From: Chaenocephalus aceratus
Taxonomy: Eukaryota; Chordata; Actinopteri; Perciformes; Channichthyidae
Length of the DNA: 64,000 nucleotides
Direction of reading: 5' to 3'
NCBI GenBank assembly: GCA_023974075.1
Contig: CM043799.1
Span: forward strand, 7,341,250 to 7,405,249
Below are positions 1 to 64,000 of this stretch, piece by piece. The notes under the pieces were generated by a model that was not told the origin of the DNA, made no database searches, and saw only the letters and a list, made by a program, of their open reading frames with translations. Position numbers and translations under genes: made by a program. Positions within the stretch are counted from its first letter, which is position 1; every line of letters begins with the position of its first letter.

Positions 1-21
1 CGCTCAGACAGCCCTTGGGCT

Positions 22-1428
22 TTGCCGCTTCACATGGTCCCTAAATCAGCCGGTGGCTGGCGACCGTGTGGTGACTACCGCCGCCTTAACGACGCCACTA
101 CGCCAGACCGCTACCCGGTCCCTCACATCCAGGACTTCTCTGCACACCTGGCGGGCAAGCTGGTTTTCTCCAAGGTGGATCTGGTGCGGGGCTACCACCA
201 GGTTCCGGCGCAACCCTCGGATGTCCCCAAAACTGCGGTAATTACGCCGTTTGGGCTTTTCGAGTTCCTGCGTATGCCGTTTGGACTTAAGAACGCAGCT
301 CAGTCCTTTCAGCGGCTGATGGATTCAGCGCTCAGAGACATGCCATTCATCTTCGTCTATTTAGACGACATCCTGGTCGCCAGCTCCTCCTCCGAAGAGC
401 ACCAGGCACATCTCCGGGTCCTTTTCGCGAGGCTCAACCAACACGGCCTGATTATCAACCCGGCGAAGTGTCATTTCGGGTTGTCCTCCATCCATTTCCT
501 TGGGCACCTCATCAGCAAGGATGGGGCCGCCCCCATCCCGTCGAAAGTGGAGGCCGTGTCTGCCTTTCCACGACCGCCTACAGCTCGGGCGCTCCGAGAG
601 TTCCTCGGGATGGTGACGTTTTATCACCGGTTCATCCGCCGGGCGGCCCACACCATGCACCCGCTGCACGAGGCCCTCAGGGACAAGTCCCCCGGCCAGG
701 CCATAGACTGGACGGCTGAAAGGGAGGTCGCTTTCAACGCCACCAAAGCCGCCCTGAGCGAAGCCGCCATGTTGGCTCACCCGTCACACAGGGCCCCCAT
801 CGCTATCACCACCGATGCGTCTGACTACGCAGTGGGCACAGTGCATGAACAATGGGTCGACGGCGCCTGGCAACCGCTCGCCTTTTTCAGTCGCCAGTTG
901 ACTCCCAGGGAGCGCAAGTACAGCGCTTTCGACAGAGAACTCCTTGGTCTCTATTTGGCGGTTCACCACTTCCGTTTCCTGCTGTAAGTCGGGGAGTGTG
1001 CGGCGTTCGTGGATCACAAGCCACTGACCTTCTGCATGTCCAAGGTGGACGAGCCGTGGTCCGCCCGACAGCAACGCCATCTTTCGTACATCTCCGAGTA
1101 CACCACGGACATACGACACATCGCTGGCAAGGCTAACGCGGTCGCGGACTGCCTCTCCAGAGCGGTCATCGGAGCTGTGCAGCTGGGCCTCGATTACCTC
1201 CGCATGGGCGCTGACCAGGCCTCTGACCACGGGGTCCAGACCCTCAAGGCCTCGGTCACGGGATTACGCCTGGAGGAGGTCACGGTCGGTGACTCTGGCG
1301 CAAAGCTGTGGTGTGACGTCTCCACGGGCCAGCCTCGACCGCAGGTCCCTGCGGACTGGCGTCGACCCGTTTTTGAGGCGGTTCACAATCTTTCCCACCC
1401 CGGTAAGAAGCCGTCCGTGAAGTTGTGA
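22..1428 (+). pseudogene. pol: gypsy pol: reverse transcriptase and RNase H
   Basis: The first 320 residues (22-987) hold the reverse transcriptase palm, with the YLDD catalytic motif encoded at about 358-369, followed by the start of RNase H with its TDAS motif (about 814-825). A TAA stop at 985-987 interrupts RNase H; the same frame resumes at once and reads DHKPLTF, then a tether ending near 1426. In an intact element this would be one polyprotein that copies genomic RNA into DNA. The stop at 1428 is supplied by the inserted element. It is a nonfunctional remnant with high similarity to the family and no visible host role. Confidence 0.92.
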
Positions 1429-2596
1429 GACACGGCAGGCAAAAACATCGTTTTTCCAAGCACTGGTCAATTTTGGAGATGTTGTGCTATTTTGGATGAT
1501 TCCATAACATGTTTTCTTTCAGGTTTTTGGAAGGAAAACGTACAAAATACACATTCAAGTGTTTATTTTACCATAGTTTGTCTATTTGCGTCTGTATATT
1601 TCTCCTAAATTCACCAAAAGTTAGCATTCTAACGTAACATAAAGTACCCGCGACCGCCGTGTGCACCATGTCAACAGAGATATCATTGGAAAGCTGTGTC
1701 TCGACCTGCACATCGCATCAGATCCAAATATGGTCATTTCCTTTGTATCAGCAACCAATCGTGAAAGCACAAAGGGGTCTTAAACCAAGAAACAAAATCT
1801 CATTGGCTGGTGAACGTGATTCGTTCAGAAGCGTCGCGTGGTGTGCTAAAACACTTCCTGGTTAGCTTTCCGCAAAAAATTGAAATCTCAAAATGGCAAA
1901 AAGAACGGCGAAAAAACACGTTCACAGAGAAGACAACAACAATTGTCACTTGCACGAAGCAAGGTTATACAAAAAACAAATGACCCCGAACATGAAAAAC
2001 CTTCACGGAGTGCGTCGATGTGCAAGCTGTCATCCAGAGAACAGGAGGGTTTAGCTAGCGCCTCACTGCAATCTTTAAAGGTCGTTTTCTCAAAATGAGT
2101 TTTTTCTCCTACTCTGAGTTCGAAATTTCAACTTCAGTAGCACGTACATACACCAAACCTTCCAGTTATATTCCTATCAATATTATGAAGGCTTTTACAG
2201 AAGGGTTTGTTCACATGTCATTCATAGCCTGAATTATATACGATTCTATACCTAGAAACATGGCGAAAATTGATATTTTAGGGCTGTTGACAGTATTTTC
2301 TGATTTATGGAGTGATAAAGAGAGATATCCAAAATTCCTTCAGTAAAAAGCCTTAGATGCTAATATGACTACAAAATGAAATGAGAATTTTTAACCTGGC
2401 TTTATCCAAAGTTCAGATTTCGGTTCCTGAAATGTGTTAAAATATCGCACATTTAATGAGATAATGACTCATTTGCATATTCAGAAAACTTGTAATACAA
2501 AAACAATTGCCCTTATTGTAAGGTAATTAACGGGAGAAATCTTCTAGCTGATACTTTTAAAGTAAAAAAAAATACCCTATTCACCTGGGGTGTCTC
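1427..2596. mobile_element. 1.17 kb AT-rich DNA-transposon-like insertion in gypsy pol
   Basis: The block separates RNase H from the integrase zinc-binding region of the gypsy element. Its base composition (AT-rich) is unlike the GC-rich gypsy sequence on either side. The ends read gagacacggcagg and, inverted, gagacaccccagg (11 of 13 matching), which suggests terminal inverted repeats. It has no long ORF; a 72-codon frame at 1880-2098 is lysine/serine-rich and unassigned. A few gypsy codons seem lost at the junction, and I could not define a clean TSD, so the superfamily is not assigned. Confidence 0.6.
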
Positions 2597-2598
2597 GC

Positions 2599-3650
2599 CT
2601 TAAGAAGGACGTGAGGTCCTGGGTCGACTCGTCCGTGGCCTGTCAGCGGGCCAAAGTTCACCGCCATACTAGGGCCCCTTTTGAACTTTTTGCGGTTCCT
2701 GAGAGGAGGTTTGACCATGTCAATGTCGACCTCTTAGGTCCGCTTCCCCCCTCTCACGGTTTCACCTAACTGTTTACGATGGTGGACAGGACGACCTGCT
2801 GGCCCGGGGCCGTTCCCCTCGCCTCGACATCGGCTTCCGACATCGCCCGCGCTTTCATCGGCACGTGGGTGGCGCGCTTCGGGACCCCGTCTGACCTCTC
2901 CTCTGACCGCGGTTCTCAGTTCACCTCGAAGCTGTGGAACGCTGTTGCTGTGGGTTTGGGGGTCAAGCTGCACCGCACCACCGCATATCACCCCCAGGCT
3001 AACGGATTGTGTGAGCGGTTTCACCCGGTCCATGAAGGCGTCACTGCGTGCCGGCTTGACAGACGGCAACTGGGTGGATAAGCTCCCGTGGGTTATGCTC
3101 GGCCTCAGGTGTGCCCCCAAAGAAGACCTGCAGTCCTCGTCGGCGGAGCTCGTCTGTGGCCAGACGCTACGGGTCCCCGGGGAATTCATTCCCACCGCCA
3201 CTGTGCCCTGATCTGCAGCCGGGCAGCGCTCCTCCCTGCTGGAGACCGCCGGGACATTCACGCCCGTCCCCACGTCGCAGCACAGCAACCCAGCTTTCCG
3301 GGTGTCCCCCGGATTACGGTCAGCAGATTTCGTTTTTATTCGCCACGACGCCCACCGCGGCCCCTTTACGACGGTCCGTTCAGGGTCATACGTCACGGGG
3401 ACAAGAACCTGCTGGTGGACGTTGGTGGCAGGCCTGCGACTGTGTCCGTTGATCGGATTAAGCCTGCTCACGTGGACATTTCCAGGCCGCTGGAGTTGGC
3501 TCTGCCCCCACGTCGGGGATACCCTCGTTGGCGCCCCTGCCCTCGCCTGCGGCCCCGCCCTCCTCGGCCCCTGTGGTCCGTACGCGCCGGGGTCGGGTGG
3601 TACTTCCTCCCAGGCACGAGGATTTTCACTATGGGTGAATACTGGGGGGG
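2599..3650 (+). pseudogene. pol: gypsy pol: integrase and C-terminal tail
   Basis: The sequence reads through the CxxC half of the zinc-binding region (VACQRAKVH), then the catalytic core with VDLLGPLP, the SDRGSQFTS motif and the TTAYHPQANGLCERF segment that supplies the DDE glutamate. A stop at about 2767 lies inside the core and a frameshift follows near 3025; the C-terminal part (LYDGPFRVI, VDRIKPAHVD) appears in yet another frame at 3360-3480. An intact integrase would insert the cDNA. This copy cannot produce one. Confidence 0.9.
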
Positions 3651-3652
3651 CT

Positions 3653-3844
3653 TGTGTGATGATTGACATTATTCACCCACGGATCTATGGGTTGGGGTAT
3701 GTTCCGCACGGACATTTGAGTGAGCCGGACTTCCTGTTTCTGCCGGTCTTCGCTTATCGGGCATGAAGTTGTTTACATTTGTGTTCAGATGCTAAATAAA
3801 AGTCTAGCTTGTAACTTTGATACCCCGACTCCCGTCTTTCGGCA
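3653..3844 (+). repeat. Right LTR of the first gypsy element
   Basis: The LTR begins TGTGATGATTGACA directly after a G-rich polypurine run and appears to end with CA near 3844. An AATAAA polyadenylation signal lies at about 3795. The left LTR is outside the window, so the exact borders are not verified; the right border is the less certain. Confidence 0.6.
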
Positions 3845-4321
3845 ATGTAATATTTTTTCTTTTCTTTTCTTTTTTTCACTTTTAATTTTTTTTTTTTACT
3901 TTTAATTTTTCAAATGAGGGTGCATAACGACTCAACTGAGGGTGCACCCTTATGCACCATCGTAGAACCGGGCATGTGCAGCATATTGTCAGTTTTTACC
4001 CTAACACACACACACACCAGATTGAAGCGATAAGCAGCTAAGAGGGGCAGCAGCAGCTGGTGTGGCTTTGGTTGGAGCTGTGGGACCTCCTCCAGGCACC
4101 TGACAGCCACTTATGCTGAACAAGCATGGAGCGAGATGGAGGTGCACACACAAAAAAGCACATACATCGCTGTTTTCTTCACACCTCTGCACACATGGCC
4201 TCTTTTTCTTACTCTCCATAGTACACACACGGACAGCCAATGAAGTGTATCCATAGTAAGTGTTAACTTGTTGAGACCCACACTTGTAAGATGCAGAGGC
4301 TCGGCTGACAAGATGGGGGGT

Positions 4322-4322
<1 letters not shown>

Positions 4323-4417
<95 letters not shown>
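4323..4417. repeat. (GT)n microsatellite, left half
   Basis: This is an uninterrupted GT array of about 95 bases. It abuts the left terminus of the hAT-like element at 4418, and the array resumes immediately after that element's right end, so 4323-4417 and 6993-7146 are one array split by insertion. Confidence 0.98.
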
Positions 4418-8217
<3,800 letters not shown>

Positions 8218-8891
8218 TTAAAGTGGACCTATCATGCTATATTTGAAAAATATAATTGTAGGACCATACCTATACAAAACGTTTTTTTTTTCAAAATACC
8301 AAACAGATCACAGTAGCCATCCTCATACTGCTCAAACCCCTCTTTGAAGCCCTGTTAGAGAAACGCGGATCTTGGGTCCTTAGCTTGAAAAAAAAGAAGA
8401 AGGAGGCAGAGCTAATGCCTGATCAGAATTCTACCTGAGATAAAGTTAAATTAGGTTGTGATAAAATGCCATCCTGTTTAAACCACGTCAAGGATTATTT
8501 CTGAAATAGTATGGTGCTCAAATGCCTTTTCTCTTGCAGGTTTACCACAAGGTGAGTTCTTTTTTCATTTCCTGCTTTTGAAACACATGTGCTCTTCAGT
8601 ACAGGTTAGCTCTGAGTGTTAGCGATGCTTGCTGATGTAAACAAAGACGTCCAAAACACGTCAGGCATTGTTTCTGATAGCAAGTAGCTGTGGGTCCGCT
8701 GCCAATTTGACGTCAGTTCGGATGGAATCTGTATCGCTCGTTGTACACCCGTTTTTAAAAGATTTGGGTATGGAGGAAAAGAGAGAGGGTTTTATTTTCT
8801 GACGCTGCGTGAGTTCTGCGACGCACCGGGGACACATATTTATGTATAAAAGACATCACAAAGTGCATTTTGCATGATAGGTCTCCTTTAA
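8218..8891. mobile_element. piggyBac-like MITE with TTAA ends, 674 bp
   Basis: The left end is TTAAAGTGGACCTATCATGC and the right end is its inverse with 2 mismatches in 20. Flanking TTAA is the usual piggyBac target site. The interior has no long ORF. Elements with ends of this type are common in teleosts. Confidence 0.75.
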
Positions 8892-10035
8892 CATATTGAG
8901 CCAAGCCAACAAGTGATACCTATGCATACATTACTTATCATGGCTTGTCATTTCTGCTCATCTGGGACCGGAGCCTTGAATTGCACACCTGCTAAGTCGC
9001 TCCTGAAAAGAGCTTTGGCTAAGTGCCTGAAAATGCAAATAGAGTGGCTAGAGAGTGATAGACAAGACAATTATAATATGGGATTTTTACACCTGGACGT
9101 AAATCCGTTAGTAGGGACAACGGGAGAGTGACAGAGGTTGAAGCTATTCCCTCAGATTTCCTACAGAGTTTATGAGCAGAGATTAGATACACTGTGATGT
9201 GATCATCAATCTCAGCTGCTGCCGAAAGTGATGGATGGATGGAGGAATGAATGGACCAATGGGGGTACACGTTTTGGAGATCCATTGGCAGGAAGCTAAT
9301 GCTATAAATAATGTATGCGTATGGATGCATGGTATCTTGTTATCTTGTGTTAGCAGTATGCTGATGTTCTCTGCTTTGTCCCCCAGGCCAACATGTCTAT
9401 ATGATGGAAATGTCAGCTGACAAGAAAAGGTTTCTGCGGATCAGTGCTAACGTGTACAGACTTTGATTGCAATAATTTGTAAAGTAGTATGAGGAAACTA
9501 CTTGGAAATGATTTGATGTTGTACTCTACACTTGCAAAATTATCAGATGTTGACTGAAACAAGTGAATGTCAATTGATTAAATATATAAAATAATGAAGT
9601 TGACCATCAAAATAAACAATAGTATTATCACGTAGAAAAATGAATGGGAAATTGTACCTGAATTATACCCTCAGCGGATTGGTGTGCAACAAACATTCAT
9701 AACACAATTTACTCACTACCACTAACCCTTTACCCCTAACCGGAAAGAATACACATAAGATTTCTAATGTGGTATTTTGGAAGCCCCAAACTCAAAGTGA
9801 CTACACAGAAATGTCACTTCAAAATGGTAGAAAGAATAAACAGAAGGCACACCATAGTCAGGTATTCAATGGTGCAGACAGTGATAACAGTGTGATCATA
9901 AGCTGATGTAATCGTCACACTGGACGTATTTTGTTGGCCGACTTGGAAGTTAGAATTGGCAAGGGTTCTGCAAGTAAAAGGACATTTTCCATCCAACTTT
10001 CATATATTGCAGAAGCAGACCCTGACCAATGTGCT
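8892..10035. other. No recognised feature
   Basis: I see no gene here. There is a short GATG-type run at about 9230-9245 and otherwise ordinary AT-rich sequence. Confidence 0.5.
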
Positions 10036-11030
10036 GCCTAGGCAAGATTTTAGCTGGCCCCCCCCCCCCCCACCACAATACAGACACTCACTATGACTCG
10101 CGCATGCATGCACGCGCACGGTTGTGGCATGCATGAATGGCCAAAACAGAAATATATGGACACAAGATGTGTGCAAAATGTATTTAGTATCCTATCCATG
10201 TGAACATGATTTAAGTGGGGGGTGGACCTAAGATCCTCTAGGGGGGCATGCTCCCCCGGGAAGATTATTTTTTCGTAATATTGAAGTTAAAAGCATCAAT
10301 CTGGTGCACTTTGAGAGGCAACATTAAGAGATCTATGGAAACAATCTCTCAACACCCATATGAAACAGAACTGTAAACAGATTTTCTTTTTCTTTATAGA
10401 TATTTTACAAATCACTCTCCTTTTAAAATGTATTCTTGTTTATTAATAACAACTTTTTGTTACTGTCATATAGTATTTTATACCTGTTTTTCATCTATTC
10501 TCTTATTTTTTATAACTATAATGATCATATAAAGGTGTGCCTTTACCTCACTGAGCTGAGGTTATCAGAGCCTCTCAGTCTGTCAGGAGAGAGCTCTCTA
10601 AAGCAAGCTCTCCCCCCCGCGGCCGCTTACACAGTAAATTCCAATGTTAATAAAAAGCACACAGAAGCTGTATACGTTTTTTGGGAGTTTGATTTATTTT
10701 GAATCAACACAAATACAAAATAAAAACCTATAATTGCACACTAAAACCATTATTTCAAAAAAAAGAACTATTTCACATAAACCTCTGGTTTTTACTGAGG
10801 CTGGGGCAGTTCCACTTGATTTGGGGGGGGGTGCACCATAGTTTATGGGCGCTGTACGCAATATAGGCGTAGTTATGTTAGTATAGATAATAAGTTGTAC
10901 TTTTGTTGATCCAAAATCGGGGAAATTGTGTTATGAAATTTAAAAAAATATACTACACTGTATATATATATATTTTCTAACTTTTTATTTTTGGCGCCCC
11001 CGATGGGTTGATGTGCCCTTAGCATTCACC
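10036..11030. repeat. Degenerate copy of the dispersed repeat found inside the nested hAT
   Basis: From about 10090 to 10560 the sequence matches 4845-5345 closely, including the shared phrases gcatgctcccccgggaagat and gcatcaatctggtgcacttt. It starts after a C run (10062-10073) and ends near a ggcgcccccgatgg motif at about 10994, resembling decayed hAT ends. There is no coding capacity. Confidence 0.65.
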
Positions 11031-11032
11031 TC

Positions 11033-11663
11033 GGTAACACTTTATATTAAGGGTACACAAATTAACCATCAACTAGTTGTTAATTAACATGCATATTAGC
11101 AGTATATTGGCTCTTTATTAGTAATTATAAAACACTTATTAATGCCTTATTCTGCATGACCATATTCTACAAGTAATAAGCTATTAGTTGAGAGTTTTTC
11201 CTCAATAACCCTCTAATTAGTGCTGATTTACTGCAAGTAAGGACGTTGTTGTACATTAGTTTGGGTCTTAATATGCTCTGCTCAATATGGGCCCTAATAA
11301 GGCAGTAGTAGTAGCACGAGAATAGTAATTATCCCATAATAACACTTAACACATATGATCTATTCTATGTAACAAGACATGAAACTACAAGTGGTAATTG
11401 TGTCTAATTAACTCAAAATTAGGTATTTATACATAAGAACATGTTCCCTATTCTAAAGTGAAGTCTTGTTCATAACCAATAAGCTATTAGTTTGACTCTA
11501 ATGACCTGAACAGGTTCCCTATTCTAAAGTTGCCTCCTCTTCACACTTTGTAAATACATTATAAGCACACAACTACTGAAATGAACCTCAACAGCACATG
11601 AAACAAAGTAGGCTCACCTTGAAATATCTGTGTTATTCAAATGTAACCACTTAAGAGAGGTTC
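11033..11663 (+). repeat. Left arm of a long inverted repeat (Merlin-like element end)
   Basis: The arm begins GGTAACACTTTATATTAAGG and runs for about 630 bases. Its reverse complement occurs at 28045-28735, sharing long stretches such as the ccatcaactagttgttaatt block and the gaacctctctt..agtggttac inner border. Next to it, on the minus strand, lies a Merlin/IS1595-type transposase remnant, so the arms may be that element's terminal repeats. Confidence 0.75.
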
Positions 11664-11759
11664 AGACACATCACAAACATTTAAAGTGTCTTTAATCCGT
11701 CAATCGCTTTTCACTGACAGTGTAAATGTGCTATCTGCAACATCTGCTACCTTTCACAG

Positions 11760-13460
11760 GCTTCACACTTTATATTTTTTTCTAATGTCATGCAAAAGCA
11801 TTCCAAGTGGTCCATATCTGTGACGTTTTCCACGCCAGTAAGTCCACTCAATGACATCCAAATGATCTTTTAACGAACTCTGTGTCCGATTTCCTCTACA
11901 GTGTAAGTTTCCAGATAGTTGTCTTGCAAATACCCCCAACATCTCTCTACGTTCTGTGTATGTGCACCTGTAACAGGGTCAACAAAAGATCGTGATGGTT
12001 GACAGTCAGGTGATTATAACCTTCGTCCTGAATCCGCTGTAAGACCTCCATCCATCTGAAATGACTGAGCTTCCGTTCTTAATGTGCTTCTTTATGAGAG
12101 GCATACGATGTCTGGCTGAGCGGCGACGCACGATCTTGAGAATGGGTCTTCTCCTGTCATTTCTGATTCCAAGCATTCCGAACACCCAGGAACTCCAGTT
12201 GCTCGCCCGTCCTCTGTTGTACTGAATGAAAATGACAAGAGTATTATGGAGCAGTGCATGTTTACAAATATTCAACTGTCCTGAGGTGCAGGAATAACGT
12301 GACATTTCCCTTTATGGCATAATTGAATTGCATATCTTATTCCAAAACGCAACCGTCATTTCTCATAGATAAGGATACTGACACCAATTTTACAAAAGGC
12401 TACTACAGTATTTAGTTTTGACACAAAAATTCCTTCTCTTTGTTCCATGGCGAGGAAGAATTTGTATATTAATGCAACCTACTGTATGTCCACATAGAGC
12501 TGTGGACAATAATGCACAACCACCTGAGCCACACACAGTGGGATGGGGTAAAAGAGGTTTACGTACACTTGGATTGACTACATTAAATTGGCTCTGTCTG
12601 CAGTTTCTTAAATGAAGAATGTTTTAAAATATTTTGCGTAGAGCCTTACCATTGTATATTGCTAATGGAAACTGTATGCATTTGTTTTCAATTTCACACA
12701 GCAATGAACTTTCGAGCATGTTCAGAACAGTTGTTAAAATGCTTTACAATACACTCTACTACTTTATGTATAATTAGCAATAATAGTCTATGATAAATGT
12801 TAACTTTCTGTGTATTAAAAGTATGTATAGTGTCTCTACATTAAGTAGCTCTGTTAAGGACAGGCTTATGCAAGATCATAGGAAGAAACTGTTTTATTAT
12901 GTATTGTTTGGACATCAAGGTAACAATCTTAAAGTGTTTGCATAGTTTACACACCTTCTTTTATGGCCAAATTTGCATTCATCGATCATAACAACTTCTC
13001 TTCGTCTTCCAATGGTTCTGCTGGCCTCTTCTTCTCACTCTTCTCATGGCAGATTTACAAACACTCCGCAGCTTGTCTGTGAGCTTAGTCAGAGTTGCAG
13101 AGCTACGAGTAATTCCTTCCTGCAGCATGTCCACTTGTCGCATTCGAAGGCCTTGGGAAAATCTGTAAACAATCCAGTTAGTTAGGAGGGGAGGTTTAAA
13201 ACCAATGTTGAAGTGGTCATGGGTGTACCGTACATTTCCATATATACACATTTCATGAATGATTTAGAACCACCACCTGTAGATGAAATGCATCCATGTT
13301 TGCAGTCGCACATGGGAATTCTCAAACATGGAGCCACTTCGGATGGACCTTGAATATGTTTTCCCTTTGTGACATGAATCCCGGCAACATCCTGATGATT
13401 AAACAAATTGGTTGAATAGAATTCTGATAAATTAAGTCTAGATGTAAGGTGTTGATACAT
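11760..13460 (-). pseudogene. Merlin (IS1595/IS1016-like) transposase remnant
   Basis: Read on the minus strand, the pieces align in order with Merlin DDE transposases. A cysteine-rich N-terminal fragment lies at about 13260-13330. Next comes the first catalytic aspartate region, VVMIDECKFGHKRR, at about 12945-13010. The block GRASNWSSWVFGMLGIRNDRRRP...ISDGWRSYSG (about 12020-12215) carries the second aspartate. Then RSFVDPVTGAHTQNVERCWG (about 11900-11980) carries the glutamate region, and LKDHLDVIEWTYWRGKRHRYG is the tail. The pieces are in different frames, some perhaps because of introns and some because of frameshifts, so the gene is probably dead. Merlin transposases cut and paste their own element. 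Confidence 0.8.
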
Positions 13461-13939
13461 CTAAGACATGGATTGAATATGGCGCAAGTCCTTGTGTTAT
13501 TCAACATTTCTAGGTAGGCTATACTTGACAAGAATAATTTATCTACAATAATTAACTGAATAAAGAAGATATTTGAGTGCATTTAGTAGTGTTACCACCT
13601 TAAAGAGTAGCCCACATGCAGTGTGATTTGAATTATGACTTTCTAGGTGAGATTTAGCTGATAATTCCTCCTAAAAAACAATTAGGTTAATAAATAAATT
13701 ATATAATAATTTGCCATCGATATGCATGAATGACATAGGTCACATAATGTAGATTCAAAATGGTGTGAATGTTTCTGAAAGGTGACAAGTCTGCATCCAA
13801 CATTCAGATGAATTTACAGCTACAGAGCTAACAATATGATATGCCAAAATTATAATAATGAAGCACAGGCTAAGTGTTCTAGCATTACTTACCATGATGC
13901 CTCCTTTTTAGCATAAGGCCGTTTCAACTTCATGACATG

Positions 13940-14802
13940 AGCACAAGAGGGGGCATTTCATTGATTTTCGAAAAGGCCTTTTTCATTAACCAGTGGTTGT
14001 AAGGTTAGGTTTTCCTTGGGGCTCTGTCTAAAATGTATTTGCCTCAAAAAAGTGTAATGTGACACATACTTGAAAATTATCTGAAATAATATACATTCTC
14101 AGCTATTAATATTGGCCATACCTCCACACTCCACAGCGAGGGACAAGAATGAAACTAGGCGGGACTTACCCTTTGGGGAGAATATGATTGACAAAGCAAT
14201 CCACCCATCGCCATTAGACTGAGAGTTACGACTCTCCGTTCACTCCAATGGACCACTTTTTTACAGCAATGGCGGATCGTGGAGCCTCTCAATCGTTCCC
14301 CGGAAGTTAGCGCAACAAGCTAGCAGAGCTGTGGAGTTGCAGCATAATAGACCGTTCGTGACGGAACTTTTAAAGGTAAGAAGAAGTTTAAAGATTTATA
14401 TTGGGGATATTATCAGTACATCTGATTCAAATTAACATGTGTATTAAAGGATGTCAGTGATTATCCCTAAATTAGTAGATTTTAGGGAAACGTTTACAGA
14501 TAACAGATTAAGCTAGGATACCGAATCAAGTTAGCACACACGTTGAACAGCTTTTTTAATTGTAAATTCCGTTCTCTTAATGTATTTCGTCCAACGTTGT
14601 TAAATTAGAGAAGAGGGGCTTCTAAACGGGATTGCATGCGGGGGTGGAGGGAGTTAAATATTAGATAAATATAACTTTGTGCGTGTAAGAGTGAGTGTTT
14701 TTAGCAGAGCCATATTGTGGTCCTTGTGATTAGTTGATTATTACCTGTCTGTATAATGTTGCAGCTCAGATGATTTTGGATTGATGGCAAAGGGAGAGGG
14801 AC
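13940..14802. other. Possible first-exon/promoter region, unassigned
   Basis: No coding feature is supported. A 17-base string, atcgttccccggaagtt, at about 14293 recurs in inverse orientation near 20975, which hints at a shared repeat, but I could not extend it. Confidence 0.25.
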
Positions 14803-15132
14803 TTATAAGGTGACATGTTATGCTTTTCCGGTTATTACCCGTCCCCTTGTGTGTTATGAAGGTTTTTATGCATGTAACGGTTGTGCAGAGTCAAAACCCT
14901 CAAGGAACACCATGTAGGGAGAAAACTCAAAAATCTAATAAAACAGAGAAATACCTCCCCAAACGCCCGTGGAGACACGTCACTGTCCATTTGATTTTCC
15001 GTGGACATCATGATGTCATGTCGTCCCCGGAACGAAATGGACCAATCCGTGGAGCCGTTACGTTACGTCCGTGGAGCCGTTACGTTAAGCCCCCGCTGAT
15101 TGGTCCAAATTGACCAATCCACGGACCCTCAC

Positions 15133-16164
15133 CAGTGTTGGGACTAACACGTCACAAAGTAACGCGTTACTGTAACACCGTTATTTTTGGCAGTAACTTA
15201 CTCTAACGCAACTTTTTAAATCAGTAACTCAGTTACCGTTACTACATGGTTGCGTTACTCCGTTACTGCGTTTTTTTTATATAGTCAACAGCCAGGTGAA
15301 CAGAGATGAGAACTGTACTTAAGTACAGTACTTGAGTAAAGGTACTTAGAACTTCCGGTGTCACATGCGGAGACGGGCTGTGGGGTGTTTGTTTGTTTAC
15401 TAACAAGACTCTCTGGCGGCGGCGGAGCTCAAGTCTAGTTTCTCCACCTGGAGATATTCTCACTATTTCACTTTTGTCGAGCACAAAGAAGAAAGAATGT
15501 TTTAGTTAAATGTAAGTTGTGTCCTGGCGGGTCAAAACGCCATCTGCCCAAACCAGTCAGTCAAATCTCTTAAACACATCTGCAGAAGACAAGAAACAAC
15601 CTGCTGGGACGAAGCTAGTAGCTAAGACCACAGAGACTCAGCCGACGCCACTCCACCTCCACCTGCACCTAAGCAACAGCGGCTGGATTTTAACCAAGGG
15701 ACTGCGAAGCCAGGGAAAAGTCGATAAAGCCATTGCACGGTATGTTGTAGAACACATGCAGGCTATTGCTACAGTGGAGTCACCCGCTTTCAGGGAGCTA
15801 GTTAGCATGATAGCATGTCCGGGCGGCACACGGCATATGAAACGGAACACTTTTTCCAACTACCTGGAGAAAGAATAATACAAAAATGTAAAGCCAGCTA
15901 ATATCGATGCTATCCAGATTGCATATAATGCATGTCAAGTTGATCAAAAGATTGTATTAGTCTCCAATGCAATAACAGTACTGAAATGAAGGCTATAAGG
16001 GCATTAATAATGGGAGCCCTTTTTTTAAGTAACTAAAACGTTACTTTTCACAGTAACGCATTACTTTTTGGTGTAAGTAATCAGTAAAGTAACTGAGTTA
16101 CTTTGAAATAAAGTAACTAGTAATGGTAACTAGTTACTGGTTTTCAGTAACTAGCACAACACTG
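15133..16164 (+). mobile_element. hAT element, 1,032 bp, nested in MITE copy A
   Basis: The ends are CAGTGTTGGG... and its inverse ...CAACACTG, with subterminal 'gtaacgcgttac'-like motifs typical of a large fish hAT group. Flanks are accctcac and ttcctcac, an 8-base TSD with two mismatches. A homologous, uninterrupted site exists at about 37910 (cttcctcac). The element is an internally deleted derivative. Confidence 0.8.
15519..15878 (+). pseudogene. N-terminal hAT transposase fragment
   Basis: The 119-codon frame contains KVDKAIARYVVEHMQAIATVESPAFRELV, which matches the region following the BED zinc finger in ZBED/hAT transposases. The rest of the transposase, including the catalytic core and dimerisation domain, is missing. 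It lies in the middle of the nested hAT at 15133-16164 and is nonfunctional. Confidence 0.65.
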
Positions 16165-16984
16165 TTCCTCACACAATCAGTGCACGCAGCTCTGCTGATC
16201 TCTCCTCCCTGGCTGCAGGCTGATAACAGACAGTTGGGATCGCGCGAAATTCTCTCTGCAGACCCATTCTCACGCGTTATCAACCTTCTTCTTCTCAATA
16301 TCAAGCCACACTTATTGTTTTTACTTCGGCTGAGACTTTGTGTGTGCTCAGGGTGAGTTTGGCTGTGTTTCGTGTGTATCGCTAAACAAGGAAATCACAC
16401 CTCCACGGAGCTTAGCGCGATTCACAACGCCCGACTGGTCCCGTCCAATCGGAGCACACTGGGCTCACAGGGAGGGGGGGGCAAGAGCTGCAACGAGCCG
16501 TTTAGTGGAGAGAGGTGAATACACATACTTTACAGAGATGCTGTATGCGGAACCAATGTGAGTTTGGAAAATTGCACAGGATAAATCTATTCTAGTAGAC
16601 CTCAACAATGGAATTATGATCAGTGGAAATGGCCATGCCATGTGACCTTTAAGTGGAGAGTGAAAACACAAGGTAATTTTAATACTACTGTTTATATAAG
16701 TAAACACCTTATCTCCCCAAGGCAATTTCCCATCCAATAGGTGTGCTATAACCCTTTCTCCTGTCTGTTACTCCGTCTTTCAGCACAAGAACAGAGGGGG
16801 TTTCAATGGAGCCTGAATACCTGCACTGAGACCCTCACCCTGCACCCTGAGTCTCAACTCTGTGTTTTTCAAGCCTTTCCCTGTTTTTTTTGTATTAAAC
16901 AAAACATTAAGCTTTCCCAATGGTGTGGTTTTCGTTTTGTGAAAAAGTGCAAATGCAGTGTTTGTATATAATTACATCACATAT

Positions 16985-17206
16985 TTATTTGCTGTTGGTC
17001 GTGAAATTGCTCCTGCTGACTTGAGCCAGCCATTTTATCCTCCGCTCTGTGTCAGTGGGGAAGCCGTACATTCGTACTCCTTTCTCGGAGCCATTGGAGC
17101 ATCCCCAGGCAGCACAGCAAACCATGGTGGGGACTAGGAGGCAGCACAGCAAACCAGGACAAGACGGAGGAAAAGGCACAGACAAACTGCATGATATGCT
17201 ATTCAA
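16985..17206 (-). pseudogene. THAP-domain fragment
   Basis: From the ATG at about 17125 on the minus strand the frame reads MVCCAAWGCSNGSEKGVRMYG FPTDTERRIKWLAQV, matching the first two-thirds of a THAP zinc-finger domain (paired cysteines, FP-x-D-x2-RR-x-KW). The frame ends after 46 residues, before the CxxH and AVPTIF parts. THAP domains bind DNA and occur in P-element and Kolobok transposases as well as host genes. It may be a first exon, but no partner exon is visible. Confidence 0.55.
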
Positions 17207-17437
17207 TGTTTATTGAATTCCCTTTAACACATGTATCATCATCATGCTGGTGCTGCTGCTAGTCCTTTGATAGGCAAGGCAAGTTTATTTATATAGCACT
17301 TTCAAACACAAGGCAATTCAAAGTGCTTTACAAAAAATGAAAGACATTAAGCATTAAAAAAGAAAAGCTAAGAAAATAAACATTAAAAGAAAAAATACAT
17401 GGATAAAAGTTACAGTGCAGTTTAAGATATGAATAGT

Positions 17438-19339
17438 TCAATTAAAAGCAGCGACAAAAAGAAAAGTCTTCAGCCTGGATTTAAAAGTAGTAAGAGTTGC
17501 AGCGGACCTGCAGGTTTCTGGGAGTTTGTTCCAGATATTTGGAGCATAATAACTAAACGCTGCTTTACCATGTTTAGTTCTGACTCTGGGGACAGAAAGC
17601 TGACCAGTCCCTGAAGACCTGAGAGATCTGGATGGTTCATCATTTAGCAGGAAGTCAGTAATGTATTTTGGGCCTAAACCATTCAGTGCTTTATAAACCA
17701 GCAGCAGTATTTTGAAATCTATTCTTTGACACACAGGAAGCCAGTGTAAAGACTTCAGAACTGGAGTGATGTGATCCACTTTCTTAGTGTTAGTGAGGAC
17801 TCGAGCAGTGGCGTTCTGAATCAGCTGCAGCTTTCTAATAGATTTTTTAGTGAGACCTGTGAAGACCCATTGCAGTAGTCGAGTCTACTGAAGATAAAGG
17901 CATGGACAAGTTTTTCCAAATCCTGCTGTGACATTAGTCTTTTAATCCTAGATATTCTTTAGGTGATAGTAGGCTGATTTAGTAACTGTTTTAATGTGAC
18001 TGTTGAAACTCAGGTCAGAGTCCATGACTACACCTAGATTTCTGGCTTTATCTGTTGGTTTGAACATTGCACACTGAAGCTCAGCGCTAACTTTTTTACG
18101 TTCTGACCAAAAACTATTACCTCAGTTTTTCTTTGTTTAATTGGAGAAAGTTCTGACACATCCAGTCATTGATTTGTTCAATGCACTTACTCAGTGTTTG
18201 AATTGGAGCATAGTCTCCTGGTGAAATGTTACGTAAATGTGTGTGTCATCCGCATAGCTATGGTAACTTATTTAGTTGTTTCTTCATTATCTGAGCCAGT
18301 GGTAGCATGTAGATGTTAAAGAGAAGAGGCCCCAAGATGGAGCCTTGAGGATATTTGTCATATTTGTCAACTCAGATGTGTATTTACCTATAGAAACAAA
18401 GTTGTTTCTGTCCTTTAAGTAGGATTCAAACCAATTTAGAACTGTTTCCGAAAGTCCCACCCAGTTTTCCAGTCGGTCTAGTAATATGCTATGGTCAACA
18501 GTGTCAAACGCAGCACTGAGATCTAATAATACTAACACTGAAGTTCTGCCACTGTCTGTGTTTAAGTGATGTCGTTAAAGACCTTTACAAGAGCAGTCTC
18601 AGTGCTGTGGTTTGGACGAAGCCTGACTGGAACACATCGAAACAGTTATTTAAATTTAAGAAACTGTTGAAAAACAACTTTTCAATGATTTTACCTAGAA
18701 ATGGGAGGTTTGATATGGGCCTGTAATTGTTCATTACTGAAGCATCTAGATTCTTTTTTAAGAGCGGTTTAATGACTGCAGTTTTCAGGGCCTGTGGAAA
18801 ATAGTGAAGAGATTTGTTTACTATATGAAGTAGTTCTGAGGCCATGCAAGGCAAAACATCTTTGAAAAATCCTGTTGGAATAATATCAAGGCAGCAGGAG
18901 GAGGATTTCAGAAGTTGTATAATGTCCTCTAGGTTTTTATCATTAATCTGATGGAATTGTGTCATGATGTCTGAATTGATGTTAAGTGGACACAGAGACA
19001 ACACATGTGCTGTTCCTGATGCAGACGCACTGACTGCTTGTCTGATTTTCTGAATGTTGTCAGTGAAAAAGGAGGCAAAATCATTGCATGCCCTGGTGGA
19101 TAGAAATTCAGAGGCTACTGACACTGGGGGGTTAGTTAGTCTGTCGACGGTAGCAACAAGGCACGTGCGTTGTTTTTGTTTTTGGTAATGATGTCAGAGA
19201 ACGATTGTCGTGCGTTTTTCAATTCCAAATTTATAAGGCCAAGTCTCTCTTTATAAATGTCAAAGTGAACCTGGAGATTTGTTTTTCGCCACCTGCGTTC
19301 AGCTTTTCGACATTCTCTTTTTTCTGTTTTCACTGTCAT
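17438..19339 (-). pseudogene. L2 ORF2 reverse transcriptase and C-terminal tail
   Basis: Fragments in order on the minus strand are a linker (19136-19339), an N-terminal RT segment (18585-19124; NYRPISNLPFLGKIIEK), the palm segment with [21 protein letters not shown] (18287-18538), and the C-terminal SLHWLPVCQRIDFKILLLVY region (17438-17779), which is diagnostic for L2/CR1 elements. They are separated by stops and frameshifts. Reverse transcriptase would prime on nicked DNA; this copy is dead. Confidence 0.88.
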
Positions 19340-19928
19340 GGCCTTTCTCCATGGAGATATTTTTCTTCCCAGTCACTTCCTTTACCTTAATTGGAGCAAT
19401 GGCATCTATAACATTTTTAATTTTTGAATTAAATGCTCTACTAGCTCATTTACTGAGATGTTAGCAGGGGCAAGTGTGGTAGAAAGATCTGAGTAAACAT
19501 TTCCCTAGTATTTTCAGTTAAATATCGCTTTGTGGTTATCTTTTTGAACACTTGTGTGAACAGAAATAGAGCTCTCAAAGAAACACAGGAATGGTCAGAG
19601 AGTGCAACATCAGTCACCACAACCTTAGAGATATTCAGACCCTTTGAGATAATTAAGTCCAGAATGTGCCCTTATTGTGCGTGGGCTCCGTCACATGCTG
19701 AGTCAGTCCATAGCTATCAAGAACACAAAACAGTTCTTTAGCCCCTCTGTCCTGGGGGTTGTCAACATGGATGTTAAAATCACCAACAATGACTAGACGG
19801 TCAAAGTCAATAACACCTATAGACAGCAGTTCAGTAAGTCATCAAAAAAGCTTGCACAGTATTTGGGTGGTCTATAGATATTTAGGAACAGAGCTCGAGA
19901 GGAGCATTTCAGCTGAAGGACCACATAT

Positions 19929-20165
19929 TCAAATAATCAAAGTTCCATCCGATGTCTTCCTGCATTGAAGGGAATCATTGAACAATAGCAACTCCACCCC
20001 CTTTCTTATGCATTCTTCCTGAATCATAAAACTAAAGTTGGGAGGGGTTGATTCGATAAGAACAGCTGCACTGTTATTTTGTTCAATCCAAGTTTCTGTT
20101 AAAAACATAAAATCGAGATTGTGCTCAGTGATAAAATCATTGATTAAAAATGTTTTTCCTGCCAA
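19929..20165 (-). pseudogene. L2 endonuclease fragment
   Basis: The frame reads NDFITEHNLDFMFLTETWI, the conserved LTETW segment of LINE AP-endonucleases that contains a catalytic glutamate. It lies upstream of the reverse transcriptase remnant on the same strand. Confidence 0.8.
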
Positions 20166-20190
20166 AGACCTGACATTTATAAAGCTAGTT

Positions 20191-21230
20191 TAAGTTGTTT
20201 AAACACACATCGTCATGTTTTTTGTAACAAGCTGTGGCTGACATGGAATCACTGCTAAATTAGATAAACTCACACAAACGTTTGAGCGCTTCCTGTTTCT
20301 AAGATGATTCACCGCTCTAATCTATTACCTATCACACAGATATCGGCAAAGCTACTGGCAGGCAGGGCCGGGCATGTCCGGAAAGAGTTGAGTGCCCATA
20401 CGCCCTTGAGCCTGGACCCCACACATATCAGTAAGAGTTGTTGTGTTTTGTACACACACATTCCAGTAGTCACCTGTCTTTCTGAAAGCCATAAAGATGA
20501 CATTAGTCATTTAGATAACTTGTGTCCTCAATTACCATGGGATTACTGAAACTACCATGAATTTAAGAAAATGGTAGAAATTCATCAAATCTGAATTTTA
20601 AAGCATTACTTTAGATCCCCTCCCTCTAAATATATCAAAAACATTAGAAAGTGATGCTCCTGACTACCATACAAGTTTAAGAAGATAATATGGTTTTAAA
20701 GAATTCAAAGCTATAAATAAACAGCAACCGGCTCTTTAACCAAGGCACTGTTAGCCTAACATGTAAACTAGTTGTTCACACTAATCCTAATATTATCACT
20801 TAATATTAGCAAATTCTATTTTATTTTTTTAAAACATTGATGTAAATACATACACATATCGATTTGTTGTATAAATATTGCAAATCAAAACCTTTATTCA
20901 CTAATAATTACCAAAAATCGTAGTTCTATCTCCTGTTATCAATGCATTCACATGGCCCGCCATGAACTTCCGGGGAACGATCCTCGTCTACATGAACCAC
21001 GTGACGATAACGTTTTTGGACTTCCGTTGTCGTAACTCTTCTATCTATATGGCGCTGGATCCACCAATCCATGTTTCATCTGTCTATCGCCAGTTACTTC
21101 CGCTTACAGCGAAGCTCCGGAGGCGAAGTCCCGCCCATCTACTTCCGACGGGACAGCTAATATAACACAACACATTGGTTGTATTCCTTTAACTGGTGGA
21201 TATAGAGTTGCTGCGGGGGGGTGGGGGGGG
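20191..21230. other. No recognised feature
   Basis: I see no gene or identifiable repeat except the short string shared inversely with about 14293. Reading frames are short and unsupported. Confidence 0.4.
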
Positions 21231-21380
21231 GGGTTGAGATGCACAGGCTGCAGTGGAGACGCTGAGCCAGCTGATCGACAGCTGGAACACAAACACCAAA
21301 CAAAGGGGTTGAGATGCACAGGCTGCAGTGGAGACGCTGCGCACAGCTGATCGACAGCTGGAACACAAACCACCAAATAC
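21231..21380. repeat. 75-bp tandem duplication
   Basis: Two head-to-tail copies of a 75-base unit (21231-21305 and 21306-21380) both read gggttgagatgcacaggctg and differ at only a few positions. Confidence 0.9.
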
Positions 21381-21699
21381 AAAAACATAATTCAGATCCA
21401 GTCGTCATGACTCCACTCCGGAGGGATTCCCCGATCATTTCTTACAGTTTTCTCATCAAGGGGGTGTCTCCTGTCCCCGCTACAAACACTGCCTGAGGAA
21501 GGCTATGTGTATTTTGTCATTAACCTTTTTCGGACCACTTATTTATTTATTTTGGTGACGATCCGACCTCCATGTTTCTACTCTGGTTCAAACTGCATCC
21601 ACCAAACAATGTCATTTATCTCGACCTCCCCAAAATAACCAAAATCTGACACGGTGTGAGATGTCTTTTTTAGCTGTTCTGTCGTCATTTCCTGCGATC

Positions 21700-21990
21700 T
21701 TCTTCATGCAGTCAGTCAAAATGACTGACTATTTATAGGCAAATATGGGCAAATATGGGCGTTACGTGAAGCCCGCAAAAGCTGCACCCGCATTTCGAGT
21801 CAATTGTGATTTATAAAGGGAAAACCGGCTTAGGAAGTGCCGTACGCACTTTCCTCGCCGGTACGCAATGTTCGGTGAATCGGAACATTTCGGAACATTT
21901 CTGTACCTATTTTTTGGATTTCTACTACGTAAGCAACCTTCCCACGTGAATCCTACGCACGGCATTATAAATGAGGCCCCAGATGTCCCG
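21700..21990. repeat. Possible DNA-transposon end ('gggcctcatttataa')
   Basis: On the minus strand from about 21982 the sequence begins gggcctcatttataatgccg, resembling termini of fish Harbinger-type MITEs, and a short direct repeat (gggcaaatat twice) lies at about 21743. I could not find the opposite terminus. Confidence 0.3.
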
Positions 21991-22324
21991 CTTTGTGCGG
22001 TATTGCACAGCATTTTCACGACTTGTACGTACATTGAGACGTTGTCCCGCATATTTAATTTAGATTGGCTAAAACGCTTTTCTAAAATCTGATGACATGA
22101 ATCAGATGCGGAGAAAGAGCGGCTCTGTTCGCTGACGGCCCCCCTTTATTATTATATGTTTTAAACGGCATCATGTAAGTTGTGCTGACCGGCGACAGAG
22201 GTTCACAGTGAGACCATTGTTTCTCTAACGTGTGTGACCCAACTCAATAACACACATCATATGGAATGCCATGTGATCATTAATGAATATCAGAAATACG
22301 CTGTATTAAACATTCTGCTATAAC

Positions 22325-23066
22325 ACTGAATGAAATTGATACTGTTGACTTTGTATTAGTTAGCCTACTACTAACAATACATTGAAGTAATTTTACTGTG
22401 TACTTTTGAGAAATCCTCTGTCAAAGTCCCCTGCTGAGAACAAAATCAAGCCACTTCTGCTAAGTTTGATGAGGGAATAATTTTTTGTTGCCATTAGTTC
22501 TTCGTGAGATTGATCCTGTTGGACTACTGAGACTACCCCACAAGTAGGCTACTATGAAGTAGGTTACTTACTGTGTACTTTTCCAGTTCTCTGTCAATGT
22601 CCCCTCCCGACTACAAGAATGCATGTTTTTCTTTTAATAAGCGTTAAAAAACATTTCTTCCTGAGACTGACATTGTGGACAGAGTATTTTAAGAGGATGG
22701 TAGACACGATATCAGCAATACTTCCAGTCAGTACTACTCCGCGCCAGCAGCATTTTTTACACCTTGGAACTTCTTTAGAGTCTGGCCGGATAGCTGGTCA
22801 CAAATATCCTTCAGCACACTGACACACGCTGGTGTCTTTTAATATATAACTATTTCTCAGCGCTAATTCGTTCCTCGCAGATTCTTCAGTCTCATCAGCC
22901 TCATGCTTCCATCAGTCCCAGTCAACGCCTCCAGCACACGTCCAGTGTCTGACTCCATATGATATTGTCCTGATGCTGTAAGGGTGATGCCCCATGATCA
23001 CACAATGTGTGCCAAGGACCTCATATTATGTCTGTCATTAATGTTACATCACCCATTATAACAGTT
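22325..23066 (+). repeat. Dispersed repeat 'R', right two-thirds
   Basis: This matches about 51470-52135 through shared phrases such as gtcaaagtcccctgctgaga and ggtgatgccccatgatcaca. It stops at cattataaca, the same right border as the full copy, where the gypsy 3' fragment begins. Confidence 0.8.
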
Positions 23067-23069
23067 TTC

Positions 23070-24134
23070 CCCGCCGACTACTCTCCTGCCAGGGGTCCTG
23101 CCAACCCTTTGTCCCGTCCCGTTGGAGGTCCCACCGTCTGCTCTCCTGCCAGCTCCTTGTCCCATCTCGTTGGAGGTCCCACCGACTGCTCTCCTGCCGG
23201 GGGTCCTGCCAACCCTTTGTCCTGTGCCGTTGGAGGCCCCGCCGACTGCTCTTCTGCCGGGGGTCCTGCCAGCTCCTTGTCCTGTCCCGTTGGAGGTCCC
23301 GCCGACTACTCTCCTGCCGGGGGTCCTGCCAACTACTCTTCTGCCGGGGGTCCTGCCAACCCTATGTCCTGTGCCGTTGGAGGTCCCGCCGACTGCTCTC
23401 CTGCCGGGGGTCCTGCCAATCCTATGTCCTGTTCCTCTGGGGGTCCCGCCGACAACTCTTCTGCCGGGGGTCCTGCCAACCCCGTCCTGTTCCGTTGGAG
23501 GCCCCACCATCACCTGTCTCGCCGGGGTCCTGCCAACTCTGGTCCTCTTCCGTGGGGGATCCTGCCGAAGCCTGTCCCACTGGCTCCGGTTCCTGTTCGG
23601 CCGACACCGGGTCCTGCCCGGCCTCCGGAGCTGTCTGGTCTTCGCCCTCGAGCCCGGCCCCCTGAGAGCCGCGGTCTTTGCCCTCGAGCCCGGCCCCCTG
23701 ACAGCCGCGGTCTCTCTCCCTCGAGCCCGGCCCCTGAGTGCCGCGGTCTTCGTCCTCGGGCCCGGCCCCCTGACTCTTCCTGCCGCTGCTTTTGCCCTCA
23801 TGCTCGGCCCCCTGAGTTTGCCCGCTGTGGCCTTCGCCCCTTTTTGAACTTTGCCTTGCCCCCAGGCCGTCCACCCGAGACTCCCTCCTTGGTCTCTGCC
23901 TTGCCCCCGGGCCTTCCGCCCGAGACCCCGTCCTTGGTCTCTGCCTTTCCCCGGGCCTTCCGCTCGAGACCCCCTCCTTGGTCTCTGCCTTTCCCCCGGG
24001 CCGTCCACCCGAGACCCGTCCTCCAGACCCCCTCCACCCACCCTTTCTTGGCCCTAGTTATGTGTCCTCCCTCCGGTCCCCCTCCACCCACCCTGCTGGA
24101 CCTTTTTTTGGGATGTCTGGGATCCGTCCCTTGA
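23070..24134 (+). repeat. Three adjacent GC-rich minisatellites, open in one frame
   Basis: Three arrays follow each other. The first (about 23080-23500) repeats a unit around ctgccgggggtcctgccaac. The second (about 23640-23790) repeats cctcgagcccggccccctga. The third (about 23860-24020) repeats a 45-48 base unit around gagaccc.tccttggtctctgcctt. One frame stays open for 375 codons (23007-24134) and is rich in Gly, Pro, Ala and Ser. Lack of stops also holds for other frames and strands, so it reflects composition and I do not call a gene. Confidence 0.8.
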
Positions 24135-24147
24135 GGGGGGGGGTTTC

Positions 24148-24572
24148 TGTCACGATTCTCATGTTATGTCACGTTTGTAGTTTTGTCTGTGTTGGTGTTT
24201 TTCTTGTCTTTGGGTTTCCTGTTTTATTGTGTAAAGTGTTCACCCCGTTTCCTGCCTGTCCTTTCTGTCTGTTTCCCTCCCTGATTACCCGATTGTGTTC
24301 ACCTGTTGTCCTTGTGTTTCTCCTCCCCTGCCCAGCTGTGTCTTGTTCTGTGATTACCCTTCTGTGTATTTAGTCTAGTCTTCCCCTGTGTTCCATGTCG
24401 GTTCATTGTTCCCCTCCACCTCCATGTCATTCCACGGTCTGTGTTCTTGTGCTGCTCGTTGGTTTTGGATATGTTGGATACTGCTTGTTTTGCCACAGCT
24501 TTATATTATTTAATAAAGCTCGCTTTTCGTTATTCTGCATTTGAGTCCTACCTGCTTCACCCAATCGTAACA
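24148..24572 (+). repeat. Right LTR, 425 bp
   Basis: It begins TGTCACGATT after a polypurine run and ends AATCGTAACA, giving TG...CA ends. An AATAAA signal is at about 24512. No left LTR is in the window. Confidence 0.7.
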
Positions 24573-24585
24573 GTTTAATACTGTT

Positions 24586-24915
24586 AACTTCTAATTTTGG
24601 AGAAAAATAAAACGTCTTTTAAAACTACAATTCCCAGTAGAGACGTGCCATGTTGCGAAACACAATAGCCAGCATCAGAGCCAGCATGTGTATTTATGGG
24701 GGGGCGTTCGAGTCCAGTTTTGAATAGTCTGCCTTGGTTTCGTTTCATTTCAAAGAGCTTGACGCTCGGCGTAACCTTGGCGCACTGCCACTCCATCCAA
24801 CATCCAATCCCGAGTTTGAAGATTAATCACGGGGTTTGTCAACGGGACTGTGTCCAAACGAGCTGGGGATTATGGGTAGTGTAGTGTCTTGGGCCATCCT
24901 AAACTGAATTTTTGT
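24586..24915. repeat. Copy of the inverted-repeat arm found at 39105 and 40690
   Basis: The segment with gcgcactgccactccatcca and gtagtgtagtgtcttgggcc matches the reverse complement of about 39320-39470 and the direct strand near 40690-40740. It is a third, partial copy of that repeat family. Confidence 0.65.
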
Positions 24916-24953
24916 TCGGATATCATATCGCATTAACAACACCACATCTGGCG

Positions 24954-25142
24954 TCACAGAGATCTTCTGTTACTGTCCTTTCTTCTTAGAGGAAGTACAG
25001 AAACACGTAACTCTGGATTTGTTTTAATGTTTGAGGTGCAATAAACGACACAGCAGCTTTTTGGCATGTTAAAACTATTATGTTCTGCCTCGCTCATGAG
25101 AGTAACAGCTGGCAAAATTACAACCTCGCCTACTGATTTCAA
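24954..25142 (-). pseudogene. Possible THAP-domain fragment
   Basis: From an ATG near 25067 on the minus strand the frame reads MPKSCCVVYCTSN and LPLRRKDSNRRSL. The opening and the later basic segment resemble the start of a THAP zinc finger, but the match is weak and the frame ends early. Confidence 0.3.
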
Positions 25143-25339
25143 ATGTGTGCTCTAAAAGGATATTTATAAATGACTATCATTATTATAAGCAAGACAATAA
25201 ATGGAAAGATATGTAGAAATAAACGTATTTGAGATACGTTCATAACGAACGTACTAACGTGGGAGAAAATGCGTTCTAGCTAAACGTAATTGAGAATGCA
25301 GTTTAATTCTGTGGGAACATAATTTTTAGGAGACAGGGT

Positions 25340-25680
25340 TGCGGGAGGGGACATTAACAGAGGATTACTCAAAAGTACACAGTAAGCACTTCATAGTACT
25401 TGTTGTGGGAGTAGTTTCACTACTAGCCTACTGAGTCCAACAGGATCGATCTCACAAAGAACTATTGGCAGAAAAAATAATAACAACTCGAGAGACGGCT
25501 GACCGCAGTGCAGAATCGCTGTATAGTTGAAATCTCCAAACAATGTTATCCATTTTAGACACAGGCCTATTATATTTACAGCCCTTAATAACATTCATTT
25601 TCTGGGCTCAATATGTGTCTTGGCTGTTTTCGTTGTGAAAACAAATGGGACCGTAGATACACGGATTGACCGTTCTCATC
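25340..25680 (-). repeat. Dispersed repeat 'R', rearranged fragment
   Basis: In reverse orientation this matches both an internal part of R (gatcctgttggactc) and its left end (ggctgtaaatataataggcc; aatccgtgtatctac), with the middle deleted. Confidence 0.75.
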
Positions 25681-26151
25681 GGCACTCTTATTTTGAAAGA
25701 CAACTTCCAGTAGCAGAATATGAAAAAACTGGGTTTTTTTGTTTCTGTTTTCTAGTGATTTTATTCTTTGTTTTGAGAAGTAGAAAATGAAAATCATCCC
25801 GTTTTTTAAGTTTAGTAAATCCATGTTTGACCATGATAAAGAAAAACGCCTTGTATTTCAATTTTGGTTTTTCAATTTGAAAACGAAAATCGTTTTTTGT
25901 TTTTGAATATCCATTTGTGAAAAGAAAATCCATGATAAAAACATACACTGACCCCGATTAAACATTGTAGTTAATCACCACAGCCAACATTAGCCCCGCT
26001 TCAAAACGGAGAACGTGCTAGCTAGCTAACAACTGGCACGAAGGCACGTGGTTATCTTTTACTTGGTTTAACCCCCGGGTCAGTCGCTTTCATTTGGCCA
26101 GCTCGCTGCCTTTAGACTCATGTTTGTGCACTCTAACTGTTATCCAATGTA

Positions 26152-27759
26152 CAGTGGGGCAAAAAAGTGTTTAGTCTACCACCAATTCTGCAAGTTCTCC
26201 CACTTAAAAAGATGAGAGAGGCCTGTAATTTTCATCCTAGGTATACCTCAACTATGAGAGACAAAATGAGAAAAAAAAATCCAGAAAATCACATTGTCTG
26301 ATTTTTAAAGAATTTATTTGCAAATTATGGTGGAAAATAAGTATTTGGTCAATAACAAAAGTTCATCTCAATACTTTGTTATATACCCTTTGTTTGGCAA
26401 TGACAGAGGTCAAACGTTTCCTGTAAGTCTTCACAAGGTTTTCACACACTGTTGCTGGTATTTTGGCCCATTCCTCCATGCAGATCTCCTCTAGAGCAGT
26501 GATGTTTTGGGGCTGTCGCTGGCAACACGGACTTTCAACTCCCTCCAAAGATTTTCTATGGGGTGAGATCTGGAGACTGGCTAGGCCACTCCAGGACCTT
26601 GAAATGCTTCTTACGAAGCCACTCCTTCGTTGCCCGGGCGGTGTGTTTTGGGATCATTGTCATGCTGAAAGACCCAGCCACGTTTCATCTTTAATGCCCT
26701 TGCTGATGGAAGGAGGTTGTCACTCAAAATCTCACGATACATTGCCCCATTCATTCTTTCCTTTACACGGATCAGTCGTCCTGGTCCCTTTGCAGAAAAA
26801 CAGCCCCAAAGCATGATGTTTCCACCCCCCATGTTTCACAGTAGGTATGGTGTTCTTTGGATGCAAACTCAGCATTCTTTCTCCTCCAAACACGTCTAGT
26901 TGAGTTTACCAAACTTTTCTATTTTTGGTTTCATCTGACCATATGACATTCTCCCAATCCTCTTCTGGATCATCTAAATGCTCTCTAGCAAACTTCAGAC
27001 GGGCCTGGACATGTACTGGCTTAAGCAGGGGGACACGTCTGGCACTGCAGGATTTGAGTCCCTGGCCGGCGTAGTGTGTTACTGATGGTAGCCGTTGTTA
27101 CTTTGGTCCCAGCTCTCTGCAGGTCATTGACTAGGTCCCCCGTGTGGTTCTGGGATTTCTGCTCACCGTTCTTGTGATTATTTTGACCCCACGGGGTGAG
27201 ATCTTGCGTGATGCCCCAGATCGAGGGAGATTATCAGTGGTCTTGTATGTCTTCCATTTTCTAATAATTGCTCCCACAGTTGATTTCTTCACACCAAGCT
27301 GCTTACCTATTGCAGATTCAGTCTTCCCATGCCTGGTGCAGGTCTACAATTTTGTTTCTGGTGTCCTTTGACAGCTCTTTGGTCTTGGCCATAGTGGAGT
27401 TTGGAGTGTGACTGTTTGAGGTTGTGGACAGGTGTCTTTTATACTGATAACGAGTTCAAACCGGTGCCATTAATACAGTTAACAAGTGGAGGACAGAGGA
27501 GGGTCTTAAAGAAGAAGTCACAGGTCTGTGAAAGCCAGAAATCTTGTTTTGTTTGTAGGTGACCAAATACTTATTTGAACGAGGAATTTACCAATTAATT
27601 CATTAAAAATCCTACAATGTGATTTCTGGATTGCTTTCCCCCCATTCTGTCTCTCATAGTTGAACTGTACCTAGGATGAAAATTACAGGCCTCTCTCATC
27701 TTTTTAAGTGGGAGAACTTGCACAATTGGGTGGCTGACTAAATCTTTTTTGCCCCACTG
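26152..27759 (-). mobile_element. Tc1/mariner element, 1,608 bp
   Basis: The ends CAGTGGGGCAAAAAAG and its inverse are flanked by TA on both sides (26150-26151 and 27760-27761), the hallmark of Tc1/mariner. The inverted repeats are long: the segments around gagagaggcctgtaattttc at 26215 and 27690 are inverse copies. A transposase remnant fills the interior on the minus strand. Confidence 0.93.
26363..27392 (-). pseudogene. Tc1 transposase remnant
   Basis: Starting from an ATG at about 27392 the frame reads [20 protein letters not shown], the usual Tc1 N-terminus, and hits a stop after some two dozen residues. Downstream, [20 protein letters not shown] and [12 protein letters not shown] (26611-26832) carry the second catalytic aspartate region, and the C-terminal part is at 26363-26548. 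Several frameshifts and stops make it inactive. Confidence 0.92.
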
Positions 27760-27779
27760 TACATATTCAGCCTTTACAC

Positions 27780-28044
27780 AATATTTAATAGCTTTATTCT
27801 TATTCTTTTTACAGCCTAAGGCAAAGAAGAAGAATCAGTCCCAAAAGAGCAGTCGGGATGGAGGTGATCAAAGAGGATCTAGATGGTAAATTGTATATCC
27901 CTTGTCAAACGTGATTTTAACATGCAGGTCCTCTATTCATTTTGTGAGTTTATTGTTCTTATGCTATAGGTCCTGAAGATACAGAAAGCTGTTGCCCCAA
28001 GTTGCAGTACCAGCCTTGGATCAGGCTTGGATCAAGGACAAATT
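27780..28044 (+). other. Possible exon-like sequence next to the right inverted arm
   Basis: A lysine/serine-rich stretch (about 27812-27886) ends at gatgGTAAAT, a plausible splice donor. A second stretch starts at about 27969. It is unassigned; it could be part of the element delimited by the long inverted repeats. Evidence is weak. Confidence 0.2.
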
Positions 28045-28735
28045 GAACCTCTCTTCAGTGGTTACATTTGAATTAAAACAGATATTTCAACGTGAGCCTA
28101 CTTTGTTCATGTGCTGTTGAGGTTAATTTCAGTAGTTGTGTGCTATAATGTATTTACAAAGTGTGAAGAGGAGGCATCTTTAGAATAGGGAACCTGTTCA
28201 GGTCAATTAGAGTCAAACTACTAGCTTATTGGTTATGAACAAGACTTCACTTTAGAATAGGGAACATGTTCTTAGATATAAATACCTAATTAGAGTCAAA
28301 CTACTAGCTTATTGGTTATGAACAAGACTTCACTTTAGAATAGGGAACATGTTCTTAGATAGACATACCTAATTTTGAGTTAATTAGACACAATTACCAC
28401 TTGTAGTTTCATGTCTTGTTACATAAGAATAGATCATATTTGTTAAGTGTTATTATGGGAGAATTACTATTCTTGTGTTACTGCTGCCTTATTAGGCCCA
28501 TATTGAGCAGAGCATATTAAGACCCAAACTCATGTACAACAACTTCCTTACTTGCAATCAATAAGCACTAATTAGAGGGTTATTGAGGAAAAACTCTCAA
28601 CTAATGGCTTATTACTTGTAGAATATGGTCATGTAGAATAAGGCATTAATAAGTGTTTTATAATGACTAATAAAGAGCCAATATACTGCTAATATGCATG
28701 TTAATTAACAACTAGTTGATGGTTAATGTGTGTAT
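28045..28735 (-). repeat. Right arm of the long inverted repeat
   Basis: This is the reverse complement of 11033-11663. It is longer because a block of about 85 bases around tagcttattggttatgaaca is duplicated in tandem (about 28213-28375). The outermost 25 or so bases of the left arm are not matched, so the true terminus is eroded here. Confidence 0.75.
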
Positions 28736-31371
28736 CTTATTCTCCACACATTAAAAAATGTTAAGCGTAAAATGCAATTGCCGAAAGTAAAAAGCTAGCA
28801 TAAGGCAATACACAAACTACATCACGGTCACATGACACCACCACATCACTAAGCTAAAGGCGTACTGTGTCAGCAGGCAAGTCACTTGTTAGTAACTGGT
28901 ATTTGTATGAGACATAGAAGTTTAAGAACTTACGTGTGGGGTATTAACTGGCGCATTGTATGCCAACATAACGTGAAAATCACTTAAGCTTGTGTTAACC
29001 ACAGATCTTATTTCAGGCTTCTAACTACAAACACGTTCAACAATCTGTTAACTTCAATACGATGGAACCGGAAGTGGTAAAATGCTGACTCATTTCCAAG
29101 TTTTTAGGGCTTTTTCTGCAACACTTTATAGAGAAAAACAACTCCTATCTTTGACTACACAACATGTTTGACAATTAACACAACATTAAACACCATTGGA
29201 AAACGTTCCTCTCAACACTTTATGTCACCAAAGTAAAAACACTAACCTCTATTGTTTTCGGGTGAAGGTAAAAAAAACACAGAAAAAGGAACATTAGATT
29301 AAAGCTTGTGTTTAACCACAGATAATGGTGAAATATGTTCATAGAGTCTGCAACAATACTGCTTCAGGCAAGCACATGAATGACTGGAGATATTGCTTGT
29401 TACATCCTCTTCTCTGTAAAGAAAGGAATTCAAAGAACTCAGAGTAAAAGTGAAAGTGATTTATTTTGATCTGAACATGTGTGGGCAGACAGGAAAAACA
29501 GTGGTGTTGCCAAACAAACTCAACAACAAAATCAATAAAACATAACAAGGCTTGGTTAATCTCTTTCTCTGAAAACACAAGACCTTGCTTTTTTATCTCC
29601 AAAAAAACTCCATAAGACACATTGAAAGCTAGAACGAACCAATACAACATAAAGTAGTATTATTATTATTATTATTATTATTAATGATTGAGATTGCTTA
29701 AGTTAAAAAAACGTAATATTTGTGCATATATGTTGTTGTAATACATTGTAATAAGAGCTGGTTGTGATGTTAAGTGCTCAGATGACATGTTTCACTACCT
29801 TACCTCTTATTAGACTATATTAATAGTTTGGTTATTGGTCTCTCTACAAGGGCTAGTTGTTATAATTAGTATATATTTGATCATTATTAGTTATTCTTTC
29901 TTATATTTGCTAATAACAAAAAACAGCACTACCATGGATTGTATACAAAGCCAAGGTGGGTCATTGAAGACTTAATTCATGTCTTCCATGACTCATTATT
30001 CCTCAGCTATGTAAATTATATGTAATCATATTATCTTTACTCTTTCATACCATTTTAATTTAATTGAACCAGCATATGAACTGCCCTCTGCCTGGTTAAA
30101 CCACTGCCTATTTCAACGTATATAGCAATCATTGGTCACATGTCCATTCCCTAACTACTACTACTACCATTATATTACTACATTTTTTTCCAAATATTTG
30201 ATTTTAATGTAAGAACAGCTAGAATCGGCTCCAGTTGCAACACAGTTCGTTTTTTTTGTCCACATTCAAAAATGTATCTTAATTTCATTAAAGTTCCTTT
30301 TAGGGCAAATGTGAAGGAATCTGAGAAAAATGATGGTGTTAAGCCAGGAGCATGTCTATCTGTAGACATGGAGATTTGAAAGGGTTCTACTCAGCCTTAT
30401 CACAGACACTTTAAGCTCTGCTGAAGGCACTCTGTGTGTACGCATGCTAGGTTGATATCAGAAATATGGTGGGCGGTATGTGTCATTAACCACATTATTG
30501 GCGAAACAGATTAAAGGTGGCAGGCGTCACCAATCCATCAGGGCTTATTACTGCTTTGTTGGATAATGATAGATTTGAAGCGCTTTTCTGTGGTATTTTA
30601 TTTCAAGGAAGCAGGATAGATACACAGGATTGCACTCATGGTTGAAGGTAAATAATGTATGCGGTATCCACTTCTTGGCATATATTGATTTTGAAGTAGT
30701 GAAGTCGAGACATTCCTCAGAGAAAATGAAGAATGTTTAATTTGTTATGATCCTACCCGGAGAGGCTCGGATGATGCATGCTGAGCAAATTGACTGCAGT
30801 ATGTTACATTGTCTACACTGTAATTGGGTTGACTGATCTGTCTCTGTCTCTCTCACAAACACACACACTCTGCTATAAAAGCCGGCAAAGCCTCCATTGA
30901 CAGCCGATTTATCATTTCATTCATTTATTTTTATGACGCCTCAAAATGGTACATCTATCCCAGACTCCCTTAGAAAAGTGTATGATTCTGTCAATACATA
31001 ACATAGTGACAGGCCCAACAAGACAGCCAGTAACTGTAGCCTAAAGGCAAAGTCTTCGAAATATCTTGCAGATACATTTGAATTAAGCTCTGGTAGAATT
31101 GATTATTTATTTTGATTTTGCCCACCATTGGATTGATGTCATTATGTGTTAAAATGATTATTAATTCTCACTTTCCATACTCCAATATTGGATAATCTGT
31201 CTATGTTTATGTAAAATCTACCAAGTATTGGATTATTTATACAAAGAATTAAAACATCCCTAGTCTATCCTATCCTTTAGGTTCTGGCTTCTGAACTTTT
31301 GCATAAGTATAGATCTTTTCATGGCAACATAAACATTCATCATAAAGCACTTCACAAACAAAAAAAGATCA
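28736..31371. other. No recognised feature
   Basis: This 2.6 kb AT-rich stretch has no supported gene. It has a short (ATT)n run at about 29659-29683 and nothing else I can identify. Confidence 0.5.
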
Positions 31372-31642
31372 CAGTGTTGGGTGTAACGCGTTACAAAAGT
31401 AGCGGAGTTACAGTAATATATTACTTTTTGCTGTAACGAAGTAATGTAACGCGTTACTAATGAAATGTGGGTAATATATTACCCGTTACAATGCTCAGTA
31501 ACGCAGTTACAACACATTTTAACCCGAAATTAAATGGTGTTTTGTTTTTTAACAATGTACTAACATAGCGAGACATTCCGACACCAGACAAATTATGCGG
31601 GTAGTAGATTAGTAAACCTGGTGTGTTTACCCTTCAGGCTTC

Positions 31643-31934
31643 GTGTCGGGAACTTCGGGGCAGTTGAATGTTATGCACCCTCTATTCAAAAAAGAGAACG
31701 GAGCGAAAAATACTAACAACAAATTGTGTCAGGTGCGCGTGACCTGCTCCGCTGCGTGTGCATCATTTCCAAAGTGCTTCCACAGCAGTGACACACATCT
31801 GTGGATTATCATTTATACGAACATGGTTAAAGCAACCATCACTAAACGCCAGCAAACACTGCATCTACTGCAGACCGTAGCAACGGGTCGGATGGGGACA
31901 TCACGTTACCCTCCGTTGTGGACACTAGCTTACT
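31643..31934 (+). pseudogene. Fragment of the outer hAT's gene, interrupted
   Basis: A frame beginning MSGTSGQLNVMHPLFKKENG is cut at 31934 by the inner hAT. After the inner element, about 35440-35580, a stretch reads CHACRNVGSK followed by AFTTNGYKT in a shifted frame, which resembles the TTF-type zinc finger of ZMYM-like hAT transposases. The assignment is tentative. Confidence 0.35.
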
Positions 31935-33575
31935 CAGACCCGGCGGCAGACATTCGTCTCTGGGCGGGCATTTGATTTACCAGGGCGGGCCCTACCCCGA
32001 AACTGACATTTCCCAGGAAATCTCGAGTTTGTCAAGGGTTAGGGTTATTAGGTCGCCATAAGGCTGTTGACGGTCTTATTATAGGCTACATCCATTGGTT
32101 GGTTTTGTGGCACATTTGTAACGCTGTGCCAACTTGGGCAAGCACGCAGGCAAACTTGAGCGCACACAGGGTGGAGAGGTGGAGTGAGGTTGAGCGATGG
32201 CGAGAAAGGGAGAGAGAGAGAGATTGAGCGAGGCAGAGAGCATGTGCAGCGATCTGCTTGCGCACAGAGCAGGAGTTTGTGAGAGAGCCGGCTTGAGAGT
32301 CAATTTTCTCTTCAAAATATAATTGATTGCCAGCCTCCCTTGTCCCTGGCTGGCTTGCTAGCTCGTTGGTAACGTAACTGATGTCTTCTAATGTGCCTGC
32401 ATCTGGGGCTGAGTTGCCATATTCCTTTCAAGTGTATAAGTGTGAACCACTTCCTGATATCCATTGTTGCAGATAAATATAAATGATAATAGCCAAAACT
32501 AACCTAGCAAGAGTAAACTGACAGGCTGCTGTACCGCATCTCACTCAAAAACCCACACGACTCAACCCAGCGGAAAACCAGTCTCGCGCGCAGCCTTTCA
32601 TTCAGAATTTCATAGCAAAATAAAAAAAATGCTATTAAACTAATCTTTCAACATAGTTTAAAACAAAAATAAATATTAGGACAAAGCCCTACAAATAACA
32701 ACAATAAACATAATATGGCGGCTCCAGAGTATTTTTGTTGGGTAATCTATGGTAGGGCCGCCTAACCCATACAGTGGTGGGGCTCAAGTCAGTATTTGCA
32801 ATGTAATTACATACACGCTATATCGCCCCCCTTGACAGTGAAACGCCACGCGTGAGGTTTAGATTATTTCCCTGTCTCAATCCAAATTGAACTGTATGAA
32901 ATAAAAAGGCACATTGTCTTGTAGTAAATAAAAAGGGCGACCTGGAGCCAATCCTGCAATCTCTCCACAGGTGAAAGAGTTGACGTGCTGAAAGCCCAAC
33001 CCCTGTAGGGGGGTCTGGGGAGATTCTCCCCCAGGAGATTTTTGGAAAAACTACATAAAATACACATTCTGGTACTCTCTTGAGAAGAAAAATGCCATTT
33101 TAGTTTTTTGTTACTTTGTTCTGAAAGCTGAACCTGCTGCTCCTCACAGAGAGAGGAGGGAAGAGGCTGTGAATGACTTTACATTGTGGATAAGGGTGGA
33201 TAGCCCCCATTGTTCTGTGTCAAAATGAAAGACAGCCCACACACCTATCAATCATCAAACCGTGGGGTCTTATTTCATTATGTGTTGTATCGATGTATAT
33301 AGAGATGTACTACAGCAAAAGTATTCTCCGTCGGGACTTCCTGCAACAACACCACGTCGTTATCGTGATTCTGATTGGCCAGAAGACATTATCAAAGATG
33401 TTCTATTGAGAAGATGATCACTACGTGACAAAAGTTTTCAAACCGTTTCTAGTCTTCGGTATTTACTGCTGTCTGTGCAATTTACTCCGCGCGAGTTGGC
33501 GGACTTTATTTTGCTTACTTTAAAATAATTTTTCATGGTGGGGCTAAGCCATTTCTTGGTATCGCTGTAGCCTAC

Positions 33576-35092
33576 AACTCCACAGTGGCAAAGCCCCGGG
33601 GGTGGATGAGATCCGCCCGGAAATGCTGAAGGCTCTGGGTGTTGAGGGACTGTCATGGTTGACACGTCTCATCAACGTTGCGTGGAAGTCGGAAACAGTA
33701 CCGAAGGAGTGGCAGACCGGGGTGGTGGTTCCCCTTTTCAAAAAGGGGGATCAGAGGGTGTGTGCCAATTACAGAGGCATCACACTACTCAGCCTCCCCG
33801 GGAAAGTTTACTCCAAGGTGCTCGAAAGGAGGGTCAGGCCGATTGTCGAACCTCAGATTGAGGAGGAACAATGCGGATTCCGTCCTGGTCGTGGAATGAC
33901 GGATCAGCTTTTTACTCTCGCAAGGATCCTGGAGGGGGCCTGGGAGTACGCTTATCCGGTCTACATGTGTTTTGTGGACTTGGAGAAGGCGTATGACCGG
34001 GTTCCCAGGGAGTTACTGTGGGAGGTGCTGCGGGAGTATGGGGTGAGGGGGTCTCTACTCAGGGCCATCCAATCTCTGTACTCCCAAAGCGAGAGCTGTG
34101 TCCGGGTCCTCGGCAGTAAGTCGGACCCATTCCGGTGAGGGTTGGCCTCCGCCAGGGCTGCGCTTTGTCACCAATCCTGTTTGTAATATACATGGATCGG
34201 ATTTCGAGGCGTAGTCGTGGGGGAGGGGGTCTGCAGTTCGGTGGACTAAGGATTGCACCACTGCTTTTTGCAGATGATGTGGTTCTGATGGCTTCATCGG
34301 TCTGCGACCTTCAGCACTCACTGGATCGGTTCGCAACCGAGTGTGAAGCGGCTGGGATGAGGATCAGCACCTCCAAATCTGAGGCCATGGTTCTCAGCAG
34401 GAAACCGATGGACTGTCCACTCCAAGTAGGGAATGAGTCCTTACCCCAAGTGAAGGAGCTCAAGTATCTCGGGGTCTTGTTCTCGAGTGAGGGAACAATG
34501 GAGCGTGAGATGGGCCGGAGAATCGGAGCAGCGGGAGCGGTACTGCAGTCGCTTTACCGCACCGTGGTGACGAAAAGGGAGCTGAGCCAGAAGGCAAAGC
34601 TCTCTGTCTACCGGGCCATTTCCCTTCCTACCCTCACCTATGGTCATGAAGGATGGGTCATGACCGAAAGAACGAGATCGCGGATACAAGCGGCCGAGAT
34701 GGGTTTCCTCCGCCGGGTGGCTGGTGTCTCCCTTAGGGATAAGGTGAGAAGTTCGGTCATCAGGGAGGGACTCGGAGTTGAGCCGCTCCTCTTTCACGTC
34801 GAAAGGAGCCAGTTGAGGTGGTTCGGGCACCTAGTTAGGATGCCACCTGGGCGCCTCCCTAGGGAGGTGTTCCAGGCACGTCCAGCTGGGAAGAGACCAA
34901 GGGGTAGACCTAGGACCAGGTGGAGGGATTATATCTCTTCGCTGGCCTGGGAGCGCCTTGGGATCCCCAGTCAGAGCTGGTTGATGTCGCCGGGAAAGAA
35001 AGTTTGGGGCTCTCTGCTGGAACTGCTACCCCCCGCGACCCGACCACGGATAAGCGGGAGAACAGATGGATGGATGGATGGATGGATGGATG
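33576..35092 (+). mobile_element. Rex3 (RTE-like) LINE, 5'-truncated, with TSD
   Basis: The element ends in a (GATG)n tail (about 35064-35092), characteristic of Rex3. A 12-base TSD, gctgtagcctac, flanks it at 33564-33575 and 35093-35104. Only the reverse transcriptase half of the protein remains, as expected after 5' truncation. Confidence 0.93.
33577..35083 (+). pseudogene. Rex3 reverse transcriptase, one frameshift
   Basis: The first block (to about 34131) contains PEMLKALGVEGLSWLTRLIN, NYRGITLLSLPGK, EQCGFRPGRG and the FVDLEKAYDRVPR palm motif. The second block (from about 34135, shifted frame) continues with GLRQGCALSPILF, LLFADDVVLM (the catalytic FADD) and a long C-terminal tail with RSQLRWFGHLVRMP. 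A single frame change near 34131-34136 separates them; otherwise the RT is well preserved, implying a fairly young insertion. Known role: target-primed reverse transcription of the LINE RNA. Confidence 0.93.
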
Positions 35093-36609
35093 GCTGTAGC
35101 CTACCCCAGTATACCCTGGCGCCGCCACTGAACATAATAATAAAACATTAAAAATGTTGTATTCAGCCCTGATTAAAACAGCGGGCCCAAATCCTTGATG
35201 GGCGGGCCCGGCCCCATGGGGCCCGCCCATGACGCCGGGTCTGAGCTTACTCCCGCCTGACTCGCCACCCTCAACCCCGGAGCAGCACTCTTCGTTGCCC
35301 GAAACTACGCAGCCCCTCTGCGGCCCGCAGGTGCCAGGATACCACGCAAAACAGAGCCTGCCCAGGTATATCTAAACAAGTACCCGCCTGTACAGTGGGG
35401 TTAGGTGGTCATTTTGCAGCTCGTGGTATACAAATAGACAAGGGCTAGAATATGTGAAAATAGTGCCATATTCTGCCATGCCTGTAGAAATGTTGGGTCA
35501 AAAATAATGCACACAATAGCACAGATGCCTTCACCACGAATGGCTACAAAACTATGTCATATCCCAAGCTTATCAACGAGCTGATGTTGCAGCTGAAATG
35601 TTCTCCAGGTCACAAAGTCAACCTCACATGATGATGTGATCCAGTTTTCAAGCACAGTAAATATTCTCTTCCCAGAGTATATGATGGGACCAAAGGGATG
35701 ATTAGTACATGGTTTTAATAATACTTTTGCTTTTCAATGTTTGCCATTTCAAACCATGAGCTGGTTCAAATAATATGTGCCTTGATTTACAATATGTTCT
35801 CATTTGTTTTATCAGTAGCTTTGAAGCTGTTGTGCTTTTCTTTGCCACAGTCCACTTTGGACTGTATGAGATATTTCCAGGATTGCACTTTTAACTCACT
35901 TGAAATGTTCTCACTTGCTTGGTTTCAAAACATAACAAAGGCCATAATCTGTTCATTGGGGACCATCAATGCTATTTTTTCATTGCTGTTGCCGGCCACT
36001 ATTGCTCATGTAAACCTACTACTGCTGCGCCCCCTGTAACCTCAGAGGCACCCTGAGTCATTTTGTTCTGGAACCGGGCCTGTACACGGCCATATACTGA
36101 ACACACTACAGAGCCCATTCCGTGTCCTGTTAGTGTTTACTTCCTGTCTGCCTTCTTCTGGTGATTTATCTGACGTCCAGCGCTCCGTCTTTTAACCTCT
36201 TTTCCTTTCTCTTTCTTTCCTTAGCAACCTTCATTATAGTCCTTGACAGCGGTCTGTATGACTGTATTAACAACGTGTCACATGTTAAGAATTTACAATC
36301 AGAATCGAGTATTCAACTAAGCCGTGTAATACAAGTTGTTAGTAGCCTAAGGGCCTACACAGTTGTTATGCTATACCACATTGCCCTTCACTGGATGTAT
36401 AATGAGCTGCACTAAACTACATTTCAGCATTTAAAATACCTAGCCATTCTTTTGCGGTTATTTTGGTGAAAGTAACTAAAAAAGTAACTAAAGTAGTGTA
36501 ACTCATTACATTTCAGAGACAGTAATTTTGTAATGTAACTTATTACTTTCAAAAGAGTAATAAGTAATATGTAATATATTACATTTTGGAAGTAACTTGC
36601 CCAACACGG

Positions 36610-37207
36610 ATCGTTATACAACACAAGTATTTGTAAAAATTAATTTATCTCGACAATTTGGCATGATCTAACTAAAGTGTCTTACAGATGTATAAAGTAT
36701 GGGTATCTCAAGAAAACGACTGGAAACAGTAGCGCAAAAACATTTATTAAACAAGTGTTTAAATAATATTTCTGGCGTTGCCATGCTTTTTGCTGTTCTT
36801 GGAACTCCTGCAATGTTTTCAAAGTACACAACGGCGTTGGTGCTAAAGTGAAGTCTGCACCGAAGACCCCTCATGTAGACCGAGATACACATGATTACTA
36901 AACACCACTCAATAAAATATATACATTAGCATGCATTAATTGAAGCAGCATCAATTCATTTGTTTATGTGCCAGTGCAGATAGTGAGTGGGTGTTTTGTT
37001 TTGCTTGTAAATGATATGCAAAATCATGCAGATACCAAAGTCTACAGAGGCATATTTATTCTTTTACTTTCTGTTTGTGCTTGTGTTTACTATGCAGTGC
37101 ACTGGTCTAACAGTCTGATTATCTGAGGTAATATCTGTTTACATGTGGTCCTGTATGTTAACAACATAAGGGATAATGGCTTGCGTTTTCTTGAATCCCT
37201 GCATTAT
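36610..37207. other. No recognised feature
   Basis: Ordinary AT-rich sequence without supported genes or repeats. Confidence 0.5.
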
Positions 37208-38885
37208 TAATCCGTGTATCTACCGTCCAATTGTTTTTCTTTATTAAACACATAAACGGAAGAGCGTCTGAGAGGCCTTTTGCTTTTTGCTGTTCACCTT
37301 ACTAACTGGTCAAATGTTCCTTGGAACGAGGGGCGGGGCGAAACTCACGGAAGTGATTTCAAAACAAAAGCATTCGTTGCTAAAATCACACTTTGAATCA
37401 CTACATTATCCTGCTGAAGGACCGGTGATTATTATAAACAAGGGGAATTTAGCGATCACAACGAAAACAGCCAAGACAGATATTGAGCCCAGAAAATGGA
37501 TGTTATTAAGGGCTGTAAATATAATAGGCCTGTGTCTAAAATGGACAACATTGTTAGGAGATTTAAACTATACAGCGATTCTGCACTGCGGTCACTCAGC
37601 CGTCTCTCGCGTTTGTTTTTTTCAAATCAGCTGCTCTTCATTCCTGCTATATTTGACGAGTGACACAAATATTTGTTACCACAAGTTCTTAAAGGTCACA
37701 TGTCATGGTCCTTTCTACTGACCATAATACCATTGTTGAGGGATATTACAATAGAAAAATACTGTGCAATTTTCCAAACTCACATTGTTTCGCATACAGC
37801 ATCTCTGTAAACTACGTGTATTCACTCTCTCCACTAAACGGCTCGTTGGAGCTCTTGCCCCCCTCCCTGTGAGCCCAGTGTGCTCCGATTGACCAATCCA
37901 CAGACTTCCTCACACACACACGCAGCTCAGCTGATGTCTCTTCCGGGCTGCAGGCTGATAACAGACAGTTGCGATCGCGGAGAAATTCTCTCTGCAGACC
38001 CATTCTCACAGCGTTTATCAACCTTTTTCTTCTCAATATCAAGCCACACTTATTGTTGTTACTTCGGCTGAGACTGTGTGTGCTCAGGGTGATTCACAAC
38101 GTCCGATTGTTTCACGTTGTGAATCGCGCTGAGCTCCGTGGAGGTGTGATTTCCTTGTTTAGCGATACACAGCCAAATTCACCCTGAGCACACACAAAGT
38201 CTCAGCCGAAGTAAAAACAATAAGTGTGGCTTGATATTGAGAAGAAGAAGGTTGATAAACGCTGTGAGAATGGGTCTGCAGAGAGAATTTCGCCGCGATC
38301 CCAACTGTCTGTTATCAGCAGCAGCCCGGAGGAGACATCAGCAGAGCTGCGTGTGTGTGAGGAAGTCCGTGGATTGGTCAATTTGGACCAATCAGCGGGG
38401 GCTTAACGTAACGGCTCCACCGATTGGTCCATTTCGTTCCGGTTACAACATGACGTCCTGATGTACCCGGAAGAATCAAATGGATGATGACGTTTCACCA
38501 ACGAGGCGTTTTGGAGAGTTCTTCTCTGTGTTAGAGTTTTACTCGCGACAGGGTGTACTTTGAGGGTTTTGACTCTGCACACCGTGTACATGCATAAAAA
38601 CCTTCATAACACACAAGGGGACGGGTAATAACCGGAAAAGCATGTCTTTGATGAATGATAAAAAATATAATTTTACCATTAGTTCTTAATGAAATTGATA
38701 CTGTTTGACTTTGTATTAGTTAGCCTACTACTTACAATACATTGAAGTACTTTTACTGTGTATTTTTGAGAAATCCTCTGTCAAAGTCCCCTGCTGAGAA
38801 CAACATCAAGCCACTTCTGCTACGTTTGATGAGGGAATTCTTTTGTATTGCCATTAGTTCTTCGTGAGATTGATCCTATTGGACT
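37208..38885 (+). repeat. Dispersed repeat 'R', interrupted by MITE copy B
   Basis: 37208-37688 matches 50818-51298 almost base for base. 38648-38885 matches about 51430-51665. Between them sits the MITE at 37689-38647. Compared with the uninterrupted copy, about 130 bases of R are missing at the right junction. Confidence 0.85.
37689..38647. mobile_element. TTAA-type MITE copy B with internal fold-back
   Basis: The left end is ttaaaggtcacatgtcatgg after TTAA; the right end aaccggaaaagcatgt is the inverse of copy A's left end. Internally, about 37889-38102 is inversely repeated at about 38114-38382 (for instance gaccaatccacagacttcct against its inverse), with an extra block of about 70 bases in the right arm. 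A transcript could fold into a hairpin of more than 200 bp. The right TTAA is lost. Confidence 0.75.
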
Positions 38886-39104
38886 CAGGCAACACGTCCT
38901 CACTACCAGGTCGGCCTATGTTGACGTTATGTCAAGTCCCCTGTGTCGGCTTTTTCCAACGCAAGGGGGGGGGCCTTAGCGTCCATTTCCAACGCAGGGG
39001 GGGTCCCTTAGCGTCCATTTTCAGCTTTCCGGGATGTCCATATGCTTCTATGGACGCTCATGGAAGCACGGCATTCGTTTGTGTCGGCTGCCCTTAAAGG
39101 CAAT

Positions 39105-40952
39105 GTGAGCGTCCATTCTCATTGGATAACGGAGAATTGTACACCCGGAAGTAAGTATTCCCCTTACTGGTGATTGATTTTACAGTGATATCTGCACTAC
39201 TCATCGACTAAAAAACACCAGATTATCCTTGTTAATTACACAACATTGATTGGTTTAAATTGTGTGCAATGCTTTTGTAATTTTCCCCTTCGATTCGGAG
39301 AAACAAATATGTGTTCAGTTTAGGATGGCCGAAGACACTAAACTACCCAGAATCCTCAGCTATCATTTGGGACTACACCATGTGCTTTGCTTGACAAACC
39401 CATAAAACAAACCCTGTGATTTGTCCTCAAGCTCTGTGATTGGATGTTGGAGTGGCAGTGCGCAAAGTTTACGCTGAGCGACAAAACAGCATTTTGAAAT
39501 GGAATGAAACTCATCGACGGCACATTATTCAAAACAGGAATCGAACGTCTCCTACCCCCCCCCCCCCCCCCCTCTTAGGTCACAGGCTCCTCCAACAGTG
39601 CAACACAATAAAACTTTATTGGACAGAGTTATTGCAGTGGGCAGGAATGTGTTCCTGTATCGATCCTTGTCAGCAGTCTGTTGGAGAAGGAGCTCCGTTG
39701 TCTGTCCAGCTGCAGGTGGAGAGGATGGGTGGGGTTATCCATCATGGACAACAGCCTGTTCAGTGTCCTCCTCTCCACCACAGCTTCAAAGGGGTCCAGC
39801 TTGATGCCAATGACAGACCCAGCTTTCCTGATCAGTTTATTGATCCTGCTGGTGTCACCGGCTCTGATGCTGCCCCCCAGCAGACCGCAGCAAAGAAGAG
39901 TGCACTGGCCACAACAGACTAGAAGATCTCCATCATCTTGCTGCACACGTGGAAGGATCTCAGCCCATAAGTGCACTCCCAGGTACTTGTAGTCCTCCAC
40001 AACAGCCACATCCTCTCCTAGAATGCGGCTGTTGTGCCAGATGGCAGCAGACAGAATAGTTTGTGGCTGGGGTGATGGGGGTCTTTTATAATCCTGAGGG
40101 CTTTCTTTAAGGTTAACCTGGTATTTTTACTCCACTACATTTATTTTAGTTACTTTACAGATTCTGATTAATGATCAATATTACTCTAAACATGTAATAA
40201 CGTGCTTTAACCAGTAGGAGGTATGGGTTAAAAACATAGGTTAAAAAGCTGTCAACTTTACAGTGTTAACAAAATAAAATATACTGCTGTTTCTGGTTTA
40301 GTTTACGACGGATATATTCTGTTATTGTTTTGATATTTGTAACACAAAAGCGATGGAAAAAACCCACAGCAACACAGAAAAGATGGTCTTAACATGACCC
40401 AGCGGTCTAGTAGTGAATAAAAAACAAATTATTACTACTAACGTTATTGTGAAATTAAAACAGAACGGTAAAAGAATAGTTTCCGGTCTATTTTGAGGCC
40501 AGATCTCTGTAGATAAATAAAGAACTACGACAGATGTGTAATATTAACAATGCATTCATGTGATGACTTTCAAAGAGTAATAGAAGCACTGCTGAATAAA
40601 GTATGATTTATCTTTTACGAAACGTTTTTTTTTTTTATATGGAATGCAGTTGGAGGTCAACCAATCACAGAGCTTGAGGCAACGCGGAACAATAGCTGAG
40701 GATTCTGGGTGGTGTAGTGTCTTCGGCATCCTAAACTGAACAAATATTTGTTTCTCCGAATCGAAGGGGAAAATTACAAAAGCATTGCACACAACTTAAA
40801 CCAATCAATGTTGTGTAATCAACAAGGATAATCTGGTGTTTTTGAGTTGATGAGTAATGCAGATATCACTGTAAAATCAATCGACAGTAAGGATAATACT
40901 TACTTCCGGGGTAAAATCCTCCGTTATCCAATTGGAATGGACGCTCACATTG
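39105..40952. mobile_element. Fold-back (long inverted repeat) element, 1.85 kb
   Basis: The left arm 39105-39364 (starting gtgagcgtccattctcattg) recurs inverted at 40690-40952 with only scattered differences. The loop holds a C run (39546-39570) and a LINE fragment. A partial third copy of the arm lies at 24700-24915. No transposase is visible, so it is a non-autonomous element or an inverted duplication. Confidence 0.75.
39600..40040 (-). pseudogene. C-terminal fragment of a non-LTR retrotransposon RT
   Basis: On the minus strand the frame reads VVEDYKYLGVHL, then CWGGSIRAGDTSRINKLIRK in corrected phase, and RRTLNRLLSMMDNPTHPLH. This is the post-palm tail of fish jockey/CR1-like LINE reverse transcriptases, with a shift inside. 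An AATAAA lies just beyond the 3' end near 39611. The clade is not resolved. It sits in the loop of the fold-back element. Confidence 0.7.
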
Positions 40953-40955
40953 CTC

Positions 40956-41724
40956 TCCGGAATACAATAAAGGGGACATGATCAAATCGGAATATAATGT
41001 TCTTTTAAAAAACGTTAACTAAAAGGGAACAATCTATTTGACACAGCTGAAGATCTGGCATTCCTTCAAAACAAACTAATGTAATAAAAATCACAGTTGT
41101 ATTACACACAATGCACTGTTTTTTGAGAACAAAAATTCGTAACTAATGCACCATAATACATTCTGACGAAAAATAAAAATATATAAAGTAGATTTTAAAA
41201 ACGTTTTTATAGAATAAAAGCTCACTGCAGGACGTTGTAGAAAAGCGTGTGTGCACCACGACAAAAGAGCCTCAATCACTTTACATTGGGGTTGTTTGCG
41301 TGGTGCAGACACGTAAATGTAACAAAGTTCGTGAGTCCACCACACAATGCGGTGTTAAGGAGTCGTGGTGGAGTCACGCATTCTGGTGAGATCAGGTTGG
41401 TTTTTGATCATATGAAAAATATGATATGTCCCCCCCAATATATCACTGTAAACATAAGTATGTAATTTCAATCGAATTAATAATACGCAATGAAAGAACT
41501 TGTGCTGAGTAAGTTGTTCAAACAAAGAATATGTTAGACATGTATTTACTTCTACCATAAAACACATTTATAATCATCACCTTCTCTTCATTTTCGCTGC
41601 ATTGAATTACAGGTCACTCTTTATGTTAGCTAGCGGTTAGCTGACGTTTGCTAGCTAGCTAGTAACATCAACCAGTGTGTGTGTTTGACTAGCTAGCTAC
41701 CTGGTAGATCGAAGCCCATTAGAG
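40956..41724. other. No recognised feature
   Basis: AT-rich sequence with low-complexity 'gctagctagc' runs near 41630-41700. No gene is supported. Confidence 0.45.
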
Positions 41725-41860
41725 TTTGAGTTTATTAGGATCCCCATTAGCTGTTGCATGACAACAACTAGTCTTCCTGGGGTCCATAAAAAACATAAAA
41801 CATTACATTCGACAAGACTTTTACATAACAGTAAATAAAAAATAAAAAACTGATTTCCGA
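41725..41860. repeat. LINE/SINE 3'-end fragment
   Basis: The phrases tttattaggatccccattag and cttcctggggtccataaaaa match a 3' end widely dispersed in fish genomes. Only about 130 bases remain. Confidence 0.5.
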
Positions 41861-42105
41861 AGTCCATTTTCCTTCAAGCATTGACTTTCATATTTTCCAT
41901 CATATACCATTTATTTTCTGATTTCATTTCATTGGAAAGAAAATAATGATAATGATAATAAAATAAGAATAAAGTACTTATATCTATCTGCATTTACAGA
42001 TGCCAGCCTTCAATTCTCTTAAGGTACAACTACCTGAAATGAAAATAAAAGAAGAATGAATTATAGAATGATAGAATATGATCTCATACTGTAACTAACC
42101 TGCAC

Positions 42106-42330
<225 letters not shown>

Positions 42331-42369
42331 CCAGCCAACCAGGTAGAACATGGCAGAAAAAAATAAAAA

Positions 42370-42760
42370 TCATGTATTCAACCCAGTTCAGTGTGTATTG
42401 CTCTCCTGTGTAGAATGATGTGGTGGTGACAGTGCAGACTCAGGGAGGAGGGAGAGAAAGAGACACAAGAGTTACAGCTAATAGAAATATCAGTCAGCTT
42501 AAAGTGTACGATAACATAACAAATTAAGACACAAATACTTGGATAATATATTCCCTCCTCTCTCCCTTTCTTTACAGAGTAGCATAAAGATTGTGTATTC
42601 AAACCAGTTCAGTGTACTCATAAGTGTATTGCTCTCCTTAATGTAGAATGATGTGGTGACTGTGCAGACTCAGGGAGGAGGCAGAGGAAGTGAGAAAGAG
42701 ACCCAAGAGTTACAGGTAATGGGATATTAGACAGCTTAAAGTGTAGGATAACATCCCTAG
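42370..42760. repeat. Imperfect tandem duplication, about 225-bp unit
   Basis: Copy one (about 42370-42520) and copy two (about 42597-42760) share ccagttcagtg, tagaatgatgtggt, gtgcagactcagggaggag and cagcttaaagtgta. Short insertions separate the copies. Confidence 0.8.
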
Positions 42761-43041
42761 TCAAAAAATGCTATAGGAATCTCTATACGTTTTTGGAACC
42801 CTATAGGAATCCTTTAGGATCCCATAGGATGTTGAGACAGTTCTGTGCTCTATATTGCAGGAAATTGCACGTACAGGTGTTCATTCAATTAAAAAGATGC
42901 TGCCATGGAGGTGGTCGTGCCTGACCCGCTCCAAACCACCCCTTGCCTGTCAGTTACTAATCTTGCACCCCCACTTTCAATTATAACTAGGCGGCACAGC
43001 AGCGCACCAGCAGCTTGCAGCTTGAACAGACTGACAGGAAA

Positions 43042-43153
43042 ATGTCCTCTCCAGCTCATGAATCAGGAGCTCAGAAACAAAAGAAAAAACGTCAGCAAGA
43101 GGAAAATAATAAAAGAGGTCGACAGCTAGTCACCAAGTATTTTCACAAGAAAG
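43042..43153 (+). pseudogene. Putative first exon of a ZMYM-like hAT transposase
   Basis: The ATG at 43042 opens MSSPAHESGAQKQKKKRQQE and continues to LVTKYFHKK, ending at a GTATTT donor. The basic start followed by a 'YF' motif resembles the N-terminus of ZMYM1-like hAT transposases found downstream at 45560-48201. The link is inferred from order and style only. Confidence 0.4.
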
Positions 43154-43481
43154 GTATTTATTCACAGAACTTGTGTTGAAGCCCATAACAGCTTGGCCAA
43201 CATTATGTGGCTGACGTTAGCTACCTGTTGCTATCAAAAATGAGATGAGTGTAGATGAGCCCAGTCCATTTGTATCCAGCAGCTATGCCCTTTTGCTATG
43301 GCTAGCTAACCTAACCTGTATAATGTTACATGCTAATCACATCTGCTTTAATGCACGGATGCGGCTTCAGGATCAGTACCCCTTCCCTCAGGCCAGCTCC
43401 CAGTTGAAGGAGAGGGAGGTAAAGCAGCAGGGCTTGGGGTTAACAAACAGATTTTAAATATGCTTACTGTGGAGGAAACTT

Positions 43482-45293
43482 CTGTGTAGCAATGCTTTGG
43501 GAGTCACCGACTCATGAGGGAGACACAGGACGAGCAGGAGTTCTGATGTCAAACACTGATATTTATTGAGAGTAGGGTTGGGTATCGTTTGAATTTCCAC
43601 GATTCCGATTCCGATTCTACTTTTCGATTCCGGTTCTTAACGGTTCTCAATTCCGATTCTTTGAGGGGCAGGGTAAACAAATTATTAAGTTCTTGTTGAG
43701 AAAAACAAGCATATCTGCCTTCTCAGGCATACCAGGAAGAAATGTTTGAACATTTTAAAGCAAAATGCTTCAATCTGGTGCACTTTAAGCAGAATGACTA
43801 GAGACTAGATCTAGGGGGTACAACTCTAAACACCCATATGAAAAAGATCGGTTTACATTTGAATAATTAAATAAGTATGTGAACATAACCAATAACCCAT
43901 AGCCAATAACAAATACATGTATCGTAGTTTATTTTTGTTGTTCATTCATATCTTATTTTACTATTTTATTTATGCATATTTTGTTATCTCTCCAGTTTAA
44001 AACGATATGTCTGGTTCACTGTCCTATAGTATACATTGAAATGATTTCAAACCTGTTTTATCCCAATAATTATAAAGGAGTGCCTTGGAAATATGTGTTT
44101 ACATAAATTGTGATCAAAACGTGTGAGACCCACTGAGATAACTTTGACTAAAGTGAACTATCTAAACACTCAGAGTCCTTTACCTCACTGAGCTGAAGTT
44201 ATCAGCCTCTCAGTCTGACTGGAGAGGACTCTCCCTCCACATCATTGTAGAAACATCTTCTTCTTCCGTTAGAGCAGCTAGCACCAGATGCTAATAACAA
44301 CTGCGCGTACCGGTCCCTTTCTCCCACGCTCACTCGCACTTTGGCTGTGAGCTGCGGGTGCCAGATAAGCCAACATCCCCCATTTTCATCACTTGCAGCG
44401 CCCATCGCACAGGGCGAATGAAAAGTGTAACCAGGATGAAAAGGGTGTTACATTTACTTAATTATGAATGTTGTTACATCAAGGCCGAAAATTAGGATGA
44501 GCACCAACGGTCAAAACATTTGTTTTCCCTCCCAGAGCTGCCAGCGCAGCGCCTCCACAGATCTGGCGCCCTAGGCGAACATCTATAATGCCAGACGACG
44601 CTGAAGTTGGCTTCCGATTCAGAGCATCCGATTCGGCAGTTAAGGGGAAAGTTAAGGGACATTTAATTTACAGCGCTGAGTGAACGATCCTCCGTGTTTG
44701 AAACTCTTAAATCGCTGCATAGCCGATTTATTTGGACTGGATTATCCCAGAGGGTCTAAAGATTCTTTATAACCCAGTTTGAGATTTGTGAAAATACAAA
44801 CAAGGGAGATTTCAGTGCTTTTTTCGCATCTTCACCACATTAGACCAGGTCCTGATCTAAAACCACTAGACCAAGACTCATCAAATCTGGACTGGATTAT
44901 CCCACGGAGGCTAAAGATTCTTTATAACACAGTTTGAGATTTGTGAAACCTTTATTGAGAGTAGAAATACGGCCGGAGAGGTCACAGAGTATTATCACAC
45001 TTGCATGTGAGGCCACCTAGCAATCTCTGAAGACAAAGGGTGAAAACTGGAATCTCTATATCCCAGAAGGAGGGACTGGAAAGTCCCGCTTTACCTTAAT
45101 CATTACCAGACATTGGAACAAAGAGCCGATTGTATTGCAAACTCTCATGATGCCAAACTTCCCCCACAGGAAGGCAGAGGACCTCTTGACCTGGCAAGTT
45201 ACAGGCAAGAGCATATCTTTGTAATAACAGATTCTCAGAAAAGCTGAGAATCTCTAGACACAAAGAGATCGGATTAAAATATTCTCTGACACT
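43482..45293 (-). mobile_element. Solo LTR-like unit (minus strand), itself interrupted
   Basis: On the minus strand the unit begins TGTCAGAGAATATT at 45293 and runs to ctactctcaataaa at 44957-44944, a polyadenylation signal. The same 14 bases recur at 43575-43562 and continue into a segment ending ...gcattgctaca at 43482. The two parts together (about 430 bases) look like one LTR split by a 1.38 kb block. No internal retroviral genes are present, and I could not confirm a flanking TSD. Confidence 0.4.
43576..44943. mobile_element. 1.37 kb insertion flanked by a 14-base direct repeat
   Basis: The repeat tttattgagagtag occurs on both sides (43562-43575 and 44951-44964, allowing a few bases' uncertainty). 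The left end ggttgggtatcgtttgaatt resembles fish hAT termini. The interior contains part of the dispersed repeat also at 4840 and 10090 (about 43735-44235) and a tandem pair around ggactggattatccca (44725-44800 and 44880-44955). No inverse right end is visible. Confidence 0.5.
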
Positions 45294-45979
45294 TACCATG
45301 CATTGAATACAACTTTAGGTAATATTCACATTTAGTTACTCTAGTTCTTCCAGTAATTGCAATACCATTGACCACTGGCACATTACATTGAGGTTGTTAC
45401 AGTAGCTATAGCTAGATTTGAGCAATTGGAAAATATCTATACAAATGATTATTATTATTATTATTATTATTATAACAATTAAGAGATAGCTCGAGATGTA
45501 CTGTGTTATTACTAGTATAGGGCATTTTATAAATTATGTACACTATGGATACTCTAGAGCCAGGGCCCTCGAGCAAGGCAGCCAACGAGGAGAGCAGAGG
45601 TGAAGAGGCAGAAGTACGAAAGCAGCACAGATGAGGAGGAAGCAGCTATGGACCGTCAGTGTCAGGGACAAAGTGAGGCTCTGACACAGGATGCCACAGA
45701 TACTGAGCCACCTGTAGTGGTGTCTGAGGTAGAAGATCGGCTATCACTTGACCCAGGGTTGTTCCCAGCTAGGATGAGTGACAAGGACAGGGCAACTATT
45801 GTAAAGAAATTAGCAATGCGAGAAACAGATCAAGAATTTCCACATGATTCAAAGGGAAAGAGATTTACAGATTGCTTGAAATACACCAAAGCAGATAAGG
45901 GTAGGGCAAAAGTGAAAAAGGACTTTGTAGGTATGCTAGAACTTTTGTCACGATATGATCCACCCTTGAAAGACCACTA

Positions 45980-46614
45980 ACGGCCCGTCTACACTACAGC
46001 GTCGACAGCGTCGAAAGCTCCAATCTGCTCCAATATGCCCATTCACTTTCAATGGGGTGACGTCACGTAGCCGCGCTTTTTCGCCGAACTGAATTGTGGG
46101 TAGCAGAGCGAGGCGTCTCAGGCGACAGAAGTTGAACAATGTTCAACTTCTGTCGCCTGAGACGCCGGAGTAGCCAGCGCCAGCCAATCAAATCCCGTTT
46201 CCCAAAATCTGACATCTGAAGCCGTAGCCAATCAAACCGCGTCTAAACTGGGAGAGATATCCCGCCGTTCATTTCTATATTTCAAAAAAAGTCGGAGGAG
46301 AAACTAACTATCGCCGTAGCAAATCTCCCGGTTTTGTATGACCAGACCCTCTTCACCTACCGGGATACAAACCGGAGGAACCAGGCATGGAGGGAGGTGG
46401 CAGAGACAGTGGGGGAAACTGGTAGGTTTTCGCCTGTTTGGGGAGTTTATATATATATATTGCTCGCATAAAATCCCCGGGGGTTTTTGCTTTGTATGTC
46501 GGGGGCGGGAGATTCATGTGATTGGTTGTTGGTCGTGTTGCTTGAATAAAATCCCCAAGCTCCAGACACGCCCAGCTCCAAGCTATTTTTGGAGCTGTAG
46601 TGTGGACGCTCCGT
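45980..46614. mobile_element. PIF/Harbinger-like MITE, 635 bp, with a MADF fragment
   Basis: Ends ACGGCCCGTCTACACTACAGC and, inverted, ACGGAGCGTCCACACTACAGC (18 of 21 match) are flanked by TA. Removing the block rejoins the hAT reading direction (KDH ... DKIRTSKK). Inside, 46280-46420 encodes LPVLYDQTLFTYRDTNRRNQ AWREVAETVGET followed by a GTAGGT donor, a recognisable MADF (Myb/SANT-like) domain piece as found in the accessory protein of Harbinger elements. The assignment to PIF/Harbinger rests on that domain; a 2-base TA flank is not the usual 3-base TSD. Confidence 0.7.
46112..46166. repeat. Perfect 27-bp palindrome arms, 1-base loop
   Basis: Bases 46112-46138 are the exact reverse complement of 46140-46166 (arm start ggcgtctcaggcgacagaag). 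It lies inside the MITE and could extrude as a hairpin. Confidence 0.95.
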
Positions 46615-48201
46615 TAGACAAAATCAGAACATCCAAAAAAGGAAGCCAGCTAACTCATTATCTGAGCCCAGACATCCAGAACGAGTTTATTGAATTGTGT
46701 GGTGGAAAGGTTTTAAAAACCATTCTGACGGAAAGGGAGGATGCCATATACTATGGAATCATTTGTGATGCAACGCCTGACATTTCCCACACCGAGCAAA
46801 ATGTTGTGCTCATAAGATATGTACATTATAATGAAGACACAGGCGAATGGGAGATCACTGAAAGATTTATTGAATTCAAAGATTTCAACGGAAAAAACAG
46901 GATGTGAAATAGCAGGCATGATGGAGTGTGCTTCTGGATCTAGGGATAGACATTAGTGATTGCAGGGGGCAAGGGTATGATAATGGGGCGAATATGTCAG
47001 GGGAAATCAAGGGAGTCCAAGCCCAAATACTGAAAAAGAATAATCTTGCTACTTTCTCACCGTGTGCCTCCCACACGTTGAATCTGGTAGGCGCGCATGC
47101 TGCAGAATCGAGCCCTGAAGTGTCTTTTTTGGTTACATTAACCGCCTCTACACATTTGTAAGTGCCAGTCCATCTCGTTGGTCTATATACAAAAAGAACA
47201 CAGGTCTGACACTCGCTGGAGTGCGAGAATTGATGCTGTGAAACCTGTGGCAAAGCACCTACCTGGTGTCATTGAAGCCCTTGCTACCATACTGAGCTCA
47301 TGCAGTCTCACAGGTGAGGCCAGATCTGAAGCTGTTGGTCTGAGGAACTACCTCATGTCATTTGATGCCATTGTCCTTCTCACCATTTGGGTGAAAGTAT
47401 TGCAATCTATTGATGACAGAAATGTGATACTCCAGTCAGGGAACATCTCAATAGAGGTGGAGGCAGGTAATGTTGCTGCACTAAGAGATGAGATTCAGAC
47501 TCTCAGAAATGGATGGGATGCTATTCTGTCTGAGGCATCAATGGTAGGTTCCACCTCATTTCAAAAAAGAACTTTGCCGTGAGAGGAGGAGGAAGAAGAG
47601 GTTTCATGATGAAACCGCTGAAGGAACAGGTCAGGAGGATAGGCCAGAAACAACATTCCGTAACACTGTGTTTTTCACTGCCATGGACCAGATCATAAGT
47701 GACTTGGACACTCGGTTTCAAACAACAGCAAATATTGTTGAAGAATTTGCTGCCATACTTAAAATTGGGAAGTTGAGTGACAGTGTCATGGCCTCTGTGT
47801 GTCAGCCTCTGAGGGAGAATTACTCACAGGATCTCACAGATCAGTTTGAGAGTGAGATAAGGCATCTCAATAAAATATGTTCTGCCACTTTCCCCCCTGA
47901 TTGTAGCTCTCTTGATCTACTGAATGCAATATACAAGATGGAACTCCAGAGCATTTTTGGAGACGTTTGCATTGCCCTCAGAATTTTCTTGACACTCCCA
48001 GTTACCGTAGCTGGTGGTGAAAGATCATTTAGTAAGTTGAAACTTATCAAGAGCTATTTAAGATCTACCATGTCGCAAGAGAGGTTGAACAGCCTTGCAA
48101 TGTTATCGATTGAAAGCAAGCTGGCTCTGTCACTTGATTTCAAAGAGCTCGTAAAAGATTTTGCCACCAAGAAGGTCCGGCGATTGGCGTTCGGGATTTA
48201 G

Positions 48202-48889
48202 GGATTAAAATCCAGTCTATGACAGGATTGTGGGATGTTTCCCTATAGTAAGCTGACAGGCTACAGCCCACATTGTGAACAATTACTATCTGATGCATAG
48301 TCCTCTAGCACTACATTTTTCATTGTTTGTTGTAAGTGTGTTCATGTCCTGAGAGTTTATTGTTTTATAATTGTGTTCAAATATTCAGTTAATTTATACT
48401 TTTGTCCTTGTGTTGTTCAAATCTTAATTTATAAGTCAAAGAATGTTGAGATGTTTTGTTCATTCCTGTATTGGGTGTAATTTTCAATTAAATAGACAGA
48501 AGATAAAGTTGATAGTCAGTGCATGTTGATTTATTGCAGTCCATTACAGTTCATTAACTTCAACAGGCTTTTCGAGGTTGGGTTTCATCGTGTCGTTTAG
48601 GGGGTGGACGCAAGGTCATGACCCCACCAGTATCCAAGAATCCTGAATTGTCCCCACCAATAGCTCAACACTTGTCACTCGCGCCTCCTCATATTACTTG
48701 CGCATGTAACTTTGGTAGACTATTGCATTGCTCCATTCATTGAAGATGAACCCAATGCGACATCCTTTACTAGGCTTCAGGTGCTGAACTGCTGATCCGA
48801 ATGTATAGGTAAAAACCATATTATGCGTTTTCATCAATAAATAAATGGCCACATTTTTTTTAGCGTGCTCGCTAACGCGCACTGGCATG
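48202..48889. other. 3' flank of the hAT transposase, no gene
   Basis: AT-rich noncoding sequence; the 'ccccaccagtatccaag... ccccaccaatagct' short direct repeat near 48620-48665 is the only structure noticed. Confidence 0.4.
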
Positions 48890-48948
48890 GATTGGGGGCC
48901 CACAAATAGATTCTTTCATGGGGCCCAGAATTTCCAGCTACGCCCCTG
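48890..48948. mobile_element. Right terminus of a hAT element
   Basis: Read in reverse the end is CAGGGGCGTAGCTGGAAATT CTGGGCCCC, closely similar to the left terminus at 4418 (CAGGGGCGCCGCCAGGGATT then TTGGGCCCC). It abuts a CA repeat, as the element at 4418 abuts a GT repeat. It may be the right end of the hAT whose transposase remnant precedes it; the left end was not found. Confidence 0.6.
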
Positions 48949-48956
48949 CACACACA

Positions 48957-49007
<51 letters not shown>

Positions 49008-49018
49008 ACACACACACA
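48949..49018. repeat. (CA)n microsatellite
   Basis: About 70 bases of CA repeat with two 'cca' interruptions directly following the hAT terminus. Confidence 0.97.
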
Positions 49019-49311
49019 TAATGTTCATATTTAGTCTCCTGATTTTAAATGGGAATTCAATCATTTGAGTGTTCCCAAAGCACCAGTGTTCTGCAGTTTG
49101 TGTGGGCCTACTGTACTGTTGCACAGTTTTGGACGATTCATAGCTAACCACACTGAAGATTATGGATTATCTCATATAAGGGGTCATTTCTCAAAAATGT
49201 CTTCCGGGGGAGGATCCCCCCGGACCGCCTTAGTATGGTTTGGTCCCTATTTCCATAGCCCCACCAAAAATATTTTCCACCAGCTGCCACTGCTGTGTAC
49301 TGTTCCAGTTA

Positions 49312-49672
49312 TCCTCTGTCAATGTCCCCTCCTGAGAACAAGAATGCATGTTTCTCTGCTATTTTGAATAAGCGTTAAAACACCTTTCTTCCTGAGACTG
49401 ATATTGTTGGACAGAGTATTTTAAGAGGATGGTAGACTTGATATCAGCAATACTTCCTGTCAGTACTCCGGCAGCAGCATTTTTACCCCTTGGAAAGTCT
49501 TTAGAGTCTGTCCTGGATAGCTGGTCTATCCTTCAGCTCACTGACACACCCTGTCACTCTTGTTGGCCTCTTATGAAGCTGCTGTCTTTTTAAATATGAT
49601 TAAATTCTCTGCGCCAGTTCATTCCTCTCAGATTCTTCCATCAGTCCCAGTCATTGCATGTCAGTCAATAGA
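49312..49672 (+). repeat. Dispersed repeat 'R', right-side fragment
   Basis: Matches about 51735-51985 and 22590-22920, including gaccgagtattttaagagga-like and ctcctgagaacaagaatgca segments. It is a partial copy. Confidence 0.75.
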
Positions 49673-50035
49673 GCTTCGAAACATTTGTCAAATTCAACAA
49701 AATGTTTTTTTGTGAGTGAAGGCCAGAGCTAAATTATAGATTGTTTGATTGTGTAATTACAAGGTGGGAGAAAATAAATCCACAACCGTTACTTGTCCAT
49801 GTTATACTTATACATTTGCATGTTGAACTACATGCTGGATATCTTCCCCAGCCTCAAGGAAATACAATCAAATAAATGGATTCATCATTTAAAAAAATTG
49901 ATAAAAATTGATAAATTAATAATAACAAAAACCTTTCTAAATTATATTAAATTATTAAAAAAGGGTTAAGTCAATATACGTTTTTTTTCTGCCTAAAATA
50001 GTTGAAATTGAACGTAAAACTATATCAAACACCAC
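49673..50035. other. No recognised feature
   Basis: AT-rich noncoding sequence with no supported gene or repeat. Confidence 0.45.
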
Positions 50036-50039
50036 ATGC

Positions 50040-50345
50040 ATTATTACATTACATTACATTGCATTTAGCTGACGCTTTTATCCAAAGCGACTTACAATAA
50101 GTGCATTCGACCAGGAAGACACAACCTTGAAGAAAACAGAATCATATAAGAACATCAGGTTTCATAGAGCCAAACATTTTAAGTGCTACTCAACTGGCTA
50201 TAGATAAGCCAGTCCTTTATTAGTATAAGTGCTCTGTTAGCAGTTCTTTGTTAGTAATTATATCGCTCGAAGTGGAGTCGAAAGAGATGAGTTTTCAGTC
50301 TGCGCCGGAAGATGTGTAAGCTTTCTGCTGTCCTGATTTCAATAG
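50040..50345. repeat. Dispersed fish LINE/SINE-tail repeat
   Basis: Begins with an (ATTAC)n run followed by gacgcttttatccaaagcga cttacaa, a motif dispersed in many teleost genomes, and continues for about 250 bases. Confidence 0.6.
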
Positions 50346-50817
50346 ACATGCATGGCAATTAACCCATGTTTGCCCACTATTTAAATTGACTTTGGTTAGT
50401 TAATACAAATATTGATATTATTATATAGCATATAATTGATGCAGTCTTTCTGAACACTTTTTTTTTTAAATACTGCAAATGAAGAATCATTTAAATGGTC
50501 TGCACAGATAGACAGATAGTGCCCTAACTTACAGCAGTTGAAAATATTTTTGAAAGGATAAATTCTTCATGGCTTCAATGGCTCTAGATAAAGGGTGTTT
50601 TATGGTTGCTTGTATTATCCTCAGATAGTGGTTTGTTTAAATAACTACTGACATTTTATAAATATTGCAAAAAAGGGCTCCAAAAAGGCATATATAACCT
50701 GGCACCACAAAATTCAGAGTTTATCAAGTACAATTCTGGGCCATTGATTGTGTCATTTCTCCAAACTTCATACAGTAAAAATGCCTGTTTTGAAGCATTA
50801 AGTACTGGATTGTGAGG

Positions 50818-52135
50818 AATCCGTGTATCTACCGTCCAATTGTTTTTCTTTATTAAACAAGTAAACGGAAGAGCGTTTGAGAGGCCTTTTTGCTTTTCAC
50901 CTTACTAAATGGTCAAATGGTCATTGGAACGAGGGGCGGGGCGAAACTCACGGAAGTGATTTCAAAACAAAAGCACTCGTTTGTTAAAATCACATTTGAA
51001 TCACGACAGTATCCTGCTGAAGGACCGGTGATTATTATAAACAAGGGGAATTTAGCGATCACAACGAAAACGGCCAAGACACGCATTGAGCCCAGAAAAT
51101 GGATGTTATTAAGGGCTGTAAATATAATAGGCCTGTGTCTAAAATGGACAACATTGTTAGGAGATTTAAACTATACAGCGATTCTGCATTGCGGTCACTC
51201 AGCCGTCTCTCGCGTTTGTTTTTTCAAATCAGCTGCTCTTCATTCCTGCTATATTTGACGAGTGATACAAATATGTTTTACCACAAGTTCTAAGAAAACT
51301 GACTCTGTTGGACTCGGTTCTAGTTTGACTTCTACCAGAAATAAAATGAAGTACTTTTGCTGTGTACTTTGTGAGTAATCCTCTGTCAGAGTCCCCTCCT
51401 TAGTACATCATGCATGTTTTTATGTATTTGATGAATGATAAAAAATATAATTTTACCATTAGTTCTTAATGAAATTGATACTGTTTGACTTTGTTTTAGT
51501 TAGCCTACTACTAACAATACATTGAAGTACTTTTACTGTGTATTTTTTGAGAAATCCTCTGTCAAAGTCCCCTGCTGAGAACACAATCAAGCCACTTCTG
51601 CTAAGTTTGATGAGGGAATTCTTTTTTATTGCCATTAGTTCTTCGTGAGATTGATCCTGTTGGACTCAGTACTACTGAAAATACCCCGACAAGTACTATG
51701 AAGTACTTACTGTGTACTTTTCCAACAATCCTCGGTCAATGTCCCCTCCTGAGTACAAGAATGCATGTTTCTCTGCTATTTTGAATAAGTGTTAAAAAAC
51801 CTTTCTTCATGAGACTGATATTGTTGGACAGAGTATTTTAAGAGGATGGTAGACTGCACACTGATACACTCTGTCACTCTTGTTGGCCTCTTATGATGCT
51901 GCTGTCTTTTAATATATGATTATTTCTCAGCCGCTAATTCGTCACAGATTCTTCAGTCTCATCAGCCTCATCCTTCCATCAGTCCCCTGCAGTCAACGCA
52001 TCAGCCTCCAGCACACTTCCAGTGTCTGACTCCATATGATTTTGTCCTGATGCTGTAAGGGTGATGCCCCATGATCACACAGTGCCAAGGACATCATATT
52101 ATGTCTGTCATTAATGTTACATCACCCATTATAAC
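50818..52135 (+). repeat. Dispersed repeat 'R', longest copy (1.32 kb)
   Basis: It runs from aatccgtgtatctaccgtcc to cattataacaa. The first 480 bases are single-copy. The following 540 bases consist of about three imperfect tandem units of roughly 190 bases, each with a 'gaagtacttttactgtgta' and 'gtcaaagtcccctcctgaga' core. There is no transposase and no LTR or inverted-repeat ends were identified, so the class is unknown. Partial copies lie at 22325, 25340 (minus), 37208 and 49312. Confidence 0.8.
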
Positions 52136-52439
52136 AATTTGCTTTCCTTTTTCTCTTCTCTTAACTGAATAGCCCTGTCTTTAAGTATAATACAATGTAA
52201 AGTCCTTTTCCTGCACCATTTGAAGGCTTCAAAACAGGCATTTTTCGTGTATGTGTTTGGAGAAATGACACAATCAATGGCCCAGCATTGTACTTTATAA
52301 ACTCTGAATCTTGTGGTGCTTGAAGAAATACACACTGGCTAAGCCGGCCAGGTTATATATATCTTTTTTGGAGCCCTTTTTTGAAATATTTATTAAAATG
52401 TGGGCAGACACAACTGAGTTGTTCTGTGTGTGAAGTAAC

Positions 52440-52626
52440 CTCAAGTCACTCGTTTGTCAAGACAAAAAAGGGCAAGACTAGGCTGAGAGCAGAGGCTATA
52501 CCCACCATCTTCGTGCATCGCCCTGTGGTCAAAAAGAGAAGGGCCCCTGCACCACGATTCACCCCGGGACCTGTATCTACAAAGCCCATAGCTCATGATC
52601 ACAGCGATAGTGTGAAAGGTGACACA
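52440..52626 (+). pseudogene. THAP-domain C-terminal exon
   Basis: The frame reads KTRLRAEAIPTIFVHRPVVK KRRAPAPRF and continues to a GTATAATAAG donor at about 52627. AEAIPTIF corresponds to the AVPTIF box that closes THAP zinc fingers. Upstream cysteine/histidine spacing is only partly matched. It is probably a remnant of a THAP-bearing transposase gene (P-element or Kolobok type) rather than a host gene. Confidence 0.5.
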
Positions 52627-52728
52627 GGTATAATAAGTATGAACTCTTAGTAACAAAAGTAATATTTCTTATTTTTAAGTGGTATAATATTTTAAATGTT
52701 CGAACATTTACATACATAAAACACCCTT

Positions 52729-53077
52729 TGTAAGGGTTTAGCCAGCATGCTGATGTTTTTGTTATTGTTCCTGTTCTCATTGTTGTTTCTCTCATTTCAG
52801 TCTCAGCTTTCCTGCCCTTGATTGAACTCCACCTGCTTCCCTTCCCTAATTAGCCTCACCTGTGCCCCATTATCATCTCTCCCTCTGTCTATTTAGTCTG
52901 CATCCACAGTCCCTTCAGTGCCAGTTCGTCTTAGTTATTCCTAGCGTTCCAGCAGTGTTTTTCTAGTATCTGATTCCCGTGTACCGAACCTTGGATATAA
53001 AGACCTTTTTGCATCCTAATCCTCTGTCTCCGAGTCGTGCTATTGAGTCCTCCACTTGTGTTCATTCAGTCGTTACA
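52729..53077 (+). repeat. Left LTR, 349 bp
   Basis: Begins TGTAAGGGTTTAGCC and ends GTCGTTACA. It matches the right LTR base for base as far as I can see. Confidence 0.97.
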
Positions 53078-53096
53078 GTACGAACTGGCCAGAACC

Positions 53097-53415
53097 ATGG
53101 ACTCAGCCGACTCTGAGAATTTGCGGTCTGCTATTCGATCCCAGGGGGCTCGTCTTAACCTACAAGATGAACAACTTACCGCTGTCTGCCAGGGAGTAAG
53201 AGAATTGTCGGAGCGGCATGAGGGTTTCCAGTCATCCATCGGCAGCAAGGTTTGCCAGCTGGCAGATCAGATCCAGCAGCTGGTGGCACATCTCAATCCA
53301 CAACGCTCTGCTACTCCGCTTCCAGCGTCGGATCCGGCTACAGCTCCCGGTCCTGTTCCTGCCACCGTGCCGACACCGCTGCCTGCCATACTTCCCTCCT
53401 CTCCTGCCATCCTGG
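53097..53415 (+). pseudogene. gag: gypsy gag N-terminal fragment
   Basis: The ATG at 53097, 19 bases after the left LTR, opens MDSADSENLRSAIRSQGARL, a helical, probably coiled-coil segment (about residues 10-65), followed by a Pro/Ala-rich linker. The capsid and zinc-knuckle parts are missing. The frame differs from that of the integrase, so the deletion junction near 53390-53415 does not make an in-frame fusion. Confidence 0.85.
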
Positions 53416-54682
53416 TGTTCGCCGCACCATGTTCTTCATTAAGCAGCGGTTCTGGTGGCCCTCCATGGAGAGGTCGGTCAAGGAGTACGTGGCAGCCTGT
53501 TCAGTTTGTGCCCGGAACAAGACTTCCCGTCAGCCCCCTTCTGGTCTTCTGCGCCCGCTCCCAGTGCCACATCGCCCCTGGTCTGACATCTCGTTGGATT
53601 TCGTCACAGGGTTGCCGCCGTCTCAAGGTAACACCACTATTTTGACAATTGTGGATAGATTTTCGAAGATGGTCCACTTTGTCCCGCTGCCTAAGTTGCC
53701 ATCTGCCAGAGAGACAGCAGAGGCAGTGTTGTTCCATGTTTTCCGTCTCCATGGTTTCCCTAGGGATGTTGTGTCAGACCGGGGCCCACAGTTTACCTCA
53801 CAGTTTTGGAAGGCTTTCTGCTCACTCATCGGTGCCACAGTCAGCCTCTCTTCTGGACATCATCCGCAGTCTAACGGCCAGACGGAGCGGCTGAATCAGG
53901 CGCTTGAGACCTGTCTACGCTGCCTGGTGTCTCAGAACCCTGCCACGTGGAGCACGCATCTGATTTGGATGGAGTACGCACACAACACTTTGCCTAGTTC
54001 TGCTACTGGTCTCTCACCTTTTCAGTGTGCCAATGGATACCAACCACCATTGTTCCCCGACCTGGAGAAGGAGGTCAGTGTTCCATCTGCACATGCCCTC
54101 ATCCGCCGATGTCATCGCACTTGGAGCCGGGCCCGCCAGGTGCTACTACGGAGTTCAGCCCGTTATAAAAGGATGGCCGATCGCCGACGTATCTCTGCTC
54201 CTGCCTACCAACCTGGACAAAGTGTGTGGCTCTCTACTCGAGACCTGCCCCTTCGAGTGGAGTCTCGCAAACTGGCTCCTCGTTTTGTGGGTCCCTTCCC
54301 GGTATCTAAGGTCATAAATCCTGTGGCAGTACGGCTTCGACTACCTCGATCCTTGAGGGCCTATCCTACATTCCATGTGTCACGCATCAAACCAGTTAAA
54401 GTGAGTCCACTGGTCCCCACCTCCAGACCCCCTCCACCCCCCCGGTTTATTGATGGTGGACCTGTATATACTGTGAAACGCCTCTTGGCAGTTCGACCTA
54501 GAGGCCGGGGACGTCAGTACCTGGTTGACTGGGAGGGCTACGGTCCTGAGGAGAGGTCATGGGTCTCCACCAGTAATGTCAGTAAGGACCTCATCCAAGA
54601 CTTTCAACGTCAACATCCTGAACAACCTGGGACGTCAGGTGCCGTCCCTAGAGGGGGGGGGGGGGGTACTGTAAGGGTTTAG
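53403..54682 (+). pseudogene. pol: gypsy integrase with chromodomain (intact frame, no own start)
   Basis: The open frame begins at the zinc-binding region ([20 protein letters not shown], then CxxC in CSVCARNKT). The catalytic core follows, with [22 protein letters not shown] and [11 protein letters not shown], giving all three DDE residues. The C-terminal domain is next, and then a chromodomain ([34 protein letters not shown]), which defines chromoviruses and in intact elements targets modified chromatin. The upstream polyprotein is deleted and frames do not fuse, so normal expression is unlikely although the domain itself is undamaged. Confidence 0.93.
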
Positions 54683-55018
54683 CCAGCATGCTGATGTTTT
54701 TGTTATTGTTCCTGTTCTCATTGTTGTTTCTCTCATTTCAGTCTCAGCTTTCCTGCCCTTGATTGAACTCCACCTGCTTCCCTTCCCTAATTAGCCTCAC
54801 CTGTGCCCCATTATCATCTCTCCCTCTGTCTATTTAGTCTGCATCCACAGTCCCTTCAGTGCCAGTTCGTCTTAGTTATTCCTAGCGTTCCAGCAGTGTT
54901 TTTCTAGTATCTGATTCCCGTGTACCGAACCTTGGATATAAAGACCTTTTTGCATCCTAATCCTCTGTCTCCGAGTCGTGCTATTGAGTCCTCCACTTGT
55001 GTTCATTCAGTCGTTACA
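54670..55018 (+). repeat. Right LTR, 349 bp
   Basis: Same sequence as the left LTR, directly after a G-rich polypurine run, followed by the CCCTT target duplication. Confidence 0.97.
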
Positions 55019-55143
55019 CCCTTTACTAGAGCCATTGAAGCCCATGAAGAATGTATCCTTTCACAAATCTTTTCAACGTAAGTTAAAATTTAAAATATTC
55101 TTCATTTGCAGTATTTTTTTTAAAAAGTGTTCAGAAAGACTGC

Positions 55144-55147
<4 letters not shown>

Positions 55148-55201
<54 letters not shown>
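55148..55201. repeat. (TA)n microsatellite
   Basis: About 54 bases of TA repeat. It abuts the CAGGGTTTCCGC terminus at 55202. Confidence 0.97.
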
Positions 55202-55204
<3 letters not shown>

Positions 55205-55300
55205 GGTTTCCGCTAGGATTTTTTCTCGCCGGTCAAATGTCCGGGCAGAATTTATTTTACCGGACAAATTTGAAACTTACCGGTCATGTTTCAATAATAA
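55202..55300. other. Putative left terminus of a large DNA transposon
   Basis: A sharp boundary occurs where the TA array gives way to CAGGGTTTCCGCTAGG. Three subterminal motifs of the form CCGG(T/A)CA follow at about 55229, 55260 and 55280, as often seen near transposase-binding ends. The opposite end is not in the window, so this is inference from a one-sided terminus upstream of the two convergent genes. Confidence 0.4.
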
Positions 55301-55329
55301 TAATAATAAGAGTTGTGTAGCAGAGTTTC

Positions 55330-55965
55330 CGTTAGCAGGTAATCACCGGACTATGAGCAGATATGCTTCAGTTTAAAACTCAGTTCACGGGCTCATTTTT
55401 GTATTGCTTCAGTTTATAATCGTAACAGATCGAAAAATTCAGATTCATTTTTCAATAAATTATTCCACAAACAACATAATTATTACATTCAAACAAACTA
55501 CTTGTAGTAGATAACGTACATTATTCAAAAGTTTAAATTAACTTTGAATAATAACACGGGAGAAACGTATGGAAGCAAACAAGAGACAGAAGTATTCGAA
55601 TTTTATTAGACACCGAATTTATAGCATGAGAAATAATTACTTTGAAAATCATGAATCTGAATTTGTTTTCCTCCGAATTTATCTATGTGAAATAAAAATG
55701 TAAAAATTCAAGTTAAAAACATTTGAATGTTCAAATTCAGATCCCAACAATTCAAGTGAAAAAAATTCGACGTCAAATATTTCGGTGTTTAAAATTCGAT
55801 GTCAAAAAATTCGGTGTGTCAAATTCGATGTCAAAAATTGCGATGCAGCATCATCCGGGCTACTCATACAGGATAAGCAATAGAGCCCTAATGCAATCAA
55901 ACCGACTTCTGGCCTATCAGAGCACGGCTTTGTCAGTCATGTGATCACAACAGCCCGGGAGAAAA
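55330..55965. other. Upstream region of the HECT gene
   Basis: AT-rich sequence with repeated 'aattcg'/'gatgtcaaa' motifs (about 55600-55840), becoming more GC-rich just before the start codon. I could not pick a TATA box or a start site with confidence. Confidence 0.35.
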
Positions 55966-58900
55966 ATGACGGAGAACAGCGGAGCTCGGGTAAGTAGTCA
56001 GTTTGTGTTCTTTATTTTACGAGCAGTGAGGGCTCGACAGCATTTGTATCTTACATTAGCTAGCTAAATGAGTGATGTTGCCTTGTGCCTTTCTGTCAGT
56101 AAGCTCCGTAATTATCATTCAAGTGAATAGCGACGTTACCGTGTCCTCGTGTGTGTGTTTGGGTGGGGGATGATCCCGCCTGATGGTTTTCAAAGTAACG
56201 TTACATAACGTCTCACTTCCGTTAGATAAGTCAAATTGACTAGTTAAAGGGGGTGCAAGAACATCCATAAGTTGTTAGAAGTAATCGTGGTGAATGAAGT
56301 TTTCAGATAATTTACTTCAGTAAAATTACTAGTGCTACATTGTACAACATCTCTCTTACAAAAGCCCTGCATTTAAACATGTTAATTCAAGTTCAGTAAA
56401 CTAATTCAGTTAATTAATAATAGTTTAGTAATATTTTCATTCAGCGTGTGATGTTTTTCTGTGCCATATTTGTGTTAACAGGATAGTAATGCTGAGATTC
56501 TAAGATCAGTCAGACACTTGATGTCCTTGATAAGCCCGTCTGAAAGAGGAGGGATTGCAGCTAGTGGCAGTGTCCCTTGCCCCAGTCAAGAAATAAGGTT
56601 AAGTGTTAAAAATACACTTATAATTACGTACACATAGATTATTTTTGTTAACTTAACAATTACAGGCTTTGTTTACTGATTATTTTTGGAAACAATCCTG
56701 CAGGGAACAGAGGTCAGGAGGCCAGAATGAGAGGCCAGGAGGCCAGAATGAGAGGCCAGGAGGCCAGAATGAGAGGCCAGGAGGCCAGAATGAGAGGCCA
56801 GGAGGCCAGAATGAGAGGCCAGGAGGCCAGAATGAGAGGCCAGGAGGCCAGAATGAGAGGCCAGGAGGCCAGAATGAGAGGCCAGGCCATCAGCCACCAA
56901 GACCTTCTCTTCAAATGGAAATGACAAGGTTCATAATTAGATTCTGCACATTAACTTGATCAGATAAAAACTGATAGTATTAGTAATTATATATTTATGT
57001 AGATCACATTTTAACCAAGGCTGGGCAATATATTGATTTATCGACATCTTGATTTGAGTCTAGATATCATAGTAATAATAAGTGTCTTGTCCAGGTTTTA
57101 AAGGGTGCATTACAGTTAAATTATGTACTTTCTGAACTCTCCAGATTGTTCTAGCTGTTCTATTATTACCCTCATAGTCATTATATCTACATTACTGATG
57201 ATTATTCATCAAACTTCTCATTGTGTAAATATTTTGTGAACGCACCAATAGTCCACACTACAATCTCGTCGCAATATCTTTATGAAGGTATTAGGTAAAA
57301 AATATTGTGATATTTGATGTTCTATGTACACATACTAATTTATTTATTTATTATTTTCCACAGATCCTTTCCAGGTATGTTCACTAAGGGAAGAGGGAAG
57401 AGGCGTTTTCCTGCAGCGACTCTTGTTCCTGCCAAGAGACCCAAACCCATGGAAGTTGCTTTCCACCTGTTACCAAAGACATATGAAAAAACTCCAACAG
57501 GGCCAGAGCAACTAGTGCACTTGCAGGCGGGGCTAGGCCGCAGGACTGCTAACTTGGATGAGAGCACAACACACAATGAGGTAAGCAGATGCGATAGATG
57601 AGTTATAGTTGTTGCTATAGTTGTACGTAACATATGAATAATTCTGTTAATTAGTGCTACACCACTCCTATTTGAGATGTGGCAACTAAGACTGCCAACT
57701 ATTTAGTGCAATTGACTGGAAAAAACCTACTCTGGCAGTGAGCCATCTCCTCTGAGTTTACACTGGCATGACGATGAAAAGATAATGACTGCATCTTAAA
57801 TATTGGGTGACCTATGCCTTTAACATATTCTGCTTGAATGTATTTGGAAAGTTTTTGGCCTGGGCTTTAATTCTCCAACCAAGCTAACTCTTTTGAAATT
57901 ATTATGCTTTAATGCATTAAAGCAAGACTGACATGCGCGTACAATGAGCTTTCATCTCAGCAGATTTCAGAAGGAATTCATGTTTATTAATTGTGAACGG
58001 TTGGCTTTTTTAACTAAAACTGTTTTGTGTTACTGTTTTTCTTACAGTTATGTCATACACTCAAAGTTGTATTTCCAAAACTGGAGAAAATAACTGGTGG
58101 TTGGCTGCTTTACAAACCAGCAGGTTTGCAAAACTTTGTGATCATTTTTGAAATGGTGTCAGCTTTTATTTTGACTAAATGCTCACCAAATAGAGCTGTG
58201 AATTGCTCTTTTCATTTTTGTTTAATGTGTTTTGGCATGCCATTCTCTGTTATCAACTGAATGCATGTAGGTCATGTCTAACTGTAAACTTTTTAAATAA
58301 AAATAAACAAGTTAATTTATCCATCAAGCCATTAAAGGATTTGTTTCCCATTGAAATGTTCTCTATAGGTGGATGGGGTACACGGACACTCTCCCTTGTG
58401 GAACCTGATGATACTGGCTACACAGGCAAGATCATAAAGGCTGCAAACCGGGGGGGTAGATCTACTTTTTTCATAGCTCCAATGCAAGAAGAACTCGACA
58501 CAACTCCACTGCTACTAACGGATGAAGCATTCAGTAGCATGCATAAAGCAACGTGCCAGAAGTGTGGAGCAGCCATTCCACTGCAGCTCCTGACAGAACA
58601 CATCAAGTCTTGCAACATCATTGATGTTGACAGTGATGAAAGCCTGGCTGTTGTGGAGGATAGTCGTGAGCAGGGTAAGATAACATGTACAAATTAATTC
58701 ATTTCCATTATCATTACACGCAGATGCCCTAAAATCACAATTCATGGTAAGGACACATGGCTTGTTGTAAAATACAGTTATGACATAATGCAGTGGTTCT
58801 TGCTGACCTCTGATTTTTGTTCATCTTTGCCAACTTAAATGTCACAGCACCAGAGCAGCAGCCCTGTCCTCTGTGCATGGAAATGTATCAAGCTGACTCC

Positions 58901-61900
58901 ATTGAGGCACATGCTGCTTCATGTGGGGAAAGGTATATTGTATATACTTTTTTCAATAACCAACAGATGTAAAACATTAAATCAGTCTAACAAATAGAAT
59001 ATAAGTGTAGAAAAAGTATGTTGTGAATGTTGGCAGTGCAGGAAATGAGGTGTTGGATAGGATTACTGTCATTGAAGAACAAGCAGCAATGCCTGGACCA
59101 TCTGGAAGTAGTGCAGCAGTTACAGAAGGTAGGTCCTAATCAGGGTTGCTGTGGGGCAAGAATGTTAGGGAGGGTAAACTGTGGTGGTGCAGTAAAGAGT
59201 AGCATATCCAACATGGCATAGTCTACATCTTATTGGTTTAAATTAAATACTTTTCTTAAATTGTATCCTTGCTAAGGAAAGGTCAAAAGGTACATTCTGA
59301 TAGATAGGGAGCTGTAACTGATGAACTGTCTACTGAATGTATTTCTCAGAGCTGGCTTTCTTTACAGGCAGGTCTGACGTGAAAGCTGAACTGATAACAT
59401 TTTTATTTTGTCTCTTACTAGAGTGGCTCACTGTTCAGGATCCTACCAGGGCCATATCTCAGTTTCGAGATGATGTTCTGAGCATTCATGAATCGAAGAA
59501 TCCCTTACTTCTCAGCATGGATATTAGAAGCAGCCCTGCGGAACAGGACGCTGCACTAATCTGCTTCTATAAGAAACCCAACGTTGAATGGGGACGACCC
59601 TTAAAATGCAGACTTGAAGGTAGCTTCAATTACATGTCATAGTAGTCTAGGAAAACTTAAACCTATTGCTTTTGCCTTTTACTATAGACCATTTCAGTTG
59701 TAAACTTTTAACATTCTAAATGTGTCCCAGTTTATTTCCAGTTGCCGTGTATGTGAATGTCATCAGTTGACAGGAGGTAAACATCGACATAAGCTGTTGC
59801 CAAGCAATGCAATTCCGTTTAAATGGTCTATATCAAACCCTGAATTGTGTTACAGGTGATGCAGCCTTTGGAGAGGGTGTTAGTCGCTTTTTCTTCTCAA
59901 CCTGCATGGACAAGCTGAACTCTGGGTTTTGCATCAACTTTGGTATGTAGAATGCAGCTTTGTGTAAGATGAATTGTAAATAACTATTTACAGTTGCTTT
60001 GCAGGAGCATGTCTTGTGTTTAAAATGTTTTTTAAATATAACCTACATTTCTGTTGTTTTTTTATATTTGTGTTCACCTAACCATAAAAGTTCTAAAAGT
60101 CATAATAAATATGTTATGCCTACAATGGCAAAACAATTGTAATCTTAATAAAAATGTTAAAATAAATACAACTACCCAATGGTAGTGTTGGATGTAGTAC
60201 TTAATTTAACTTTGTTTCAATGTAACATCTCTTATACAGCAAACACTGACGGAACACGGCTCTTTGATGGAGAGCCCTCAGCCTCTCACTTTCTCGTTGA
60301 AAGTGACATGTTCATCATGGCCGGGAGAGTGGTGGGACACTCCTTCGTGCATGGAGGACCTTGCCTGTCGGGGCTCAGCCCTGCTGTTGTTCATGTCCTG
60401 CTTGGAGGAAGTCCTGAAACTGCCACTGTCACACTAGAGGACTGTCCAGACCTAGACATCCGGGAAACAATCAGGCTTGTATGTTTTCAATCCAACCCCA
60501 TTATTTCTTCACTTATTTATACACTGAAGCAAGAAAGTCTCCACCCTTTTAGCTATTTTTTTCTGTGTGCTGTATTATATTGTGGAAAAAAAGCTAAAGG
60601 GGTGGTGAATTTCTACACCCATCGTGTAGTGTCCGACGTCCGTCACACATTTTTTCATTCTATTTCCTCTTCCCTCTGTGTCTTTAAGCTTGAAGGGGAA
60701 TCCGAAATCTCTGATGAGGGTAAAAGAAGTGTCCGGGACTTGGCCTTCGCCTCGGACCTCCCTTGCCTTACCGGAAATAACCGCAGATGGCTTTTTGAGA
60801 AGATGTTGATCCATGCTGTGCGTGAAATGTTATAATATATTGACAATGCAGAACTTTATCCCAAAGCAATTTCTGTGGATGAGATAAAAAGTGTTCCACC
60901 TTCTGTCTGTTATTGTCAATAACAGGTCATTGGACGTGTCATAAGACAAATTAAGCAGCTCAGACGTGGTCTTAAGGAGACGCCAATGTGGGCCATGCTG
61001 AGTCAACGCCCTGACACAGTGGCCCTGCTATTTCCACAAGAGGGAGCAGTGGATTATAGCCCTGCGGTACATTTGTCCAATTTTATCTTTTTGTATATAA
61101 TATATATTCATATCATGTAATATTTTTAAATCCAAGCCTTTCTTGAATGCTATTATATGACAGAGGTTTCATATCTTTATCCAGTATCAGTCATTGTGCC
61201 TGTAATCAATCTTTTAGGATTAGTTCCTAGTTTTGTTTAGGTTTGTCAAACATGGCTCGCTTGAGGAAAAATGAATCCCATTTTAAGACAAATTTCTCAC
61301 ACTAGTGTCCGGTAACCATGTTGTTATTTTATATGGCTGTCAATGTAGGTCATTCTTCAGCGCATCACCTGGCCTCGTGAGGACGATGATGAGGACGATG
61401 ACTGTTCAGTTGACACAAAATGCCGTGTATCAGGATATCTTCGCCGCTTCATTGAAAATGGTATGTTTACAGTTAGAAATAATGCCAACATGCTATTGAA
61501 GTAAAGTATGATGATATTAAGTATAAGACCTAATATGTTACATTCCTGATCTTACAAACCTGTGTGCGCTCCACTCCGACACAACTGTCCTACACATGCA
61601 GGTGTGCAAAGACACTCAAGTAAAAAAAGCTACTTTACAACTATTTCTTACAGTACAGATAACAAATGTGATGCTTTAATTGACTACTAAAAATTATTTG
61701 AATTTCCTAACTTACTTTTCTTTTTTGTAGCAACCATTCATTTAAACAACTTTTGGTTAATCCACAGCGTCACCTGATGTAATGGCCAATCTGGTGAAAT
61801 TCTGGACCGGGTGGGAGATTCTGCCACGGAATAATCTGTCCATTGAGGTGGTCAACGGCAGCTTCCCCACTGCCTCAACCTGTTACGAGACCCTGCGCAT

Positions 61901-61988
61901 CCCAGGGCATTACAAGGACTATGCATCTTTTGAAAATGTAATGCTGGCTTGTATTGGAACTTGTCAAACAGGATTTGGTCTTGTATAA
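55966..61988 (+). CDS. UBZ-HECT E3 ubiquitin ligase-like protein (G2E3-like), 15 exons, 755 aa
   Basis: Exons I read: 55966-55989, 56482-56597, 56704-56928, 57364-57580, 58048-58123, 58369-58674, 58848-58932, 59037-59128, 59422-59619, 59856-59942, 60240-60478, 60689-60817, 60926-61066, 61349-61460, 61768-61988. All introns are GT...AG and all junctions keep phase, giving 2,268 coding bases. The start MTENSGAR ends at a GTAAGT donor. Residues 52-107 are eight 7-residue repeats. Two C-x2-C-x11-H-x3-C fingers (282-301, 328-347) look like UBZ ubiquitin-binding zinc fingers. From about 380 the sequence resembles a HECT domain, ending FPTASTCYETLRIPGHYKDY with likely catalytic Cys721 and terminal GFGLV. 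HECT ligases accept ubiquitin on this cysteine and pass it to substrates. Teleost genomes hold many related G2E3-like genes; the substrate is unknown. No disabling mutation is seen. It may be transposon cargo rather than a host gene. Confidence 0.82.
56711..56886 (+). repeat. Coding minisatellite in exon 3 (21 bp x 8)
   Basis: Eight nearly identical 21-base units encode the heptad GGQNERP in frame. Because the unit is a multiple of three, copy-number change would not break the protein. The antisense and other forward frames also stay open, which is a by-product of the repeat. Confidence 0.95.
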
Positions 61989-62055
61989 TGTGTTGGTGGA
62001 AGGCAGAGGTGTTCATTGACTCCAGTGTTAAGTATTTTTCTGCTGTGGAAATACT

Positions 62056-62061
62056 AAATAA
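62056..62061 (+). terminator. Polyadenylation signal of the HECT gene
   Basis: AATAAA lies 68 bases after the stop codon at 61988, in a suitable position to end the plus-strand transcript. Confidence 0.6.
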
Positions 62062-62492
62062 AGTCCTCCCTTTCTTCTGTTCAGAATCAGCCTGTTGTAT
62101 ATTGGACAGCCCAGTATATGTATTAGTGATGCACAGTATGGATGTTTTTTCAGCAGATTACAGATCACTACCTGCTTCTCATGGCAAATACTGATAACTT
62201 CATAACCTGTAGTTTACACACACCTGAGGGTCTACGGATCAGCTAAAGGACAACAACCAATCAGAGCTGAGGGTAGTCAGAAGCACCTGTTAATCGTGCT
62301 GATTAGCTCCAAGAAACTAATCAAATAGGCAGCAGTGATCAAATATCAAACGTGACCTTTTTTAGATTGTCTTTACCATTTTATGAATTGACCAATTGTA
62401 TCTTTAATATGTTATGTGTCTGATCAAATCTGACATCACTATTGTTCGCATAACAACAAACAAAAGAACATTTGTCATTCTTCAAATGTTCA
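62062..62492. other. Gap between convergent genes
   Basis: Noncoding AT-rich sequence separating the 3' ends of the HECT and integrase-like genes. No further gene is seen. Confidence 0.5.
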
Positions 62493-62498
62493 TTTATT
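62493..62498 (-). terminator. Polyadenylation signal of the integrase-like gene
   Basis: On the minus strand AATAAA lies about 137 bases after the stop codon at 62635. Confidence 0.55.
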
Positions 62499-62634
62499 AT
62501 TTTTCCTTGACAATTTGAAGATTCCAAAAGCAGAACAGTTGTCTGCCATAAAACATAATACATCTGTAAAATAACAAGGAAACAAAGGTGAAGTGGATGT
62601 TTGTGCCACATTTGGATACATTAGAGAAAAACAC

Positions 62635-63718
62635 CTAAGTCTCTTTCTCAGTCATCAGATGCTCACAAAATTGAACAGCAGCAATGTAGATATCAGAGCC
62701 AAAGGACTGGGATGCAGCTCGTGGGTCAACAGCTTCTCTTAAAGCAGCCATTTGTCCATCAGTCAGTGGGCTCTCTGTGTCTGGGACAATGACACTAGAG
62801 TGGCCATCAGGAGCAAATCCACTGTTCTCCCACTCAATCTGAGGAATATCCACACCCTAAAAATAACAGAAATAGAAAGCCTCATTTATTTGCGGTATTA
62901 ATTATCTTGATAGACAGCAGCAGTAAGGTGGGCACTTGTGGCTTTTGAAATCTGTATGCTCCTACTCAATTATCTTTCTGTTTTCACATACTGTAACTCC
63001 TTTTCTAGGAACATAAGCCTTAAACCACTGCCAATGTTGTTTAGTAAATGTTCATGGCTCTTATTCTGACCTACACTTTTGTAAGTCACTCAGCTAAATA
63101 TGAATTGTTCCCACATGTAATGGTAAGATAAATTACATTTTCTCAGCAGGAAACCTTTCTTATGCATTTGACCCATCCAAACGTGTGCCATACAGTATAA
63201 CTGCTATAGTTAAAATATTTTCACCGCTTTACCTTGCTGTCAGATAGCCCTTTCTGACGGGGAACTGAGGCTTTATAGCCACCTGCTCTCTTTAAAGGGT
63301 GCTCTGGGTTGAAAATACAGGGGAAGTTTCAATGGAGTTGGTAGGTGTTTGCAAGAGCATGGATAGCGGTTTCAGTTTTTTAGTTGCTGAGGGATCAATA
63401 CTATTGAAAGCACTGAAGTTGTAAAAATTGGACAACGTTACCTCCATGTTATCAGAAAGTGGAATTGGGTGATGGATTCGTCCCAGCTCCCACAGCTGAT
63501 TTGGGGTCATATGGCCTTCTGTTCTTATAGGATGATTTGCCCAGCCACTGCGGAATGTGTCCAGGTCATCTTGTAGCCGTGGCAGGAACACATAATGGCA
63601 ACAGAAGAGGTGTGTAGCATTGCCAATGTTGAGGAAACCCTCTTCTTCGAGGTAGTGTAGAGCATCATAGTAGATGACTGTAACAGCTGTCCACATGTCT
63701 CTCCATAGCCTCTCTATC
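62635..63718 (-). CDS. rve/DDE integrase-like protein, C-terminal two exons (partial)
   Basis: Read on the minus strand, an exon at 63718-63442 follows an AG acceptor and reads RIERLWRDMWTAVTVIYYDA, then HYVFLPRLQDDLDTF and GHMTPNQLWELG, ending at a GTAACG donor. The last exon, 62856-62635, continues GVDIPQIEWENSGFAPDGHS and ends HLMTEKET. The join is in phase. RIERLWRD is the segment carrying the catalytic glutamate in the family of metazoan integrase-core proteins with an rve fold; the aspartates would be encoded upstream, beyond the window. Such proteins are thought to be transposase-derived. No stop or frameshift interrupts the visible part. It faces the HECT gene tail to tail, 646 bases between stop codons. 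The transposon superfamily (for example IS3EU- or Ginger-like) cannot be settled from this fragment. Confidence 0.72.
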
Positions 63719-64000
63719 CTGGACAATTGCAAGTTTACCAGAACATTTTTAAGTTAAAGGACAGGGAATTGCAATATCTGGATTTGTGGCAGATTTGACA
63801 TGGAATGATTAAGTATTTATAATAAACAACTGATAATGTAAGACCTCAGCAGTTTCTTTTGTTGAGAAAAGGTTTCCATCAACAACAAATGCACACAGAT
63901 AGATTTTCTTTTAATGCAATCCAATGATCTGCTGTTCAATGTGTGTATTCATTTATCTACCATTTCTTGACTCATTGTCAGTCCAAAACAATAGATGTTT
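63719..64000. other. Presumed intron of the integrase-like gene
   Basis: AT-rich noncoding sequence upstream (on the minus strand) of the visible acceptor; no further exon is recognisable before the window ends. Confidence 0.45.

Follow-up and report, generated by a model that had tools for sequence, protein, structure and literature searches.

The locus

The window, which is the whole 64,000 bp stretch of Chaenocephalus aceratus DNA analyzed here, contains in its right-hand part a left boundary at 55202, an open gene for a HECT type ubiquitin ligase, the C-terminal exons of a convergent integrase-like gene, and, starting from that boundary, a CpG-rich block resembling a promoter (Table 1).

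Table 1. Features of the right-hand part of the window
Feature	Position	Strand	Remarks
(AT)27 array, target or target-derived; the putative element starts at its right end	55148..55201		TRF 100% matches
Putative left terminus CAGGGTTTCCGCTAG	55202..55216	+	Homology to paralog stops in array
Block of undepleted CpG starting at boundary	55202..56200		CpG observed/expected 1.27 in 55202-55965
Four CCGG(T/A)CA-type sites, possible transposase-binding sites	55229..55286		
Second copy of terminal sequence, CAGAGTTTCCGTTAG	55321..55335	+	13/15 positions match CAGGGTTTCCGCTAG
HECT E3 ubiquitin ligase gene	55966..61988	+	15 exons, 755 aa; Pfam HECT PF00632
HECT gene exons 1-5	55966-55989, 56482-56597, 56704-56928, 57364-57580, 58048-58123	+	
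HECT gene exons 6-10	58369-58674, 58848-58932, 59037-59128, 59422-59619, 59856-59942	+	
HECT gene exons 11-15	60240-60478, 60689-60817, 60926-61066, 61349-61460, 61768-61988	+	
21-bp tandem repeat, in frame in exon 3, encoding NERPGGQ	56709..56886	+	TRF 8.5 copies, 99% matches
AATAAA polyadenylation signal, HECT gene	62057..62062	+	
AATAAA polyadenylation signal, integrase-like gene	62493..62498	-	
Last coding exon, integrase-like gene	62635..62856	-	Ends TAG
Penultimate coding exon, integrase-like gene	63442..63718	-	IERLWRD motif; PF24764 integrase core

The HECT gene and its product

All 14 introns of the HECT gene are of the GT..AG type, and splicing gives a frame of 755 open codons up to a stop codon that ends at 61988; together with the Pfam HECT domain described below, this bears out the sequence-only reading, which had called an intact 15-exon HECT gene here. 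The exons have a G+C content of 50% and the introns 33%. No homology supports exon 1 (24 bases), which is a prediction, and exons 6 and 7 can be joined in more than one way, in that all four of the donors tried preserve the frame. Each of the two convergent genes was said to have its own poly(A) signal, and both signals are present (AATAAA at 62057 on the forward strand and from 62498 on the reverse strand).

Residues 482-754 of the spliced protein match the Pfam HECT domain PF00632 over profile positions 25-305 of 306 (E = 3.9e-12; 46.9 bits, with a cut-off of 23.9). The C-terminal motif ASTCYETLRIPGHY contains ASTCY, presumably the catalytic Cys motif, and puts a Cys at residue 721, which we take to be the catalytic Cys position of HECT ligases; the protein thus has both the domain and the C-terminal Cys by which a HECT E3 ubiquitin ligase is recognized. 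N-terminal to the HECT domain lie two fingers of the form C-x2-C-x11-H-x3-C. Two such patterns occurred in none of 5000 shuffles of the protein, and at least one occurred in a single shuffle of the 5000 (these shuffles were run on a splice variant of the ligase that is four residues longer). The Pfam zf_UBZ profile scores 15 bits in the exon frame and 13.4 bits in the spliced ligase protein, below its cut-off of 25.6, so the fingers are UBZ-like rather than proven UBZ; of the earlier description of a UBZ-HECT ligase the HECT part therefore stands, but the UBZ part comes down to two UBZ-like patterns. G2E3 has PHD/RING fingers before its HECT domain; the ligase encoded here differs from it in having two UBZ-like fingers instead, and no PHD or RING finger before the HECT domain was matched by Pfam at E values up to 0.1. 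No solved structure matched the ligase at E values up to 1.

The convergent integrase-like gene

The HECT gene and the integrase-like gene are arranged tail to tail, and the two exons seen of the latter are open and have canonical splice sites. They are the transposase-type exons nearest the boundary, and the ORF over the penultimate one (63292-63753) matches the rva_4 integrase core PF24764 with an E value of 3.8e-27, over profile positions 103-185 of 194 only. The upstream exons lie beyond 64000, past the right edge of the window. Since only the last two coding exons fall inside the window, this gene cannot be called uninterrupted, as had been claimed. When the integrase exon was compared with solved structures, a single hit at chance level came up (E = 0.9).

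The left boundary

Position 55201 is the last base of a perfect (AT)27 array, and CAGGGTTTCCGCTAGG follows directly from 55202; the change is sharp, in agreement with the abrupt upstream boundary against a TA array that had been reported. If a TA is counted as part of the element, the left terminus would begin TATCAGGG instead, and the array provides a TA regardless. Elsewhere in the window lies a diverged paralog, in inverted orientation, of the flank to the left of the array (55016-55183 versus 50598-50403, 73% over 200 columns), with a second paralogous segment farther left (52223-52401 versus 50799-50651, 77% over 180 columns). At the position of the array the inverted paralog reads CATCAATTATATGCTATATAATAATATCAATATTTG, with neither a regular array nor CAGGGTTTCC; other sequence follows its AT-rich stretch, CAGGGTTTCCGC is absent, and it also lacks the LTR element found at 52729-55018 in the other copy. 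Alignment of the continuation of the paralog with 55202-64000 gave a best score of 35, equal to the maximum of 50 shuffles (35). The paralog thus matches up to the AT array and then diverges, which indicates an insertion, or some other break, at 55202; from this comparison of the two copies the left boundary looks genuine.

For the first 16 bases of the putative element, the second copy at 55321 is the highest-scoring direct match, and its score of 22 was reached by 0 of 100 dinucleotide-matched random sequences. With 25 terminal bases the match at 55321 is reached by 24 of 100 random sequences and is not above chance, and with 40 bases the best direct match is at another place and its score is reached by 29 of 100. 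The repeated CCGG(T/A)CA motifs that had been likened to those of transposon ends are indeed clustered here, with four sites (55229, 55238 on the reverse strand, 55260, and 55280) inside 60 bp, though the window's total of 11 is no excess (shuffle mean 7.3; at least 11 in 12 of 100 shuffles). The shorter sequence CCGG is present four times in the first 90 bp, where 0.2 are expected (Poisson p = 6e-5, for a region picked post hoc). A GC-rich stretch at 23.6 kb holds five CCGG.

Local alignment found no above-chance inverse copy of the terminus in 55242-64000; the best scores with 16, 25, and 40 terminal bases were matched by 17, 21, and 50 of 100 random sequences, respectively. The terminal 14-mer, with up to three mismatches allowed, has six matches in the window, again no excess (mean 3.35; at least six in 12 of 100 shuffles), and the single inverse match in 55202-64000 (63629-63642, three mismatches) is within the integrase coding sequence. 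A short separate element ending upstream of the HECT gene was considered and rejected, no above-chance inverse terminus being present up to 64000. For an element that starts at 55202, this leaves three possibilities: it runs on past the window edge, its other end has been lost, or it belongs to a kind without such inverted ends.

CpG content

All five 200-base bins in 55201-56200 have a CpG observed/expected ratio of at least 0.9, and 31 of the 37 bins in 56401-63800 are below 0.5. The ratio is 0.37 in both the exons and the introns of the ligase gene and about 0.2 in the integrase-like gene, compared to 0.59 in positions 1-52728 of the window. A CpG-rich start followed by a depleted body is the trace of an unmethylated promoter in a methylated germline, and it is typical of vertebrate host genes. 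The CpG-rich block is, by its composition, probably the unmethylated promoter region of the HECT gene, and the overall pattern is as compatible with an old host gene as with a transposon lineage of long residence. Stretches that are equally CpG-depleted lie elsewhere in the window, around 27.5, 41.5, and 16.5 kb.

A candidate transposon with a HECT gene

We lean, with modest confidence, toward the interpretation that the stretch from 55202 to past the window edge is the left portion of a large DNA transposon of IS3EU/GingerRoot-like type in which the HECT gene is an accessory gene. The evidence that points to it includes the break at 55202 relative to the paralogous flank; the terminus-like direct repeat and clustered motifs; the lack of an above-chance inverse terminus in 55242-64000, by which an element starting at 55202 would have to reach beyond the ligase and at least the visible integrase exons unless its other end is lost; a ligase gene open over 755 codons, whose HECT domain is almost complete, and a convergent integrase core; and the CpG depletion of both genes relative to positions 1-52728 of the window. 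Against it, neither the six 14-mer matches nor the 11 CCGG(T/A)CA sites are in window-wide excess, and CpG-depleted bodies beside a CpG-rich 5′ block also resemble an old host gene. The terminal CAGGG could equally be hAT-like. Ten frames were scanned, and the sole hAT dimerisation domain in them, at 47548-48201, lies to the left of 55202. The proposal in the sequence-only reading that a single transposon holds both genes is thus supported in part, by an insertion-type left boundary, the absence of an above-chance inverse terminus before the window edge, and the convergent gene order; the stretch is a candidate and not a demonstrated transposon, and its HECT gene may be the cargo of a mobile DNA element.

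In such a transposon, the integrase-like protein would recognize the repeated terminal motifs and, as the one transposase, mobilize the whole stretch by a cut-and-paste mechanism. The ligase would play an accessory part, binding ubiquitin by its two UBZ-like fingers and transferring it via Cys721; it could thereby remove, mark, or otherwise change the stability of a host protein that acts in silencing or repair, or regulate the level of the transposase itself. The right end, expected beyond 64000, should then show the inverse of CAGGGTTTCCGCTAGGATTT, with a short AT-rich duplication after it and then sequence like AATATTTGTATTAACTAACC, as predicted from the paralog at 50.4 kb.

A rather unlikely alternative is that the HECT gene is a host gene, or a member of a multicopy host family, with its own CpG-rich promoter, that the integrase exons belong to an independent transposon or remnant, and that the terminus at 55202 is that of a further, unrelated element. 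The CpG-rich 5′ block with its depleted body is as in vertebrate host genes, a 15-exon gene with an undamaged frame is also in keeping with such an origin, and the window contains many independent insertions and no right end up to 64000. This account has to accommodate the coincidence of the left break with the start of the promoter-like block, the absence between that break and the gene of any above-chance inverse terminus of a short separate element, and visible integrase-like exons that are open rather than decayed. That the ligase and integrase-like genes are domesticated genes of a former transposon that is now immobile is quite improbable: the undamaged ligase frame and the CpG depletion suggest long residence under selection, but the integrase-like gene is seen by two coding exons only.

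Animal DNA transposons are usually regarded as carrying little beyond a transposase. A broader and more tentative idea, itself rather doubtful, is that a functional HECT ligase with ubiquitin-binding fingers has been retained by an animal IS3EU-like lineage as a permanent accessory gene. If so, the ligase could act on a host factor of silencing or repair, destroying or marking it, and be a protein-level counterpart of the TET/JBP genes of fungal transposons; as a gene kept by the element, it would be a candidate for counter-defence.

Relationship to known elements

IS3EU and GingerRoot elements, found in eukaryotes with fish included, have an integrase-type DDE transposase, a likeness to the putative transposase of the candidate. 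IS3EU elements are described as having TA..TA termini and usually 6-bp duplications (PMC10045372), and in zebrafish 17,838 copies are tabulated, with no entry shown for the other three fishes of that table (PMC4746887). The TET-bearing fungal IS3EU elements are reported to carry accessory genes, and their alpha-kinase and transposase genes are oppositely oriented, a further likeness; the cargo of these fungal members is, however, an alpha-kinase and a TET/JBP dioxygenase, versus a HECT ligase here (PMC12730594). Neither “HECT” nor “ubiquitin” appears in the main texts of two of these reports (PMC10045372, PMC12730594).

G2E3-like HECT ligases share with the product of the present gene the HECT domain and the C-terminal Cys motif. 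In a sculpin study, 27 of 122 unclassified candidate repeats had blastx matches among which G2E3 is named (PMC5638112). A HECT cargo could explain such a G2E3-like match among amplified repeats in a fish. Zisupton is likewise a fish DNA transposon with a domain linked to ubiquitin ligases, an F-box reported in one protein isoform; unlike the candidate, it has this domain within the element's own protein rather than a separate HECT gene, and its transposase is different (PMC12062965). A HECT cargo inside a defined DNA transposon was not found in the literature searched, and Repbase may already catalogue such elements.

Searches for relatives covered collections that are not animal. Viral contigs, searched with the integrase exon, the whole ligase, the last ligase exon, and the terminus (as DNA), yielded no relative or match; nor was a relative seen in prokaryote genome contigs searched with the integrase exon and the last ligase exon, in phage records searched with 55202-62000, or in plasmids searched with the integrase exon. 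The protein scans were seeded from exact 8-residue words, and with such seeding and non-animal collections these misses carry little weight.

Other features of the window

No Rfam family matched in the window at its gathering score. The remainder of the window had been described as decaying mobile DNA throughout, which is an overstatement. A gypsy-type frame at the left edge (1-987) does look decayed, with a stop at 987 after which the same frame resumes, but the LTR element at 52729-55018, just to the left of the candidate element, has a CCCTT target duplication and a pair of LTRs that agree at 349 of 349 positions, and it is therefore a young insertion, though short inside.

Flanking and neighboring repeats

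The LTR element immediately left of the putative transposon is a recent insertion; its two LTRs are identical at 349 of 349 bases, it is bounded by a CCCTT target duplication, and its short interior retains coding sequence for zinc-binding, integrase and chromodomain parts. The window also contains a diverged duplicate pair in inverted orientation, one member of which spans this element. The pair supplies an empty-site counterpart of two insertions, the LTR element itself and, on its left side, the putative transposon.

Exon 3 of the HECT ubiquitin ligase gene contains 8.5 in-frame copies (99%) of a 21 bp repeat, and alleles may differ in copy number. Elsewhere, an imperfect large palindrome (85% self-complementarity across ∼500 bases), to which pieces at a second location are related, is probably a foldback or nonautonomous DNA transposon. 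A minus-strand fragment matches the ISXO2-like (IS1595) transposase domain at E = 1.3e-6 and presumably belongs to a Merlin element.

Window positions of the repeats and fragments discussed
Feature	Position	Strand
ISXO2-like fragment	12006-12311	-
Palindrome-related pieces	16165-16429	
Palindrome	37888-38382	
Inverted duplicate pair	50403-50799 and 52223-55183	
LTR element	52729-55018	
Ligase exon 3 repeat	56709-56886	+
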